Shown here piece by piece: positions 1 through 64,000 of a stretch of 64,000 bases of DNA. This DNA is from Desulforegulaceae bacterium (GTDB lineage Bacteria > Desulfobacterota > Desulfobacteria > Desulfobacterales > JACKCP01), in contig JAVETN010000005.1 of NCBI GenBank assembly GCA_034006035.1, positions 1 through 64,000 of the forward strand, in the 5' to 3' direction. Numbering within the stretch: position 1 is the stretch's first letter; each line of letters opens with the position of its first letter. Both the position numbers and the translations under genes were made by a program. The notes below the pieces were generated by a model, which saw nothing but the letters and a program-made list of their open reading frames with translations, did not search any database and was not told the origin of the DNA.

Positions 1-302
1 CGCAACAAATTATATTTTACTGAATTTATACGATAAATTAAACAAATAAAAACATTTATCAAGGTTAAAGATTTAACCCCGTTTTCTGCACAGGCTTGCC
101 CCGGGATGCAGGGTTTGTTTAGCCAGACAATGGCCGTGTCTTTTTTGGACTCGTTCCCAAGCTCTGGCTTGGGAATGTAAGTGCTTGAAAGAAAAGAGTT
201 TATTTGAATAGGTTCATAAGGCGAGCTAATTAACCATCAGGCTTTTTTTATCTGGGACACGGGTTCCCAAGCAAGGCGCTTGGGAACCAGCAGAAATTTG
301 TT
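1..302. other. Intergenic, repeat-bearing left edge
   Basis: No gene is seen in this stretch. Apart from the palindrome-bounded repeat unit at 154-288 it shows only AT-rich sequence. Confidence 0.5.
154..288. repeat. Palindrome-bounded repeat unit, copy 1
   Basis: A 135-bp unit opens with the palindrome TTCCCAAGCTCTGGCTTGGG(AA) at 154-175 and closes with the related palindrome centred on GCAAGGCGC at 262-288. The body between them is shared with the four units at 1795-2540 (motifs GAGTTTATTTG, TTCATAAGGCGAGC and TTAACCATCAGGC are recognisable). This copy stands alone at the 3' end of the methyltransferase gene. No coding capacity or transposase is present, so it looks like a small non-autonomous or REP-like element. 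That interpretation is inference. Confidence 0.8.
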
Positions 303-1501
303 TCATTTTTCTCCGTAAACTATAAAAAGTGGGTCTGAAAACCATAAACTATCTTTGTATCTGTCATTTTTATCATAAAGTCTTGGAAATCCTCTCATGG
401 AAATTGTACCACAATTTTTAAATTTTTTTGTATTGTAAAAATATTCAAGGACAAGCCCCATTTTTTCAAAATCATGGAGTTCATTCCATATTTTTATTTC
501 TTTTCCAGGAAACCACCTGTTTGAAAAGGAAACAATAAAAAGCCCGCCGGGTCTTAAAATTCTGTATACGTCCTTAAATACTTCAAAAGGATTTGAAAGA
601 TACTCAACAGACATGGAACAGACTGCATAGTCAAATGAGTTGTCATCAAAGGGAAGTACCGTATTTGTATTGAGATTTTGAACAATTCTTTTGGAAAGAA
701 TTTTGTTTTCTTTAAGTTCTTCTATATTCATGCCAAGACCTGTAACTGTAAGATCTTTGTCCATTGGTAGGTGTGAGTAGGTGCTTGACATGAGATCAAG
801 AACATTTTTGCCTGGTAAAATGAGTTTTGAATAAACCGATTCAATGTTTTTTCTGCATAAAAGATCTGTATGGGCGGTAATCCTTGGTTTTTTGTAAAAC
901 TCTTCATCAGTTTCTGTCAATGACTTTGAAAAGGCCGAGTGGGTGAAAAAATCAGTTGGTCTATTATTATATCTTGCCTGCATTCCCGGGCCTGTTATTT
1001 CTTCAAGAAAATGGCGGCAGCTGGCTCCTGAATCTCTTTCCTTTTTTGTTATATCTTCTATTTTCACCTCGATTTCAGGAAATTTCCCATTCAAGGGGCT
1101 GTTCAGGTCGCAGAAGATATTATTATTTTCAATGTCAATGCACCTGAAAGGATGCATATTTACTGCGAAAATATTTGTAATTCCTGAAAGTATTCCTTTT
1201 GGATAAAACCTTCCTTTTTGGGGAATAACGGGAAGTTCACCGTGTTTAAGAGGCCTTATGTTTCTTTTTTTTATTTTTAGAATTTTTGATGTTTCATGTT
1301 TGAAGTAGTCTTTTAAAAAATATTTATCTGCATTTATTGTTTGTCCTTTTTCAAGGTCAAAGAAAAGCTCCGGCTCATATTCATAGAGAAAGTCTCTGGA
1401 GATATTGACTCTTGTTAGTGGGTTATGTCCGTATGAGTTGAAGTAGGGGTTCCCCAGTTTATAGCTACAGATATATCAGCGAAATTATTCGTTGTTTTCA
1501 T
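303..1501 (-). CDS. Class I SAM-dependent methyltransferase, interrupted by a one-base frameshift
   Basis: The uninterrupted frame runs from the stop at 303 back to a TGA at 1476-1478. Its first ATG is at 1157, but 1158-1475 also reads as ordinary protein (GHNPLTRVNISRDF and onward). A different frame opens with ATG at 1499-1501 (MKTTNNFADISVAINWG) and joins that protein (NPYFNSYGHNP) if one base is added near 1451-1456, where the plus strand reads GGGGTTCCCC. The repaired gene is about 399 codons. Methyltransferase features are a degenerate motif I (VLDLMSST), PFDDNSFDYAVCSMSVEYL and RILRPGG; substrate unknown. The ATG overlaps the stop of an upstream coding remnant. Either an assembly error in a short homopolymer or a genuinely broken gene fits. 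The family call is secure; the function is not. Confidence 0.75.
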
Positions 1502-1785
1502 TTTTTTGATTCCACCTTTTTTTTATTAGATAAACCCAACTTGTTTAACATCCTTGCTGAGAAGTCCCCTTCCTGAGTAAACAAAGGTGGGGGATGAATC
1601 AGTTCTTTTGTTGACATTCCATCCAGTTCATAATGATAATATTTATCATGAAATACAAACTAAATAAAGGCAGACATTCAGTCTGTTACTTTATCAAAAT
1701 TCATAAACAGTCTTAAATCTGTTTCTTCAAGATTGATTAGAAAATAATTTCCTGAAGTAAAAAATGAACTATGGGGGAAATGCTT
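1498..1785 (-). pseudogene. Coding-like remnants upstream of the methyltransferase
   Basis: Two open stretches read like protein but have no proper start. From 1659 to 1498 there are 53 codons ending in VESKK, with the stop overlapping the methyltransferase ATG (ATGA), as in translationally coupled genes. From about 1785 to 1678 there are about 35 codons (NYFLINLEETDLRLFMNFD) ending at TGA 1678-1680. The palindromic repeats begin only about 10 bp beyond the second stretch. The simplest reading is the 3' end of a gene truncated by repeat insertion or decay. I do not recognise the family. Confidence 0.35.
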
Positions 1786-1794
1786 TTAGGCCCG

Positions 1795-2540
1795 TTCCCA
1801 AGCTCTGGCTTGGGAATGTAATAGTTTGAAATAACAGAGTTTATTTGCATAGATTCATAAAGCGAGTTGATTAACCGTCAGGCTCTTTTTATTTGGAATA
1901 TAGGTTCCCAAGCAAGGAGCTTGGGAACCAGCAGGCTTCGATTACTTTTGAACTTCGTACTGGTGGGCTCGTTCCCAAGCTTCGTAGATTCGTACTTATT
2001 CGAGGGGTCGTTCCCAAGCTCTGGCTTGGGAATGTAAGTGTTTGAAATAATATAGTTTATTTCCACAGATTTATAGAGAGAGCTGATTAACCATCAGGCT
2101 TTTTTATTTGGACTATAGGTTCCCAAGCAAAGAGCTTGGGAACCAGCAGGCTTCGATTACTTTTGAACTTCGTACTGGTGGGCTCGTTCCCAAGCTTCGT
2201 AGATTCGTACTTATTCGAGGGTTCGTTCCCAAGCTCTGGCTTGGGAATGTAAGTGTTTGAAATAATATAGTTTATTCCCACAGATTTATAGAGAGAGCTG
2301 ATTAACCATCAGGCTTTTTTATTTGGACTATAGGTTCCCAAGTAAGGAGCTTGGGAACCAGTAGGCTTGGAGTTTGATTTAGATTCGTACTTATTTGAGG
2401 GCTCGTTCCCAAGCTCTGGCTTGGGAATGTAAGTGCTTGAAAGAAAAGAGTTTATTTGAATAGGTTCATAAGGCAAGCTAATTAACCATCAGGCTCTTTT
2501 TATTTGAAACGTAGGTTCCCAAGCAAGGAGCTTGGGAACC
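1795..2540. repeat. Cluster of four palindrome-bounded repeat units
   Basis: Units lie at 1795-1929, 2011-2144, 2226-2359 and 2406-2540, each 134-135 bp. Each opens with a palindrome of type TTCCCAAGC-TCTG-GCTTGGGAA and closes with GGTTCCCAAGC-AAGGA-GCTTGGGAACC. Linkers 1930-2010 and 2145-2225 (81 bp each, near identical) carry a further half palindrome, giving a period of about 215 bp. The last linker is shorter (46 bp). Small open frames inside the units (1878-2066, 2087-2281) are copies of each other only because the DNA is repeated. Orientation matches the unit at 154-288 and is opposite to the cluster at 5041-5395. Confidence 0.9.
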
Positions 2541-2587
2541 AGTAGAAAGCGAGACTGAGCTTGGGAACCATCAAAAAACAAGACCAA

Positions 2588-3229
2588 TTATATCTTTGGT
2601 TCCCGGCTTTTAATTTCCCAGGGTTCAACTTCATTTATATTTTCAACTTCTTCCCAACCTGTAAACATTGCTTTTATGTGAGCTGTCCAGGTGTGTCCTG
2701 TGGTTGTCATATAAATATGGATGATTAAAAAAAGTACAAAAGCAAAAGCACCTATTGTGTGAAGAGCTCCAAGAACAGCTAAATCGGTAAAAAACAAATC
2801 TTTGGGAAGCTCATTGTAATAATAATAAAGAAATCCTGTAATAATTTGATAGGGAATTAAAAGAGAAACTATTACAAGATAGGTGATTCTTTGAAGAGGA
2901 TTGTGCTTTCTTCTTTTGCTTTTTGGAACAGGGTGGGGATGGCCCTTGAAAATATTAAAAGAATAATAAAGTATTACATCAATCATTTTTTTCATTGTTG
3001 GAATATATTGTTTCCATTCCCCTGTAATTATAAGCCAGAAAACAATGAAAATAAATAAAATCAGCCATGTCCAGGCAGCATAATTGTGGATATTAAAGGC
3101 GTTTTCAAATCCAAATAAAGTAAATGTGCTGTGGATTTCAAACCCTGTTACAATAAGAAGAATTATCAATCCCCCCTGGAGCCAATGCCAGAATCTTTCA
3201 AATCTTGTATAAAGATAAATTTTTTCCAT
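2588..3229 (-). CDS. Membrane cytochrome b (b561/hydrogenase type), partner of the octaheme cytochrome
   Basis: A 213-residue integral membrane protein with four hydrophobic segments at roughly 12-32, 46-68, 115-137 and 152-175. Paired histidines lie in or next to them (FERFWHWLQGG, NIHNYAAW, LGALHTIGAF, LIIHIYMTTTGH), the pattern of di-heme cytochrome b subunits in hydrogenases, formate dehydrogenases and thiosulfate reductases. It starts 3 nt after the stop of the octaheme cytochrome gene, so the two are surely co-transcribed. The inferred role is electron transfer between the quinone pool and the periplasmic multiheme cytochrome. The ATG at 3229 is the only sensible start. Confidence 0.85.
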   Translation of the reverse strand: MEKIYLYTRFERFWHWLQGGLIILLIVTGFEIHSTFTLFGFENAFNIHNYAAWTWLILFIFIVFWLIITGEWKQYIPTMKKMIDVILYYSFNIFKGHPHPVPKSKRRKHNPLQRITYLVIVSLLIPYQIITGFLYYYYNELPKDLFFTDLAVLGALHTIGAFAFVLFLIIHIYMTTTGHTWTAHIKAMFTGWEEVENINEVEPWEIKSREPKI

Positions 3230-3232
3230 TTT

Positions 3233-4819
3233 TTAGTCCTTTTTTGAAGATGAAAATATTCTGATTAATCCATGAACAAAAACAACCCCAAGTGATAAAA
3301 ATATAAGAGCAAATCCGCCTTTATCTATCAGGCCGAACTTGTCCCTTCCAGGCATATAAAACCCAGCCAGTTTTTCCAGTCTTCCATTTGGAGAATGGCA
3401 TTGTACACAAGTAAGAGAATCTTTGGCCGGTGCAACCATATGGGTTATTTGAAAATGGTATTCTGTATCTATAAATTCATATTCTCCGCTGTATGGAAGA
3501 TCCATATAATCCATGGCTGTTTGAATAGCATTCCCCCAATGAAAATTTGACCAGTAAGAGGTATTGTTCTTTCCATAAAGATGAACTGCAGCCATTTTGT
3601 TGTTTATTTTGTCATAGGGCTGTTTTGCCTTGTGTACTTTAAAAGGATAAATTCTTGATTTTTCGTCATTCATATCGCCCATTACACAATTTAGTTTTAT
3701 AGGTGAATTTGAAGGATCTATTTCATCTGTTAAAAGAACGTATTCCAGGGAACCATTGTACCAGAAATATTCAGGCTCAACATTTTTTTCCCAGGTAAAA
3801 TCTCCTTTTTGGGATGAATATTTAATTCTTTGCATTTCTTCATCCATTTCAACATAGGGCTTTCCATCTTTTAGGTCTCCGGCAGTTGACCAGTCCCATT
3901 GCATTTTAGTTGGATTTTGTCTTGCAAAAGCAGGAATATGACAGGCCTGACAAGAAACTTTATCAGTATGGTCATTTAATTTTTTTACATTTTTATGGGG
4001 TGAGTCAGTGTGGCAGGAAACACAGGAAATTCTTTTTACCATATCTGAATCAAGAACAGATTTTCTATCTGTAAAAGCAGGTGTTTTATAACAGCGGCCT
4101 GCAATTTTATGATCAACTGTGGTGTGACATCTTGCACAGGAAAAATCTCCTCCGTCTTTGGACATATGAACATCTAAATCATAGGGAGGATCAATTAATG
4201 AACTGTCAAGATCTCCGTGTTTTACTCCGTCTCCTCCGCCTCCGTAAAAATGGCAGGCTCCGCAATTGTGTCTGGTTGGAAGTCCTACACTTTGAGCAGA
4301 TTTGTTCAAATCAACTTTTTTATAAAGTTCGTCTCCAAAATATTTGTCTTCTAAGGCTGGATAACCTGCATCTGTTGGAAATTTTTTATATTCACGGCTT
4401 TGCTCATGACAAACAAGACAATCTACTTTTTGCTCATTTGTGAAATCAAAATTATTATCTTTCCAGCCGTATCCTGAATGACATGAAGTGCAACGAGCCT
4501 CGTTGCTTGCTATGTTCATTCAGAAATTGTTCATGGTAATTCCACCTTTTCCCATTTTTCCGGTTTTGTCTGCTCCGCATTCCCAGGACCAGTGAATGGT
4601 GTCGTGAATTTGTTTTGATGCGTCGGTATGACAAAAAATGCAAGCACTTGTTACTTCTTCAGGGGTTCCAAATTTTTGCTGAAGAAGGTCAATTTTATTG
4701 TGATCTGCTGTGGTCCAGCTTCTGTAATCAGAAGAATTTGCCTCTGTTACTATAAAAGAAGCCGGCAGCAGATAAGCACAAGTCGCCAGTAAAAGATAAA
4801 CAATAAGTTTTTTTTGCAT
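3233..4819 (-). CDS. Octaheme tetrathionate reductase-like cytochrome c with in-frame UGA (selenocysteine)
   Basis: Reading TGA 4520-4522 as Sec100 gives 528 residues. An export signal (about 1-27) is followed by CIFCH at 60-64, Sec at 100, then CTSCH 110-114, CLVCH 134-138, CGACH 186-190, CARCH 228-232, CVSCH 266-270, CQACH 290-294 and CVQCH near 471-475. That is exactly eight heme motifs. A C-terminal membrane helix (about 501-521) anchors it. The context NNF-Sec then SNEARCTSCHSGYGW matches the octaheme tetrathionate reductase family. In characterised members, from memory, that position is a cysteine close to the active-site heme. The frame is unchanged across the TGA. Without read-through the downstream part would have no signal peptide and the upstream part only one heme. 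A purine-rich GGGGGAAAAG ribosome site precedes the ATG. The true substrate (tetrathionate, nitrite, hydroxylamine or other) is unknown. Confidence 0.82.
4490..4522 (-). promoter_or_regulatory. Candidate bacterial SECIS element after the UGA
   Basis: On the minus strand, UGA at 4522-4520 is followed after 13 nt by a perfect 7-bp stem GCAACGA / UCGUUGC (4506-4490) closed by the triloop GGC. The loop starts 20 nt after the UGA and its first two bases are G. Bacterial SECIS models, as I recall them, require a hairpin inside the coding sequence, an apical loop roughly 16-37 nt after the UGA, and a G in the first two loop positions. All are met. SelB recognition is inference. Confidence 0.65.
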
Positions 4820-5040
4820 AAGCTTTTCCCCCTGATAAGTTAGTGTGGTTCATAAAAACAACTTATTTTGACATATTAATAAGGAATCCCTGATTTAGGC
4901 AATGGTAATTTTGATAATTGATTGGATTGTGTTTTGATTTTGGTTTTTTTGATGGTTTTAGGATTGGTGGTTGTTTTATATGATTGGATTTTCGAGTTGG
5001 GGTTTGGGAATGAGCCCGCAACGAGTCCGAAAAAGCTTGT

Positions 5041-5395
5041 TGGTCAATTAGTTTGTTTTATGAGTCTGTACAGATAAAGCTTGTTATTTCATGTGTTTAC
5101 ATTCCCAAGCTGGAGCTTGGGAACGAGCCTACAACTAGTCCGAGTCTAAATCAGAGCTTGGGAACGAGCCTACAACTAGTCCGAGTCTAAATCAGAGCTT
5201 GGGAACGAGCCTGCAACTAGTCCGAGTCCAAATCAGAGCTTGGGAACGAGCCTGCAACTAGTCCGAGTCCAAATCAGAGCTTGGGAACGAGCCTAAAAAG
5301 CATTCTGGTCAATTAGTTTGTTTTATGAGTCTGTACAGATAAAGCTTGTTATTTCATGTGTTTACATTCCCAAGCTGGAGCTTGGGAACGAGCCT
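5041..5395. repeat. Inverted-orientation copies of the palindromic repeat family, 90-bp direct duplication
   Basis: A block at 5041-5130 recurs without change at 5306-5395, 265 bp apart. Each copy ends in the palindrome TTCCCAAGCTGGAGCTTGGG(AA) (5102-5123 and 5367-5388). Reverse-complemented, the block aligns with the body of the left units (ATTAG, TCTGT, TTATTTCA, TTTACATTCCCAAGC in order), so it is the same family on the opposite strand. The right copy touches the 3' end of the radical SAM gene. Confidence 0.85.
5113..5294. repeat. 41-bp tandem repeat array
   Basis: The string GAGCTTGGGAACGAGCCT starts at 5113, 5154, 5195, 5236 and 5277, an exact 41-bp period. Each unit carries one arm of the palindrome plus ACAACTAGTCCGAGTC. 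Units differ by only a few substitutions (TACAAC versus TGCAAC, GTCTAA versus GTCCAA). There is no unique spacer between copies, so it is not CRISPR. Its homogeneity suggests recent expansion. Confidence 0.92.
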
Positions 5396-5424
5396 GCAAC
5401 TAGTCCGAGGGGCCGAAAACAAGC

Positions 5425-6315
5425 TTAAAGTCTGCGCATCCATTCAGGTTTTAGCTCAATGGTTCCTGCTAAAGCATTATCAAGTGTTTGCAAAACTTTT
5501 TCCTTGTCCTGGGGAAATCTTGCGTTTATTGACAGATAATTACTGGCATGAACAGACCTGAAAGCACCTCTTGAAAGTTTTGTATGTTTTACAAGTTCTC
5601 TTAGCTCAGCAATCATCCCTAGATTATCCGGGATTTTAAATTCTCCTTTTTCAAATGCCTGACCAAGTGGTGTGTTAGGCAAAGGAATAAGGGAAAGTAC
5701 ACTCACGGCTTCGGGATCAATGGCTGTTAAGGCTTTTCCTGTTTCTCTTGCATGGTCAAGGCTTAGTTCAATTTGGCCAAGGCCTAAAAGTACAATTGTA
5801 ACAAGGCGGATTCCTGATTTTCTAAGTCTTTGGCAATGAAAAACAAGTTCTTCAGGAGTTCCACCTTTTTTAATATCTTCTCTGATCTTGGGATGGCCGG
5901 ATTCAAGACCTATGAAAACTGCTTTTAAACCCATTTCATAAAGCTTGGCCAAATCTTCATCTGATTTCATGCTGATTGATTTTAAATTTGCATAACAAGT
6001 AGTTCTTTTTACCCAGGGCAGCTTTTCTTTGATTTCACCCAAAAGCCAAATCCAATTATCCATGGGCATGATCAGGGCATCTCCGTCCATGATAAAAACC
6101 CTGTCCTGACGGGTACAATATTTACTTGCAAAGGCCAAATCGCTTTCAAGATGTTTTCTGTCTTTTATTGAAAACCGCTTATCTTTGTATGCACCGCAAA
6201 AAGTGCATTTTGAATGGGAACAACCAAGGGTTGCCTGTAAAAGTATTGAATTGTATTCACTGGGCGGGCGGATGCAATTGCCCACATAATGAAATCCATC
6301 GGGAATAGCAGTCAT
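5425..6315 (-). CDS. Radical SAM protein
   Basis: A 296-residue radical SAM enzyme of unknown substrate. The cluster-binding motif is CSHSKCTFC near residue 32-40 (CX4CX2C spacing, as in a common anaerobe subgroup with the GCSHNKCTFC signature) rather than the canonical CX3CX2C. Further family features are the D-G-D-A strand after it, a GLESG element (AVFIGLESGHPKIREDIKKG) and a hydrophobic strand ending in LLGLG. There is no B12 or TRAM domain. It is monocistronic between the repeat cluster and the OMPLA gene. The stop lies about 30 bp from the repeat duplication. Confidence 0.82.
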   Translation of the reverse strand: MTAIPDGFHYVGNCIRPPSEYNSILLQATLGCSHSKCTFCGAYKDKRFSIKDRKHLESDLAFASKYCTRQDRVFIMDGDALIMPMDNWIWLLGEIKEKLPWVKRTTCYANLKSISMKSDEDLAKLYEMGLKAVFIGLESGHPKIREDIKKGGTPEELVFHCQRLRKSGIRLVTIVLLGLGQIELSLDHARETGKALTAIDPEAVSVLSLIPLPNTPLGQAFEKGEFKIPDNLGMIAELRELVKHTKLSRGAFRSVHASNYLSINARFPQDKEKVLQTLDNALAGTIELKPEWMRRL

Positions 6316-6356
6316 AGTATTTTTAACTCCTGTATTTTTAATTTTTCATATTTATT

Positions 6357-7214
6357 TTAATAGAACCAGGAAAGGCCCATTCTTAACTCATCACTTCTGT
6401 GGTTGTAGTCCAGGATAACCTCGCTGTAACCATGGAAATATTGTAAGTAAAGAGTGGGGTTAAACGTTGTCCAGCGCTGGATCCTATATTGTAATCCAGC
6501 CGTGGCATTGCCTTTATTAAAAGGGATTCCGTATTTTCCCGGGCGAAAATTGAATTGAAAATCCAACCCGTCTCCAGATTGATGTTTAAGAATGTTTTTT
6601 ATCCAAAATCCAAAATCCCACCAGCCAAGATAATCATTAATATCTCTGTTTTCTCTTCCTTGGTAAAGGGTTAAAGGCCAGATATGAGTATACCAGTACA
6701 AATTCATCTCAGATATTTTTGTGGTTTGCATAAATCTTACAAACAAACGATCCCATGATCTGGCTTTTGGTCCTGAGGTGCCGTTGGAAAGATGCCAGTA
6801 TCCAAGATCAGCAGACAAAAACCACTTGTTTTCTTTTACAAAGCGGTAAAAAACTTCAGGTTGATAATTGTTATCATAGGCTGGATTTTGGTCTTCATAT
6901 ATATTCCAGAGTATGAGATTGGTAAAAGATACATAAAGATCTGTCTGGGTAAATAAACGGTATTTAAAACTGTATTGTAATTTAAGGTCATTGCTGCCAA
7001 CCACAGCGTAATTCATTCTATGCATGGAAAAAGGGCTTTCACGGTAATTTCTAAATACCCTTTCTTCGATTAATTTCTGGCGGTTTATTGAGTTTTCAGT
7101 TAATTCTTTACGTTTTTCTACTTTTTCTGTGTTTTCAGTTTTTGCAAGGCCAGGTACTGACAGAAAAGCTAGAATTAATAGAAAAAAACAACTTGATTTA
7201 TAAATCTTACCCAT
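6357..7214 (-). CDS. pldA: Outer membrane phospholipase A (OMPLA)
   Basis: A 285-residue outer-membrane beta-barrel hydrolase that removes acyl chains from mislocalised phospholipid. A signal peptide (cleavage after GLA, about 24) precedes the barrel. The active-site loop reads WHLSNGTSGPKARSWDRLF near residues 150-168, giving the catalytic His and Ser in the expected H-x-S-N-G arrangement. In E. coli the third residue is Asn in SRSWNR; here the matching residue is Asp. The C-terminus ends in aromatic FY as expected for a BAM substrate. A second OMPLA relative lies at 33117-34286. Confidence 0.85.
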   Translation of the reverse strand: MGKIYKSSCFFLLILAFLSVPGLAKTENTEKVEKRKELTENSINRQKLIEERVFRNYRESPFSMHRMNYAVVGSNDLKLQYSFKYRLFTQTDLYVSFTNLILWNIYEDQNPAYDNNYQPEVFYRFVKENKWFLSADLGYWHLSNGTSGPKARSWDRLFVRFMQTTKISEMNLYWYTHIWPLTLYQGRENRDINDYLGWWDFGFWIKNILKHQSGDGLDFQFNFRPGKYGIPFNKGNATAGLQYRIQRWTTFNPTLYLQYFHGYSEVILDYNHRSDELRMGLSWFY

Positions 7215-7706
7215 GGAAAATAATCCTTGAAGCTTAAATTTTATAATAATTTAGATTATAGTAGCTGAGTTAAACCATGATTTCCAGCTGTTTATCAGTA
7301 TTGATTCATTGCTCATTAGATAAACTAATTAAAGATTGATTTTTGTTGGTTGTAATATCTTCAGATCCAGTTGTTTCAGATAAAGATTTAAACTTTATTG
7401 TTTTTAATGGGGACAAAGCCTTGCAAAGCTGGAAGTAAAAAAATCAGCACACAGGCAAGTTTTTGATTTAGAATAGTGGTACAAAATGTCTACAAAATCG
7501 TTTTTTTGTTCAGGGGTTTTTTGGAAGTATGTTTTTTTTCTGGCTTAATCTTACCTTTTTTAAAGTCTTATATACTTTTATATTACACCATCTTTTTTAA
7601 CCCCTTATGGGCTGTTTGGTTTTTATTACACTTACTAATCTAGTACTATTCAAAATATGCTGCTTTTTTAAGTTCTTATAAAACCTTGTAACCTATTGTT
7701 TTTACT
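7215..7706. other. 492-bp gap without a recognisable feature
   Basis: AT-rich sequence between the OMPLA gene and tRNA-Leu. I see no open frame with a plausible start, no hairpin with a T-tract and no repeat from the families found elsewhere. Confidence 0.4.
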
Positions 7707-7793
7707 TGGTACCGAAGGTGAGACTCGAACTCACAAGGGCATATACCCGGCGGATTTTGAATCCGCTGCGTCTACCAGTTCCGCCACTCCGGC
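7707..7793 (-). tRNA. tRNA-Leu (anticodon CAA)
   Basis: An 87-nt class II tRNA read on the minus strand. The acceptor stem GCCGGAG pairs with CTTCGGT, A73 and an encoded CCA follow, the anticodon loop TTCAAAA sits on the stem GCGGA/TCCGC, there is a long variable arm, and the T loop is GTTCGAGTC. Anticodon CAA reads UUG. Confidence 0.95.
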
Positions 7794-7858
7794 ATAAGTT
7801 GAATTTAAGCAAACTTTAAAAAATCAATATAAAGTCAGCCATAGTTTCAGCTGAAAAC

Positions 7859-7888
7859 TTATTACATGAAAACCAATTGACTTGTCAA
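7859..7888 (-). promoter_or_regulatory. Sigma70-type promoter candidate for tRNA-Leu
   Basis: On the minus strand TTGACA (7888-7883) and TAATAA (7864-7859) are separated by 18 bp, about 66 bp before the tRNA. It lies directly after the stop of the TsaC-like gene. Confidence 0.45.
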
Positions 7889-8554
7889 TCAGATTAAATA
7901 TTTTTCTAAATCTTTGGTTTTTACTCTTCCTTCCCTTAAAATTTTTATTCCCTTGTCTTTTGATTCAACAATGGTTGAAGGTGTTTTGCTGGTGGTTTTT
8001 GTAGATTTTATCAAAAGCTGAGTGTTTTTTATTAATTGGGGATCAAGTTCTTCAAATCTGTCTGTGGCAGGTCTTCCTGAAATATTTGCTGAAGTTCCTG
8101 TAATTGGAAATTTGAAAATTTTAAAAAGTTCTTTTAAAAAGGGATGAGCTGGAATTCTTACCCCGATTTTTCCTGTTTTACCTGTTAAAATTTCTGGAAT
8201 ATTTTTTGAAGCATCCATTATAAAAGTAATATCTCCGGGCCAGAAATTTTTCATAATTTCAAAAAATACTGGAGGAATATTTATACAATAATTATTAACT
8301 TCTTCAATACTTCCAATAAGAATTAAAAGAGGTTTGTTTAAATCTCTTTTTTTTAGATTGTAAATTTTTTTAACAGCTTCAATATTTTGGATATCAGCTC
8401 CGATTCCATAAACTCCTTTGGTTGGAAATACAATCAGCCCGCCATTTTCAAGAATACGGGCTGATTTTTCAGGAGCAGAAGAATTACTTGTGTATTCAAT
8501 TATTTCAGGCTGAAATTCTTTTTGCTTTTTGTTCAACTTTTTCTGCCATTTCAA
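7889..8554 (-). CDS. tsaC: Sua5/YrdC/YwlC family threonylcarbamoyl-AMP synthase
   Basis: About 221 residues. It makes threonylcarbamoyl-AMP from threonine, bicarbonate and ATP for t6A37 modification of ANN-reading tRNAs. The YrdC fold is marked by LENGGLIVFPTKGVYGIGAD, KKRDLNKPLLILIGS (substrate/ATP lysines and arginine) and TGTSANISG. It lacks the C-terminal Sua5 domain, so it is the short form. The start is unclear: only TTG codons are available (8554 or eight codons later), and both overlap the 3' end of purDE by up to 50 bp. It is therefore probably translationally coupled to purDE. Confidence 0.88.
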   Translation of the reverse strand: MKWQKKLNKKQKEFQPEIIEYTSNSSAPEKSARILENGGLIVFPTKGVYGIGADIQNIEAVKKIYNLKKRDLNKPLLILIGSIEEVNNYCINIPPVFFEIMKNFWPGDITFIMDASKNIPEILTGKTGKIGVRIPAHPFLKELFKIFKFPITGTSANISGRPATDRFEELDPQLIKNTQLLIKSTKTTSKTPSTIVESKDKGIKILREGRVKTKDLEKYLI

Positions 8555-10268
8555 TTTTGAATAGTTTCATTTTTTCAGCAATTTTTTCATCACCAAGGGC
8601 AAGAATCTGTACTGCAAGAACACCGGCATTATAAGCTCCGGGTTTTCCTATGGCAACTGTTGCAACTGGAACTCCAGGAGGCATTTGAACTGTTGAAAGA
8701 AGAGAATCAAATCCTTGTAAAGCTGAAGAATCTATGGGAACTCCAATTACAGGAAGGGTGGTTGAGGCTGCCATTACTCCTGCAAGATGGGCTGCATGGC
8801 CTGCACCTGCAATAATTACCTTCATTCCCTTGTTTATTGCTGTTGAAGCAAATTTTCCGGCCTTTTCAGGAGTTCTGTGGGCAGAGGCAACAGTGATTTC
8901 AAATGGAATATCAAATTTTTTCAATATAGATACTGTTTCCATCATAACTCCAAGATCAGAATCACTTCCCATTACTATTCCAACTAAAGGCTTTAAATTC
9001 ATCCTGTTCAATGCTTTCATTCCCACATCTTTTCTATAATGGACTTTGTCCCAAGTTATTTTTTCAACTGCTTGATAAGCCTTTTCTATTGCTGAATCAA
9101 GGTTGTCACCTATGGAGGTAACTCCAAGAACTCTTCCAGCGTTTGTAAAATAGGAATTGTTTTCCAATTTTGTTCCCCCATGAAATATTTCTATTTCAGG
9201 GTCATTATCAAAATTTTCAATTCCTTTTATGAGTTTTCCTTTTTCATATTCCAGGGGATATCCCCCTGAAGCCATTACAACACAAACACTTGGCCTTTCA
9301 TCGATTTCTATTTCAAATTTATCTAAATCTTTATCAAGGGCAGAAAGAATTATTTCAACAAGGTCTGATTTTATCCTCATCAAAAGAGGCTGGGCTTCAG
9401 GATCTCCAAGGCGGGCATTGAATTCAAGAACTTTTATGGAATCTTTGTTTATCATAAGCCCTGCATAAATAAATCCTGTGTAAGGACTGCCTTCTTTTTC
9501 CATTGCTTTGATCACAGGTTTTATAACTTTTTCCATGACTTTGTTTTTTATATAAATATCAACAACAGGAGCAGGGGAATAAGCTCCCATTCCTCCGGTG
9601 TTTAATCCTTTGTCATTGTCAAAAACTGATTTATGATCCTGGGAAGAGGGAAGGGGGCAAATGTTTTTTCCGTCTGTGATTGCTATAAAAGAAGCTTCTT
9701 CACCTTCAAGAAATTCTTCAATAAGAATTTTATTTCCTGCATCCCCGTATTTTTTTTCGTTTAAAATCTCATCTATTGCTTCAAAGGCCTGGTTTTCACT
9801 GTTGCAGATAATCACACCTTTTCCTGCTGCAAGTCCGTCTGCTTTTGCAACAAGGGGAATTCCAATTTCTTTTACAAATTCTTTTGCCTGATCAGAATTT
9901 GTAAAAGATTTTCCCCTGGCTGTGGGAATTTTGTATTTTTCCATTATATATTTGGAATAGGACTTTGATGTTTCAAGCATGGCAGCTTTTGCTGAAGGAC
10001 CAAATATTTTAAGTCCGTTTGCTGTGAAAAGGTCGGTAATTCCAAGAGAAAGAGGAAGTTCAGGGCCTACAATTGTTAAATCTATTTTTTCTTTTTTTGC
10101 AAAACCAAGAAGTCCTTCAAGGTCGTCAGCCTGAATTGGAACAAGTTCAGCTTCTTTTATTCCAGGATTTCCAGGTGCACAAAATACTTTGGATACAAGA
10201 CTGCTTTTTGCTATTTTCCAGGATATTGAATGCTCACGGCCTCCGCTTCCAATTATAAGAACTTTCAT
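8505..10268 (-). CDS. purDE: PurD-PurE fusion: GAR synthetase / N5-CAIR mutase
   Basis: A single chain of about 587 residues joining two purine-pathway enzymes. Residues 1 to about 418 are phosphoribosylamine-glycine ligase (MKVLIIGSGGREHS; ATP-grasp VAKADGLAAGKGV; GFIYAGLM; EFNARLGDPEAQP). From about 428 to the end is PurE class I mutase (GIVMGSDSDLGVM, VASAHRTPEKA, AGAGHAAHLAGVMAASTTLP). These act at steps 2 and 6 of IMP synthesis. I place the start at ATG 10268, preceded by GGAG with 6-nt spacing, rather than the TTG two codons earlier. It is followed by overlapping tsaC and preceded by ddl. The fusion is continuous with no stop or frameshift between the halves. Confidence 0.93.
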   Translation of the reverse strand: MKVLIIGSGGREHSISWKIAKSSLVSKVFCAPGNPGIKEAELVPIQADDLEGLLGFAKKEKIDLTIVGPELPLSLGITDLFTANGLKIFGPSAKAAMLETSKSYSKYIMEKYKIPTARGKSFTNSDQAKEFVKEIGIPLVAKADGLAAGKGVIICNSENQAFEAIDEILNEKKYGDAGNKILIEEFLEGEEASFIAITDGKNICPLPSSQDHKSVFDNDKGLNTGGMGAYSPAPVVDIYIKNKVMEKVIKPVIKAMEKEGSPYTGFIYAGLMINKDSIKVLEFNARLGDPEAQPLLMRIKSDLVEIILSALDKDLDKFEIEIDERPSVCVVMASGGYPLEYEKGKLIKGIENFDNDPEIEIFHGGTKLENNSYFTNAGRVLGVTSIGDNLDSAIEKAYQAVEKITWDKVHYRKDVGMKALNRMNLKPLVGIVMGSDSDLGVMMETVSILKKFDIPFEITVASAHRTPEKAGKFASTAINKGMKVIIAGAGHAAHLAGVMAASTTLPVIGVPIDSSALQGFDSLLSTVQMPPGVPVATVAIGKPGAYNAGVLAVQILALGDEKIAEKMKLFKIEMAEKVEQKAKRISA

Positions 10269-10292
10269 AATCAACTCCAGTATATTTTAAAA

Positions 10293-11234
10293 TTATTTTT
10301 CAAGGGAAAAATTTATTAATTTGTCAATCAATTGGGTAAAGGAAATTCCTGCTGTTCTGGCTGCAAGGGGAAGAAGACTGTTTTTTGTCATTCCCGGAAT
10401 GGTATTTGTTTCAAGAACATAAAGGTTATTATCTTTTAAAATAAGATCTGTTCTGCTGCATCCTTTGCATTGAAGAATTTTATGAATTTTTATGCAAAGA
10501 TTTTGAACCTTTTCTGCTGTTTTTTCATCAATTTCAGCAGGGCAGATTTCATCGGTTTCTCCAGCTGTATATTTTGCTTCATAATCAAAAAATTTATGTC
10601 CTTGTTTTGGCCTTATTTCTATTATAGGAAGGGCTTTTGGATCATCATTTCCTAAAATCCCACAGGTAAGTTCTGTTCCAGAAATATATTCTTCAGCCAT
10701 TACAATTTTTGATTCTTTAAGTGCTTTTAAACAAGCATCTTTTAACTCATTTTGATTTCCCACAATTGATAAAGCAATGCTTGAGCCGCCAAGGGCAGGC
10801 TTGATTACCACAGGTAAACCAATTTTTTCAATTATTTGATTTTCAAGTTCTTTTGAGTGCTTTTTAAAAACAAGATGATTTGCAATAGGAATTGAGTTTA
10901 TTTTGTAAAAATCTTTGCATTTTTCTTTGTTCATTGCAAGGGCACTGGAAAGAACTCCTGATGATTGGTAGGGGATATTTAAAAGATCTAAAAATCCTTG
11001 AACTTTTCCATCTTCACCGTTTTCTCCATGAAGAATAATCAGAGCTGTATCAATCTTTGAGGCATTTTTTAAAATTTTTTCCAGGTCAAATTTTGAATCA
11101 AAACATTCAACTTCATAAAGATTTTTATCTATTGCTTCAAAAACTGCATCTTTTCCCGCAATTGAGACTTCTCTTTCAGATGAGGTGCCTCCGTAAATCA
11201 GAGCTACTTTAATTTTGGTCATTTTTTTTACCAT
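10293..11234 (-). CDS. ddl: D-alanine-D-alanine ligase
   Basis: 313 residues. ATP-dependent formation of D-Ala-D-Ala for peptidoglycan precursors in the cytoplasm. Family signatures are VALIYGGTSSEREVSI at the N-terminus, ILHGENGEDGKVQG, GLPVVIKPALGGSS, CSRTDLI and VLETNTIPGMT, in normal order. ATG at 11234 overlaps the upstream gene by 26 bp; an internal ATG four codons later is also possible. The gene is 25 nt upstream of purDE. Confidence 0.94.
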   Translation of the reverse strand: MVKKMTKIKVALIYGGTSSEREVSIAGKDAVFEAIDKNLYEVECFDSKFDLEKILKNASKIDTALIILHGENGEDGKVQGFLDLLNIPYQSSGVLSSALAMNKEKCKDFYKINSIPIANHLVFKKHSKELENQIIEKIGLPVVIKPALGGSSIALSIVGNQNELKDACLKALKESKIVMAEEYISGTELTCGILGNDDPKALPIIEIRPKQGHKFFDYEAKYTAGETDEICPAEIDEKTAEKVQNLCIKIHKILQCKGCSRTDLILKDNNLYVLETNTIPGMTKNSLLPLAARTAGISFTQLIDKLINFSLEK

Positions 11235-11826
11235 TTTTGTTTTTTATTTCAATTTCAGTTTCAATTGTTTCATTAGAAGGTTCAATATCAAAAATATCAT
11301 CGTCTTCATTATCCAGGAGTTTATTGCCGAAAAGTTCTTTTTTCAAATCTTCATATTCTTCTTTGGATATCATTTGATTTTCATAGAGCCTGCTGATTTC
11401 ACCAAGGTTTTCAATCCTTGATTTAACCGGGTTTTCCAGCTGAATATATTGATTTTCAGACTTGGCTTGAGCTTGATTATTGTTTGAAGGGGAGTTTCCA
11501 ACTTTAAAAGAGGCTGCACCTCCAAGAAGTTTTATTTCTATATCTTTTCCAGCAAATTCCGGAAGCAAAAGAATTTCTCTTATTGATTTTTGCTCTTTTT
11601 TTAATTTTCTTATAAAATAAAATCCGCTTCCAATCAGAATCATAAATCCTGCTAGAAAAATCCATGTAAGATAATTTACCACTCCCCTGAAAAACAACAC
11701 CAAAAGACCAAGAACAGCAATAAGTATTAAATGTGATAAAAGTATTGAGTATGCAATAAAAATACTTTTAACTACACCTTCGTTTTTTGTGGTGCCAGAG
11801 TTGGTTTTATTTTTTTTAAACGGCAT
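11209..11826 (-). CDS. Two-helix membrane protein with C-terminal SHOCT-like segment
   Basis: 205 residues of unknown function. Two hydrophobic helices (about 22-46 and 50-72) are followed by a charged region (KKEQKSIREI). A C-terminal segment, LGEISRLYENQMISKEEYE, resembles the SHOCT motif often seen at protein ends. The tail is acidic and then Lys/Asn rich. It sits 5 nt after the DUF1992 gene and overlaps ddl, so it belongs to this operon, but the context does not reveal a role. Confidence 0.6.
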   Translation of the reverse strand: MPFKKNKTNSGTTKNEGVVKSIFIAYSILLSHLILIAVLGLLVLFFRGVVNYLTWIFLAGFMILIGSGFYFIRKLKKEQKSIREILLLPEFAGKDIEIKLLGGAASFKVGNSPSNNNQAQAKSENQYIQLENPVKSRIENLGEISRLYENQMISKEEYEDLKKELFGNKLLDNEDDDIFDIEPSNETIETEIEIKNKNGKKNDQN

Positions 11827-11831
11827 TTGTT

Positions 11832-12206
11832 TTATCTGCTTTTATTAATAATTTTTGATATTTTGGGAAAATATTTTTCTTTTAACTCGTTTCCCATGGA
11901 AAAATTATTCTCCATATTATATTTTTTAATGAGAAGATTGAGTTTGGTCTGGGTTTTTATTATTTCCTTTTCATCGGAAAGTCCTTTTAAAAGGTCTTCA
12001 GTTTTTGTTATTTCTTTTTTAAGTTCAATTTCAGGTGGAAGGCAATCTGCATTTTTTAAAATCTTATAAGCCATCCTCAGTTCCGGGCTGACATTTTCAT
12101 CTTCAAATTTAAAAGGTTTTCCTTTGCCTTCACAATTGTCAAAAAAACCCTTTTTTTGTGCTTCTATTATTTTTTGTTCAGCTATTAGTCTAAATGATTT
12201 TAACAT
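11832..12206 (-). CDS. DUF1992 (DnaJ subfamily C member 28 conserved domain) protein
   Basis: A 124-residue soluble protein. The N-terminal half carries the DUF1992 signature: AEQKIIEAQKKGFFDNCEGK followed by GKPF and a helix with NADCLPPEIELKKEI. The second half is helical, likely coiled coil. The molecular function is not established. It heads the minus-strand group continuing into the SHOCT-like protein, ddl and purDE. Confidence 0.8.
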   Translation of the reverse strand: MLKSFRLIAEQKIIEAQKKGFFDNCEGKGKPFKFEDENVSPELRMAYKILKNADCLPPEIELKKEITKTEDLLKGLSDEKEIIKTQTKLNLLIKKYNMENNFSMGNELKEKYFPKISKIINKSR

Positions 12207-12364
12207 AATCCCACTCTTTAATTTGTTTCAACTGCCAGACTGCCATTGATAGCATAATCTGAAAAAAAATTGAATTAAACATTAAAAATTAAATGATTTA
12301 AGAGCTTTTGGCAAACTTATAAAGTTTTAATTAATCAGGATGAAAAAAGTTTAGAGGTTTAATA

Positions 12365-12406
12365 TTAAAAAAGCCCCCTGTTTATAAAACAGAGGGCTTG
12401 ATTTTT
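12365..12406 (-). terminator. Intrinsic terminator after tRNA-Met
   Basis: A 13-bp stem (12371-12383 with 12387-12399, one mismatch) is followed on the minus strand by a run of T. A T-run on the plus side makes it possibly bidirectional. Confidence 0.75.
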
Positions 12407-12408
12407 TA

Positions 12409-12485
12409 TGGTGGCGATGCAGGGATTTGAACCCCGGACTCTACGGATATGAGCCGTATGCTCTGACCAACTGAGCTACATCGCC
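12409..12485 (-). tRNA. tRNA-Met (anticodon CAT), elongator type
   Basis: A 77-nt tRNA on the minus strand. Acceptor GGCGATG pairs with CATCGCC, CCA is encoded, the D arm is TAGCTCAGTTGGTCAGAGC, the anticodon loop CTCATAT sits on TACGG/CCGTA, and the T loop is GTTCAAATC. The resemblance to elongator tRNA-Met is better than to initiator. A lysidine-modified tRNA-Ile2 shares the CAT anticodon and cannot be fully excluded by eye. Confidence 0.92.
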
Positions 12486-12500
12486 TTTGAAAGCACAAGC

Positions 12501-12529
12501 TAATTAACTTTTAATTTAAAAAAGGTCAA
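12501..12529 (-). promoter_or_regulatory. Promoter candidate for tRNA-Met
   Basis: Minus-strand TTGACC (12529-12524) lies 17 bp before a poor TAATTA -10, about 15 nt upstream of the tRNA 5' end. Position is right; the -10 is weak. Confidence 0.35.
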
Positions 12530-12599
12530 GGACTTTTTTTAAATTAATGGAAATCGACCTGTCTTTTTAATTTGTCAAAACTTCTTAATTTGTTCACAT

Positions 12600-14990
12600 C
12601 TATTGGTTTGTGCTTTGTTCTGAGCTAATCACTTCTACTGATACTTCAGCAATATTATCAGGTAAATTTGAAAACACAGCCATAAAAGGTATTGATTTAC
12701 CTACACTTAGTTTTGAGTTTATATTATTGTCCCCGTTTGGTTTGTTTAGTTCGGCATCAATATCTTCCTGGGTCATATTTTTAAGTTTGATGTCTGACAA
12801 TTGGTTTCCTGCATAAAATTCTTTTTTTGCAACAATGGTTTTATCCATAGATAAAAGCTCTGACTTTAATTTTATTTTTCCAACAGGATGGGAGTAATTA
12901 TTTTTTAATTCTCCTGTTAATATCATTAAGTATCCGAGTTTATCCGATTGAACAATCCTTGGCTCATTAACTATTGTACCAATTTTAAGGTTGCCGGGAT
13001 CAGGAATTGCCGTTGTTTTGTCTGCTTTTTCAATCCAGGGCAGTTTTATTGGAAAATTTTCAAGTAAACTTGTCTGGGTGGCAGCGTAAAACAATCCACC
13101 TATTATAATTCCAAGAATGATTAATATATAAATAATAAACTTGAAAATCCCTTCTGATTTTTCCTTTGATTTTTCTTCTGGCTTATCATCTGATTCATCT
13201 GAAGCTTTGATGGATTCTTCTTCAAGATCCATGGCAATTGCTGAATCAGAAAGTTGAGGTGAGATTTCTTCTTCTAGTTTTTCAGAGGCATATTTTGTTT
13301 CACTGAACTCATCTGCAAAAACTTCCCGGCCCGAATCTTCTTCAAGATCAAAACTTATTTCAACTTCTTCTTCTTCTGTTTCATCAAAATCCAAATCAAA
13401 TGAAATTTCTTCCAGCTCATCTTTTTTGGGTTCTGAGGAGTCTTCCATTTCCAGCTTTTCCCCATTTGAATCAAGATCCAGGTCAAACATTAAAGAATCT
13501 TCATCATCTTCAAGACTAAGCTCCAGGCTTTCTTCATTGTCTGTAAGGCTTTCAAATTCCAGTTCAAGCTCTTCTTCAGTATCTCCAAAATCAAAATCTT
13601 CTATTTCAAGCTCAAGTTCTTCTTCATCTGAGGAACTGAAAAGATCTGTATCTTCGGTAAGATCAAGATTAAGGTCTAGATTTAACTCTTCCTGGTCTAG
13701 ATTGTCTGAAGTTTTTTCAAATTCCTGGTCAAAATCAAGATCAAGGTCAAGCTCTTCTTCTACCTCAAAGGAAAGTTCGTCTTCGTCAAGGTCTGTGTCT
13801 TCAACTTCAAAAGAAAGCTCAAGTTCATCTTCAGAAAAAATTTCTTCATCTTCTTCATCTTCTTCTTCTAAGCTATCTTCGTCAAGGTTAAGGGAAAATT
13901 CTGGTTCTTCTTCAATCTCTTCTTTAAGTTCTGGTTCTTCTTCAATCTCTTCTTTAAGTTCTGGTTCTTCAGCCAAACTCTCATCTTCAAAAATTAAATT
14001 AAATTCATCTTCAATTTCTTCTTCTTCAGACAGGGTAAGTCCAAGGTCAAGTTCTTGAGCTGGGTCTTCTTCTTCATCAAAGTCAATGGAAAGTTCCTCT
14101 TCACTTGGTTCTTCTTCATCAAAGTCAATGGAAAGTTCCTCTTTACTTAGCTCTTCTTCACCAAAGTCAAGGCAAAGCTCTAATTCCTCATCAATTGATT
14201 CAGTATCTTCTTCAAATTCCAGGTCATCAATATCAAGGGAAAATTTTTCTTCTGGTGAGTCTTCTTCAAGATCTAAAGAAATATTTCTGTCTTCTTCTGT
14301 GAATTCTTCCTGATCAAAATCTGAGAGGCTTAAATCACTTAAATCCTCTTCAATTTCTTCTTTTTCAGGAGTTTCTTCCACTGATAAATCAAAATCATCT
14401 TCTTTATCATCAGTAAATGTAAAAGGGATATCTTCTTTTTCATCATCGGGTTTGGAATCAGGCTCAGAGGTTGTTTTGTCCAAATCTTCAGAAAAATCGC
14501 CAATTTCAGTATCAAAATCAAGAGAAAAATCGTTTTGCCCGGGAACACTTATTTCGTCATTGTCTTTTTCGATTTCTTCAATATCTATGAAGTCTTCGCC
14601 AAAGTCTTTTTTGTCTGAAATTTCTTCTTGGTCATCAGAAAGAAAATCATCATCAAAAATAAGGTCACTGCTTTCATCAGAAAGCGAAAAATCAAGTTCA
14701 TCCTCAGGGGTTTCAAACTCTTCATTGCCAAATTTAAAGTCCCCATGCTCTTCTAACAAAGAATCTGATTCTTTATCTGAATCCTTAAACTCGTCTGAGC
14801 CGGGTTCATCTTCCCCAAAAAAATCATCTTCAAATTTTTCTTCCTCTTTTTCCTCCCCAGGAAGAATGTCAGGGAAAACCTTAAAGATATTACCGCATTC
14901 TGAACATTTGACCTTTGTACCTGTGGTCTTGATTTTGCCAGCCGGAAGCTTGTATCTGGTCTGACAGGCTTCGCAGGTTACAATCCTCAT
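12600..14990 (-). CDS. MJ0042-type zinc-ribbon / DUF3426 membrane protein with a very long acidic linker
   Basis: 796 residues in four parts. Residues 1-40 form a zinc ribbon (CEACQTRYKLP, then KCSECGNIF). About 45-620 is an extremely acidic low-complexity linker of Glu/Asp/Ser/Leu/Phe with short repeats such as ELSIDFDEEE and PELKEEIEEE. A single membrane helix follows at about 630-650 (IFKFIIYILIILGIIIGG). The C-terminus is a DUF3426-like domain (LKIGTIVNEPRIVQSDKLG). Such zinc-ribbon/DUF3426 proteins usually have much shorter linkers. Function unknown. GAGAGGC precedes the ATG. It lies 12 nt after hpt. Confidence 0.75.
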   Translation of the reverse strand: MRIVTCEACQTRYKLPAGKIKTTGTKVKCSECGNIFKVFPDILPGEEKEEEKFEDDFFGEDEPGSDEFKDSDKESDSLLEEHGDFKFGNEEFETPEDELDFSLSDESSDLIFDDDFLSDDQEEISDKKDFGEDFIDIEEIEKDNDEISVPGQNDFSLDFDTEIGDFSEDLDKTTSEPDSKPDDEKEDIPFTFTDDKEDDFDLSVEETPEKEEIEEDLSDLSLSDFDQEEFTEEDRNISLDLEEDSPEEKFSLDIDDLEFEEDTESIDEELELCLDFGEEELSKEELSIDFDEEEPSEEELSIDFDEEEDPAQELDLGLTLSEEEEIEDEFNLIFEDESLAEEPELKEEIEEEPELKEEIEEEPEFSLNLDEDSLEEEDEEDEEIFSEDELELSFEVEDTDLDEDELSFEVEEELDLDLDFDQEFEKTSDNLDQEELNLDLNLDLTEDTDLFSSSDEEELELEIEDFDFGDTEEELELEFESLTDNEESLELSLEDDEDSLMFDLDLDSNGEKLEMEDSSEPKKDELEEISFDLDFDETEEEEVEISFDLEEDSGREVFADEFSETKYASEKLEEEISPQLSDSAIAMDLEEESIKASDESDDKPEEKSKEKSEGIFKFIIYILIILGIIIGGLFYAATQTSLLENFPIKLPWIEKADKTTAIPDPGNLKIGTIVNEPRIVQSDKLGYLMILTGELKNNYSHPVGKIKLKSELLSMDKTIVAKKEFYAGNQLSDIKLKNMTQEDIDAELNKPNGDNNINSKLSVGKSIPFMAVFSNLPDNIAEVSVEVISSEQSTNQ

Positions 14991-15002
14991 AAGCCTCTCC
15001 GA

Positions 15003-15521
15003 TTAAGTTTTAATATGATAAATTGCAGGCAGGTTTCTGTACTTTTCGGCATAATCTATTCCATAGCCTACAATGAAACCTTCCTCTATTCTGTGACATG
15101 AATAATCAACTTCAACAGATAATTCTCTTCTCTCATATTTGTCCAGGAGAGCACATACTTTTATTTCTGCAGCTCCTGAATCTTTGAGATGTTTTTTGAG
15201 ATACCCCAGTGTAAGTCCTGTATCTATTAAGTCTTCAACAAGAAGAACATGTTTACCTTTAATATTGAGATTGATATCTTTAGTAATTTTGATTTCCCCT
15301 GAAGATTTGTCGTCAGATCCATAGCTTGATGCTCCTATAAAATCAATTTCGCAGGGAATGGATAGTTTTCTAACAAGATCAGCCATGAATATAAAAGAGC
15401 CTTTTAAAATTCCTATTAATACAAGATCTTTATTTAAATAGTCTTTTGAAATTTTTTTAGCCACTAAAGAAACTTTTTTTTCAATTTCTTTTTCGCTTAA
15501 AACGAGAACCAGTTCAGGCAT
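15003..15521 (-). CDS. hpt: Hypoxanthine phosphoribosyltransferase
   Basis: 172 residues. Converts hypoxanthine (and guanine) with PRPP to the nucleotide in purine salvage. The PRPP-binding loop VLLVEDLIDTGLT (about 91-103), the LKGSFIFMADL loop and the EGFIVGYGIDYAEKYRNLP C-terminal signature are all present. It is directly upstream of the zinc-ribbon gene. Confidence 0.93.
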   Translation of the reverse strand: MPELVLVLSEKEIEKKVSLVAKKISKDYLNKDLVLIGILKGSFIFMADLVRKLSIPCEIDFIGASSYGSDDKSSGEIKITKDINLNIKGKHVLLVEDLIDTGLTLGYLKKHLKDSGAAEIKVCALLDKYERRELSVEVDYSCHRIEEGFIVGYGIDYAEKYRNLPAIYHIKT

Positions 15522-15829
15522 AATAACTCAAATCCAACTCTTTTTTATTGATTTGAAATTTACTTGCAGTTAAAAGGTTTAGATTTATAAATCAATATGA
15601 TAACTAGGCATAAACAATGTTAATGTCAATCTTAAACCTTAGATTTTAACTATTTTACACTATTCAATCATATTTTCAAGCAGAGCTTTTCATAGAGATT
15701 GTTTTTATTTTAATAAAGTTTTTCTTAGATTTGAATGATTTTTAATTTCAAGGGGATTATTGAATGTAAATGCCTGAAATTATATCCAGGCATTTTTATT
15801 TTGACATGAAAAGTTTAATTTGGGTTTGA
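15522..15829. other. 308-bp gap between hpt and the J-protein gene
   Basis: Holds one hairpin (15768-15795), otherwise AT-rich sequence in which I see no gene. Confidence 0.4.
15768..15798. terminator. Hairpin, possible terminator of the J-protein gene
   Basis: AAATGCCTG at 15768-15776 pairs perfectly with CAGGCATTT at 15787-15795. The T-tract is better on the plus side than on the minus side, where the neighbouring gene would need it, so direction is uncertain. Confidence 0.4.
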
Positions 15830-16747
15830 TTAAATTCCGGTTTCAGCAAGCTGGTTTATAAGCTTTTTTTGTTTTTCTGTAAGTTTTGCTGGAAGATTAA
15901 CATTTAGCTGAACAAAAAGATCTCCTTTTTTGGACTGACCCATAAAAGGAATTCCTTTAGCCGGTATCCTAAATCTTGATCTGTGTTTTGTACATGGAGG
16001 AACTTTTAAATTGATTTTTGAGCCATCAGGAGTGGTAATCTCAATTGAAGAGCCCAAAAGTGAGTCTGAAAGACTTATTTCTTCATTTACAATTACATCA
16101 TTTCCATTTGCACTGAATTTATTGTCTGAAACAATTTGTGATTTAATATAAAGATCTCCTGGCTGCCCTCCATATTGGCTGCTGCCGCCTTTCCCTCTAA
16201 GTCTGATTTTTTTTCCAGTTACAAATCCTTTGGGGATTTTTACAGATAATTGTTCAGGTGTTCCGCTTCTGTTTAAGCTTATTGTTTTTTGGGTACCGTT
16301 TACAGCTTCGTAAACAGAAACCTGAATCTCGGTTTCAAGATCCTGGCCTTTAACATTTCTTCTAACTCTGTTTTGACCTGAAGAAGAAAAACCTCCACCA
16401 AAAAGATCGTTTAAATTAAAGCTGGAGTGAAATCCTCTTCCCTGGCTGCTTCCAAATCCAAATTCTTTGAAAATATTACCAAAATCAAAGTTTCTAAATA
16501 TATCTTCGCTGGAGTATTGCTGACTAAAGGCATCAGCTCCATAAGTGTCATATTGTTTTCTTTTTTCTTCATCACTTAAAACAGCATAAGCTTCGCTGAC
16601 CTTTTTAAACTTTTCTTCAGCTTCTTTATCGTTTTTTGTTTTATCCGGGTGATATTTTAGTGCAAGTTTTCTATAGGCTTTTTTAATTTCATCTTTTGTT
16701 GCACTTTTATCCACCCCAAGTTCGTTGTAATAATCAAGTCCGCTCAT
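15830..16747 (-). CDS. cbpA: CbpA-like class B J-domain co-chaperone
   Basis: 305 residues. The J domain (1-70) has HPD at 33-35. A Gly/Phe-rich region (about 75-135) is followed by two DnaJ C-terminal beta domains (from about 140, with [17 protein letters not shown]). The cysteine-rich zinc finger of DnaJ is absent, which makes it a class B protein of the CbpA type. It would stimulate DnaK ATPase and deliver substrates. It is monocistronic by spacing. Confidence 0.88.
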
Positions 16748-16992
16748 ATAAACCTCATAATTATAAAATATAAAAATTATATTTAGCTTAGTAAATCTTT
16801 GGCATATTTTTTTTGAATTTATCTAACCACTAATTTATCTTACAAACTAATGATTTATTTTAATCTTTCAAGGTAAAGTCCTTTCCTTGAGTTAAAATTT
16901 TTTGGAAACTGGTTTAACATTAGCCATGGTTTAAAGGGCAGGGTGTAAAAGTTTAAGAAACACTAGATACAATAAAATTTTGGTTTAATTTT

Positions 16993-18882
16993 TTAGTTTT
17001 CAGAATTGATTTTATTGCCTTTAAAACTTTTGGTTGCAACCATTAAAATTGAAATAGCCGCTGGTGTAATTCCTTCAATCCTTGATGCCTGACCAAGATT
17101 AACAGGCATTACCTTTATAAGTTTTTCTTTTATTTCACTGGTAAGGGTATTGAGGTTTTCAAAACTAAATCCTTTTGGAATTTTAATTTTTTCAAGGTTT
17201 TTGAATTTTTCAATTTCAGCAATTTGCCTTTGAATATAGCCTTCATATTTAATTTCAATTTCAACCTGCTTTTGGCAAATTTTATGGACAGGATTTTCCA
17301 ATGGAGAAAGGTTTAATACAGCATCATATCCAAGTTCTGCCCTTTTAATAAGCTTATCAAGATGGATACCTGTTTCAATGGTTGAAGAGTTTTTGGATTC
17401 AAGCCAGGTGTTTACTTCAGGCAATGGCTTGATCACTGTATTTCTGACTCTTTTAATTTCATCTTCAATTATTTTTTCTTTTTCAATTAGATCATTTACA
17501 AAGTCTTTAGAAACAAGTCCTAAGCTGTGGCCGATTTTTGCCAGACGAAAATTTGCATTGTCTTCCCTTAAAATAAGCCTGTATTCAGCTCTTGAAGTAA
17601 AAATTCTATAAGGTTCGCTGGTTCCTTTGGTTACAAGATCATCTACCATCACACCCATATAACCCTGGGATCTGTCTAAAATAAAAGGCTCTTTTTTCAT
17701 TAGTTTAAGGGCTGCATTTATTCCAGCCCACATTCCCTGGGCTGCAGCTTCTTCATATCCTGAAGTTCCGTTTATTTGGCCTGCCATGAAAAGACCGTCT
17801 ATTTTTTTTGTTTCAAGGGTTGGCTTAAGCTGTCTTGGTTCTATGACTGAATATTCAATTGCATATCCAGGTCTGACAATCTTTGCTTCTTCAAGGCCCT
17901 TAACTGCTCTTACAAAGGGAATTTGAATTTCAAGGGGAAGGGAATTTCCAAGTCCGCTTGCATAAATTTCGTCTGTGTCCAGCCCTTCAGGTTCAAGAAT
18001 TATATGATGTTTGTCCCTGTGGGGAAATTTTACAGCTTTATCTTCAAATGAAGGGCAATATCTGGCAGAAACTCCTGTAATTGCACCGCTGTACAAAGAA
18101 GATTTGCTTATATTATTTAAAACAATTTCTATGTTTTTTTCATTGGTGTATCCAAGATAACTGGGAAGATATTTAAGAGAAGATACCCTGGTATTTGAAA
18201 AGGAAAAAGGTTTTGGTTCAATATCAGCTAAGTGCTCCTGAAATTTTGAAAAATCTATGGAAGATTTTTTTAATCTTGGAGGAGTTCCGGTTTTCATTTT
18301 AAACATGTTTAAACCATTTTTTTCAAGACAATCCAAAAGAGAGTATGAGCCAAATTCTCCGGCACGTCCTGCTTTTATCCTGCTTTTTCCAATATGAACC
18401 AGCCCCCCAAGAAAAGTTCCAGCACAAATTATTGCAGAATCTGTTTTATAATAAAAACCTGTTTCATCAATTACTCCTTTAACCTTTGAGTCCTCAATTA
18501 GAATTTCTTCTATATGGGCTTGTTTTAAATCAAGGTTTTTTGTTTCTTCAATAACTTTTTTCATTTCAATATGATAGCGGTTTTTATCGTTTTGTGTTCT
18601 TGAAGAGTGAACAGCAGGACCTTTTTTTGTATTTAAGGTTTTATACTGAATTGCAGTTTTGTCAGTTATTTTGGCCATTTCTCCGCCAAGAGCGTCAATT
18701 TCTTTTACAAGCTGACCTTTTCCTGTACCTCCAATAGAAGGACTGCAGGGCATTGAAGCAACCTTGTCCAGATCAATGGCAAATAATACTGTTTTTATAC
18801 CCATTCTTGCTGCTGCAAGTGCTGCTTCGCATCCTGCATGCCCAGCTCCTATAACAGCTAAATCATAAGATAAATATGTCAT
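16993..18882 (-). CDS. mnmG: tRNA uridine 5-carboxymethylaminomethyl modification enzyme MnmG
   Basis: 629 residues, normal family length. With MnmE and GTP it installs the cmnm5 group on U34 of certain tRNAs. The FAD-binding Rossmann motif VIGAGHAGCEAALAAARMG is at about 9-27, followed by PSIGGTGKGQLVKEIDALGG. Further signatures are KMKTGTPPRL, MAGQINGTSGYEEAAAQG and TSRAEYRL. The C-terminal helical region ends normally. It is divergent from the YhcC-type gene. Confidence 0.96.
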   Translation of the reverse strand: MTYLSYDLAVIGAGHAGCEAALAAARMGIKTVLFAIDLDKVASMPCSPSIGGTGKGQLVKEIDALGGEMAKITDKTAIQYKTLNTKKGPAVHSSRTQNDKNRYHIEMKKVIEETKNLDLKQAHIEEILIEDSKVKGVIDETGFYYKTDSAIICAGTFLGGLVHIGKSRIKAGRAGEFGSYSLLDCLEKNGLNMFKMKTGTPPRLKKSSIDFSKFQEHLADIEPKPFSFSNTRVSSLKYLPSYLGYTNEKNIEIVLNNISKSSLYSGAITGVSARYCPSFEDKAVKFPHRDKHHIILEPEGLDTDEIYASGLGNSLPLEIQIPFVRAVKGLEEAKIVRPGYAIEYSVIEPRQLKPTLETKKIDGLFMAGQINGTSGYEEAAAQGMWAGINAALKLMKKEPFILDRSQGYMGVMVDDLVTKGTSEPYRIFTSRAEYRLILREDNANFRLAKIGHSLGLVSKDFVNDLIEKEKIIEDEIKRVRNTVIKPLPEVNTWLESKNSSTIETGIHLDKLIKRAELGYDAVLNLSPLENPVHKICQKQVEIEIKYEGYIQRQIAEIEKFKNLEKIKIPKGFSFENLNTLTSEIKEKLIKVMPVNLGQASRIEGITPAAISILMVATKSFKGNKINSEN

Positions 18883-18985
18883 TTTATTTCTTGTTTCCGA
18901 TTTTTTTAATTTACAATTATTAAAGCGAAGTATTACATATCACAAGTTTTTAAAATTTGTGAATAGATAAAAACAAGGATTTATT

Positions 18986-19915
18986 TTGGATACAAAGATT
19001 AAAAGATATAAAGATCTTAATAGCTTTTTAAGAGAATATTTCAATGAAAGAGTACAAAAAGTAAGTGTAGATGCTGGATTTACCTGTCCAAACAGGGATG
19101 GAAGTATTTCCTATGGAGGATGTACTTTTTGCAATCCTAAAGGTTCGGGAACAGGGGCATTTGCAAGGGGAATTTCTATAAAATCCCAACTTGAATCAGG
19201 AAAAAAACGCCTTGGAAAAAGATATAAGGCAAAAAAATTTCTGGCTTATTTTCAAGCATTCACAAATACTTACGGCACAAAAGAAGAACTTAAAAAAATT
19301 TATGATGAAGCACTTTCCGTGGAAGGAGTCTGCGGTCTTAGCATAGGTACAAGACCTGATTGCATTGATAAAGAAAAAATCAGGATTTTTGAAGAATATG
19401 CACAAAAAGGTTATTTAATTTGGATGGAATACGGGCTTCAATCCATTCATGATCAAACCCTTAAAAGGATAAACAGAGGCCATGATTTCAACTCATTTGA
19501 AAAAGCAGTGGAATTAACAAAAAACAGGGGAATTTATATTTGTGCCCATGTTATTTTAGGGCTTCCAGGTGAAACCCGTGAAGATATGATTGAAACAGCA
19601 AAAAAAATTTCTGAAATGAAAGTGGACGGGGTAAAACTTCACCTATTATATGTGGTAAAAGGTACTTCCATGGAAACGGAGTTTGAAAATAAAACTTTAA
19701 GATGCCTTACCCAAAAGAAATATGTTGAAGTTGCAGCTGATTTTATTGAACATATATCCAAAAATATAACAATCCACAGGGTAACAGGAGATCCTCATAT
19801 AGATGAACTTGTTGCTCCTTTTTGGTCATTAAGAAAAGATGAAACTCTTACAATGATAAATAAAGAACTTGAAAAACGGGGTAGTTTTCAGGGCAGTAAA
19901 TCTGAGTTTGATTGA
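18986..19915 (+). CDS. YhcC-type radical SAM protein (TIGR01212 family)
   Basis: 309 residues. The family motif CPNRDGSISYGGCTFC at about 29-44 carries the cluster cysteines. LSIGTRPDCI, the EYGLQS strand and HVILGLPGETREDM follow as in TIGR01212 proteins of unassigned function. The start is a TTG at 18986 preceded by AAGGAT. No in-frame ATG lies near the beginning. Confidence 0.88.
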   Translation: MDTKIKRYKDLNSFLREYFNERVQKVSVDAGFTCPNRDGSISYGGCTFCNPKGSGTGAFARGISIKSQLESGKKRLGKRYKAKKFLAYFQAFTNTYGTKEELKKIYDEALSVEGVCGLSIGTRPDCIDKEKIRIFEEYAQKGYLIWMEYGLQSIHDQTLKRINRGHDFNSFEKAVELTKNRGIYICAHVILGLPGETREDMIETAKKISEMKVDGVKLHLLYVVKGTSMETEFENKTLRCLTQKKYVEVAADFIEHISKNITIHRVTGDPHIDELVAPFWSLRKDETLTMINKELEKRGSFQGSKSEFD

Positions 19916-19946
19916 TAATTTAACTGGCAAATATATTATTGCCCTT

Positions 19947-19983
19947 TTAATTGCTCCCGGCTTAAAAGTCCGGGAGCAATTAA
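19947..19983. terminator. Strong hairpin between convergent genes
   Basis: A perfect 14-bp stem (TTAATTGCTCCCGG with its complement) encloses a 9-nt loop between the convergent YhcC-type and OmpA-type genes. It lacks a clean T-tract on either side, so it may act in both directions or as a transcript-end stabiliser. Confidence 0.55.
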
Positions 19984-20077
19984 GCTTAAATAAAGTTTTG
20001 TTTTTTACTGATGGATATCAGCTTTGTTTTATTAAGTCTGGTTTGTTAAAATTCCTTCCTTCAGGTGGAGGAGGATC

Positions 20078-21061
20078 TTAATCATTGATAATATTTACTT
20101 CTATTCGCCTGTTTTTAATTCTTCCTTCTTTGCTTTTATTACTTGCTACAGGTTTTGTATCCCCATAACCTTTGATTGTGATTCTATCTGCTTCAATCTG
20201 TCCAACGTTGGTAATAAACTTTGCAACTTTTTTTGCACGTTCATCTGAAAGCCTTAAGTTCAGGTCAGCAGAACCTACGGCATCTGTATGTCCGTCGATT
20301 TGGAATTGGGCATTTGGGAATTGTTTAATTGAACTTAAGATTTTATTTAATAAACCAAAGTTAGAAGATTCAATTTCTGATTTCCCTGTAGGAAAATAAA
20401 AACCATGGGCAGAAATTAAAATATTATCTCCTTTACGGAACACCTGGGCTTCATTTTTATCGAATAGAGACTGGACAAAGGCAAATCTTTGTTTTAGTTC
20501 CTTTTCAAGTCTATCTTTTTTTGCCTGACTTTTTTGTTGTTCAGAGGTTTCTATTTTATATTTCTTTTGAATTTCACTTAGCTGATTATTTAAGTTTTCA
20601 ACTTCGTTTTTATTGCTAGTTTTCAAGGTTAAAATATATTCCTCCTGTTTATTTTTAATAAGCTGAAGGTTGATTATTTTATCCTTTATATTATTAACCA
20701 AAAGGTTATTTGATTGCTGAAAATTGAGAGTGTCACCAAAGGGGCCATTAATTATTTCCAGCTGTTTCCAATACCATAAAACTATGTCTTCATTTGAGAA
20801 ATCACGTCTTTTAAATGTTTTAACAATAGTTGAAATTTGTTCTGCATTTCCAGCTTGTACTGCTGCAGTTTCAGCATGGCGGTTGGCTTGTTCTGTTCTT
20901 GTTGAATCTGCCTCAACAATTGACAATGCAATCCCCAGTTCTTTTTGAGCATTCTTATAAGATTTGGGAGCGTATTTATCTGCTTCTGCTTGTTTGGCCT
21001 CTTTAAAGGACACTTTTGCTAATTCTATTATTCCTTTTTCCAGGGAGTTTCTTTCAAGGGT
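20078..21061 (-). CDS. OmpA-family lipoprotein, 3' part (C-terminal peptidoglycan-binding domain)
   Basis: The downstream frame of a split gene. It begins with a DUF4398-like helical repeat (ADKYAPKSYKNAQKELGIAL). A long coiled coil follows, with KNEVENLNNQLSEIQKKY. It ends with an OmpA/MotB-like domain (FYFPTGKSEI, IDGHTDAVGSADLNLRLS, GYGDTKPVASNKSKEGRIKN). That domain binds peptidoglycan. The only upstream start candidate in this frame is a TTG at 21124 without context, and the reading continues naturally from the frame at 21054-21563 if one base is removed at the CCC near 21058-21060. I therefore treat it as the C-terminal two thirds of one lipoprotein. Confidence 0.8.
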   Translation of the reverse strand, partial: TLERNSLEKGIIELAKVSFKEAKQAEADKYAPKSYKNAQKELGIALSIVEADSTRTEQANRHAETAAVQAGNAEQISTIVKTFKRRDFSNEDIVLWYWKQLEIINGPFGDTLNFQQSNNLLVNNIKDKIINLQLIKNKQEEYILTLKTSNKNEVENLNNQLSEIQKKYKIETSEQQKSQAKKDRLEKELKQRFAFVQSLFDKNEAQVFRKGDNILISAHGFYFPTGKSEIESSNFGLLNKILSSIKQFPNAQFQIDGHTDAVGSADLNLRLSDERAKKVAKFITNVGQIEADRITIKGYGDTKPVASNKSKEGRIKNRRIEVNIIND

Positions 21062-21563
21062 TAGAGTATTTCTCAATAAGTTTTGGCTGATTTTGTTTGG
21101 CTTTTTCAACTTCTCCAATTTCAATGTATGAAGCTATTTCCCGGAACATTTTTTCTGAACTTTCAAAGTCTTCTTTATACAATTCAGGTGCTCCTGCTTT
21201 AACAGCTCTTGTGCGGTATTCTCTGAGTTCCCAAAGTTCTTTTTTAACATTTTTTGCATCTTTTTGAGCCTGATTAATAATTGTAAGCCCTTGTTTTGAG
21301 GTGCTAAATGCTTTTTCATTTTTTCCAGTTTGAGCTAACTCGATGGATTGTTTGAGTAAAGCATCGGCTTTTAAAAAACCTTTAGGAGCGTAGTTATTTA
21401 CCTCATTTTCTTTGGCTGTGTTGATTATTTTATTGAGCTGACTGATTAAATCATTCTGATTTAACACATCTGACTGGCTTTGCTTTTGCATGGAGGCACA
21501 ACCCATGAGCTGGAAGGCTACGATCATACAAAAAGCAACTTTTCCAATTGTTTTTTTTAACAT
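21054..21563 (-). CDS. OmpA-family lipoprotein, 5' part (signal and DUF4398 region), frameshifted
   Basis: Encodes the lipoprotein signal (lipobox LMGC at residues 19-22) and a helical DUF4398-like region with NYAPKGFLKADALLKQSIEL. It ends abruptly with KYSNP and TGA. The other frame supplies LERNSLEKGI at that point, so KYSN-LERNSLEKG joins without loss if one C is dropped. Family members are single chains of lipobox, helical repeats and OmpA domain. The break is a sequencing error, a real mutation, or a +1 slip at CCU-UGA. Confidence 0.75.
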   Translation of the reverse strand: MLKKTIGKVAFCMIVAFQLMGCASMQKQSQSDVLNQNDLISQLNKIINTAKENEVNNYAPKGFLKADALLKQSIELAQTGKNEKAFSTSKQGLTIINQAQKDAKNVKKELWELREYRTRAVKAGAPELYKEDFESSEKMFREIASYIEIGEVEKAKQNQPKLIEKYSNP

Positions 21564-21902
21564 TGTCTTCTCCTTTAGAAGTAAATTTTTTTCTGAATTA
21601 TCATTTTGTTAATTTAATCTTATTTTGTTTAAAAAGCAAGGTGAAGTTTTAATGTCTATGACAAAGAATGTTTTTATGGTTGGATTTTAGCTTTTGATAT
21701 TTTAAAGGGGATTGAGTGGGTTTTATCTCTGAAGATGCAAGTTCAACTGATTGTCTGTTTAAAAGTTTTCCAAGATTTTGTTTATAATCATTTTGTTTAT
21801 CAGTGTTTTTAATGGACAAGAGAGTCAGCCAGGGTTGATTTGGCTGATTATAGATTTTTTTATTTTAATTCATTGTTTTTAATTCTGAATATTTACTAAA
21901 TT
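21564..21902. other. 339-bp gap upstream of the lipoprotein gene
   Basis: AT-rich leader of the lipoprotein gene and trailer of the DUF2752 gene. No recognisable gene, hairpin or repeat. Confidence 0.35.
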
Positions 21903-22331
21903 TTAATAAGAAAAATTAAAAAAAATAACTTTTGAAAGATTAATAATCCAGCTGATTGAAATTATAATTAAGATTAATTTAAAAGAATTGTACTCAAGGA
22001 GTTTTTTAATAAATTTGTTTTTTTTATTCAATAATAGGTAAATCCATCCAAAAACAAGATAAACAAAAAGATAGATAAAAAGAAAAAGTCCTCCGGAATT
22101 TATAAGAGCGGCATTTTTGAAGTTAAGATTTGCCGCACTTACAAAAGCCCGTGTCATTCCGCATAAAGGACATGGAAACCCTGTAATTTCCTTGAATTGG
22201 CATTTTAAAATAAAGCTTGTGCCTATAGTTTTATTTCCCAGTGGATAAATAAAAGAAATAAAAAAAATTATTGAAAGGAAAATTAACCAGGGCAAAAGAA
22301 ACCCTTTTTTATTTTCCAAGTCTGTCTTCAT
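21903..22331 (-). CDS. DUF2752 membrane protein
   Basis: 142 residues with about three hydrophobic helices. The DUF2752 signature is FPCPLCGMTRAFVSAANLNF, with a CxxC pair facing a Thr-Arg. Members are small membrane proteins of unknown function. It overlaps the end of the preceding membrane-protein gene by 23 bp; the two form a pair commonly seen together. Confidence 0.82.
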   Translation of the reverse strand: MKTDLENKKGFLLPWLIFLSIIFFISFIYPLGNKTIGTSFILKCQFKEITGFPCPLCGMTRAFVSAANLNFKNAALINSGGLFLFIYLFVYLVFGWIYLLLNKKNKFIKKLLEYNSFKLILIIISISWIINLSKVIFFNFSY

Positions 22332-22887
22332 AAACAGAGGCCATAGCAGCTACTCCTATTGGAAAGGTAAGAAAAACTCCAACACCGCAAAGAATTGTTC
22401 CTGCAAAACTTATAACTGAAACAATGAGGAAAAAAAGAATATGATTTACCAATTCTTTCATTGCTTCATTTTTACTTATTTTAATAGCATTGCTTATTGT
22501 TTCTTTTCTCAGGGCAACAAGAGGGATTAAATAAAAAAGAATACCTCCAACTATAAAGGCCGGAATTATACAAAACAAGCTTGCTATTCCAACACAAAGG
22601 GAAAAAACAATTCCTGCTGCAAGATTTGGAATAAAGTCATTGAACCCTGCAAATGCATCTCCAATCTCAATAGTTTCGCCTTTTTTTAATTTATTTACCA
22701 TAGCATAGATACCAGCGTACCAATGTCCTACTAAAACACCCATGGTCAGCATATTAATTAACATAAGAATTAAGTTGCCTATAAGAAAAGGGACAGGATT
22801 TTCTTTTACCATTGTAAACCCGTCTTTAATATAAAAACCAAAGTTAAAATTGTTTGCTGGAATTTGAGAAGCTGGATCCTGATTCAT
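22309..22887 (-). CDS. Multi-pass membrane protein of unknown function
   Basis: 192 residues with four or five hydrophobic segments (PFLIGNLILMLINMLTMGVL; IVFSLCVGIASLFCIIPAFI; LFFLIVSVISFAGTILCGVG). An amphipathic N-terminus has KDGFTMVKENP, a pattern found in small DUF975/DUF4013-like integral membrane proteins. It is co-transcribed with the overlapping DUF2752 gene. No catalytic motif is visible. Confidence 0.65.
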   Translation of the reverse strand: MNQDPASQIPANNFNFGFYIKDGFTMVKENPVPFLIGNLILMLINMLTMGVLVGHWYAGIYAMVNKLKKGETIEIGDAFAGFNDFIPNLAAGIVFSLCVGIASLFCIIPAFIVGGILFYLIPLVALRKETISNAIKISKNEAMKELVNHILFFLIVSVISFAGTILCGVGVFLTFPIGVAAMASVYEDRLGK

Positions 22888-23148
22888 ATTCTATCTCCTG
22901 TTGATTTGAGTGGATGAAAGGTTACTTAAAATTACCATTGATTCACTTTTCAAGTCAAACAATCAAAAAGTATAAGTTGAAAAATACTGGAGATATCCAG
23001 CGATAATTTTTTTAGATTAAGAGGTAGATTATCAAAATTTGGGGGATAATTTCAGGTGATGAAAAAAAACTTGATTTTTGTATAAACAAAATTTTATAAA
23101 TTTTGAATTGAAAGAAAATAAACAAATGATTTTATTTAAAAAACTTTG

Positions 23149-23826
23149 CTATTCTTTCCATAAATCAAGATCAATAAGTCCAAGTCTTGCAGCGTATTTA
23201 ACAAGCTCCATGGTTGAGCGAAGACCTAGTTTTTTCATTATGTTTGCCCTGTGATTTTCAACTGTTTTAGGGCTGATACACAGTTGATCTGCAATTTCTT
23301 TTGGAGTTGTTCCTTCAGCAAGAAGTCTCATCACTTCCTGTTCTCTTGGAGTAAGTTTTCCATAGTCATCATCAGTTATTTTTGCCTGCTTTACAGGAAA
23401 GTGCATAAGATTTTCTACAACCTGATGGGATACTGAAGAGTCTAGAAAATAATCATCTGAAAGTACTGTTTCTATTCCCTGAATCAGCCGGTCAGAAGCT
23501 GAGTCTTTTGCAATATAGCCTTTTGCCCCGGCTTGAAATGCTTCAGAAATATAGTCAATTTTAATATGCATGCTTACAATTAAAATTTTCATTTCAGGGT
23601 AAGATTCAAGAATTTCCTTTGTAAGATTAATTCCGTTTTTATCGGGCAGAGAAATATCAATAATTGCAAGATCCGGTTTGATTTTTTTAATCATTTTCAT
23701 TCCGTTTTTTGCATTCCCGGCTTCTCCGGCAACTTCGATTCCTTTATGGGATTCCACTATGGACTTAAGTCCTTCCCTAAACAAAGGATGATCATCAATT
23801 ATGAGTATTTTTTTCTTTTCTTTCAA
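23149..23826 (-). CDS. NarL/LuxR-family response regulator
   Basis: 225 residues. The receiver domain has acidic pocket Asp11-Asp12, phospho-acceptor Asp57 (LAIIDISLPD) and Lys107. The C-terminal LuxR HTH reads LTPREQEVMRLLAEG, PKEIADQLCISPKTVENH. It starts with TTG, with GGAG eight bases before it. No sensor kinase is adjacent. The only HisKA_3-type kinase in the window, the type that usually pairs with NarL regulators, is at 43326-49277. Confidence 0.9.
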   Translation of the reverse strand: MKEKKKILIIDDHPLFREGLKSIVESHKGIEVAGEAGNAKNGMKMIKKIKPDLAIIDISLPDKNGINLTKEILESYPEMKILIVSMHIKIDYISEAFQAGAKGYIAKDSASDRLIQGIETVLSDDYFLDSSVSHQVVENLMHFPVKQAKITDDDYGKLTPREQEVMRLLAEGTTPKEIADQLCISPKTVENHRANIMKKLGLRSTMELVKYAARLGLIDLDLWKE

Positions 23827-24242
23827 ATAACTGACTCCGCTTGGGTTGAATTTGTTTTTTCTGGTTTCAGTAATTTATGCTTAACCAGATTTTACTTAAC
23901 CTAAAATCTACTTAGCACAAGAAGGAATTATTTCAACCTGAATTGGAATTTATACCTCTAGTAAAAGGTGTGAAACCTTGAATTTAGGTAAAAATTTAAC
24001 CTGTCAGTTTGTAAATATTTAAGTTTTTGGGATTTTTTACTGTTCTTTTAATTAAAAGTCTAAGTTTAAACCCAGGCAATTTAAGTCTTAACTATCAATT
24101 AAATTTAGATAAATTGAAAAAGCATATCTGATAATTATTAAGTCGGGAACAGTTCCCAGTGAAATAAAGTATTTTACCTATGGACAATTGATTATTAATT
24201 TTACTAATAAGTATTATAATTTTCAATTTAAGGAGAAAAGAT
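23827..24242. other. 416-bp gap between divergent genes
   Basis: Separates the response regulator gene from the next plus-strand gene. A consensus -10 TATAAT ends near 24219 on the plus strand but has no good -35 at 16-18 bp. Nothing else is recognised. Confidence 0.35.
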
Positions 24243-24521
24243 ATGCGTGAAACTGTTTCTATGAATTCTGCTGATTTATGTGCTACTCTTTTTTTCAGAC
24301 TGGTTGACAAGGGGTTTACTTCAAATCAGGTGGAAAGACTGGTAAAGGACACCTACCATATTGTTAAAGACGGAGGTTTTTTTACTCTGGAATCAATCAA
24401 TGAAACTCTTATTGCCCTTGGGTGGGATACCAATGCAATGGATACCTATAGTCTGAATCTTCTTTTAAACCTTATCAAGAAAGCTTTTAATATTGAGGTT
24501 GTTTCCCACAGCATAAATTAG
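24243..24521 (+). CDS. Small conserved-looking protein, unknown
   Basis: A 92-residue cytoplasmic protein with a good ribosome site (AAGGAG) 7 nt before the ATG. It is predicted mainly helical, with LVDKGFTSNQVERLVKDTY and LESINETLIALGW. There is no membrane segment and no cysteine cluster. I do not recognise a family. Its own promoter region and good start make it a real gene. Confidence 0.65.
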   Translation: MRETVSMNSADLCATLFFRLVDKGFTSNQVERLVKDTYHIVKDGGFFTLESINETLIALGWDTNAMDTYSLNLLLNLIKKAFNIEVVSHSIN

Positions 24522-24593
24522 CAATAATAGATTGCTCTTTACAACCTGGCTTCCTTAATAATATAAGTTTTCGGAAATTACTCCGGAGATCTT

Positions 24594-24971
24594 ATGGTTA
24601 AATTATTGTTTATAGGAGCAGGCGGTTTTTTTGGTTCGATCCTGAGATATCTTGTTTCAGTATTAATTTTAGAGTTATTTCCACGTCCTTTTATTCCCCT
24701 TGGAACACTTTTGGTAAATATAATTGGAAGTTTTTTAATGGGAATTACCAATGGTTATATTAATTACCATTCAATGATTCCTGAAAACTTAAAATATCTT
24801 CTTCTTATTGGCTTTCTAGGTGCTTTTACAACATACTCAACATTTTCAATTGAAGCACTTTTTCTTTTCAAGGATAATAATTTTATTATCCTGTTTTTAT
24901 ATATTTTTATTCATCTTTTATTTGGAATAGGTTCTGCAGCAGCAGGGTTTTATTTGATGAGGTTTTTATGA
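24594..24971 (+). CDS. crcB: Fluoride exporter channel CrcB/FluC
   Basis: 125 residues with four hydrophobic helices. Exports fluoride across the inner membrane as a dual-topology dimer. Signatures GAGGFFGSILRYL, LLVNIIGSFLMG (the conserved Asn) and GFLGAFTTYSTFS (Phe and Thr of the ion path) are all present. CCGGAG precedes the ATG. The 72-bp upstream gap shows no fluoride-riboswitch-like fold. It overlaps ispF by 4 bp (ATGA). Confidence 0.93.
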   Translation: MVKLLFIGAGGFFGSILRYLVSVLILELFPRPFIPLGTLLVNIIGSFLMGITNGYINYHSMIPENLKYLLLIGFLGAFTTYSTFSIEALFLFKDNNFIILFLYIFIHLLFGIGSAAAGFYLMRFL

Positions 24972-25450
24972 TTGATCTAAGAACTGGAATAGGGTTTGAT
25001 GTTCACAGGTTTGAAGAAAACAGAAAACTTATAATAGGCGGGGTTGAAATACCTTATAAGCTTGGACTTAAAGGCCATTCTGATGCAGATGTTCTTTTAC
25101 ATGCCCTTACAGACGCAATTTTAGGAGCAGCAGGACTTGGAGATATAGGAGATCATTTTCCAGATAATGATCAGCAGTTTAAAAACATAGACAGTTCTAT
25201 TCTTTTAAAAAAATCATACAAATTGGTAAAAGAGTCAGGATTTTTAATTTCCAATGCTGATCTTATTATAATTGCTGAAAAACCTAAACTTTCACCATTT
25301 AAGAATCAGATAAAATTAAATATTGCAAAATTTTTAAATCTTGATTCTTCAAGAATAAATGTTTCTGCCACCACCACTGAAAAACTTGGATTTACAGGAA
25401 GAAAAGAGGGGATTGCCTCCCTTTGCACTGTGCTTTTGATAAAAAAATGA
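24968..25450 (+). CDS. ispF: 2-C-methyl-D-erythritol 2,4-cyclodiphosphate synthase
   Basis: 160 residues. Fifth step of the MEP isoprenoid pathway, a trimeric zinc enzyme. It has GFDVHRF (metal Asp and His), GHSDADVLLHALTDAILGA, and ATTTEKLGFTGRKEGIAS. Normal length. It is translationally coupled to crcB and leads into cysS. No ispD is beside it. Confidence 0.95.
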   Translation: MIDLRTGIGFDVHRFEENRKLIIGGVEIPYKLGLKGHSDADVLLHALTDAILGAAGLGDIGDHFPDNDQQFKNIDSSILLKKSYKLVKESGFLISNADLIIIAEKPKLSPFKNQIKLNIAKFLNLDSSRINVSATTTEKLGFTGRKEGIASLCTVLLIKK

Positions 25451-25544
25451 TTTTCCTGCCTGGTTATTACACCTTGAAAATAAGATAAAAATACTTAATA
25501 TTTCATCTTTGACTATTAACTTGAAATTTATGCAAGGATAATAA

Positions 25545-26951
25545 ATGAGCCTAAAAATTTACAACACGCTTTCAGGACAAAAAGAAGATTTTGTTCCTGT
25601 AAAGGAAAACAAAGTCAATATTTATGTGTGCGGACCTACAGTTTATGATTACAGCCATATAGGGCATGCAAGATCAGTTGTGGTATTTGATACCGTTGTC
25701 AGATATTTTAGATTTCTTGGATATAAAGTTACCTATGTGAGAAATTTTACTGATGTTGATGATAAAATCATTAAAAGAGCCAATGAAACAAAGATGACTT
25801 CAGAAGAGGTTTCTCTTAAATTCATTGATGAATTTACCAAAGATATGACAGCTCTTAATGCTCTTAAGCCTGATTTTGAGCCAAAGGCAACTGAACATAT
25901 AAATGAAATTGTAGCTCTTGTTCAGGATTTGATTGAAAAAGGCTATGCCTACGAAGTTGAGGGGGATGTTTATTTTAGAGTTGAAAAGTTTGAAGATTAT
26001 GGAAAACTTTCAGGAAGATCCCTTGAAGACATGAAAGCCGGAGCAAGAATTGAAATTGATAAAAGAAAAGAATCTCCCTTTGATTTTGCTTTGTGGAAAA
26101 GTGCAAAACAAGGAGAGCCTTATTGGGAAACTCCCTTTGGAAAAGGAAGGCCTGGCTGGCATATTGAATGTTCTGCCATGAGTTCTAAATACCTTGGAGA
26201 AAGTTTTGATATCCATGGAGGAGGAAAAGACCTTATTTTTCCCCACCATGAAAATGAAATTGCCCAGTCTGAAGCAGTTCATGGGAAAAATTTTGTCAAA
26301 TATTGGATGCACAATGGGTTTGTACGAATTGATCATGAAAAAATGTCAAAATCATTGAATAATTTTCTTACAATTAAAGATACTCTTAAATCATGGCATC
26401 CTGAAGTTGTAAGATTTTTTCTTTTATCCAAACATTATAGATCTCCAATAGATTTTACAGATGATTCCTTAAAAGAAGCAGAGGCATCTCTTGATAGAAT
26501 TTATTCTTTTTTTGAAAGAATTGAAAATTTTAAATCAGACTTCGGTAATCAAGAAAAATCAAGCTTTTGGAATGAATTTATAGAGGCAATGAATGATGAT
26601 TTTAATACTGCCAAGGCCATAGGAGTAATTTTTGAAGGGGTAAGAGAGGCAAATAGGTTAATTGATTCAGGTGAAAACACAAAAAAAGCCAATTTAATTG
26701 CAAATGAAATTGTGAAAATGGGTAATTGCCTTGGGATTTTATTTTTAACACCTGAAGACTATTTTAAAAATAAACCTTCAAAATCAGATCTTGAAATTAC
26801 TCCTGAAGAAATTGAAAACTTAATTGAAGAAAGAAAAACTGCAAGAACAAATAAAGATTTTCAAAGAGCTGATGAAATTAGGGATGAGCTTTTAGAAAAA
26901 GGAGTTGTTCTTGAGGATAAACCAGGAAAAACTATCTGGAAATTTGCATAA
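25545..26951 (+). CDS. cysS: Cysteinyl-tRNA synthetase
   Basis: 468 residues, normal length. The zinc-binding Cys in [18 protein letters not shown] (which also holds the HIGH motif), [19 protein letters not shown], and the KMSKS loop [12 protein letters not shown] are in place. The C-terminal DALR domain follows. It is immediately followed by uvrB (3 nt). Confidence 0.97.
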
Positions 26952-26954
26952 AAA

Positions 26955-28961
26955 ATGGGCCTTTTTAAATTAAAATCAGAATTTAAGCCTGCAGGTGATC
27001 AGCCTCAGGCTATAAGTGCTTTGGCTAAAGGACTTAAAAATGGGGAACCTCATCAGGTTTTACTAGGGGTTACAGGTTCAGGTAAAACTTTTACCATAGC
27101 AAATCTAATTGCAGAAGTTGAAAGGCCTGCCCTTGTAATTGCACCCAATAAAACCCTTGCAGCCCAGCTTTACAATGAATTTAAGTCTTTTTTTCCTGAA
27201 AATGCTGTTGAGTATTTTGTAAGTTATTATGATTATTTTCAGCCTGAAGCTTATCTTCCTTCATCAGATACCTATATTCAAAAAGACTCTTCAATGAATG
27301 AAAGAATTGATAAGATGAGGCATTCTGCAACAATGTCACTTCTTACAAGAAGAGATGTTATTATCATAGCAAGTGTTTCCTGTATTTACGGTCTTGGAGA
27401 TCCTGACGAGTATTTAGGTTTAAAAGTTGATATTTTTGAAGATATGGAAATTTCAAGGGATATTTTAGCTAAAAAACTTATTTCAATCCAGTATAAAAGA
27501 AATGATACTGATTTTCACAGGGGAACTTTTAGAATAAGGGGGGATAGAGTTGATATTTTTCCGGCTTATGAAGAAGAAAAAGCTGTAAGAATTGAGCTTT
27601 TTGGTGATGATGTTGAATCAATTTATGAAATTGACCCTTTAAAAGGAACCAGTATAAGAAAAATTCCAAGGGTAAGTATATTTCCAGGAAGCCATTATGT
27701 AACCCAGCAAAATAAAAGAAACAAAGCAATAACCAATATAAAAAAAGAACTCAGGGAAAGAACAAAGTGGTTTCGCAGGGAAAATAAACTTATTGAAGAA
27801 CAAAGAATAGATGAAAGAACAAGATATGATCTTGAAATGATGCAGGAACTTGGTTTTTGCAATGGGATTGAAAACTATTCAAGGCATCTTACAGGAAGAA
27901 AACCAGGTGAACCGCCTCCCACAATGATAGATTATTTTCAAGATGATTTTTTTGTGGTTCTTGATGAATCCCATATTGGAGTTCCCCAGATAAGAGGAAT
28001 GTATAATGGAGATTTTGCAAGGAAAACAACTTTGGTGGAATTTGGTTTCAGGCTTCCTTCGGCCCTTGACAACAGACCTTTGAAGTTTGATGAATTTACA
28101 AAAAAGATAAGTCAGGCCATTTATGTTTCTGCAACTCCTGCTGAATATGAAATAACAAATTCAGGTAAAGAAAACATAATTGAGCAGATTGTAAGGCCCA
28201 CAGGACTTGTTGATCCTGAAATTGAAATAAGGCCTGCTTCAAATCAGGTTGATGATATTTACGATGAAATCAAGTTAAATGTTTCAGCAGGGGGTAAAGT
28301 TCTTGTAACCACCCTTACAAAAAGAATGTCTGAAGATTTAACAGATTATCTTGAAGATCTTGGGGTCAGGGTAAGATATCTTCATTCTGATATAGATACA
28401 ATTGAAAGAATTGAAATTATAAGTGATTTGAGAAATGATAAGTTTGATGTTTTAATAGGGATCAACCTTTTAAGAGAAGGTCTTGATATTCCAGAAGTTT
28501 CTCTTGTAGCTATTCTTGATGCAGATAAAGAAGGGTTTCTTCGTTCTGCAAGATCTCTTATCCAGACTTTTGGACGTGCTGCAAGAAATCTTGATGGAAG
28601 AGTTATTCTTTATGCTGATAGGGTGACTCCATCAATGAAAGAAGCAATAAGTGAAACTTCAAGAAGAAGAAAAATTCAGGAAAAATTCAATAAAGACAAT
28701 AAAATTATCCCAAGATCCATTAAAAAAGATCTTGCTGGATTTTTTATAGATGAAAGAGAAAAGGAAAAATTTAAGTTTTTTGAAGAAACTGAAATTAAAA
28801 TGGCTGCTGAAGAACAAGAGCTTTTTGGAAAGAACTCTAATCCTGAACTTGAAATTAGAAAATTTGAAGATCTTATGAATAAAGCCGCATCAAATCTTGA
28901 ATTTGAAAAAGCAGCCAAATACAGGGACAAAATTGAAGCTTTAAAGAAAAAAATCCGGTAA
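26955..28961 (+). CDS. uvrB: Excinuclease ABC subunit B
   Basis: 668 residues. DNA-damage-verifying helicase of nucleotide excision repair. Walker A is [13 protein letters not shown], the beta-hairpin region [22 protein letters not shown] box [12 protein letters not shown], motif [11 protein letters not shown], and a C-terminal UVR motif ([14 protein letters not shown]). It is followed 6 nt later by uvrC, so the two subunits are made from one message. Confidence 0.98.
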
Positions 28962-28967
28962 ATAAAA

Positions 28968-30788
28968 ATGACTTTTAAAATAAGAGAATTTTTAGCTGAA
29001 AAAACAGCCAAATCTCCCTTAAAACCCGGTGTCTATTTAATGAGAGATGAAAACGGGAATATTTTATATATTGGAAAAGCCAAAAATTTAAGGAATAGAT
29101 TAAGCACTTATTTCAGGCGTAAAGAAAAAGATTCATTTAAAACTTCAATTCTTGTTTCAAAGGTACAAGATTTTGAGGTTATTTTAACTTCAAATGAAAA
29201 AGAAGCTTTTCTCCTGGAATCTTCCCTTATCAAGAAAAATAAACCCAAGTACAATATTATTTTAAAAGATGATAAAAGCTATCCCTATATCAAGCTTGAT
29301 TTGTCAAAAGAGTTTCCCAAATTTTCAATTGCAAGAAAAATTGCAAAGGATAATTCCAAATATTTTGGTCCTTTTTCGTCTGGAAGTTCTGTAAGGCATA
29401 CTCTAAAGCTTATTCAAAAAGTTTTTAAGATTAGAAACTGCAGGAACAGTGTTTTCAATAAAAGGGAAAGACCATGTCTTAACTATCAGATGAAGCTTTG
29501 TAATGGTCCTTGTGTTTGTGAAGTTGATCAAAAAGAATATATGAAAAATATAAGGGAAGCTATTCTTGTTTTAAAAGGCAAGGCTCCTTTTCTTTTGAAA
29601 AAAATTGAAAATGAAATGAAGAAAAAAGCTCTTGCCCAAGAGTTTGAAAAGGCGGCTGTTTTAAGAGATAAGCTTTTTGCACTTAAAGAAACAATTGAAA
29701 AACAATCTGTAGCCGCCACTGATCTTGTTGACAGGGATTTTGTTTCAATTGCAGGGGAAGAGCTTAACAAGGTAATAAGTCTTTTTAAGGTTAGAAGCGG
29801 TTTTATTCATGATAAAAAAAATTTTGAATTTTCTGATGCAGCTGCAGATCCTGAAGATATTTTAGAGTCTTTTATAAAACAATATTATGAAAAATTAAGC
29901 TATATTCCAAAAGAAATTATTGTAAATTTAAAAATTCCTGAAAAAATAATGATAGAAAGTTTTTTAAGGGAAACTTTTAATAAGGCTGTGAAAATTATCA
30001 AGCCTGAAAGGGGTGAAAAAAAAGCCCTTCTTGATATTGTTTCAGAAAATGCCCAATCAGCTAAAAAAGAACTTGATTCAAAAATAAATTTAAAGGCAAA
30101 ACTTTTATCAGATTTAAAATATTATCTTGGAATGAAAAATCTTCCCTTAAGAATAGAATGCTTTGATAACTCAAATATATCAGGGACAAATCCTGTAAGT
30201 GCCATGGTTGTTTATGAAAATGGAAAACCAAGCCATGATGAATACAGAAGGTACAATCTTAGTTTTACAGGAAAACCAGATGATTATTCATATATGAAAG
30301 AAGCTTTATTTAAAAGATTTGATAATTCAGAAAAACCAAATCCAGATCTTTTAATTGTTGATGGGGGAAAAGGGCAGCTTAATATTGCCATTGAAATTTT
30401 AAGAGAGCTTGGACTTAACAATAGTTTTTCTGTGATAGCGCTTGCAGAAAAAAATGAGGCTAAAGGAGAAGATAATGACAAAGTTTATCTTCCCGGAAGA
30501 ATGAATCCCCTGTTGTTTCACAATAAAAGATATCTTCTTCATTTTCTCATGACTATAAGAGATGCTGCTCATAACAATGTAATAAATTTTCATAGAAAAA
30601 AAAGAAAAAAGCAGATGAAGACCTCTTCCCTTGATAATATCCAGGGTCTTGGGCCTAAACGAAAAAAACTTTTGCTTGATCATTTCAAGACTTTTAAAAA
30701 TTTAAAAGAAGCCGATTTTGAAGAAATTGCCTCTGTAAAGGGAATTCCTGAAAAAACAGCAAAGCTTGTATTTGAAAAGTTTCATTAA
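28968..30788 (+). CDS. uvrC: Excinuclease ABC subunit C
   Basis: 606 residues. The dual-incision nuclease that acts with UvrB. The GIY-YIG domain is at the N-terminus (PGVYLMRDENGNILYIGKA). A Cys motif (NCRNSVF ... RPCLNYQMKLCNGPC), the UVR motif (EFEKAAVLRDKL), the RNase H-like nuclease (ECFDNSNISG, LIVDGGKGQLN, RDAAHNNVI) and a C-terminal helix-hairpin-helix (LDNIQGLGPKRKKLLLDHF) follow. All parts are intact. Confidence 0.97.
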   Translation: MTFKIREFLAEKTAKSPLKPGVYLMRDENGNILYIGKAKNLRNRLSTYFRRKEKDSFKTSILVSKVQDFEVILTSNEKEAFLLESSLIKKNKPKYNIILKDDKSYPYIKLDLSKEFPKFSIARKIAKDNSKYFGPFSSGSSVRHTLKLIQKVFKIRNCRNSVFNKRERPCLNYQMKLCNGPCVCEVDQKEYMKNIREAILVLKGKAPFLLKKIENEMKKKALAQEFEKAAVLRDKLFALKETIEKQSVAATDLVDRDFVSIAGEELNKVISLFKVRSGFIHDKKNFEFSDAAADPEDILESFIKQYYEKLSYIPKEIIVNLKIPEKIMIESFLRETFNKAVKIIKPERGEKKALLDIVSENAQSAKKELDSKINLKAKLLSDLKYYLGMKNLPLRIECFDNSNISGTNPVSAMVVYENGKPSHDEYRRYNLSFTGKPDDYSYMKEALFKRFDNSEKPNPDLLIVDGGKGQLNIAIEILRELGLNNSFSVIALAEKNEAKGEDNDKVYLPGRMNPLLFHNKRYLLHFLMTIRDAAHNNVINFHRKKRKKQMKTSSLDNIQGLGPKRKKLLLDHFKTFKNLKEADFEEIASVKGIPEKTAKLVFEKFH

Positions 30789-30820
30789 AGAAGTTTTTTA
30801 AAACTCCGAGATAATAAATT

Positions 30821-31102
30821 ATGAAAAAGCTTATTTTAATATTTATCCTGATTTTTATTTTTCCCTTTTCTTTGTCCGCCAAGGACTATAACAGGGGAAA
30901 ACTGCCCAAAGTTGCACAACCTGACTGGGTTTATCCTTCCAATAGAAAAAACTACCAAGGTTATGAAAAGAAAAGGCTGAAAAAGCTTAATAATCCTGAT
31001 TGGAAACATTCAACAAACAGGGACACCGGAAAAAACAAAGGCGGGGGCTCTGTTTATTATTATGATTATCAGTCCATCAAACAGAGAACTTCAGGAAAAT
31101 AG
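30821..31102 (+). CDS. Small exported protein with duplicated PDW motif
   Basis: 93 residues: a signal peptide (cleavage after LSA, about 20) and a short, very basic, Tyr-rich mature part. Two copies of one motif are visible, QPDWVYPSNRKN and NPDWKHSTNRDT, about 23 residues apart. The start is ATG 32 nt after uvrC, followed by an intrinsic terminator, so it is the last gene of that run. I do not recognise a family. Confidence 0.65.
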   Translation: MKKLILIFILIFIFPFSLSAKDYNRGKLPKVAQPDWVYPSNRKNYQGYEKKRLKKLNNPDWKHSTNRDTGKNKGGGSVYYYDYQSIKQRTSGK

Positions 31103-31215
31103 CTTAAAATAAAATTTGATTTCAGCCAATTTTAATCAGAATCAAAAAAATAATTTTTAAAACTTTAAAAATACAGGTCGGTTTTAATTTGGTTTTAAGT
31201 GATTTAAAAACAACT

Positions 31216-31252
31216 CAGCCTCAGAACTTTGTTCCAAGGCTGGTTTTTTTTA
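31216..31252 (+). terminator. Intrinsic terminator after the small exported protein
   Basis: CAGCCT (31216-31221) pairs with AGGCTG (31237-31242), with further pairing inside, followed by a run of T. It lies between convergent genes. Confidence 0.75.
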
Positions 31253-31268
31253 TTAAGCCCGATAGGTG

Positions 31269-31625
31269 TTAACCTTTGATGTCAATAATGGTTCCTGTCA
31301 TCTGAGACTGGGTTTCAATTGTTTTAAGGTTTGATGTGTAAAAGTTTTCTGCAGCAACCATTTCTGTCATTTCCTTTGCAAGATCTGTGTTTGACATTTC
31401 CTGGTATTTTTGCATTCCATCATTTGAAATTGTTTGTTTTACAGGACCTGGAGAATTCTCTCTTCTTACCTGGGCTGAAGGCTGAAGATTATTGTCCTGA
31501 TTTACAATTGTATCCTGCCTTTTGTAATTTTCAGTGTTTACATTTGCTATATTGTTGGCATTTGAATTCAGCAGTGATGAATATGCTCTTAATGCCGCCT
31601 GATTGCTTCCTACTGAGGAGATCAT
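31269..31625 (-). CDS. Short flagellar rod/hook-like protein (FlgC/FlgG type)
   Basis: 118 residues. The N-terminus YSSLLNSNANNIANVNTENY is the flagellar basal-body rod/hook N-terminal signature. The C-terminus MVAAENFYTSNLKTIETQSQ matches the common rod/hook C-terminal helix. The middle is too short for a complete FlgE/FlgG, so it is close to a minimal FlgC-like form. No other rod gene is adjacent, so it stands outside any flagellar cluster visible here. Secretion by the flagellar export system is inference. Confidence 0.75.
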   Translation of the reverse strand: MISSVGSNQAALRAYSSLLNSNANNIANVNTENYKRQDTIVNQDNNLQPSAQVRRENSPGPVKQTISNDGMQKYQEMSNTDLAKEMTEMVAAENFYTSNLKTIETQSQMTGTIIDIKG

Positions 31626-31931
31626 TTTTTTCTCCTTATAATTTAAAATTAACTTTCTTTATAACTATTTTAAATCTTTCTTAAATTAAGTCAAGCAACT
31701 AATTTTTGTTCTTAAAAAATTAACAAATAAAGATTAGACAATTTTTTATCCTGTGATAATACAATTTAGGCTTGAATTAATGTGAATTTTTATGAAAAAT
31801 ATAAAAACTTTGAGATAATTGGTTTTTAAAAAAGCTGGTTTAGAAAATGTTTTTATAATAATAAGAGCAATGACCCTTTGTTAAAGTTTAGGAATTTATT
31901 TAAAATAAAAACAAACTTTTGGTGATAATTA
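31626..31931. other. 306-bp gap between divergent genes
   Basis: AT-rich upstream region of the rod-like gene and the RelA/SpoT-type gene. No convincing promoter pair or RNA feature seen. Confidence 0.35.
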
Positions 31932-33014
31932 ATGGCAGAAAATGAGTTGATTTTAAAAAAATATGATAAAAAGATCAAACATTATTTAAGGTTTTGTGAA
32001 AGAATCCGTTTTATTCTTGAAGATATTTTGATTAAAGAAGGATTGTATATAAACTCAATTCACAGCAGGGTAAAATCAAAAAAAAGTCTTATAAAAAAAA
32101 TCAACAGGCCTGATGTAGTTTACAATGACTTGTCTGAAATTACAGATGTTGCTGGTCTTAGGGTAACAACTTATTTTAGTGAAGACGTTGACAGGGTAGC
32201 TGAAATTGTAAAACGAAAATTTATTATAGATCATGAAAACTCAATAGATAAAAGAGAAATAAAAGATCCTGAAAGATTTGGTTATCTTTCTCTTCATTAT
32301 GTTTTAAGTCTTTCAACCTCTGATATGACTGGAACAGATTGTAAATTTTTAAAAGATTTAAAAGCAGAAATTCAGATTCGTTCAATTCTTCAGCATGCCT
32401 GGGCAGAAATTGAACACGACCTTGGATACAAAAGCAAACACTCAATTCCCTTTGAAATGAGAAGACGTTTTTCAAGGCTTTCAGGATTGCTGGAGCTTGC
32501 TGACGAAGAATTCAACAGCTTAAGGTTTGATCTTAGAAAATATAAGGAAAGAATTGAAGGTGCTGAATATATTGATAAATATATAGATAAAATTTCTCTT
32601 ATAAATTTCATTGAAAGAAGTGATCTTGTCAAAAATATTGATATGGATATAAGCATTAGAACAGGGCTTGAGCTTGAGCATGAAGACTGGTTTATAGAAT
32701 CCCTTGTAGAAAAACTTAAGTTTGCAGGAATAACTGACTTTGAAAAATTATTGATTAATCTTGGAAGGCTTTCTGAAATTGTTAAAAGATTTGCCGAAGA
32801 CCATTTAAAAGCAAGATCAACTTATTCAGCCATTAGTATAGGAGTGTGTATTTATTATTTTTGCACTGTTTTTCTTGCTGAAAAAGGAGATCTGGATAAA
32901 ATCAAGGGGTATTTAGAAAAATTCAGGCTTGGAAGCAAAGACTCAAGGGAAAAATTTGCTGTAAAAATAGTTGAAAGATTCAAATCTATAAGTGAAGAAT
33001 TTAATAAAAATTAA
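31932..33014 (+). CDS. RelA/SpoT-type (p)ppGpp synthetase domain protein
   Basis: 360 residues with only the synthetase domain. RVKSKKSLIKKINRP, EITDVAGLRVTTYFSEDVDRV, RFGYLSLHYVL and EIQIRSILQHAWAEIEHDLGYK cover the pyrophosphotransferase motifs, including the catalytic E-Q-R and H-D segments. It lacks an N-terminal HD hydrolase and C-terminal TGS/ACT domains of long RelA/SpoT. The roughly 160-residue helical C-terminus is longer than in typical small alarmone synthetases. It would make (p)ppGpp or a related alarmone. It is a single gene with its own upstream region. Confidence 0.87.
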   Translation: MAENELILKKYDKKIKHYLRFCERIRFILEDILIKEGLYINSIHSRVKSKKSLIKKINRPDVVYNDLSEITDVAGLRVTTYFSEDVDRVAEIVKRKFIIDHENSIDKREIKDPERFGYLSLHYVLSLSTSDMTGTDCKFLKDLKAEIQIRSILQHAWAEIEHDLGYKSKHSIPFEMRRRFSRLSGLLELADEEFNSLRFDLRKYKERIEGAEYIDKYIDKISLINFIERSDLVKNIDMDISIRTGLELEHEDWFIESLVEKLKFAGITDFEKLLINLGRLSEIVKRFAEDHLKARSTYSAISIGVCIYYFCTVFLAEKGDLDKIKGYLEKFRLGSKDSREKFAVKIVERFKSISEEFNKN

Positions 33015-33116
33015 TACAAAAGCCTGCCACAAATAAAATAACAGCTTTTTAATTTTAAAACTAAATTTGTGTTTTTATACCAACCCGGCTTTTTTCAGGC
33101 TTTAGAATTTCTTTTT

Positions 33117-34286
33117 TTATCTCACAAGGGCAAATCCAAATCTTATGGATTCGTTTCTTTTTTTATAGTTAATAAGTGATTCTGCCAGGGCATTGGTATA
33201 TTGTGTCTGAAAATATAAATCAAAGTTTTTAAAAAATTTATGCAAGGGATAATAAAAATCAACTCTTACAGAACCTCCTTTACTTCCTCTGTAAAAAGAA
33301 GATTCCAATAAAAAGCTGTCTGCTTTGCCTAGAGTTACTTGAAGGTCGAAATATCCCCTGTATTTGTAAAGATCTTTGTTGGTTTCGTCTTCGTTATTTA
33401 TATAAGACCAGATTTTAGGGGAAATTAAAAGTCCATAGGGTTTTTTGTCTGCAAAAAATAAAAACATGGGCTTGAAATATAAAAAGTTTGTGCTTCTAGA
33501 CTCATCTTCATCCCTCCCGTTTGACTCATGCTGAAGACCTGTTTGCATGAAAAATCTAAATTTTTTATATTCAGGATTCATTATATTTGGAGAAATAAAA
33601 AACAATTCCGGCATATAGCTTGTATCTTTAAAAGGAATAGATTCGGATTTAAGATCCCAGAATGAAGTTTGGGTATAACCAAAATGCAAACCTTTGGTCC
33701 AGGGATATTTTTGAGCAGTTTTACTGTTATTTCCAAAAAACCTGTATTTAAAGCTTAGCTGAAATTTACTTTCTTTTGGGTCTGCTCCTATTAAAAAATA
33801 AATAGGCTTATAAGGTGTGAAGTTTTCAAGGTAAGGCTGGTAAAGGTGAAGCATTGAGTCAAAGGTTTTATAAGAGGTTTTTTCAAATTCAGAGGCCTTT
33901 ATAGATATTATTGAAAACTCAACTTCAGGGTAAATACCCATGGAAATTCTTACTTCTCCTTTTAGAGAAGGCGGAAGTTCAAGTCTATAGTTTAAAACTT
34001 TAAAATCGTCTTTTTTTAAAATCAGGGTTTCTGATTCAATATTATCAACTGAAACTGCAGTTGATGAAATAAATTTTGAATTTGTTGATAAAAAACATTC
34101 TATCCTATTTTCTATTTTTGCTTCCATTTCCTCTTCTGAAGTGTTGTGAAAATAAAGAGTGAAAAAAATTGGGCTTCCCTGTTTAATGCTTGTCTGGGCA
34201 GGTACAGCAGCTGGAACAGCAGTTAAAGCAAATGAATAATTTGAGCATGAAAAAAAGAAGAGGAAAAAAACACAGACTTTTTTCAT
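33117..34286 (-). CDS. OMPLA-like outer membrane phospholipase with an extra N-terminal domain
   Basis: 389 residues. A signal peptide (to about 20) is followed by about 110 residues resembling a beta-sandwich (SPIFFTLYFHNTSEEEME). The OMPLA barrel then begins near 150 (QLSFKYRFFG, GYTQTSFWDL). The active-site segment QHESNGRDEDESRSTNFLY supplies the His and Ser in H-x-S-N-G-R form, and SRSTN the Asn. The first OMPLA (6357-7214) lacks the extra domain. It lies 4 nt downstream of thiM by position but is not functionally linked to it. Confidence 0.78.
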   Translation of the reverse strand: MKKVCVFFLFFFSCSNYSFALTAVPAAVPAQTSIKQGSPIFFTLYFHNTSEEEMEAKIENRIECFLSTNSKFISSTAVSVDNIESETLILKKDDFKVLNYRLELPPSLKGEVRISMGIYPEVEFSIISIKASEFEKTSYKTFDSMLHLYQPYLENFTPYKPIYFLIGADPKESKFQLSFKYRFFGNNSKTAQKYPWTKGLHFGYTQTSFWDLKSESIPFKDTSYMPELFFISPNIMNPEYKKFRFFMQTGLQHESNGRDEDESRSTNFLYFKPMFLFFADKKPYGLLISPKIWSYINNEDETNKDLYKYRGYFDLQVTLGKADSFLLESSFYRGSKGGSVRVDFYYPLHKFFKNFDLYFQTQYTNALAESLINYKKRNESIRFGFALVR

Positions 34287-34290
34287 TTTA

Positions 34291-35109
34291 TCATCCGTTT
34301 ATTGGTTTTATTTTAGAATTTTTGTCAATCTGTTCTTTTCTAATAGAGTGGAGTGAATCAATAAAATTCATGCTGAATGTACCAGGGTTTTTTGAAACTG
34401 AATAAGCAAGCTCTCCGCAAAGTCCATAATAGGCAAACCCGCAGGCAGCAGCTTTTATTAAGTCTTTTTTGGATACAGAACAAAAAGCTCCAATAACTGC
34501 AGAAAGACCGCATCCCATTCCTGTGACTTTAGTCATTAAAGGGACTCCGTTTTCAATCAAAAGAATTTCTTTGCCATTTGTAACAAGATCTTTTTTACCT
34601 GAAATGGCCACCACAGTTTGATTTTTTATTGAAATTTCCTTTGCACTTTCAATAATTTCATCGCTGATTTCATTTATGGCAGAATCAACTCCCCTTGTTT
34701 TTATATTTTCATTTGAAAGGGAGAAAATTTCGGAAATATTTCCTCTTAATACACTTATATCAACTTCATTTAATATTTTTTTGGCGGTCTCAGTTCTAAA
34801 TTTTGTAGCTCCTGATCCTACTGGATCAAGAATTACTGGAATATTGTTTTTGTTTGCAGTTTTTCCAGCCAAAATCATGGCTTTAATCCATTTTTCTGAA
34901 AGGGTGCCTAAATTAAGAACAATTGAGTCAGCATGGGATGCCATTTCTTCAACCTCTTCAATTGCATGTGCCATCACAGGTGATGCTCCGCAGGCAAGGA
35001 GAATATTTGCCGAAGAATTCATTGCCACATAGTTTGTAATATTATGGATTAAGGGTGATTTCTTTTTTATCAGCTCATGGAAAACAGAGGTTCTTTTGTT
35101 TGGGTTCAT
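34291..35109 (-). CDS. thiM: Hydroxyethylthiazole kinase
   Basis: 272 residues. Phosphorylates the thiazole alcohol in thiamin salvage. Family features are LIHNITNYVAMNSSANILLACGASP, ILDPVGSGATKFR, VAISGKKD, and VTGMGCGLSAVIGAF with the catalytic Cys. ATG at 35109. I see no TPP-riboswitch-like sequence in the roughly 70 bp upstream, and no thiD or thiE beside it. Confidence 0.94.
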   Translation of the reverse strand: MNPNKRTSVFHELIKKKSPLIHNITNYVAMNSSANILLACGASPVMAHAIEEVEEMASHADSIVLNLGTLSEKWIKAMILAGKTANKNNIPVILDPVGSGATKFRTETAKKILNEVDISVLRGNISEIFSLSNENIKTRGVDSAINEISDEIIESAKEISIKNQTVVAISGKKDLVTNGKEILLIENGVPLMTKVTGMGCGLSAVIGAFCSVSKKDLIKAAACGFAYYGLCGELAYSVSKNPGTFSMNFIDSLHSIRKEQIDKNSKIKPING

Positions 35110-35181
35110 TTTTTTTTCCGTAAACTAGTTTATTATAAATTAAATTTATTTGTTTAAAACAATTAATTTCTACCTTGGCAA

Positions 35182-36258
35182 TCAGTTTTTTAAAATTTCT
35201 TTGTAATAGGATAAACCGTATTCATCAAGCTTTTCATATGGAATAAACTTTAATGACCCAGAATTTATGCAATATCTTAATCCATAAGGTTTTGGACCAT
35301 CATTAAAAACATGGCCAAGATGTGAGTCTGATGAGCTGCTTCTTACTTCAGTTCTTTCCATAAAAAGTTTTTTATCTGTTTTTTCATAAACTGCACCTGG
35401 ATTTATGGGCTTTGTAAAAGAAGGCCAGCCTGAACCTGAATCAAACTTATCTTTGGATGAAAAAAGAGGCTTTTTTGATACTATGTCAACGTAAATCCCT
35501 TTGTTTTTATTGTCATTATACTCATTGTCAAAGGGAGGCTCAGTTCCGTCATTTTGAGTTAGTTCAAACTGAAGCGGGGTAAGTGTTTTTTTGAGCTCTT
35601 CTTTTTGATAATATTTTTTCTTTGCAGAAATTGCCTTTTTTTCTTTAATTGAATTTACATATTCTTCCCTGCCTGATCCTTTTTTATAGATTTTAAATCT
35701 AAAAGGATTTTTTTTGTGATAATTTTGATGTTCTTCTTCAGCAGGATAAAATTTAGAAAATTCTTTTAACTCAATTTTAATAGGTTTTTCATAAAGTCCT
35801 GATTTAGCAAGGGTTTTAATTTTTTCTTCAGCTTGAGTTTTTTCTTCTTTTGTATTGAAAAAAATTGCGGGTTTATATTGGGGGCCTCTGTCTGCAAAAG
35901 AGCCTTTGTCGTCTGTGGGATCTATATTAATAAAGAAAAAATCCATTAGTTTTTTAAAGTCAGTTTCATTGGGATTGTATTTTATCAGCACAACTTCAAG
36001 GTGTCCGGTTTTTCCGGTTGATACTTCTTCATATTCAGGGTTTTCAGTGTTTCCTCCCATATAGCCCGATACTGCTTCATACACTCCTGGAAAATTGTAA
36101 AATGCATGTTCAATACACCAGAAGCAACCACCTGCAAATGCTGCTGTTTTATATTCTTTTGTCATTTTAATTTCCTTTGTTTTATTGTTTTTTGCTAAAG
36201 TTATCTGGGGGATAAAAAAAATGGTAATTAAAAAAAACATTTTTATATATTGTTTCAT
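35182..36258 (-). CDS. msrAB: Exported MsrA-MsrB fusion methionine sulfoxide reductase
   Basis: 358 residues. A signal peptide (to about residue 22, ITLA) precedes MsrA ([33 protein letters not shown]) and MsrB ([50 protein letters not shown] with catalytic Cys). It reduces both S and R methionine sulfoxides in periplasmic proteins. The MsrB part lacks the zinc CxxC pairs. Electrons would have to come from an exported thiol system not seen here. Confidence 0.93.
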
Positions 36259-36400
36259 AGTTTCTACTTTTTAATAAATTAGCTGCAATTAATAAATTTT
36301 AAAAAGGCAATAAATGGTGATTGGATAAAAAATTTGATTTTGTTTTGGTTTAAATCTCAATTTACATGATTTTTTCAAACAATTGAATATAAATAGTGGA

Positions 36401-36721
36401 TTAAGCGTAGTGAACTGCAAGCCACACAGTTTCTTTTTCTTGGCTGGTTGCAAGAACTCTGTGCTTTTCATTGGCTTTTATGTTTATTGCCTCGCCTTTT
36501 TTTAAATAAATTGTTTTAAAATTTTTTTTAAACTGGATAAGGGCAGCACCTTTGAGAACAACTACAAATTCGTTTAATTTTTGATCATACCAAAATTCTT
36601 TTGGGTAAGAATTTCCCTTTGAAATAATTTTTTCAATTTTTATGTTTTTATTTTCAATTATTGTTTCAAAGAGTTCATCTTTTATTTTGGAAGGGATATT
36701 TTCAAAAAAACTAAATTTCAT
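36401..36721 (-). CDS. Single-domain cupin protein
   Basis: 106 residues. A small cupin with KEFWYDQKLNEFVVVLKGAA (first motif) and LKKGEAINIKANEKHRV (second motif). The first motif lacks the usual HxH, having a single E, so metal binding is doubtful. The ATG overlaps the stop of the preceding gene (TAATG), so it is coupled to the NTF2-like gene. Substrate unknown. Confidence 0.75.
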   Translation of the reverse strand: MKFSFFENIPSKIKDELFETIIENKNIKIEKIISKGNSYPKEFWYDQKLNEFVVVLKGAALIQFKKNFKTIYLKKGEAINIKANEKHRVLATSQEKETVWLAVHYA

Positions 36722-37110
36722 TATCTGCTAAAATCTTTTATTGATGAAATAAGTCCGTTTTCAGATATTTCAAACTCACTATAACCTTCAATTCTTATTT
36801 TATCGCCTTTTAAAATTTCATCTGAAAGATTGGCTGAAAGAATTCCGTCGAAAAAGATCTCTGCTGTTGCTGTGTTTTTTTCAACAGCAATAGTTATCAT
36901 TGTTTTTTTCTTTAATTCAAATATTGATGAAGATGAGTTGCAGATTTCAATAAATTCTTTGATTCCTTTTGTTTTAACAATTGAAGTTTCTTCGGTAAGA
37001 TTTTCAAATAAAACCTCAGGTTCAAGAATTTTAGCCATTGATTCAAAATCCGAGTTGTTAAAACAATTAATATAGTTAAGGACTATTGATTTTATTTTTT
37101 CTCTGTCCAT
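36721..37110 (-). CDS. SnoaL/NTF2-like protein
   Basis: About 129 residues. MDREKIKSIVLNYINCFNNS opens a cone-shaped NTF2-like fold with F-E-N-L and S-D-E strands typical of the SnoaL group. I chose ATG 37110, preceded by GGGGAAAAA. The alternative TTG at 37161 would run back into the methyltransferase gene. Function unknown; many relatives are small enzymes or binding proteins. Confidence 0.7.
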   Translation of the reverse strand: MDREKIKSIVLNYINCFNNSDFESMAKILEPEVLFENLTEETSIVKTKGIKEFIEICNSSSSIFELKKKTMITIAVEKNTATAEIFFDGILSANLSDEILKGDKIRIEGYSEFEISENGLISSIKDFSR

Positions 37111-37121
37111 TTTTTCCCCGA

Positions 37122-37832
37122 TTATTTTTTTTGGAAGTATAAAACTATGCTTTTTCCGCAAACAGGATTAAGGAGTTTATCAAGAAATCTTGTAAGAAAA
37201 GGCTTGCTTATGATATCCCACTCAAGAAATCTTTTGTAAAGATTAACAGTCTTGCTGTCTTCCCTTCTAGGGCCTGCAAGACATTTAAGCCACCAATAAG
37301 GAGAGTGAAGGCTGTGGGCAAAATGATAATTTAAAAATCTGCAGTTTTTGTCTTTGAAAATATTTTTAATCTGGCTTTTTTTATAAATTCTTACATGGCC
37401 CTGATTTGCATTGAAATAATCGTCTGAAAGCATCCAGCAGATTTTTTCAGGCCACATTCTTGGTACACTTACAGCAAGGGTTCCGTTTTTTTTAAGCACC
37501 CGTAAAATTTCTGAGGCTGCTTTATCATCTTCTGGAATATGCTCCATAACTTCAGAACAAATTACTATATCAAAAGATTCATCCAAAAAAGGAAGGTTTG
37601 TTATATCTGAAGTTACAAGATCCCAGGTTCCTCCACCTGAAAACCCCAGCTTATCGTGGTATTCAAGCCTTTCTTTGGCAAGAAGGAGATCATCAAAGTT
37701 TAAGTCAGCTCCAACAGACATTACGTTTTCCCGTGAATAAACAGCAGCAGTGTGACGTCCGGGCCCGCTTCCTATATCAAGAATTTTTGCCCCTTTTTTC
37801 ATTGGCAGATATTTGAAATCAACGGTGATCAT
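37122..37832 (-). CDS. Class I SAM-dependent methyltransferase
   Basis: 236 residues. Motif I is ILDIGSGPGRHTAAV (about 17-31), then GADLNFDDLLLAKERL, SDITNLPFLDESFDIVICSE and EHIPEDDKAASEILRVLKKN. The methyl acceptor is unknown. It overlaps the upstream glycosyltransferase gene by 14 bp, so a glycan or lipid-linked sugar is a reasonable but unproven target. Confidence 0.88.
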   Translation of the reverse strand: MITVDFKYLPMKKGAKILDIGSGPGRHTAAVYSRENVMSVGADLNFDDLLLAKERLEYHDKLGFSGGGTWDLVTSDITNLPFLDESFDIVICSEVMEHIPEDDKAASEILRVLKKNGTLAVSVPRMWPEKICWMLSDDYFNANQGHVRIYKKSQIKNIFKDKNCRFLNYHFAHSLHSPYWWLKCLAGPRREDSKTVNLYKRFLEWDIISKPFLTRFLDKLLNPVCGKSIVLYFQKK

Positions 37833-39060
37833 TAATTACCTCCTCATAGGTAGCGATAGTTTGTTTAGCAGCTTCTTTCCAGGTGAATTTGGAGTGCACT
37901 CTTTTATATCCTGCTTCTCCAAGTTCTTTTCTTTTTTCGGGATTATCGAGAAGATAAATTATTGCTTTTTCAATTGCCTCTGGATCCCTTGGTGGAACAA
38001 TAATTGCCGCATCTCCTGCAACTTCGGGCAAAGCTCCGCCTGAGGTTGTAATTACAGGAGTTTTTGTTGCCATTGCTTCTCCAACAGGGATTCCAAATCC
38101 TTCATACAATGAAGGAACTACTGCTATGGTTGACTTTGCATATTCTTTTACAAAATCTTCGTGGGAAAGTCTTCCTGTGAACCTTATAAGGTGGGAAATA
38201 TCAAGTCTTTTTATTAACTTTTCTATTCCTCCGTTTTCCTTTGGCTTTCCAATTACTGTTAGTTTGATTTCTCTTTTTTTAGCAACCTGGTAAATTGCTT
38301 GAAGAAGGTAGTAAAGGCCTTTTAGAGGAGTATCTGCACTATTTGTGCAAATAAGAGAAGCTGGCTCTCTTTCTATTTCTTCCATTGGGTGAAATAAATC
38401 CAGATTGATTCCGTTTGGAACAACAGTGAACTTATTTTTATCTATTTTATATTCTTTTGAAATATCGTTTTTTGAAAACTCTGAAACTGTAATGATTTTT
38501 GGTAGTCTTCTTGATACTCTTTTCTGCATCCCTATAAATGAATACCATCTATAATGCTTGAATTTTTTCCATGGGGACCTGACACTTGAAATAGCAAGTT
38601 TTCTGTCAACAGTCATTGGGTGGTGAATTGTGGCAACTACAGGAACTTTTCTGTTTATTGCCCAGATTCCGTAGGAAAGGGACTGGTTGTCATGGATGAT
38701 ATCGTATTTGTGGAACTTATCTTTTAGATAGTCATATGCTCTGAAACCAAAGGTAAAAGGTTCTGGATATCCCATGAAGCTTACCCCAAGCCATTCCATC
38801 AGGTTTACTGGTTTTTTCAGTTCAGATGAGGTGGGAAGTCTGAAAAGATTTTCCGGGTCATAAAGATCAAGGGTTTTTATGGGAATAAGCTTTGCTTTTC
38901 CTTCAAGAAGAGGATCTGGCGGTCCTGCAAGAACATCTACCTGATGACCCATTTCAGCCATTTCTCTGGCTATGTTTCTTACATAAACTCCTTGGCCCCC
39001 TGAATGGGGGTTGCTTCTATAACTGATGATGCAGATTCTAAGTTTTTTTTTCATTACCAT
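37819..39060 (-). CDS. GT4-family glycosyltransferase
   Basis: 413 residues with a GT-B fold. N-terminal ISYRSNPHSGGQGVYVRNIA is the acceptor-side loop. The donor-side domain carries VPNGINLDLFHP, LTVIGKP, FTGRLSHEDFVKEY and the EGFGIPVGEAMATKTPVITT nucleotide-sugar motif. It is cytoplasmic, transferring a sugar in surface-glycan synthesis. It overlaps the methyltransferase gene downstream. Confidence 0.92.
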   Translation of the reverse strand: MVMKKKLRICIISYRSNPHSGGQGVYVRNIAREMAEMGHQVDVLAGPPDPLLEGKAKLIPIKTLDLYDPENLFRLPTSSELKKPVNLMEWLGVSFMGYPEPFTFGFRAYDYLKDKFHKYDIIHDNQSLSYGIWAINRKVPVVATIHHPMTVDRKLAISSVRSPWKKFKHYRWYSFIGMQKRVSRRLPKIITVSEFSKNDISKEYKIDKNKFTVVPNGINLDLFHPMEEIEREPASLICTNSADTPLKGLYYLLQAIYQVAKKREIKLTVIGKPKENGGIEKLIKRLDISHLIRFTGRLSHEDFVKEYAKSTIAVVPSLYEGFGIPVGEAMATKTPVITTSGGALPEVAGDAAIIVPPRDPEAIEKAIIYLLDNPEKRKELGEAGYKRVHSKFTWKEAAKQTIATYEEVINDHR

Positions 39061-39197
39061 TTATTTACTCTGATTTGTTTAGTATAAAAAAGTTGAATTA
39101 CGTCTAATAAAGGGATGCGTCAAGGAAAAATTATTTAATCAATCCAGAATTCAAAGATTTTCAAGTTTCTGGCATTTAAGAAAATATGTGTCAAGGT

Positions 39198-39704
39198 TTA
39201 AATCCTGAGTATGAATTCATCTATATAAATATATTCTAAATTGGAAAAAATTCGTTTTCTTATTTGGTTTTCAATGATAACCAAAATTTCATCTTTCCTG
39301 CTTTCTTTTATTTCAATTCCTGAGTATGGAGAAACAGCAATTGATGAAGCATAGGCAATTCTTTCCCATTTTCTTCTTATTTCCTTAATTCCCTCTGAAT
39401 TGGAAAATCTGAAATCAAGGGAAATGGAAAGATAGCTGCCGTCTGCCAATGAAGTGGCAAATCTTGTTTTAAAAGAAGGAAGGTTTTTTATTTCTTCTTT
39501 GGAAGGGTTGCCTTTGTTGTTTTCAGTAAGCTTTCTTTCTACAAACATTTTACTCTGGCTTTTTCTTGCCTGATAAATCTCTCCAAGCCCCTGGAACTGG
39601 AATTGCTTTTGATAATATTCATTGTAAATCAAAGCTCCTATTGAAAGGGCAGAGATAAGAACAGCAACAATAATGAATTTTATATAATTTTTTTTCTTTT
39701 CCAT
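39198..39704 (-). CDS. FliL-like single-pass membrane protein
   Basis: 168 residues. One N-terminal membrane helix (about 9-27) precedes a periplasmic domain. Its layout matches FliL: ADGSYLSISLDFRFSNSEGI, then VIIENQIRKR, ending in a strand DEFILRI. FliL proteins tune stator function around MotAB, which lies far away at 57 kb. The similarity is distant. The ATG directly follows the stop of the upstream lipoprotein gene, so the two are coupled. Confidence 0.55.
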   Translation of the reverse strand: MEKKKNYIKFIIVAVLISALSIGALIYNEYYQKQFQFQGLGEIYQARKSQSKMFVERKLTENNKGNPSKEEIKNLPSFKTRFATSLADGSYLSISLDFRFSNSEGIKEIRRKWERIAYASSIAVSPYSGIEIKESRKDEILVIIENQIRKRIFSNLEYIYIDEFILRI

Positions 39705-40787
39705 TTAAGGGTCATACCTTGCTTCAAATCTTATTGATAATGTTTTACCTGGTTTTATTTCCGGAACAATATTTATCTCCCACTGAATTTTAACATGTTT
39801 ATCATCTATTGCCATGATTTCCGAATAAAATTTTTCTTTAACTTGATTTTGAATATACTGGGGGTCATTATCTGAGTAAACTTGGTAATTTACAAGCTTT
39901 GTTAGTTCTTTTACAAATTCGCACTGCCAATCCCAAAGTCTTGCATCTCCAGATTCTTTTACTTTAGGAAAGATTTCCATGGCATCAAATATAATAAAAG
40001 AGCCGTCTTCAGACAATTTACCAGGATATCCTGTTGAATGATTAAATGTAAAATCCCTGTCAATTATTGTAATCAAATCTTTTCCTTCATGCAAATACAC
40101 ACTTAGGTGCCAGGGTTGGGCACAGGCTACTCTTTTCCTGTTAATGCATCCTTTAAGCCTCAAGGTTTTTGTTCCGTCAGCTTTTGTATAATAATAGGGA
40201 GCCTCTGTGAAATACTCACCTTTTACAAGTTCAGTTTCCAAAGGATATAAAAATTCTTTATCAATATAAGCTAAATAATTAGAAAAGTGATTTGTTTCAA
40301 AATATACAATGTTTTTCTTTGAATCTGTTTTTTTTGTTTTTACTTCAGTCCAGTCTTTAAGGCTGGGATCATAATATTTTACCCCGATTTTATCATTTCT
40401 ATCAGAAAATTCGTTGTTAAAAGGAATTCCAAGGGTTATCTTTTTTTTAAATACAAGGCCTTCAGGCAAAAACTTAATACAATCACCTGCCGGAAGAGTT
40501 CCTTTTTCAAGGGGAGATGGAAGATAAGATTGTTTTTCAATAGTAATTTTTTTATTTGAATCAAGGGCGTTTTCAGGAATAATTGCCATTGCTTTTTTAC
40601 CTGAAAAATCAAGAGACACCTCACCTCCTGAATTGTTAATTGTTTTTGAATTTTTTAAGATTTCCCCGGTTTGATTATCATCATTTTTATCAGCAGAAGC
40701 TTTGTTTGTTGTGCTATTATTGCATCCGCAGGATGACAAAATTAAAAATATAATTATAATAATTTGAATAAATTTAAAAAATTTCAT
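39705..40787 (-). CDS. Lipoprotein with ZU5-like domain
   Basis: 360 residues. The lipoprotein signal ends LSSCGC (Cys about 20 or 22). An Asn/Lys-rich spacer follows, then a ZU5-like beta domain (SGGEVSLDF, AMAIIPENALDSNKKITIE, KYYDPSLKDWTEV). A second part to the C-terminus is unrecognised. ZU5-like domains are usually found in extracellular or surface proteins, sometimes in adhesive roles. Confidence 0.65.
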   Translation of the reverse strand: MKFFKFIQIIIIIFLILSSCGCNNSTTNKASADKNDDNQTGEILKNSKTINNSGGEVSLDFSGKKAMAIIPENALDSNKKITIEKQSYLPSPLEKGTLPAGDCIKFLPEGLVFKKKITLGIPFNNEFSDRNDKIGVKYYDPSLKDWTEVKTKKTDSKKNIVYFETNHFSNYLAYIDKEFLYPLETELVKGEYFTEAPYYYTKADGTKTLRLKGCINRKRVACAQPWHLSVYLHEGKDLITIIDRDFTFNHSTGYPGKLSEDGSFIIFDAMEIFPKVKESGDARLWDWQCEFVKELTKLVNYQVYSDNDPQYIQNQVKEKFYSEIMAIDDKHVKIQWEINIVPEIKPGKTLSIRFEARYDP

Positions 40788-40882
40788 AGTGATCTCTGAA
40801 AGTAAAAAGTTTATAAAAAATTCTATGGTTTTTTTAGATAAGATGTTGCAATATACGTACCAATTTTAAAGGAGTTTAGAGG

Positions 40883-41203
40883 ATGGATGAGCTTTTATTA
40901 AAATTTCCCAATTATCTTGCAGTAAAATTTAGAAATTTACCTGATCCAGAAAAAAATAAGGTTCTTGAAAAGGCAAATCTGCTCAATATTAAAGAAATTG
41001 AACCTGATGAAGAAACTATTGAAGCTTTTGATGAGGCAATAAGGTACAAGGAGGCAAAAGTTTCCCTTGTAAGACTGATGCTTGAGGGTATGATTGAAGA
41101 TGATATAAATGACAGGTTTGAAGCAAAGGAAATTGCAGGCTCTCTTTTAAACAAGTATCCACTGTCAGAGGTATTAAAAAAATATGAAAAAAAACACAGT
41201 TAA
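40883..41203 (+). CDS. Small hypothetical protein
   Basis: 106 residues, cytoplasmic and helical, acidic-basic alternating. GGAG lies upstream of the ATG at 40883. It overlaps the following DHFR-like gene by 20 bp, hence co-expressed. No recognised motif. Confidence 0.6.
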   Translation: MDELLLKFPNYLAVKFRNLPDPEKNKVLEKANLLNIKEIEPDEETIEAFDEAIRYKEAKVSLVRLMLEGMIEDDINDRFEAKEIAGSLLNKYPLSEVLKKYEKKHS

Positions 41204-41708
41204 AAGGCAGATTAAACTTACCCTTTTAATGGCTCTTACTGCAGACGGGTTTACTGCAAGAAATTCCCATGAATATACAAATTGGACTTCTAAGGCAGAT
41301 AAAAAACTGTTTTTTGAAATCACCCAAAGGGCAAAAGTAATTATAATGGGCAAAAACACCTATAAAACTTTACCCTATGTATTAAAAGACAGGCTTAATA
41401 TAATAATGGGAAAATCTGATAAAGAAAATTCTGAAAAAAACTTAAGGTTTTTTTCAGGCGAACCAGATGAACTTCTTAATCAGCTTGAAAAAGAAGGATT
41501 TAAAGAGGCAATTCTTTGCGGAGGAGCATCAACCAATTCTAAGTTTTATGAAAAAGGCCTTATAGATGAGGCGATCTTTACTATTTCTCCTTTTCTTTTT
41601 GGTAAAGGTCTTTCAGTTTTTAATAAAGAAGTAGAAATTTGCCTTGAATTAAAAAACTGTGAAAAAATAGACAAAAACACAATCATGCTAAATTACCTTT
41701 TTAAATGA
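41184..41708 (+). CDS. Dihydrofolate-reductase-like (RibD C-terminal) protein
   Basis: 174 residues with DHFR/RibD_C fold. The N-terminus is LTLLMALTADGFTARNSHEY, followed by VIIMGKNTYKTLP and the NADPH-side loop ILCGGASTNSKFYEKGLIDE. It resembles the reductase half of RibD or stand-alone RibD_C proteins. No deaminase domain is attached. The substrate is undetermined. Confidence 0.78.
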   Translation: MKKNTVKRQIKLTLLMALTADGFTARNSHEYTNWTSKADKKLFFEITQRAKVIIMGKNTYKTLPYVLKDRLNIIMGKSDKENSEKNLRFFSGEPDELLNQLEKEGFKEAILCGGASTNSKFYEKGLIDEAIFTISPFLFGKGLSVFNKEVEICLELKNCEKIDKNTIMLNYLFK

Positions 41709-41735
41709 TTTTCATAATGATGATAAGGACTTAAT

Positions 41736-42590
41736 ATGAAAAAAAGTTTGACCCAGATTCAGGGCCCGCCTGTGTATATAGTTTCGTGTGGAGAAGGAAT
41801 AAACGGAGAACAGCTTTTAAAATCAGCCCTTGTTCAATTTCCTGATTTTAGATTTCAGATCAAAAGGATTATCCATGTAAAAAGAAAAGAGCAGGTTGAA
41901 AAAACAGTTATTGAAGCAGTGGATGCCGGAGCTATTCTTGTTCATACCCTTGTATCTGATGAAGTAAGGGACCACCTTGAAGAGTTTGCTTCAAGATTTA
42001 CCCTTCCTGTTTTTGATGCCATGGGGCCCTTGCTTGATATGCTTTCTGAAAAATTGAATACAAAACCTATTAATGAACCAGGAAGATTCAGGCGTTTCAA
42101 CCAGGTTGATATGAATAGAATAAATGCAATTGAATTTGCAGTTTCACATGATGATGGAATTAATCCCCATGATCTTGATAAAGCTGAGATAATTCTTGTT
42201 GGTGTGTCAAGATCTGGTAAAACACCTTTAAGTATGTATCTGGCTTTTCAGGGCTGGAAAGTTGCCAATGTTCCTGTGGTTGTTGAACTCCCCTTAATAG
42301 AAGAGCTTTTACTTGCTGACAAAAAAAGAATTGTTGCTCTTTTTATTGATGCTGAACAGCTTATGTCCCATAGAAGAATCAGAAGGCAAAGGGTTGGAGT
42401 GGGTAATACAGGAGTAGACTATTCTTCCTCTTCTGGAGTTTTCAGGGAAGTTGAGGCCGTAAGAAAGCTTTATAGACAAAACCGGTTTACCATGATCAAT
42501 GTTAGCAACAAACCTATTGAATCAAGTGCTGAAGAGGTTGTTTCAATAATAAAAAGGCGGTTTCCCGGCGGAGCTCATAAAAGACTTTAA
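41736..42590 (+). CDS. ppsR: PEP synthase/PPDK regulatory protein (DUF299)
   Basis: 284 residues. Bifunctional kinase/pyrophosphorylase of the DUF299 family. It phosphorylates PEP synthase or pyruvate phosphate dikinase on Thr with ADP and reverses this by phosphorolysis. The P-loop GVSRSGKTPLSMYLA (about 156) and the C-terminal NVSNKPIESSAEEV are family hallmarks. With the pyruvate carboxylase at 52 kb it points to control of the PEP-pyruvate node. Which of the two enzymes is the target cannot be told here. Confidence 0.9.
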   Translation: MKKSLTQIQGPPVYIVSCGEGINGEQLLKSALVQFPDFRFQIKRIIHVKRKEQVEKTVIEAVDAGAILVHTLVSDEVRDHLEEFASRFTLPVFDAMGPLLDMLSEKLNTKPINEPGRFRRFNQVDMNRINAIEFAVSHDDGINPHDLDKAEIILVGVSRSGKTPLSMYLAFQGWKVANVPVVVELPLIEELLLADKKRIVALFIDAEQLMSHRRIRRQRVGVGNTGVDYSSSSGVFREVEAVRKLYRQNRFTMINVSNKPIESSAEEVVSIIKRRFPGGAHKRL

Positions 42591-42689
42591 TAATAAAATA
42601 AGCTGAAGGCAAAATTTTTAATTAAAATTAAGAACTCAGTTTTTATTTAATTAATACTGGGCTTTATTTAAATAAAAATCTGTAATTGA

Positions 42690-43220
42690 TTAAATATTGT
42701 TTATATATGAAATAAGAGCCATTTGAATGGCTGGAATGGTGTAGTCCATCCGGGTAACTTTTCCCTTGCTCAAGATTCCAATAAGGCCTTCACTATAGCC
42801 TATTCTTTTGTTTTTTGTATATCCTGATCTGTGAACAGCAATATCAAGTTCAATTTTTTTAGAAATAAGGATTTCTGATGTTTTTTCAGGGAGTTTGAAT
42901 CCGGGGCCTATACCTTTAAAAGTTTTTTGACCATTAAATAAAGCACAGACTGTTGTATTATAATAAATATTTTCACAAGGATCTTTAAATACACCAGATT
43001 CAATTCCGCATCCAAGAAGGCAAGGGATTGATTTGAAAGCATTGATTGCTCTGTTGGAAGCTCCTTTTATGGTTTCTTTAAGCCCAATGGGCTGATCTGA
43101 AACAAGAGAAGGGACTTCAAGATTTTTAAAGTCAAGATTTTCTTCTGGAAAAAAAGATTGGAAAGCTTTGTTAACTGCCAGAAGTTTAACAGGGTTTTTT
43201 GAGCCAAGACAAATAATCAT
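42690..43220 (-). CDS. yjjX: YjjX/DUF84-type inosine/xanthosine triphosphatase
   Basis: 176 residues. Hydrolyses noncanonical purine NTPs (ITP, XTP) in the cytoplasm. Motifs are GSKNPVKLLAVNKAF at the N-terminus, VPSLVSDQPIGLKETIKGA, GCGIESGVF and GPGFKLPEKTSE. Normal length. It stands alone on the minus strand. Confidence 0.85.
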   Translation of the reverse strand: MIICLGSKNPVKLLAVNKAFQSFFPEENLDFKNLEVPSLVSDQPIGLKETIKGASNRAINAFKSIPCLLGCGIESGVFKDPCENIYYNTTVCALFNGQKTFKGIGPGFKLPEKTSEILISKKIELDIAVHRSGYTKNKRIGYSEGLIGILSKGKVTRMDYTIPAIQMALISYINNI

Positions 43221-43325
43221 AAAATTTATTCCGTTTTAATAAGTTGATTTATAAAAAAAGTATTTAAAACCTGAGTTGGGTGGTTTTTTTAATTTAAAAA
43301 GATGAAATTCTCAATTCAGGTTAAC

Positions 43326-46300
43326 TTAAGATGAGTCTTTGTTTATTTCTGTATAGGGAATTTCTGCAACAATTTTTGTGCCTGAACCTGGACTTGAATT
43401 AATTTCCATTTTTCCTCCAATAAGGGAAACTCTTTCCTTCATTCCAAGGATACCCATTTTTTTACCTGAAGCATTCAAATCAGGTTTAGAATTTAAATGA
43501 AAACCTTTTCCATTGTCGTTTATCCGGACAATTACCCTTGGATAGGAAGCTATGAGTCTAACTCTTGCAGTATCAGCCTTTGAGTGTTTTAAAATATTGT
43601 TTAAAGCTTCCTGGATTATTCTGAAAATATTTATTTCTATATCATAATTCAAGTAAATATTTTCCATTCCCGCTGATTTAAAATCTATTTTAATTTTGTG
43701 CTTTGAGGAAACTTCTTCGCAATGCTGGTAAATTGCTTTTACAAGACCAAGTTCATCAAGGTTTGGAGGCCTTAAATCATAGGAAATATGTCTAATGTCA
43801 GAAATTGAATCTTTAAGTCCTCTGGAAAGAATCTGGATTTTTTTACCAAAATCATTGTCTTTAAAGTTTTTTATTGAGTCGGCTGTAATTTTAAGAAATG
43901 AAAGATTTTGGGCTACATGGTCATGGAGATCCAGGGCAATTTTTTTTCTTTCATTTTCCTGGGCCTGGATAATTTTTTTGGTAAGAGAGCTTATTTGTTT
44001 TTCTGCTTTTTTTAATTCGGTAATATCTTTTGCAAAAACAGCAACTCTTCCTTTTTGATTTGGGTTTCCTTTTATAGGGTAAAGAGTGATATCATAAACA
44101 TAATTTTCTGCATAATCCTGAAAAGTTACTATTTGCTCAGTGGTTGTTATTTCTTTAATAGTTTTTTTCTGGCCTTTTGCAAAGTTTTTAGGAATTAAAT
44201 CAAAAATATTTTTGTCAATAATTTCTTCCAGAGGAAAACCAAATCTTTTTGCAGCTATTTTGTTGGCAGTGATAATAAATCCGTCTGAATCAACCATGAT
44301 TACAGAGTCTTTGGTTGCATTTATCAAAGCTCTTATCTGTCCTTCTCTTTCTGAAATATCCAAAGAAAGCTGCTTTAGTTTTGAAATATCTGTTATAACG
44401 GCAAAACTTCCGTCATAGTTTCCTTTATCATCATAGAGATTTTGGCCTTGAAAAAGAACTACCACTCTTTTATTGGATTTTGTTTTAATTTCATATTCAA
44501 AGACCCTATTTGCTTTAAGCAGTGAAGGGTGGAAAATAGAAGTATCATCAACAATTTTTTCTAAAAGTTCTGAGGTTTTTTTTCCTATCATCTCTGACTT
44601 GCTATAACCTGTTATTGCACACATTCTTTCATTAACATAAGTGACTACTCTGTTTTTATCCTGGACCCCAAGTCCGTCATTCATTCTTTCAACCAGGGTT
44701 TTGTATTTTGTTTCACTTTGAATAAGGGCTTTTTCGGCTTTGACCTTAAATTCAACTTCTTTTTGAAGCTTGAGGTTGAGGTTTATAAGATCATTTGTTC
44801 TTTGTTTTATTCTTTCTTCAAACTTTGTGGTTGCTTCATGAATAAGGTTTTCTGCCAGATTTTTATCTCCTATTTTTTCTGTAAGGGAATTGAATTTTTC
44901 CATATTTTCCAGGCAGATTCCACTATGGGTGCAAATAATTGAAAGAAGCTCAATTTTATCCTGGTTAAACACATTTTTTATTTCCATATTCTCAAGATAA
45001 ACAACAGCTTTTAAACTTTGCTTTCTTATCACAGGAAGACAAACAATTGACTTTGGGATTATTTCTGCTTCAGGAGTGAAAAACTTGGAATATTCTTTGG
45101 AAATCTGCTCAGGGAAAAATATCTGCCTTGTTTGAAAAACATTATGAACAACAGGCTCCAGTATTCTTGAAAAAGATGAAATTCCTGCACCTGGCTGATA
45201 AAACTCAGAACCTTTGTTTGAAGATGCTGAAGCTGAAACAAGGGGAAGATTTTTCTTTGCTTCTATAAAATACCCATGGGTTGCGCCTGAAATATCAATT
45301 ACAATATCCATTAGTTGTAAAACAAGCTCGTTTTTAGTTATTTTATCTGACAAAAGCCCCAGTGACCTGAAAATTTTTGGAAAGCTTCTCAAAGGGAAAT
45401 CAGGTCCTGAAAGATATTTGATTTCTGAGTCAGTATCTGAGGTTTCTAATCCCAGAAGACTTGAAAGTTTTAAAAGACAACCCCATTTTCTATAGGCGGA
45501 AACTGCCAGGTTAAAATAATTGTATGAGGTTTTAATTTTGTCTGTATCCTTAAAAAAAATATAGGCTCGCTCAGAAAATAAAGCTTCATCCTGGGTAAAT
45601 CCGCTTTCTATTGACTGATTTATAGCTTGATTATAAAAAAACTCAGCTTTTTTAAAGTTTTTTAAAATTTTTGCTTTCTCAGCTTTTATCAAAAGATATC
45701 TATGATAATTGTTTGGAGGAGAAAGAAGGGCTAATTTCTTGAATTTCTTAGTTCTTTTATCGATTTCTTTTTTAATTTTGTCTTGATATTTTTTATTTGA
45801 TATTTTTTCATATTTTAAAACTGAAATAAGAGAGCCTATGAAAAAATGATATGGGTATACCAGGGTTGAAGCAGCTCCATTTATATTTTTGTCAGCTTTT
45901 TTCCAATACTTATCAGCTTTTGGAATATTATTCATATAAAGATAAATAAAGCTGTTTGCAAAATTTGTTAAAAAATTACCTGTAATATCAGGAAGTTTAT
46001 TAAACTTGTTTTGGGTTATAGGCTTTAATTCCGACTCTTTTAAAAAAATTTTGGAAAGGGTTAAAAAAACTCTGGAATGGTTAAGATCAAGAATTTGTCC
46101 GATTTGCTCCAGGTTTATTTCTGCTATTTCAAGTTCTTTTCTTATGTTTGCCAAAGGATGGCCTGCAAAAAGGGAATAGGTTAAAAGTGTTTGAATTCCA
46201 TGGGAACCAAACTCAAAATCCCCAAGTTCAAAACTGATTTCCTTTCCCTTTCTAAGCATGGGAAGGCATGAATTAACAGGCTCTTTCCAATGTTTTAAAA

Positions 46301-49277
46301 ATATTGAATTTACAATAAGGGTTCTTGAATATCCTATAGAGCTTTTATATTTTTCCCCAAGTTCAAGACTTGTTTCTCCAAGCAGGGATGAATAATTGTA
46401 ATTGTTTAAAATTTTGTTAATAGAAATTCCCAATGCTGACAATCCATAAAGGGTTTCAGGGCAGATTCCATGTTTAAGGCTTAATTTTATCATCAAAGAA
46501 CAAATAACAGGATGAAGTTCAGGACAGGAAAGATAACTTGGAGTAAGAAGTAAAGATAAAATTTTCATTGTTGTTTCTATGATTTTATCTTCCATGGGTT
46601 TAAGTTTTTTTATTTTCCTTTTTGGATTTGAGGAAAGAATAAACTTAGTTTTCAAGATTGTATAGATTGCTTTTGCTTTTCCTGGTTTTTTATTAATTTT
46701 TATTCCCAGTTTTCCTAGAATGAAAATTCCAGATTTTATAGCATTGTCAAGATTGTTATCAGAAATTTGAGAGCTTATAAGAAGTTCGTAAGCCTTAAGC
46801 TGACTTAAAATATCCTTGTTATTTAGTAAAATTTTTTCGCTGTTTTTTCTTACTTTTTCATAATCACCTGATAAAAGAGCAGAATATCCTGATTCAATAG
46901 CTATTTGAGTGGCCAGTTCAGGAGTGTTTTTCCAGATATTTTTTCCAAGAAGATTTTCAGCGTTTTCAAGAAATTCCAAAGCAGTACTTCCCGAGCTTGA
47001 ATTTATTGCGTTTTTTGCAGCTTTAAGGTTGAGCTTTGCAATTTTTAATTTTTCTTCCTTTGAAAGAAATTCAGCTCCTTTATTAAAATAAAACGCTATT
47101 TCATATAAAATTTCATTGTCAGTTTCTATTAGTTTTTCCCCGGTTTCATAAGCTTTCAGGAGTTTTTTTCCTATTGTTAAATACGTTTTTTTTCTTTGTT
47201 CCAAAGACATTAAACCAAGAATTGTCTGCTGGATATTGTCATGTTTGAAACAATAGATTTCAGTGTTGTTTTCTGTTGTTTTAAAAATTAACCCTGAGTC
47301 AAACCCGGGAAAAAGAAGAGGTTCAATTTTGTTTTCAGGAATTTTTGAAATAAGTGAGAGTCTGGATTTGGAAAAATAAGTTCCTGAGCAGGCTGCCAAA
47401 GAAAGAAGATTATAGGTTTCTATGCTGAATTTACTTAGAATTTCTTTGATATAGTATTTTGAAAACTTTTGCCTGCTTTGTCTGTAAATGGAGTCAAAGT
47501 CCCATTTCCAGATACCTTTATCAAAGTCATGATAAATAAGTTTTGCTGAATGTATAGAAAAAATATACTGGTGGATATTAAAAGGATTTCCCCTGGTCTG
47601 TTGAAAAATCAAGTCTGCCAGGGCAGCGTTTTCACCAGGTTCATTTCCAAAACTGTCTTGAACAAGTTCAGTTATATCATGGATTGCCAGAGGCTGAAGT
47701 TCTATTAATTCAAAGGGAATCTTGTTTTCTTCCATTGAATGGATAATTTTGTTTATATACTCTGTTGACGGATTTGTTATCTTTCTAAATGCTCCTATAA
47801 CCAGAAGAGAACCTCCCTGGAAATACTTGGAAATCATGGAAAAAAGTTCTAAACTTTCTTGATCTGCCCAGTGAAGATCATCAAGATAAAGAATCACAGG
47901 ATTGGTAAACAAAAGACAGGACTCCAGAAACTTTATGCAGGCATTAAAAAATTTGTTTTTGTTTATTAAAGGATCTATTTCACCTTGATCTTCTTCAGGT
48001 TTGATAAGAAATGAAATTTCAGGAACAAAGTCTGAGATTATTTTTGAATTCTGGTTAAAGTTCTGGGCAAGAATTTCTTTTAACTTGGTTGATTTGTCTT
48101 CCCCTTTTGAAACTACATTTCTTATAAACTTTGAAAAAGCTTCTTTAAATGCTGAATAAGGCTGCTGACTTTTTTTTCTGGTGAACTTTCCAGAAACAAA
48201 AATTCCTCCAGCTTTGTTTATATTTTTTTGAAACTCTATTATAAGTTTTGTTTTTCCAATTCCAGGTTCGCCTTTGATAAAAATATTTTCTTTATATCCT
48301 TTTGCAGCCTTGTAAAAAGCAATTAAGAGCAGGCTTAATTCTTTTTCTCTTCCATAAATTTTATCTGAAATGTAAAAGTTTCCAGAAATATCTCTTTGTC
48401 CAGGTGTAAATGAAGCAAGGATGTCTTTTTCTTTATATGCTTCCATGCATTTTAAAAGGTCATGTTTAAGACTATAAAGGGATTGATAACGTTTTTCTTT
48501 GGATTTTGATAAAAGTTTTTCAATTATTTTAATCAAGGGAGGAAAAATTTCCGGGGATATTTCCTGGATGGGCTTTTTTGAAGCCAGTGCATTAATAAAA
48601 CTCTCCCTTTCCTTAATATCTTCAAAAGGCAGAGTTCCTGTGAGACATTGATAAAAAAGAACTCCCATTGAATAAAAATCAGTTCTAAAATCAATTCCTT
48701 CTTTGTAACTTTCAATTTGTTCAGGAGCAAGGTAGTAGATGAAGTTTTCTATTGACCCGGGTTTTTTTTCTGAGTCTGATTTTAAAATTGAAAAAGAACT
48801 AAAAGAAGGAGGAAGTGCCTTGATATTATTGTTTTTGTCAATAAAAATTGAAGCAGGATGGATGTTTAAATAAGGATGGTTTCTTTTATGAATTGATTTA
48901 ATCATCTCTGTTATTTTCAAAGCAAGATCAAGAAAGGCTGTAGTTGAGGAAAAGGGGTTTTCTTTTTTTAAATTTAAAGGTTTTTCTAAAAAATACAAAA
49001 GAGGGTTTCCTGGGGGTTTTTCAAAAATAACTACAATTTTTCCTGTGGATTCTTCGGTTGTAATTTCAATAATAGCTGCTGTGTTTTCTATTGGATTTTC
49101 TTTAAATTCCTGAAGTTGATTTTTAAGATCTTCAAATTCCAATGAATTTATAAAAGAATCATATTTTCTAAGGATAAATTGTTTTTTGCTGAATAGATTA
49201 ATAACATTATAAGAAGTAAACCCAGGTTTTTTAGCTAAAAGTCCTAAAATCTGGTATTTGTTTTGAAAAATTTCCAT
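43326..49277 (-). CDS. Giant pseudokinase / AAA ATPase / GAF-PAS-PAS / histidine kinase
   Basis: 1983 residues, a predicted-ATPase (COG3899-like) sensor. Residues 1-285 are a protein-kinase fold that has lost key residues. The catalytic loop reads YLNIHPASIF where HRD-K-N is expected, and the DFG site reads PPSFSS. The APE helix (IYYLAPEQIES) and DFYSMGVLFYQCLTGTLPF remain. An AAA module follows (Walker A GEPGIGKT near 335, Walker B VILYLDDLHWAD near 460). A helical region to about 1300, a GAF domain (about 1305-1480), two PAS domains (1520 and 1645) and HisKA_3 (RKKIALDLHDHVAQN, His near 1785) come next. HATPase_c (NDNGKGF) ends it. It has no receiver domain. A NarL-type regulator at 23149-23826 is a plausible partner. 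Confidence 0.9.
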   Translation of the reverse strand: MEIFQNKYQILGLLAKKPGFTSYNVINLFSKKQFILRKYDSFINSLEFEDLKNQLQEFKENPIENTAAIIEITTEESTGKIVVIFEKPPGNPLLYFLEKPLNLKKENPFSSTTAFLDLALKITEMIKSIHKRNHPYLNIHPASIFIDKNNNIKALPPSFSSFSILKSDSEKKPGSIENFIYYLAPEQIESYKEGIDFRTDFYSMGVLFYQCLTGTLPFEDIKERESFINALASKKPIQEISPEIFPPLIKIIEKLLSKSKEKRYQSLYSLKHDLLKCMEAYKEKDILASFTPGQRDISGNFYISDKIYGREKELSLLLIAFYKAAKGYKENIFIKGEPGIGKTKLIIEFQKNINKAGGIFVSGKFTRKKSQQPYSAFKEAFSKFIRNVVSKGEDKSTKLKEILAQNFNQNSKIISDFVPEISFLIKPEEDQGEIDPLINKNKFFNACIKFLESCLLFTNPVILYLDDLHWADQESLELFSMISKYFQGGSLLVIGAFRKITNPSTEYINKIIHSMEENKIPFELIELQPLAIHDITELVQDSFGNEPGENAALADLIFQQTRGNPFNIHQYIFSIHSAKLIYHDFDKGIWKWDFDSIYRQSRQKFSKYYIKEILSKFSIETYNLLSLAACSGTYFSKSRLSLISKIPENKIEPLLFPGFDSGLIFKTTENNTEIYCFKHDNIQQTILGLMSLEQRKKTYLTIGKKLLKAYETGEKLIETDNEILYEIAFYFNKGAEFLSKEEKLKIAKLNLKAAKNAINSSSGSTALEFLENAENLLGKNIWKNTPELATQIAIESGYSALLSGDYEKVRKNSEKILLNNKDILSQLKAYELLISSQISDNNLDNAIKSGIFILGKLGIKINKKPGKAKAIYTILKTKFILSSNPKRKIKKLKPMEDKIIETTMKILSLLLTPSYLSCPELHPVICSLMIKLSLKHGICPETLYGLSALGISINKILNNYNYSSLLGETSLELGEKYKSSIGYSRTLIVNSIFLKHWKEPVNSCLPMLRKGKEISFELGDFEFGSHGIQTLLTYSLFAGHPLANIRKELEIAEINLEQIGQILDLNHSRVFLTLSKIFLKESELKPITQNKFNKLPDITGNFLTNFANSFIYLYMNNIPKADKYWKKADKNINGAASTLVYPYHFFIGSLISVLKYEKISNKKYQDKIKKEIDKRTKKFKKLALLSPPNNYHRYLLIKAEKAKILKNFKKAEFFYNQAINQSIESGFTQDEALFSERAYIFFKDTDKIKTSYNYFNLAVSAYRKWGCLLKLSSLLGLETSDTDSEIKYLSGPDFPLRSFPKIFRSLGLLSDKITKNELVLQLMDIVIDISGATHGYFIEAKKNLPLVSASASSNKGSEFYQPGAGISSFSRILEPVVHNVFQTRQIFFPEQISKEYSKFFTPEAEIIPKSIVCLPVIRKQSLKAVVYLENMEIKNVFNQDKIELLSIICTHSGICLENMEKFNSLTEKIGDKNLAENLIHEATTKFEERIKQRTNDLINLNLKLQKEVEFKVKAEKALIQSETKYKTLVERMNDGLGVQDKNRVVTYVNERMCAITGYSKSEMIGKKTSELLEKIVDDTSIFHPSLLKANRVFEYEIKTKSNKRVVVLFQGQNLYDDKGNYDGSFAVITDISKLKQLSLDISEREGQIRALINATKDSVIMVDSDGFIITANKIAAKRFGFPLEEIIDKNIFDLIPKNFAKGQKKTIKEITTTEQIVTFQDYAENYVYDITLYPIKGNPNQKGRVAVFAKDITELKKAEKQISSLTKKIIQAQENERKKIALDLHDHVAQNLSFLKITADSIKNFKDNDFGKKIQILSRGLKDSISDIRHISYDLRPPNLDELGLVKAIYQHCEEVSSKHKIKIDFKSAGMENIYLNYDIEINIFRIIQEALNNILKHSKADTARVRLIASYPRVIVRINDNGKGFHLNSKPDLNASGKKMGILGMKERVSLIGGKMEINSSPGSGTKIVAEIPYTEINKDSS

Positions 49278-49633
49278 TAATTTTGTTTTCCTGTTTTTTT
49301 GTTAAATAGAGGAAACTAAAAATTTTCGTCTATTTAAATTTTCCTCAAAATTATATTTGCAGAAATTTTATTAAAAAACAATTTTGAGATAATATCTGGT
49401 TAATTTATTGTAAATCAAGGTTGATTAAATAAAAGTTTTAAAATTTTTCAATCAGTAAAACTTTTACCTTTCCAGGGTAATATGGTAATTGAATTCAAGG
49501 TTAATATTTTTAAGCTTCTTAAGCTGATTCTTTAAATTCAGCTGATTTTGTTTTTTTGTAAATTAATTATTTTAATATATGAAATACTCAATTTAAGTTC
49601 AATATGAGTTGGAAAAATTACAGGGATGAAAAA
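49278..49633. other. Upstream region of glnS and the giant kinase
   Basis: Divergent upstream region, AT-rich. No hairpin, repeat or gene seen. An AGGGATG ribosome site for the internal glnS start lies at its right end. Confidence 0.35.
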
Positions 49634-51310
49634 ATGAGCGACAAAGAAATTTCTTCACATTTTATTCGTACTAAAATCAAAAAAGATCTTGAATCAGGAA
49701 AATATAAAAAAGTTGAAACAAGATTTCCTCCTGAACCAAACGGATTTCTTCATATAGGGCACGCAAAGTCCATTTGTCTTAATTTTGGAATGGCAGAAGA
49801 ATTCAACGGCAAATGCCATTTGAGGTTTGATGATACAAACCCGGAAAAAGAAGATATTGCTTTTGTTAAATCAATTAAAGAGGATGTAAAATGGCTTGGT
49901 TTTGACTGGGGAGAGAATTTATCTTATGCATCAGATTTTTATGATTTTTTTTACGAAATAGCTGTGGGTTTGATAAAAAAAGGCAAAGCTTATGTTTGTG
50001 ATTTGACTGCGGAAGAAGTTAGGGAATTTAGAGGTACTTTGACTGAACCAGGAAAAAATAGTCCTTACAGGGAAAGAAGTGTGGAAGAAAACCTTGACCT
50101 TTTTGAAAGAATGAAAAACGGAGAGTTTGAAGAGGGGGCAAGACTTTTAAGGCTTAAAATTGATATGGCTTCTCCAAATCTTACCATGAGAGATCCTGCA
50201 ATTTACAGAATAATGAAAGTTCCCCACTACCGCACAGGGGATAAATGGAAAATTTATCCAATGTATGATTTTGCCCAATGTCTTTCAGATGCAAAAAATA
50301 ATATCACTCACTCACTTTGTACACTTGAGTTTGAAAACAACCGGCTTCTTTATGATTGGATTTTAAAGGAAAGTGAAATAAACCCTGTTAATGGACTTCC
50401 CGGACAGACTGAATTTGCCAGATTAAACCTTTCATTTACTGTTTTAAGTAAAAGAAAACTTGTTGAACTTGTTAATAAGAACATAGTTGAAGGTTGGGAT
50501 GATCCTAGAATGCCCACAATTGCCGGAATGAGAAGAAGGGGAATTCCTCCCGAGGCAATTAGAAGTTTTTGCGACAAAATAGGAGTTGCAAAAAATGACT
50601 CAATTGTTGACGCAGCTCTTTTTGAGCATTGTGTAAGAGATGAGCTTAATGGAAAAGCAGAAAGAAGATTTGGAGTTTTAAATCCCTTAAAAGTTGTAAT
50701 AGAAAACTATGAAGACGGTAAAGAAGAAGTTTTTGAATGCTTAAATCACCCAAATGACGAATCCATGGGAAAACGGGAAGTTGTTTTTTCCAAGGAGATT
50801 TATATTGAAAAAGAAGATTTCATGGAAAATCCTCCAAAGAAATTTTTTAGACTTGGGCCTGGAAGGGAAGTAAGGCTTAGGTATACATATATTATAAAAT
50901 GTGTTGATTATATCAAAGATGAAAATGGCGAAGTTGTTGAGTTAAGATGCACTTATGATCCTCTTTCAAGGGGGGGGAATCCCCATGATGGAAGAAAAAT
51001 CAAAGGTACAATTCACTGGGTTTCAAAAAAGTATTCTGTAGATGCCAAAGTAAAGGTTTATGACAGGCTTTTTAATGTGGAAAATCCCGGGAAAGGTGAA
51101 CTTGAGGAATCATTAAATACAGATTCACTTAAAGTGTTTGAAAATTGCAAACTTGAGCCTTTATTAAAAAATGCAAAGCCCGAAGAAAGATTTCAGTTTG
51201 AAAGAAATGGATATTATACGCCTGACAAAAATTCTTCTCCTGAAAACCTTGTATTTAACCAGATAATAACTTTAAGGGATCAATGGGGCAAAATTTCCGG
51301 TAAAAAATAA
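49634..51310 (+). CDS. glnS: Glutaminyl-tRNA synthetase
   Basis: About 558 residues from ATG 49634, close to the 554 of E. coli GlnS. An in-frame ATG at 49604 adds ten residues but lacks a ribosome site, whereas AGGGATG precedes 49634. The HIGH motif is [19 protein letters not shown] and the KMSKS equivalent is LSKRK, as in bacterial GlnS. Its presence means at least part of Gln-tRNA is charged directly. It is a single gene. Confidence 0.95.
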
Positions 51311-51381
51311 ATTTAACTAAATAATATAATGATATAAAATCCGATTAATTTTTCATTTAAACTAATTTAGTTTCTGCCAAA

Positions 51382-52278
51382 TTGAGAAACTCAGGCATTA
51401 AAAATTTAATGTATAAATCAAAAGGGCAGATTTTAGTGCCCGGATTGTTAAATAAAGAGTTTTGTCCTCCAGACACAAAGTTTACCGGATTTAAATTTAA
51501 ATCCGGTAACAATTTATGGTCAAAGGTGAAAAACAGTTCAGTTCCCTGGGATATTTATTCAGTAAACCAGTGTGAATCAACAATGGATTCTCTTTTTTAT
51601 CTTATTGAAAAAGAGAAGAAAAAAGATTTTTCTTCTTTAATTGCAATGAGCCAGAATAAAGGAAGGGGACAGTATAAAAAGAAATGGTATTCTCCAAAGG
51701 GAAACTTATCGGTTTCAATTCACCTTCCTTTTATTTTTAATAATCAATGGAGCGAAAACTATCTTCCCCTTATTTTTGGGAATCTTTTAACCGAAGCTTT
51801 AAGTGATTTTGGGATAATAACCCAGATAAAATGGCCAAACGATATCTTTTTTAAAGGAAAAAAACTTGGGGGTATTCTTGTTGAGAAAAAACGAAATTTT
51901 TATCTGGCAGGTATAGGAATGAATCTTGTTTCAATTCCAGGGGATGATGAGCTGGAGGATGAGTTTTCCATTAAGCCCGGATCTCTTTTAGAAGAAGGAA
52001 TAAATATAAATTCCCCTTTAATCTTCTGGGATTTTGTTTTGGAGCATTTTTATAGTTTTTTTGATAAAAGACTTGCAAAAGAGTCGCCTTCTGATTTAAT
52101 TAATAGTTTAATTCGAAAACTGGCCTGGCTTGACGAAGAGGTTTTTTTAGATGATCCATATACAGGAATTAAAAAATATATTCTAAAAGGTCTTTCTGAA
52201 GAAGGTGGTCTTTTACTTTATGACGGCAGAACAACAAAAGTTGTATATTCAGGCAGGATAAGACCTGTAAATAATTAA
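51382..52278 (+). CDS. birA: Biotin-protein ligase
   Basis: About 290-298 residues. Attaches biotin to carrier lysines via biotinyl-AMP. Motifs are QCESTMDSL, QNKGRGQYKKKWYSPKGNLS and IKWPNDIFFKGKKLGGILVE. The DNA-binding HTH of bifunctional BirA is absent, so it is a class I ligase without repressor function. The start is TTG 51382 or ATG 51409. A perfect 24-bp palindrome lies at 51484-51507 inside the N-terminal coding region. The pyruvate carboxylase gene follows 31 nt later. Confidence 0.9.
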   Translation: MRNSGIKNLMYKSKGQILVPGLLNKEFCPPDTKFTGFKFKSGNNLWSKVKNSSVPWDIYSVNQCESTMDSLFYLIEKEKKKDFSSLIAMSQNKGRGQYKKKWYSPKGNLSVSIHLPFIFNNQWSENYLPLIFGNLLTEALSDFGIITQIKWPNDIFFKGKKLGGILVEKKRNFYLAGIGMNLVSIPGDDELEDEFSIKPGSLLEEGININSPLIFWDFVLEHFYSFFDKRLAKESPSDLINSLIRKLAWLDEEVFLDDPYTGIKKYILKGLSEEGGLLLYDGRTTKVVYSGRIRPVNN

Positions 52279-52309
52279 AAAAACTAATATTTAGGGGATA
52301 AAGGCGGTT

Positions 52310-55300
52310 ATGAAAGAAAAAACTTTTCTTGAATTTTTAGACGAAGTTAATGGAAGGTCCATCCTTATAGCAAACAGGGGAATTACTGCCAGACGTATTT
52401 CAAGGGCCATTTCAGAAATTCCCGGTGCAGTTTCAATGGTTACGGCTACTGATATTGACAAAACTTCTCCGGCAGCAATCAGTGCTCAGCAGCTGATGCT
52501 TCTTGGTAAAGAACCTACAGCCTATCTTGATATTGACAGGATAATAAAAAGGGCAAAAGAGCGTGGTGTAATTGCTATTCATCCAGGTTGGGGGTTTGCA
52601 GCAGAAGATGATACCTTTCCAAGTAAATGCAGGGCCGCTGGAATAATTTTCATAGGGCCTGAGCACGATGCCATGAAAACACTTGGAAACAAGGTTGCCG
52701 TAAGAACCCTTGCAGCCTCCCTTGATATTCCTGTTGTTCCGGGTTCTGAGTCAGCTGTTGATATTCCTGAAGCAAGAAAAATTGCCCATGAAATAGGCTT
52801 TCCCATCATGCTCAAGGCAGAAGGAGGAGGGGGCGGAAGAGGGATTTATGAAGTTTATTCTGATGAGCAGCTTGAATCAGCATTCCAAAAGTCCTCTGCA
52901 ATGGCAGAAGCATCTTTTGGGAATCCAAGGATTTTTGTTGAAAAGCTTCTTAAAAATGTAAGACATATAGAAATTCAAATTGCAGCAGATAAATATGGTA
53001 ATGTTTTTGCCTTTGATGAAAGAGATTGTACAATCCAGAGAAATCATCAAAAGCTTGTTGAGATTACTCCTTCTCCATGGCCCAAAATGACAGAAGAATT
53101 GAGAACAAGGCTTAAAGAATACTCAATAAAGCTTGCAAAGGCAGTTAATTATCATACTTTATGCACTGTTGAGTTCCTGGTTGAACCCGATGGAAATCCT
53201 TATCTTATTGAAGTAAATACAAGACTTCAGGTTGAACATGGAATTACTGAGTGCAGATATGGAATTGACCTTGTGGAAGAGCAGATTCTTTTGGCTTTTG
53301 GACTTCCATTGAGGCTTAATGAAGAAAATACAAAACCTAATCAGTATGCAATGCAAATAAGAGTGAATTGTGAAGATCCTAAAACCAATTTCACTCCCAA
53401 TGCAGGAAGAATTACAAGGTATATTTCTCCGGGAGGCCAGGGTGTAAGAGTTGATTCCTGTGTTACTGCCGGGTATGAATTCCCTTCCCAATACGATTCA
53501 GCGGCTGCACTTGTAATTACCCATGGAAGCACCTGGGACAAGACTGTCCAGCTTATGAGAAGAGCCTTAAGAGAATATATGATAAGCGGTGTTAAAACAA
53601 CCATTGGTTTTTACAGAGAACTTTTGAAACGGGAAGAATTTAATAAGGGCGAATTTGATACAAAGTTTATTTTAAAAAATCCCAATCTTTTTGATTATAT
53701 AGACAGGCAGCCTGAAGGACTTAGGCTTTCAAGGCTTATAGCTGATATTTCTGCCAAAGGATGGAATGAATATGTTTCCCTTGGTGAATATAGGGGGATT
53801 TCTGATAAAAGACTTGGAAAGTTAAATGTGGTTCTTCCTGATCTTTCACACGAAGAAACCTATAAATCACCATATCCCAGGGGAGATAGAGATTCTGTTT
53901 TAGATTTTGTAAGAGATACTGATTATGTCCATTTCACTGATACAACTCCAAGGGATCAGACCCAGTCAAATAGTGGTAACAGATTCAGACTTGCCGAAGA
54001 CAGATTGATTGCACCCTATATTGACAGGTGTAATTTTTTCTCCATTGAAAACGGAGGCGGTGCCCATTTTCATGTGGCAATGCTTGGAAACATGACTTAT
54101 CCTTTTACAGAGGCTGAGGAATGGAATTCTGATAAAATGGCGCCTGAAACCATGAAGCAGATTCTTGTAAGATCAACCAATGTTCTTGGATACAAGCCTC
54201 AGTCAAAAAATATGATGAGGGCAACAGGAGAAATGATCTGTGAACATTACGATATTATAAGATGTTTTGATTTCTTAAACCATGTTGACAATATGAGACC
54301 TTTTGCAGAAGTTGCTCTTTCGTCAAAGAAAAATATTTTTGAGCCGGCACTTTCAATGTCATGGACAAAAGGTTTTACGGTTCAAAATTATCTTGATGTT
54401 ACAGAGGAAATGATTGAAATGACAGCCTCAGTTGCAGGAGTTTCAAAAGACAAAGCTACAAGGATGATAATTCTTGGGCTCAAGGATATGGCAGGAGTTT
54501 GTCCTCCACGATTTATCAGAGAAGTTGTTACAGCCTTGAGAAAGAAATATCCTGAGTTGGTTCTTCACTATCATAGGCATTGTACAGATGGGCTTTTTAC
54601 TCCGGCTGTTGCCGCAGCTGCTGAAGCAGGTGCCCATATAATAGACGTGGCCTTGGGGGCTTCTGTAAGATGGTATGGACAAGGAGATGTCCTTTCAACA
54701 GCAGCATACATGGAAGGCGAACTTGGGCTTAAGACAAAACTTGACAAGGAAATGATAAGAAACGCAAATTTTGTTGTTAAGCAGATTCAGCCTTATTACG
54801 ATAAATATTGTGCTCCATATTTCCAGGGAATTGATTACGATGTGGTTGAGCATGGAATGCCCGGCGGTGCAACATCTTCTTCCCAGGAAGGTGCAATGAA
54901 GCAGGGTTATATTCATCTTCTTCCCTATATGCTTAAATATCTTGCAGGTATAAGAAAGATTGTAAGATACCATGATGTTACTCCTGGCTCACAGATTACA
55001 TGGAACACAGCTTTTCTAGCAGTAACAGGAGCATTCAAGCGTGGCGGAGAAAAAAATGTAAGAAGGCTTTTAAGAGTTCTTGAAGAAGTAGTTACTGTTC
55101 CTGAAGAAGAATTGAGCGAACAGACAAAGCTTGAAAGGCTTGAAATCTATAGAGACAGTAATGATGCATTCAATGATCTTATTTTAGGAAAATTTGGAAA
55201 ACTCCCCCTTGGATTTCCTTCTGACTGGGTTTACGAAAGCTGCTTTGGACCAGAATTGTATAAAGATGCAATTGCTTCAAGAACAACAGCTTCACCCCTT

Positions 55301-56008
55301 GAAACACTTCCTGATATTGATCTTGTACAGGAAAGGGCTGAACTTAAAAAAGCATTGGGACGGGAAGCTAGTGAGGAGGAATTCATCCTCTATATAAATC
55401 ATCCTGGCGATGCTCTTAAAACAATTAAGTTTCAGGAAAAATACGGAGATCCCAATAATCTTCCCCTTGATGTTTGGTTTGAAGGTCTTGAAAAAGGAGA
55501 TACAACCCAGTATCAGGATTCAAAGGGAATGCATCATAAAATGACAATTCTTGAGATAACAGAGCCCGATGATCAAGGTATGAGCATTGTAAGGTATCAT
55601 CTTGATTCAGAAATTTTTTCTTACCAGCTCAAGGTTGCAGAACCTCTTAAGGGAAGCGGAGCTGATATAGAATTTGCAGATCCTTCCAATCCATATCAGA
55701 TAGCTTCACCTTCAACAGGTGATTTATGGGTAACCCATGTCAAGGCAGGAGATTTGGTAAAAGAGGGCGAAGAAATTTTCAATATCTCAATAATGAAACA
55801 AGAAAAGGCTGTACTTGCTAAAAAAGCCGGACGGGTTAAACGAGTTCTTAAAACTGCTGATTACCAGAATGACAGAAAAATGATTCCAGTTAGAGATGGG
55901 GAGCTTATAGTTGAGCTTGAGCCTGTAAGTGAAAAATTATGCTCAAAATGCGGTGCTGATCTTGATGATAAATTTTATTTTTGCCCGTCTTGTGGAACTA
56001 AACAATAA
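52310..56008 (+). CDS. pyc: Pyruvate carboxylase with C-terminal zinc ribbon
   Basis: 1232 residues. Carboxylates pyruvate to oxaloacetate with bicarbonate and ATP. The biotin carboxylase half opens the chain (ATP-grasp KAEGGGGGRG; VEINTRLQ-type EVNTRLQVEHGITE). The carboxyltransferase core follows (FTDTTPRDQTQS; LGLKDMAGVCPP with the modified Lys; HYHRHCTDG metal site). A biotinyl domain comes last (IMKQEKAVL, biotin Lys in IMKQ instead of the usual AMKM). Unusually, the protein ends at 1211-1232 with a four-cysteine zinc ribbon (CSKCGAD, CPSCG). AGGGG precedes the ATG. Its neighbour is birA. Confidence 0.94.
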   Translation: MKEKTFLEFLDEVNGRSILIANRGITARRISRAISEIPGAVSMVTATDIDKTSPAAISAQQLMLLGKEPTAYLDIDRIIKRAKERGVIAIHPGWGFAAEDDTFPSKCRAAGIIFIGPEHDAMKTLGNKVAVRTLAASLDIPVVPGSESAVDIPEARKIAHEIGFPIMLKAEGGGGGRGIYEVYSDEQLESAFQKSSAMAEASFGNPRIFVEKLLKNVRHIEIQIAADKYGNVFAFDERDCTIQRNHQKLVEITPSPWPKMTEELRTRLKEYSIKLAKAVNYHTLCTVEFLVEPDGNPYLIEVNTRLQVEHGITECRYGIDLVEEQILLAFGLPLRLNEENTKPNQYAMQIRVNCEDPKTNFTPNAGRITRYISPGGQGVRVDSCVTAGYEFPSQYDSAAALVITHGSTWDKTVQLMRRALREYMISGVKTTIGFYRELLKREEFNKGEFDTKFILKNPNLFDYIDRQPEGLRLSRLIADISAKGWNEYVSLGEYRGISDKRLGKLNVVLPDLSHEETYKSPYPRGDRDSVLDFVRDTDYVHFTDTTPRDQTQSNSGNRFRLAEDRLIAPYIDRCNFFSIENGGGAHFHVAMLGNMTYPFTEAEEWNSDKMAPETMKQILVRSTNVLGYKPQSKNMMRATGEMICEHYDIIRCFDFLNHVDNMRPFAEVALSSKKNIFEPALSMSWTKGFTVQNYLDVTEEMIEMTASVAGVSKDKATRMIILGLKDMAGVCPPRFIREVVTALRKKYPELVLHYHRHCTDGLFTPAVAAAAEAGAHIIDVALGASVRWYGQGDVLSTAAYMEGELGLKTKLDKEMIRNANFVVKQIQPYYDKYCAPYFQGIDYDVVEHGMPGGATSSSQEGAMKQGYIHLLPYMLKYLAGIRKIVRYHDVTPGSQITWNTAFLAVTGAFKRGGEKNVRRLLRVLEEVVTVPEEELSEQTKLERLEIYRDSNDAFNDLILGKFGKLPLGFPSDWVYESCFGPELYKDAIASRTTASPLETLPDIDLVQERAELKKALGREASEEEFILYINHPGDALKTIKFQEKYGDPNNLPLDVWFEGLEKGDTTQYQDSKGMHHKMTILEITEPDDQGMSIVRYHLDSEIFSYQLKVAEPLKGSGADIEFADPSNPYQIASPSTGDLWVTHVKAGDLVKEGEEIFNISIMKQEKAVLAKKAGRVKRVLKTADYQNDRKMIPVRDGELIVELEPVSEKLCSKCGADLDDKFYFCPSCGTKQ

Positions 56009-56030
56009 GTTTTTATTTTAGTTTGATTCT

Positions 56031-56060
56031 AAGGCATCGGCTGCGTCCGATGCCTTTTTT
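56031..56060 (+). terminator. Intrinsic terminator after pyruvate carboxylase
   Basis: AAGGCATCGG (56031-56040) pairs perfectly with CCGATGCCTT (56047-56056) across a 6-nt loop and is followed by T. Confidence 0.9.
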
Positions 56061-56104
56061 AGCTTTTATTTGAAGATAAACTCTTTTAAATCATAGGTGA
56101 AAAA

Positions 56105-57064
56105 ATGGTTAAGCCCAAAATAATAGTGAGCAGATGCCTTGGGTTTGATAAATGCAGATACAATGGTGAAATAATTAGATCTGAAACCATTGAAATGCTT
56201 AAGGAATATGTTAAGTTTATCAGTGTATGTTCTGAAGTTGAAATTGGGCTTGGCATACCTAGGGAGCCTTTGAGGATTGCTGAATCTTCAGGTGAAAAAC
56301 ACCTTATTCAACCTGCAACAGATAAGGATTTTACTAAAGAGCTCAATGAATGGAATAAAAGTTTTTTTGATAAATATAAAGACGTAGACGGATTTATTTT
56401 AAAAAATCGTTCTCCATCATGTGGAATCAAAGATGTGAGAATATACAAAGGTTTTTCAAAAACATCTTCAGCTTATAAGGGCAGCGGTTTTTTCGGGGGG
56501 TTTCTTATGGAACAATTCCCTTTTCATCCAATTGAAGATGAAGGAAGACTTTTAAATTATGAAATAAGGGATCACTTTTTTGTAAAACTTTTTGCACTTA
56601 CCAAATTCAAGGAAATTAAGAAAAAAAATATTATTAATGAACTTAATAGGTTCCACAGTGAAAATAAACTTCTTTTCATGGCATATAACCAGACTGGATT
56701 GAGGAAGCTTGGCAGGATCCTGGCCTCTTATGACAAATCAAATAAAGAATTTGTTTTTGAAGAGTATGAAAAAGAGTTTTTGAAAATATTTACTAAAAAA
56801 GCAGGAATTGGGTCGTTTATAAATGTTTTACAGCACGCTTTTGGAGGGATGTCTGACAAGCTCTCTTCGGAAGAAAAGAAGTTTTTTTTAAATAGTCTTG
56901 AAGAATATAGGGATGAAAGAATTCCTTTAACCACTGTTAGCTATCTCATTCTCTCCATGTCTGTTAGATTTAAAAACGAATATCTAATAAATCAGACTTT
57001 ACTCAATCCTTATCCCCAGGACTTGATCAAAATTTCAGATTCAGGGAAAAAATTAAGGCGATAA
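56105..57064 (+). CDS. DUF523-DUF1722 protein
   Basis: 319 residues. The DUF523 domain (about 1-150) has VSRCLGFDKCRYNGE and RSPSCGI, the cysteine pattern of thiouracil desulfurase-like proteins with an Fe-S cluster. The DUF1722 (YbgA-type) domain follows, with AYNQTGLRKLG and LQHAFGGMSDKLSSEEKKFF. Such fusions are widespread; the physiological role of this one is not established. It stands alone behind the terminator. Confidence 0.88.
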   Translation: MVKPKIIVSRCLGFDKCRYNGEIIRSETIEMLKEYVKFISVCSEVEIGLGIPREPLRIAESSGEKHLIQPATDKDFTKELNEWNKSFFDKYKDVDGFILKNRSPSCGIKDVRIYKGFSKTSSAYKGSGFFGGFLMEQFPFHPIEDEGRLLNYEIRDHFFVKLFALTKFKEIKKKNIINELNRFHSENKLLFMAYNQTGLRKLGRILASYDKSNKEFVFEEYEKEFLKIFTKKAGIGSFINVLQHAFGGMSDKLSSEEKKFFLNSLEEYRDERIPLTTVSYLILSMSVRFKNEYLINQTLLNPYPQDLIKISDSGKKLRR

Positions 57065-57165
57065 TTGATTTTAAAAAAATATAGGATGTCAGATTTATAT
57101 CTTTGGAATTTCTTTAAATTGTAAAAAAGTATATATTTAAAATTAGATAAGTTTTGATATCTTTC

Positions 57166-57192
57166 AAGCTTTTTATTTAACAATAAAAGCTT
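57166..57192. other. AT-rich inverted repeat upstream of motA
   Basis: AAGCTTTTTATT and AATAAAAGCTT face each other across TAAC with one bulged base, about 45 nt before the motA ATG. No T-tract follows, so it may be an operator-like site or chance. Confidence 0.25.
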
Positions 57193-57236
57193 ACTTTAAT
57201 TTCTTGGTATAAAATTATTAAACCAAAGGTTTTAAT

Positions 57237-58034
57237 ATGGATTTTGGCTCTTTTATTGGGATTATTTCTGGGCTTTCCCTTATATTTTCAGCAATTTTTT
57301 TAAGGGGAGATTTTTTAAGTTTTGTAAATCTTCCTGGATTTATGATTGTGATAGGGGGGACTGTTGCCTCAACTCTTCTGACTTTTGAATTCAGGCATGT
57401 AGTTACAGCTTTCAAGTCTGCTGTCCTTGTTTTTTCAAGTAAAAGAGATGATCCAAATGATGCAGTTGAAACAATGATAAGGCTTTGCAGAATAAGCAGG
57501 AAGCAGGGAATTATTGCATTAAGCGAGGTAAAAACTCAATCAGGGTTTTTGAAAAAAGCCTGCGGTCTTATTGCTGACGGTTCTGAGGAAGCCACTGTCA
57601 GGGCTGCTCTTGAAACTGAAATTAATTATTTGAAACTCAGGCATTTCAATATCCAGGATGTATTTAAAAAAATGGGAACCTATGCACCGGCATTTGGAAT
57701 GCTTGGTACATTAATAGGGCTGATTCAAATGCTAAGCCAGCTTGCAAATCCTGAAACAATAGGGCCAGCAATGGCTGTAGCTCTTCTTACAACTTTTTAT
57801 GGTTCTCTTATTTCCACCTTATTATGCCTTCCCATTGCAGGTAAACTAAAATCAAGAACAATAAACGAAGTAATGAATATGGAAATTATGCTTGAAGGGG
57901 CGGTTTCCATTTTAAAAAATGACAACCCTCTTATTATTTATGAAAAGCTTTCTTCTTTTATACCTGTAAATTCCAGAGTTCCAATGGAGAAGATGGATTT
58001 AAGATCAAGCAAAGGAATAAATAATGAAATTTAG
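57237..58034 (+). CDS. motA: Flagellar stator protein MotA/PomA
   Basis: 265 residues. Four membrane helices (about 4-22, 28-47, 150-170, 180-200) and the MotA cytoplasmic loop with conserved charged residues. Signature PAFGMLGTLIGLIQML. Together with MotB it forms the ion-driven stator. It overlaps motB by 11 bp. Confidence 0.93.
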   Translation: MDFGSFIGIISGLSLIFSAIFLRGDFLSFVNLPGFMIVIGGTVASTLLTFEFRHVVTAFKSAVLVFSSKRDDPNDAVETMIRLCRISRKQGIIALSEVKTQSGFLKKACGLIADGSEEATVRAALETEINYLKLRHFNIQDVFKKMGTYAPAFGMLGTLIGLIQMLSQLANPETIGPAMAVALLTTFYGSLISTLLCLPIAGKLKSRTINEVMNMEIMLEGAVSILKNDNPLIIYEKLSSFIPVNSRVPMEKMDLRSSKGINNEI

Positions 58035-58758
58035 AACAAAATCAACAAAAGATGATTTCCTTGAAGAAGATAACGATCTGGGGTGGATAGTCACTTTTTC
58101 AGATCTTATGACTCTTCTTCTTGTGTTTTTTATCCTTCTTTTTTCCATTTCAAACCTCAACAAAAATAAATTTGAAAGTGCACTTGAGTCCATAAGGATG
58201 AGTTTAAATTCAAAAATGGTGCCTTTTGCCTCAATCGAAGTTCTTGAAGTGCCTGAAACCCTTGATAAAAATATAAGAATTGATGAACTTACAGGGCTTA
58301 CTTCAAGAAAAGAAAGAATAGAAAAAGATATAAGATCTTATATCAGCAAACACAAAATTCAAGACAATGTCAGTGTAAGTATTCTTAATGATAAAATTGT
58401 AGTCCAGATAAGAGGTACAGCTCTTTTTGATTCAGGAGATGCAGTGCTTAAAACATCAGCTGAGCCTGTACTTAAAGAACTTGTAAATGTATTTGAAGCA
58501 TATGATGACTACAATATTAATATTAAGGGGCATACAGATAACCTTCCCATTTCCACATCAAGGTATCCATCAAACTGGGAATTATCTGCCATAAGAGCAA
58601 CGAATGTGTTGAGGTATTTTATTTCAACCGGAATACATCCTTTAAGGCTTACTGCTACAGGATACGGTTCTCTTATGCCTCTCAGGCCAAATACTTCAGA
58701 TGAAAACAGAGCCGCAAACAGGAGAGTTGAATTTGTTTTGGAAAAAAAAGGCAGATAA
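58024..58758 (+). CDS. motB: Flagellar stator protein MotB/PomB
   Basis: 244 residues. A single membrane helix WIVTFSDLMTLLLVFFILLF carries the ion-binding Asp (in FSDLM). A plug/linker is followed by an OmpA-like peptidoglycan-binding domain (IKGHTDNLPISTSRYPSNWE, TGYGSLMPLRPN). Whether protons or sodium are used cannot be decided by eye. Coupled to motA; the PilZ gene overlaps its 3' end. Confidence 0.93.
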   Translation: MKFRTKSTKDDFLEEDNDLGWIVTFSDLMTLLLVFFILLFSISNLNKNKFESALESIRMSLNSKMVPFASIEVLEVPETLDKNIRIDELTGLTSRKERIEKDIRSYISKHKIQDNVSVSILNDKIVVQIRGTALFDSGDAVLKTSAEPVLKELVNVFEAYDDYNINIKGHTDNLPISTSRYPSNWELSAIRATNVLRYFISTGIHPLRLTATGYGSLMPLRPNTSDENRAANRRVEFVLEKKGR

Positions 58759-59140
58759 TAAATATAAACTGAGGTTTGAATCAAAGGATAAAAGGAATAG
58801 CTATAGATTAAAAGCCTTACGAAGTGAAAAGCTTTGTATATATTTAAATTCCAAGGCCTTTGAAATATCAAATATAAGTGCCGGAGGAGTTGCTTTTTTT
58901 TCATCAGAATTTTCAATTGGTGATTTTTATGATTTTGAATTGCCTCTTCCCGATACAAAAGCCAACTATGTAAAAGGTAAAATTGAAATAGCAGGATTTG
59001 AGAACGGTTTAACCAGGGCAAAATTTATTGAAATTGATGAAAATGACAAAGAAAGAATTCATAAGTTTGTTTTTGAAAAGCAGATAAAATATTTAAGAAA
59101 ATCCAAACAAAATAAAAAACAATCAGACAATCTTTTTTAA
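58733..59140 (+). CDS. PilZ-domain protein next to the stator genes
   Basis: About 135 residues. The c-di-GMP site has RNSYR (RxxxR) and NISAGGVAF ((D/N)xSxxG), both intact. Start candidates are ATG 58700, TTG 58727 and TTG 58733. AGGAG sits at a good distance from the last, which I prefer, but all overlap motB. As a YcgR-like factor beside MotAB it likely links c-di-GMP to motor speed. Its stop is one nucleotide from that of the convergent transglutaminase gene. Confidence 0.8.
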   Translation: MFWKKKADNKYKLRFESKDKRNSYRLKALRSEKLCIYLNSKAFEISNISAGGVAFFSSEFSIGDFYDFELPLPDTKANYVKGKIEIAGFENGLTRAKFIEIDENDKERIHKFVFEKQIKYLRKSKQNKKQSDNLF

Positions 59141-59141
59141 G

Positions 59142-61061
59142 TTAAAATCTTAGTTTTTTTAAAATCATTTTCATTTTTACAATGTTTTTTTCTGATTTTT
59201 CACCAGAATATCTATAAAGAACAAAGATGTTAATAAAATCTTTAATCAACTCCTGATTTTTTAAATTAGATTTTTCAATTCTTTTTAAATACTCATAATA
59301 TCCTTCCCAGGGTTTTTTTGCAAAATTTTTGTTTTTTAACTTTTTTTGCATTTTTTCAAATAAAATAAGTTCTTTTGATTTTTTACTTTGAAGTTTTACC
59401 TTTAATTTTAAACTAAAATAAACCCAGAAAAAAAGAAAAAAGCAAACAAAGATAAGCAAGGCAGATTTTTTTAAAAAACTTTGATTTTTAAGACCTAAAA
59501 ATTTAAAAAACTCATTTTGAATATTAAAATTATAGCTTATAATTTTTTGATCCCAGAAAAAATTTAAAGCATCTGTTAATTTGGTAAAAGGTTTTGTAAA
59601 TTTAAAAAAACTTCTGCCTGAATTAAAATCAGATGAAAAAATTTGCTCCATATTTTCTTCAAGTCTTGAAGGGGTAGATTCAGTGGTGGGATCAATTCTT
59701 ATCCAGCCTTTGTTTCCCAACCAGACTTCGCACCATGCATGGGCATCTGATTGTCTTAGACTAAAAAATCCTCCAATGGGATTTTCTTCTCCGCCAAGAT
59801 ATCCTCCTGTAATTCGAGAAGGAATTTTTGCTGCCCTCATTAAAAAAGCAAATGAAGAAGCAAAGTGCTCGCAAAATCCTTCTCTTTTATCAAACAAAAA
59901 CTCATCAATATAATTTTTGCCATATTTTGGAGGATTTAAAGTGTAAATAAATTTATTTTTTCTTAAAAACTCAATTCCTTTATAAACCCTTTGCTCAGGT
60001 GGAAAACTTCTCCATTGAGAGCCAAGCTCCAAAGTCAGGGGATTAAAATTTTCAGGAAGCTTTAAATGTTTTTTTGATGGTTTAGGGTAAGTGGGACTTT
60101 GGTTTGTATATTCAATTTCATAAGCTTTTTTATCATTGATTTTAAAAAATATTGAATAAAGGGTGGAGTTTTCAGTTAAATAAATTTGTTTTTCCGGGGA
60201 GTTCAAAGGATAATCAGGTGAAATAATATATTTGGAATAGGTTGGATTTAAAATTATAAAAGCTTTTTTTGAGGTTGAACTTTTAAAGGTTGTTGGTCCT
60301 TTTAAAGGAGGATTGTCAGGATGCCACGAAGTTCCGTCAAATGAATTGAAAACTATCCCTCTGAAATATTTTTCTAAACTTTGGTGATTATTGTCAAATT
60401 TTATTTTAAATGCAATTTCATTGTTTTTAGCAAGAGAAGATACTGAACCAGGGCTTATTGTTTGTGCAAATCCAGATATGTTTTTAAAGCTTCCTTGTTT
60501 TCCCCATAAACTTGTTTGAATTCTTGGGAAAAAGAAAAATAAAACAAAGGCAAAAATAATTGATGGAAGAGATATCAAAATACTTTTTTTTATGTTTTGG
60601 AAAAGATTTTTATCCGGTGAATTAATATATCCCATCACAGACAAAGTAAATACAGCGGAAATAAACATATAAATTGTTGTAAAAAAAGAAGTTGAAAATA
60701 AAATCAAAGAAAGAAGGATAAAAAAGCTTAAAAAGCAGGCAACAAGTTCGTCTCTAAGGGTTTTGATTTCAAAGATTTTTAAAAAAGACATTATAATCAA
60801 AAGGGGAACTCCAGCGTCCCTTGAAAACAGTTCTTTGAAGTTGATTGTTAAAATAAGGGTGAAAACAATGGTTAAAAATAAGATTGTTTTTTTTCCCGGA
60901 GGTTTTATTTTGCCCAAAACAATTAAAAGATTAAATATAAAGGCAAAAAAAACTATAATCACTGTTTTAATTTCCAGGAAAAAAAGCAAAGGAATACAAG
61001 AAAAAACAATTGAAAGAAAAATCAGGGTGGAATTTTTTGGTTTAAAATTATTCATCATCAT
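59142..61061 (-). CDS. Transglutaminase-like membrane protein (DUF3488/DUF4129 type)
   Basis: About 639 residues. Six or seven N-terminal membrane helices (DUF3488-like) precede a periplasmic transglutaminase-like domain with the triad Cys in EGFCEHFASSF, His in SDAHAWCEV, Asp in RIDPT. A late membrane helix and a cytoplasmic tail (DUF4129-like) follow. The start lies among three consecutive ATG codons at 61061-61053, overlapping the DUF58 gene. Together with moxR and DUF58 it forms a known three-gene set of uncertain function. Confidence 0.87.
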   Translation of the reverse strand: MMMNNFKPKNSTLIFLSIVFSCIPLLFFLEIKTVIIVFFAFIFNLLIVLGKIKPPGKKTILFLTIVFTLILTINFKELFSRDAGVPLLIIMSFLKIFEIKTLRDELVACFLSFFILLSLILFSTSFFTTIYMFISAVFTLSVMGYINSPDKNLFQNIKKSILISLPSIIFAFVLFFFFPRIQTSLWGKQGSFKNISGFAQTISPGSVSSLAKNNEIAFKIKFDNNHQSLEKYFRGIVFNSFDGTSWHPDNPPLKGPTTFKSSTSKKAFIILNPTYSKYIISPDYPLNSPEKQIYLTENSTLYSIFFKINDKKAYEIEYTNQSPTYPKPSKKHLKLPENFNPLTLELGSQWRSFPPEQRVYKGIEFLRKNKFIYTLNPPKYGKNYIDEFLFDKREGFCEHFASSFAFLMRAAKIPSRITGGYLGGEENPIGGFFSLRQSDAHAWCEVWLGNKGWIRIDPTTESTPSRLEENMEQIFSSDFNSGRSFFKFTKPFTKLTDALNFFWDQKIISYNFNIQNEFFKFLGLKNQSFLKKSALLIFVCFFLFFWVYFSLKLKVKLQSKKSKELILFEKMQKKLKNKNFAKKPWEGYYEYLKRIEKSNLKNQELIKDFINIFVLYRYSGEKSEKNIVKMKMILKKLRF

Positions 61062-62004
61062 ACCCCGCAAGAAGTTCAAGGCAGATTTTTTGATGTTTTG
61101 GTCCAGAATTTGGAGGGATTTTTATTTGTTTTATTTCAAGCCCATATTTTAATCCTTCAGCTTCAAGTTCAAGAATGGTTTTACAGATTTTAGAAAGTTT
61201 TTTTTCAAGATTTTCAATCTTTAATTTATCAAAATAAATTATTATTTTATCAAAACTTTTTTCTTCATTAAAATCTTTGATAAAAAGCCCAAGTCCTTTG
61301 GAGTATGATTTCCAGGAAATCCTTTTTATATTATCTCCTTTTACATAGTTTTTTAAGCCTTTGAATTCATCTTCATCTTTGTTTTTGTCTTTAGTTTTTC
61401 CTTGAATTTCCATTAAAGATTTAAGTTTTGTTAAGGGAATAGGAGTTTTTGAAGGAGAAGGGTAAACAATTTGTTTTTCATCAGAATAAAAATAGGCAAA
61501 ACTTTTGAAAATACCATAGGGAAAACTTGAAGAAATTTTAAACACAGGACAACGATAAATTCCCCGGGCTTTTGAATCAATAAAAAGTTTTGCATTTATA
61601 TTTAAATTGTTTTTTAAAAACTCAATTTTTACAAATTTATCTTTTAAGTTTATTTTAACAGCTTTTTTTTCTTTGCCATTAGTTAATAAATTAAATTCAA
61701 CTTTTGTCTTTGAAAAAGCAAAGCTGTTTTCAATTTTTATTGAATTAATTTTAAGGTCAAGGATTGAATTTCTGGTTTCTCTTGTGGAAAATAAAAAGAT
61801 AAAAAAAAGGAAAAAACTAAACAAAAGCCCCATGTTGTTATTTTCATTAAATGAGCCTGCAAAAATGACAAGAACGACCAAAAGAAAAATAAAACCAGGT
61901 CTTGTTGGTAGAATATAGATCTGGTTTTTTTTTATTTTTAAGGGAACCTTGTTTTTTTTTGCCCTTAATTTGTTTTTAATAAGGTTATGAAATTTTAATT
62001 TCAT
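61048..62004 (-). CDS. DUF58 protein
   Basis: 318 residues. Two N-terminal membrane helices (about 32-66) and a cytoplasmic region with the DUF58 signature VKGDNIKRISWKSYSKGLGLF (motif G-D-x-x-R-x-I-x-W, about 220). DUF58 proteins partner with MoxR ATPases and often have a VWA-like fold. It overlaps moxR by 20 bp and the transglutaminase gene by about 14 bp. Confidence 0.85.
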   Translation of the reverse strand: MKLKFHNLIKNKLRAKKNKVPLKIKKNQIYILPTRPGFIFLLVVLVIFAGSFNENNNMGLLFSFFLFFIFLFSTRETRNSILDLKINSIKIENSFAFSKTKVEFNLLTNGKEKKAVKINLKDKFVKIEFLKNNLNINAKLFIDSKARGIYRCPVFKISSSFPYGIFKSFAYFYSDEKQIVYPSPSKTPIPLTKLKSLMEIQGKTKDKNKDEDEFKGLKNYVKGDNIKRISWKSYSKGLGLFIKDFNEEKSFDKIIIYFDKLKIENLEKKLSKICKTILELEAEGLKYGLEIKQIKIPPNSGPKHQKICLELLAGYDDE

Positions 62005-62905
62005 TTAAAATCTCTTGAATTTCACTGTTTTTTATAAATCTTGATTCTTTTTCAAAAAAAAGTCTATGGGATGATGCCCAGGGTAAAACATTTTTAATGT
62101 CTTCTGGAATTAGAAAATCTCTTTTGTAAATATAGGCCCTGGCTTTGGCTGATTGAAGAATGCTTATTCCTGCTCTTGGAGAAAGTCCGTTTTTAAAATA
62201 TCCGCAGTTTCTTGTAAATTCAATTATATCTTGGAGATATTCAATTACAGGGTCACTTGTTTTTATAAGCTTAATTTTTTTTTGGATTTCTAAAACTGAT
62301 TTAGAATCAAGGACAGGATTTATCAGGTTTGATTTATGTGAAATTGAATTTTTTTGAAGCAAAATTTGTTTTTCAGAGTCCCTGTCAGGATATCCCAGAT
62401 TAATTTTAAAAAGAAACCTGTCAAGCTGAGATTCAGGAAGAGGAAAGGTACCTGCCTGTTCTTTTGGATTTTGGGTTGCTATTACAAAAAAAGGTTTTTT
62501 AAGTTGATAAGTGCTGCCTTCAATAGTAATTTGTCTTTCTTCCATTGCTTCAAGCAAAGCACTTTGGGTTTTAGGAGTTGTTCTGTTTATTTCATCTGAA
62601 AGAAGAACCTGGGTGAATACAGGGCCTGGATGAAATGTAAAGTTTCCGTTTTTTTGGTCAAAAACTGAAGTCCCAAGGATATCTCCGGGGAGCATATCGC
62701 TTGTACATTGAATTCTTTTGAATTTCAGTCCCATTACCCTTGAAAGAGCATTGGCAAGTGATGTTTTGCCTATTCCAGGCAGATCTTCAATCAAAAGATG
62801 TCCGTCAGCAAGAAGGCAGGTAAGACTCAGGATGATTTTTTCCCTTTTACCAAGGATGATTTTCTCAACTTCACTTATTATTTCTTTAACTTGAGTGTTT
62901 ATCAT
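61985..62905 (-). CDS. moxR: MoxR-family AAA+ ATPase
   Basis: 306 residues. Walker A LPGIGKTSLANALSRVMG, Walker B VLLSDEINRTTPKTQSALLE, sensor TQNPKEQAGTFPLPESQLDRF. It acts as a chaperone-like ATPase with DUF58/VWA partners. First gene of the minus-strand moxR-DUF58-transglutaminase operon. Divergent from the gene beginning at 62964. Confidence 0.93.
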   Translation of the reverse strand: MINTQVKEIISEVEKIILGKREKIILSLTCLLADGHLLIEDLPGIGKTSLANALSRVMGLKFKRIQCTSDMLPGDILGTSVFDQKNGNFTFHPGPVFTQVLLSDEINRTTPKTQSALLEAMEERQITIEGSTYQLKKPFFVIATQNPKEQAGTFPLPESQLDRFLFKINLGYPDRDSEKQILLQKNSISHKSNLINPVLDSKSVLEIQKKIKLIKTSDPVIEYLQDIIEFTRNCGYFKNGLSPRAGISILQSAKARAYIYKRDFLIPEDIKNVLPWASSHRLFFEKESRFIKNSEIQEILNEIKIS

Positions 62906-62963
62906 TATAAGCTCTTTAAAATTAGGGATAATTTAACAAACCAATCACAGGCATAGTATATCA

Positions 62964-64000
62964 ATGTTAACTCCTTTTGAAGTATATGCGGTAATTATTT
63001 CATTATTAAGTCTTTTTTTTCTTGGCTTTCTTTTTAAATTCAAGGGAATTTTTGAATGGAAGATATCCCTTGGTAAAAGACTAGAAAGTCTTAAAAAAAA
63101 GTCAGAATCTTGTATTGATGAAAAAGAAAGAAAAGCCTATGAATACGTTTATAAAGAATGCAAAAAAATATATAAAAAAAACTATTATTTCAATTCAGAA
63201 GTTATAAGTTTAATTGATTTTATAGAAAATATTTCAGTAATTTACAATCCTGAAAGCAAAACACCTTTACTTGAAATAGACCTGGGTCAATTTTTGTACT
63301 TTTCAAATTTAACCTCTGAAAAAATAGAAAATATTTTAAACAGAAAATCATTGAAAGTCGTTTATAATTTAAGGCTTAAAAAATTATATTTTGGATTTAA
63401 TTTAATAAATATTTTTTTGAACAATAAGTTTTTAAACAGTTTTTTGTTTGTATGGAAAAATTATTCAATCTTACAAATAATTGTTTGGTTTAATCCTTTA
63501 ACTCTTCTTGTCTTTTTATCTTTAAGTCTTTTGAGAATGAGTATTGTTAAATTCATTGTAACAGATTTTTTTATTTTTGCCGGGGAAAATTCTATTCTGG
63601 CATATTCTGAGAAATCAGAAAAAAATTTTTACCAAAGTAAAAAATTAAAAAAATTCAAGTTTTTGGAAAAAAAGAAATTATTTAAAAACAAAGATTTAAA
63701 AAAAATCAAAAAAGATTTTTTATTTAGAACTTTGATTTTTGGTAATCTGCCTTCAGTTAAAAGCTTTAAAAAAGCTTTGTCAGATTCGGCTTTGGTTGTT
63801 TCAGCAAGTTATTATCCAGATTCAAAAACTCCTTTAAAAGAAGCAAAAATTGGCCTTATACTTGAAAGAACCGCTCATTGGCTTGGTGTTTTGTCAAATT
63901 TGAGCAAAAAAAGAATTGTAAAATATTTTTTCAATATAAAATTATCTTTAATTTTCAATGTTTATGATTTTCAAAAAAAACATTTACCCCGTTTTTTAAA
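62964..64000 (+). CDS. Membrane protein of unknown function, truncated at the right edge
   Basis: Open from ATG 62964 through the last base, at least 345 codons without a stop. The N-terminal membrane helix (VIISLLSLFFLGFLF) is followed by a Lys/Glu-rich, probably coiled-coil stretch and a second hydrophobic region near 170-205 (LQIIVWFNPLTLLVFLSLSL). A very basic tail runs off the edge. No recognised motif. Poorly conserved-looking and Lys/Asn/Phe rich. Confidence 0.65.
   Translation, partial: MLTPFEVYAVIISLLSLFFLGFLFKFKGIFEWKISLGKRLESLKKKSESCIDEKERKAYEYVYKECKKIYKKNYYFNSEVISLIDFIENISVIYNPESKTPLLEIDLGQFLYFSNLTSEKIENILNRKSLKVVYNLRLKKLYFGFNLINIFLNNKFLNSFLFVWKNYSILQIIVWFNPLTLLVFLSLSLLRMSIVKFIVTDFFIFAGENSILAYSEKSEKNFYQSKKLKKFKFLEKKKLFKNKDLKKIKKDFLFRTLIFGNLPSVKSFKKALSDSALVVSASYYPDSKTPLKEAKIGLILERTAHWLGVLSNLSKKRIVKYFFNIKLSLIFNVYDFQKKHLPRFL

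Follow-up and report, generated by a model that had tools for sequence, protein, structure and literature searches.

We identified a gene for a predicted selenocysteine (Sec)-containing octaheme c-type cytochrome of the octaheme tetrathionate reductase (OTR) family at positions 3233..4819 (minus strand) of the window, by which we mean the whole stretch of 64,000 nucleotides analysed (contig JAVETN010000005.1, Desulforegulaceae bacterium). Translation gives a read-through frame of 528 codons (528 amino acids with UGA as Sec) that ends at a stop codon. The sole interruption of this frame is a TGA at codon 100 (4520..4522, minus strand), in the protein context TMNNF-U-MNIASNEARCTSCH. A sequence-only reading had noticed the lone TGA and gave no strand; the gene reads along the minus strand, starting at 4819 and ending at 3233.

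That reading had called the protein octaheme tetrathionate reductase-like, and the family-model search bears this out. The product scores 603 bits against TIGR04315 (cut-off 375) and covers profile positions 1-440 of 440. Residues 44-488 align with Shewanella oneidensis OTR (1SP3, one solved relative; E 4e-122). The read-through product contains eight CxxCH motifs (residues 60, 110, 134, 186, 228, 266, 290 and 471), of which the first precedes the TGA and the other seven follow it. An N-terminal hydrophobic leader and a C-terminal hydrophobic segment are visible on inspection of the sequence, as had also been proposed.

Residue U100 aligns with Cys64 of 1SP3, which lies ten residues ahead of the heme-2 motif at 74 (1SP3 numbering). 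The corresponding heme-2 attachment motif is CTSCH (residues 110-114; 4478..4492, minus strand), and by homology this heme would be the catalytic one. Lys200 (4220..4222, minus strand) aligns with Lys153 of 1SP3 and is the presumed lysine axial ligand of the active-site heme. We take Lys153 to be the axial lysine of OTR, which agrees with the conservation of the Lys200 position, invariant across an eight-sequence alignment. Heme II has been named as the catalytic heme of OTR (PMC4484225), and an axial lysine from outside the CxxCH motifs is reported for the OTR active-site heme (PMC12285233). We treat the locus as a putative Sec variant within TIGR04315/OTR because the family model does not hinge on the residue at codon 100; a strict requirement for cysteine would fail. 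An AlphaFold2 model of the read-through protein, built from a shallow alignment of 8 sequences with hemes absent, was discarded (pLDDT 42.7, pTM 0.35).

Within a few bases downstream of the OTR gene lies a gene for a cytochrome b561-family membrane protein (Ni_hydr_CYTB; PhsC-like; 2588..3229, minus strand). A b561 gene occupies the position immediately downstream, in the same orientation, in 25 Sec-type and 53 Cys-type relatives. This recurrence suggests that the b561 protein is a quinol-oxidising membrane partner that supplies electrons to OTR. The genome also encodes dsrA (605 bits), which makes sulfur-oxyanion metabolism plausible; together with the nearest named relative, a Desulfovibrio MAG, dsrA suggests a sulfate-reducing lineage. 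Elsewhere, the window encodes an outer membrane protein of the phospholipase A1 family (PF02253, 98 bits; 6357-7214, minus strand). It also encodes a 796-amino-acid protein with a CxxC zinc-ribbon-like N-terminus and a very long acidic low-complexity stretch (12600-14990, minus strand). Open frames antisense to the latter gene, such as 13426-14058 (plus strand), are a by-product.

We sought relatives in three whole-genome searches whose samples overlap, covering 58 genomes of the order, 291 of the class and 297 of the phylum. Many relatives from these searches have exactly one internal TGA. In 43 of the 43 core-family genes fetched with an inner TGA, the codon falls at the NN[F/Y]C column (a few genes read NSFU), and this sharing of one column places the codon-100 TGA beyond chance. 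A read error is answered by the TGA at the same column in 42 further core genes, which come from other genomes and reach full family-member scores. All other core homologues resolved at this column have Cys (TGC or TGT). The sequence-only reading had placed the family's cysteine here (NNFC) and proposed an alignment; the alignment places Cys at the site in 1SP3 (Cys64) and in all core Cys homologues. The 43 Sec and about 76-77 Cys genes are fetched loci chosen with emphasis on TGA carriers and thus do not estimate frequencies. Every interruption among the TIGR04315 matches listed above the cut-off is a TGA; neither TAA nor TAG occurs. The sole non-TGA interruption among the matches listed is an in-frame TAG in a weak, distant relative that scores below the cut-off (L150, G341:C15:16200-19400, 179 bits). 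On these comparisons, the case for reading UGA codon 100 as selenocysteine is strong.

The sequence right after the UGA, GCAACGAGGCTCGTTGC, forms a perfect 7-bp hairpin with the loop GGC. This candidate bacterial SECIS (bSECIS), here termed type A (GCAACGA-GGC-UCGUUGC; 4490..4506, minus strand), has its loop 20 nt past the UGA. In PMC13188914, the bSECIS rules are a loop of 3-9 nt, a G in the first two loop positions, a distance of 16-37 nt from the UGA and an MFE <= -7.5. The type A hairpin lies within these rules, with its GGC loop and 20-nt spacing. An identical 17-nt hairpin folded by itself has an MFE of -7.5 kcal/mol, and the extended hairpin of the codon-100 gene one of -11.0 kcal/mol. 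All 43 of the 43 core Sec genes pass the same rules, 18 with a type A hairpin and 25 with a second form, type B (CTGGTGC-AGGT-GCACCAG), at a fixed distance of 24 nt from the UGA. Searches with the Rfam model SECIS_1 (RF00031) gave zero matches in this genome and likewise zero in 14 control genomes.

In both hairpins the nucleotides themselves are conserved. Type A codons +6, +7, +9 and +10 (AAC, GAG, CGT and TGC) do not vary across 19 rows (18 after de-duplication), with proteins that share only about 39-59% identity with the product of the codon-100 gene. Unlike the type A rows, NWPR-type Cys homologues use several codons for Arg. Four genes have U-A in place of the outer C-G pair of type B; this compensatory substitution may reflect a single event. 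A loose hairpin test was passed by 9 of 77 Cys homologues, only one of which (L102) has a type A hairpin. At the loop position, almost every Sec form encodes Ala or Cys, whereas Cys forms usually have Pro or Asp. The 3' end of the type A stem shares bases with the first codon of the heme-2 CxxCH, and the 3' arm of type B lies inside the heme-2 CxxCH codons. The same bases therefore serve both RNA structure and heme attachment.

A check for selA, selB, selC and selD, suggested by the earlier reading, found all four in this genome. Of the three findings which that reading had named as refuting it, none came up. The gene for tRNA-Sec (selC, 81 bits) lies on the same contig as the window, 7 kb past its end, and SelB (365 bits), SelA (613 bits) and SelD (352 bits) are encoded in the genome. 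SelD itself contains a UGA (L075, G000:C11:6312-7235) in the context ASGUAAK, which fits the selenophosphate synthetase motif UxxK given in PMC13188914. SelB scores above the cut-off in 57 of 62 sampled relatives, and a presence this near to universal cannot separate Sec from Cys carriers. Three genomes (G041, G269 and G128) have a Sec-type gene and no SelB match above the cut-off, perhaps because their assemblies are incomplete. One of them, G041, is reported to be 97% complete, encodes a Sec-type OTR (L055, G041:C11:67870-69147) and has as its best SelB-model match an EF-Tu-like protein below the cut-off; either a missing contig or unusual machinery would account for this gap.

Sec and Cys appear to have been exchanged repeatedly. 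Mapping the residue on a protein tree with the motif columns masked gives at least 11 changes for 119 rows, and 10 changes for a 90-row tree. Because SH-aLRT support varies between branches, the count is only approximate; the well-supported branches demand at least 7 changes for the Cys label. Each SECIS type occurs both with and without a b561 neighbour. Either descent from an ancient ancestor with later losses or independent arrival at the few hairpins compatible with the protein sequence could explain this spread.

Two Cys homologues retain traces of a SECIS. L102 (G193:C622:4884-6248), which has TGT at the site, carries a fully intact type A hairpin, and we interpret this hairpin as a fossil SECIS left by a one-base Sec-to-Cys change. 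The type A hairpin of L096 (TGC) has one mismatch. Judged by sequence, both hairpins look as expected for recent Sec-to-Cys changes. In a separate genome (G055), a tandem pair (L107, G055:C72, and G055:C72:76744-78228) places a Cys-type OTR and a b561 gene ahead of a Sec-type OTR with its own b561 gene.

Leaving its substrate aside, the gene product is very probably a Sec-containing enzyme of the OTR family, and we regard actual insertion of selenium at codon 100 as close to certain from the comparative evidence. SelB and tRNA-Sec would insert Sec at UGA codon 100, guided by the hairpin at 4506-4490. The product would be a periplasmic, membrane-anchored octaheme cytochrome, to whose hemes the downstream cytochrome b561 would hand electrons from the quinol pool; we consider this quinol route likely. 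Sec100 would occupy the site of OTR Cys64, next to the lysine-ligated heme 2. As a selenolate of low pKa, it could attack the sulfur-sulfur bond of tetrathionate or a related polythionate, and the hemes would then reduce the resulting Se-S-thiosulfonate intermediate. Selenolate attack on a sulfur-sulfur bond at heme 2 is proposed by analogy with TsdA, in which the heme-site cysteine forms an S-thiosulfonate with tetrathionate (PMC4423706). OTR itself reduces tetrathionate, nitrite and hydroxylamine in vitro (PMC4484225). We think it fairly likely that Sec has a catalytic and not a structural role. That it acts on sulfur-sulfur bonds in preference to nitrite or hydroxylamine is, by the same analogy, a possibility just short of even.

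A different chemistry could be carried out by the same selenoprotein. Sec may be inserted into an enzyme whose main activity is the reduction of nitrite, hydroxylamine or another compound, or which serves as an electron conduit; there Sec may tune the heme pocket as a proton donor, a gate or a protection against oxidation with no bond to sulfur. This explanation competes with the chemistry part of our proposal only, and it is a serious contender that we place somewhat below an even chance. It gains from the nitrite and hydroxylamine activities of OTR and its interaction with STC in S. oneidensis (PMC4484225), as well as from the free interchange of Cys and Sec, whose many changes imply that Cys suffices for function. 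Set against it are the restriction of the core-family column to Cys or Sec, a hint that the site requires a chalcogen nucleophile or ligand, and the presence of dsrA in the genome.

The remaining alternatives concern the UGA itself. If the Sec machinery decoded it largely as Cys or another residue, by misacylation or suppression, selenium would rarely be present; functional Cys homologues lend this idea some appeal, yet the SECIS would then be under no selection over a plain TGC and is nonetheless kept invariant, and we judge it highly improbable. It is more improbable still that the TGA is a real stop in a split gene, with the ATG right after it restarting translation to give two proteins. 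The TGA-ATG sequence is a possible re-initiation site, but the ATG is absent in most TGA-bearing relatives, the SECIS is conserved at the nucleotide level, and a 428-amino-acid part that lacks the signal peptide and heme 1 should be impossible to furnish with hemes in the periplasm. A pseudogene, an assembly error or a genome-wide reassignment of TGA might be suggested by one internal stop viewed alone and is next to negligible given TGA at one column in 43 core genes of many families, the lack of TAA and TAG interruptions among the matches listed above the cut-off, and the continued use of TGA as an ordinary stop, ending 8 of the 37 window ORFs of >=200 codons. It was the return of TGA at one column, in gene after gene, that led us to reject the split-gene, pseudogene and recoding readings.

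The most far-reaching reading of these data would make Sec the nucleophile in catalysis at the lysine-ligated heme of a multiheme respiratory reductase, where it might also ligate the heme transiently. It further holds that Sec and Cys have been swapped many times, that the SECIS is built from codons beside or within the catalytic CxxCH, and that the same two hairpins occur in two deep branches. As a joint claim this is tentative.

Several known systems bear comparison with this one. S. oneidensis OTR (1SP3) is homologous and shares the eight CxxCH motifs, the Lys153/Lys200 position and the NNFC/NNFU site. The protein described here differs in that Sec takes the place of Cys64, its C-terminus carries a hydrophobic anchor, and a cytochrome b561 gene lies next to its own. 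TsdA, a thiosulfate dehydrogenase/tetrathionate reductase, offers a proposed likeness in the S-thiosulfonate of its heme-site cysteine (PMC4423706). It differs as a diheme SoxA-family cytochrome with a Cys-ligated heme, and we neither found nor claim a sequence relation to it.

The sequence-only reading knew of no described example of such a selenoprotein, which is too strong. Table 1 of a May 2026 review (PMC13188914) lists a TIGR04315 tetrathionate reductase family octaheme c-type cytochrome with 1 Sec (WP_331457571.1, 'GenBank annotated'), presumably at the same site as codon 100. In the accessible portion of the review, this entry comes with no discussion of motif, Sec position, SECIS, distribution or function. 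The review also includes ExtKL (NF040886), another multiheme c-type cytochrome with one predicted Sec that belongs to a different family model. The locus is therefore a further member of a listed selenoprotein family. The open-access literature, which leaves most subscription journals outside its coverage, yielded no studies of Sec-containing TIGR04315 members, and our search of it found no mention of Cys64 of OTR. The papers searched did not contain the mapped Sec position, either SECIS type or the minimum of 11 Sec/Cys changes. These, together with the broad recurrence, the fossil SECIS and the operon partner, are the additions made here.

The experimentally verified bacterial selenoenzymes listed in PMC13188914 include thiol-fold oxidoreductases, formate dehydrogenases and hydrogenases, and no cytochrome. 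If our interpretation is true, a multiheme cytochrome that carries Sec in its catalytic heme pocket would extend Sec chemistry to heme reductases. We infer, in line with the sequence-only reading, that Sec may perform a new redox chemistry in an octaheme cytochrome. Natural single-site swaps (L097 and L099 versus L096, L093 and L087; L080 versus L102) provide closely related Sec/Cys pairs that make the role of Cys64 in OTR, and the real substrate of OTR, testable. Annotation pipelines that halt at TGA would split such genes in two.

We also observed in-frame TGA codons in a distant multiheme cytochrome family, which is about 28% identical and scores under the TIGR04315 cut-off. They lie at about residue 275 of L148 (G448:C98:14500-17700) and at residue 406 of L149 (G557:C73:3400-6700), in the context ETYU/HSYU-APPNTVAGHNW, at or close to the alignment column of the OTR UGA. 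L149 passes the loose bSECIS test. This group is possibly a second family of Sec-containing cytochromes.

Follow-up and report, generated by a model that had tools for sequence, protein, structure and literature searches.

Bacterial SECIS (bSECIS) elements have been described by a set of consensus rules: a loop of 3–9 nt, an upper stem of 4–16 bp, a UGA-to-loop distance of 16–37 nt, a G within the first two loop positions that is mostly followed by G or U, and a minimum free energy (MFE) of at most -7.5 kcal/mol (PMC13188914). Epsilonproteobacterial selenoprotein genes have been described with compact hairpins of apical type, a few nucleotides beyond the UGA, in which one loop G is invariant (PMC4607533). 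Selenocysteine (Sec) in the octaheme cytochrome family is already on record, because a TIGR04315 octaheme c-type cytochrome, WP_331457571.1, is listed among selenoproteins from GenBank annotation only (PMC13188914). Reductase activity on tetrathionate, nitrite and hydroxylamine has been reported for cysteine-containing homologues (PMC6449678). No paper on the SECIS or the Sec position of the octaheme family was found in the open-access literature.

The DNA analyzed here, referred to as the window, is a stretch of 64,000 nt from a Desulforegulaceae bacterium (contig JAVETN010000005.1). Its features of interest are collected in Table 1. When the UGA is read as Sec, two open reading frames (4520–4819 and 3233–4519) merge into one 528-residue protein. 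This read-through protein gave a full-length match to TIGR04315 (603 bits, curated cut-off 375, residues 38–488) and also matches PF11783. The sole solved relative is PDB 1SP3, the octaheme tetrathionate reductase of Shewanella oneidensis (E 4e-122), and an AlphaFold model of the read-through protein (pLDDT 80) was matched to the same structure by Foldseek (E 7e-43, TM 0.85 by target). Eight CXXCH motifs are present, at residues 60, 110, 134, 186, 228, 266, 290 and 471. The N-terminus carries a signal-like segment, and the model shows a C-terminal membrane-type helix at 496–525.

Table 1. Coordinates of the octaheme cytochrome locus and its recoding elements in the window.
Feature	Position	Strand	Evidence
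Predicted selenoprotein gene, octaheme tetrathionate-reductase-family c-type cytochrome, 528 aa	3233..4819	-	TIGR04315, 1SP3, Foldseek, CXXCH count
Cytochrome b561-type membrane subunit, 3 nt downstream of the cytochrome gene	2588..3229	-	PF01292 E 4e-30
Predicted Sec codon (in-frame UGA), encoding residue 100 of the read-through protein	4520..4522	-	Alignment to invariant Cys
Predicted bSECIS hairpin GCAACGA-GGC-TCGTTGC, 7-bp stem and 3-nt loop, coding within S-N-E-A-R-C	4490..4506	-	Folding, conservation in 70 UGA-bearing genes and one Cys relic, codon freezing
Possible lower stem enclosing the UGA and the hairpin (UGAAUGA with UCAUUCA, CAU with AUG)	4475..4522	-	Fold prediction, window only

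Counted along the alignment, the UGA column corresponds to Cys64 of 1SP3, which, from the alignment and background on the enzyme, we take to be the active-site, catalytic cysteine. The position is Cys in the S. oneidensis enzyme and a predicted Sec in the window protein. The two share the same fold, and the window protein keeps the Lys and Asp of the GGGGDxVKHGD segment: Asp150 and Lys153 of 1SP3 are conserved in the alignment, and K200 aligns with Lys153, the active-site lysine and reportedly a haem ligand. C100 and K200 are invariant in 32 aligned family members (Sec written as Cys). WP_331457571.1, likened here by family name, belongs to the same protein family and has one Sec. Its listing gives no Sec motif, whereas here the Sec is placed at the Cys64 column; the two SECIS types and the exchange with Cys described below also go beyond that listing (PMC13188914).

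The S. oneidensis enzyme is soluble and periplasmic (PMC6449678), in contrast to the window protein with its predicted C-terminal membrane-type helix and adjacent b-type cytochrome gene. The downstream b561-type gene resembles the thiosulfate reductase cytochrome b model NF011582, at a score below the cut-off, and probably encodes the quinol-oxidising partner of the octaheme cytochrome. The modelled helix and the adjacent b561-type gene are consistent with a membrane-bound quinol-linked reductase.

Read along the minus strand, the UGA (4522–4520) is followed by the 13 nt AUGAACAUAGCAA and then by GCAACGA GGC UCGUUGC (4506–4490). A preliminary description of this DNA had noted a stem of seven perfect pairs, closed by a GGC triloop, that starts 13 nt after the UGA, with the loop starting 20 nt after it; all of these numbers proved exact, on the sequence and, for the stem, on folding. 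The seven pairs are all Watson–Crick. The 17-mer alone folds at -7.5 kcal/mol, and at -9.0 kcal/mol with its flanks. As judged against the rules of PMC13188914, the loop (3 nt) and stem (7 bp) are of permitted size, G is the first loop base with G next, the UGA-to-loop spacing of 20 nt (24 nt in the type II genes described below) is in range, and the MFE of -7.5 stands exactly at the published limit. The UGA directly upstream of the hairpin falls at a position where homologues have Cys, and SelA, SelB, SelD and tRNA-Sec are present in the genome. All computable bSECIS criteria of that paper therefore hold for the window hairpin. It nevertheless differs from the general bSECIS picture (PMC13188914) in having the smallest permitted loop, an energy at the limit and no conserved lower stem, and its sequence is unusually frozen over many genera. 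The epsilonproteobacterial hairpins are likewise compact and apical, with a loop G shortly after the UGA (PMC4607533).

The 52-nt fold starting at the UGA reached -17.2 kcal/mol (z = -3.9), an energy matched in none of 200 dinucleotide shuffles and in 1 of 4,000 synonymous recodings. The lower stem of the window is probably not essential, because other Sec genes lack such a stem, and it was set aside as a required part. A search of Rfam with the window element returned no match.

The genome (2.64 Mb, 97.7% complete) contains a complete Sec machinery, with scores above curated cut-offs for SelB (365 bits), SelA (613), SelD (353) and tRNA-Sec (81); the tRNA-Sec, with anticodon TCA, lies 7 kb past the end of the window. 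Formate dehydrogenase is absent from the genome, and SelD was therefore taken as the second test case. The SelD gene (L156:1280-2341, on G000 contig C11) has an internal UGA and is itself a selenoprotein gene. Its hairpin, GGCCGGA-GGU-UCUGGCC, has the geometry of the window hairpin, namely a 7-bp stem and a 3-nt loop that opens with GG and starts 20 nt after the UGA, but the stem sequence and the loop (GGU) are unlike it. The geometry, but not the sequence, is thus common to two unrelated selenoprotein genes in this genome. Among 80 genomes examined for SelB, 75 had a match above the cut-off, irrespective of Sec or Cys; of the remainder, the three Sec genomes all have tRNA-Sec, and the two Cys genomes also had no tRNA-Sec match. 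Since SelB is nearly universal in the phylum, its presence is a weak discriminator between the Sec and Cys states.

Alternatively, the hairpin could merely reflect protein conservation in the SNEARC haem-binding stretch and carry no signal. The stem does lie within a conserved motif, and an equally stable hairpin that follows the bSECIS rules arose in 181 of 20,000 recodings (0.9%) that kept the same 20 residues at local codon usage. Hairpins as good occur at 74 of 13,404 coding positions of the window and after 17 of all 2,828 TGA triplets. By chance alone, such a short hairpin is only moderately rare, which is suggestive and not decisive. Conservation puts it far above chance: a search of 389 genomes of the order yielded 71 copies of the 17-mer GCAACGAG[G/T]CTCGTTGC and no copy of its reversed control. 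Every one of the 71 copies, all of which were checked, lies within an octaheme family gene, and in 70 of them an in-frame UGA, always at the same codon, precedes the hairpin by 13 nt. The remaining copy belongs to a gene with TGC (L143).

For comparison of the Sec and Cys states, 132 genes covering the site were gathered from searches of 58, 389 and 395 genomes and one contig scan. The column holds UGA in 47 genes and TGC or TGT in 85, so that Cys or UGA occupies it in all 132. In the 47 genes the UGA is always at the same codon and occurs nowhere else in the aligned region. A bSECIS-type hairpin of one of two types is present in 47/47 UGA genes, while the exact hairpin is found in one of the 85 Cys genes (L143). 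With a looser definition, a hairpin of -5 kcal/mol or better with G in the first two loop positions, the Cys genes that carry one number 8/85. The preliminary description had proposed a compact bacterial SECIS and held that Cys orthologues keeping the hairpin equally would speak against it; the single exact hairpin among 85 Cys genes bears the proposal out.

These counts also bear on whether the UGA is recoded by a SECIS. Were it a real stop, the locus would be a pseudogene, or two genes with a restart at the AUG that immediately follows the UGA in the window. UGA is a normal stop in this genome, terminating 5 of the 28 open reading frames of at least 250 aa in the window. Nevertheless, about 98 homologues have UGA at the exact codon, most of them with no AUG next to it, the downstream part alone would have neither the signal segment nor the first haem site, and the frame is otherwise intact. 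We regard a real stop as extremely improbable. An altered code, with UGA read as tryptophan or cysteine and no SECIS recoding, would accord with the need for Cys or Sec at this position in all relatives. Yet UGA ends other genes in the window, the Sec machinery is complete, and the codon falls in a Cys column rather than a Trp one and is never seen without the hairpin; this reading can be given almost no weight.

The two hairpin types share their place and have unrelated sequences. Type I, GCAACGA-G[G/T]C-TCGTTGC, has its loop at 20 nt, codes for N-E-A/S-R-C and is found in 19 genes including that of the window. Type II, CTGGTGC-AG[G/T]T-GCACCAG, has its loop at 24 nt, codes for N-W-C-R/S-C and is found in 28 genes (L055, L107-L129 and L131-L134). 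Two type II genes have one G-C pair changed to G-U, and in L133 the outermost pair is changed on both sides, from C-G to T-A. Across the Sec genes of the family the only loops are GGC, GTC, AGGT and AGTT. In coding N-W-C-R-C, the type II hairpin brings in an extra cysteine, placed two residues ahead of the first Cys in the CTSCH haem motif.

Nucleotide-level constraint was assessed as codon identity in amino-acid-conserved columns. For the 19 type I genes the median over 145 such columns was 0.49, and only six columns, the consecutive hairpin codons S-N-E-A-R-C, reached 0.9 or more, each with a value of 1.00. Type II genes had five columns at this level, four of them within the hairpin, and the Cys genes had none. 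The nucleotide conservation is thus tied to the UGA. It agrees with the earlier suggestion that coding and structure are jointly constrained: in the synonymous-site comparison with Cys orthologues that had been proposed, frozen hairpin codons appeared in UGA genes, those of SNEARC in type I Sec genes only, and none in Cys genes. In two remote type I subfamilies (about 40% protein identity) every hairpin base and the next AC are identical, and the serine that follows is TCN in most of one subfamily and AGY in the other. These distant subfamilies with the identical 17-nt hairpin (the window with L076-L092, and L054 with L056-L061) each have Cys relatives alongside; common origin, convergence and short-tract gene conversion are all compatible with the sharing.

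If the hairpin were a mere by-product of protein conservation, Cys relatives whose peptide is identical or almost so should generally share it, yet most lack it. The Sec/Cys contrast at synonymous sites, with six consecutive codons frozen in Sec genes only, the different hairpin at the same place in type II Sec genes and the same geometry in SelD of the same genome likewise stand against it. We consider it highly improbable. Instead, the hairpin is almost certainly the bacterial SECIS of the octaheme selenoprotein gene, directing SelB-dependent Sec insertion at the UGA.

Several Cys genes appear to retain traces of the signal. L143 carries its hairpin at G261:C622:5086-5102 (+ strand) with codon TGC, in a fragmented genome with a partial SelB and no tRNA-Sec match above the cut-off. 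It is probably a recent Sec-to-Cys reversion with a relic SECIS. In L083, L084 and L094, which share a clade with the Sec genes L080-L082, NEARC is retained and the hairpin is damaged to varying degree. They look like Sec-to-Cys reversions with decaying signals, a direction that the unrooted tree does not fix.

A quick LG tree, unrooted, with residues 95–116 left out and internal details provisional, required at least 10 changes between the Sec and Cys states, of which 7 are forced by starred branches. In none of 7 independent Sec/Cys pairs did the hairpin go with Cys instead of Sec; it accompanied Sec in an average of 6.7 of them (median sign test p = 0.016).

The signal appears to carry an amino-acid cost at position 108. 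Cys genes with the N..RC motif have Pro at this position, which directly follows Glu or Trp, in 54/61 cases, while the 47 Sec genes have Ala (18), Ser (1) or Cys (28), and never Pro. In type I, codon 108 has its first base at loop position 2: with a proline codon the loop would become GCC, Ala GCT keeps G-G and Ser TCT keeps G-U. We infer that the RNA signal forced the replacement of Pro, because a proline codon breaks the preference for G followed by G or U (PMC13188914). Taken jointly, the data make it likely that Cys and Sec were repeatedly exchanged beside the lysine-ligated haem, that two SECIS hairpins came to occupy the same coding stretch, that the RNA need rewrote a near-universal proline (to alanine or serine in type I, cysteine in type II), and that the hairpin decays after reversion to Cys.

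In the proposed mechanism, a ribosome would arrive at the UGA, where SelB carrying Sec-tRNA(Sec) would bind the hairpin 13 nt downstream, as in the known pathway, and the UGA would be read as selenocysteine and not as a stop. The predicted product is an exported octaheme reductase of the tetrathionate-reductase family, putatively membrane-anchored, with Sec replacing the invariant active-site cysteine and with electrons that may be fed in via the adjacent b-type cytochrome. What is established for the Sec pathway suggests SelB binding, Sec insertion and a catalytic role for Sec, and the substrate is putative.

The predicted Sec falls on the conserved active-site cysteine of a sulfur/nitrogen-cycle reductase family in many lineages of the phylum, and standard gene calling splits such genes at the UGA into two truncated proteins. 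With dozens of Sec/Cys pairs in one family, a signal frozen to the letter in the Sec state and decaying in the Cys state, and a predicted amino-acid cost of the RNA signal that accompanies Sec, the family forms a natural experiment. Both the SelB recognition rule (G and then G or U in the loop, at 20 or 24 nt from the UGA) and the catalytic gain from selenium become directly testable.

Two other UGA-spanning frames of the window were considered and rejected. In the frame 35170-36258, which encodes an MsrA-MsrB fusion with a signal-like N-terminus, the UGA comes after the fusion, four codons before the end of the frame, and looks like an ordinary stop; in the frame 16993-19044 it lies upstream of the MnmG gene proper. 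A tandem array at 5113-5295, in the interval from the cytochrome gene to a radical SAM gene, consists of a 41-bp unit (GAGCTTGGGAACGAGCCTACAACTAGTCCGAGTCCAAATCA) repeated 4.5 times with 97% matching, with related pieces on both sides.
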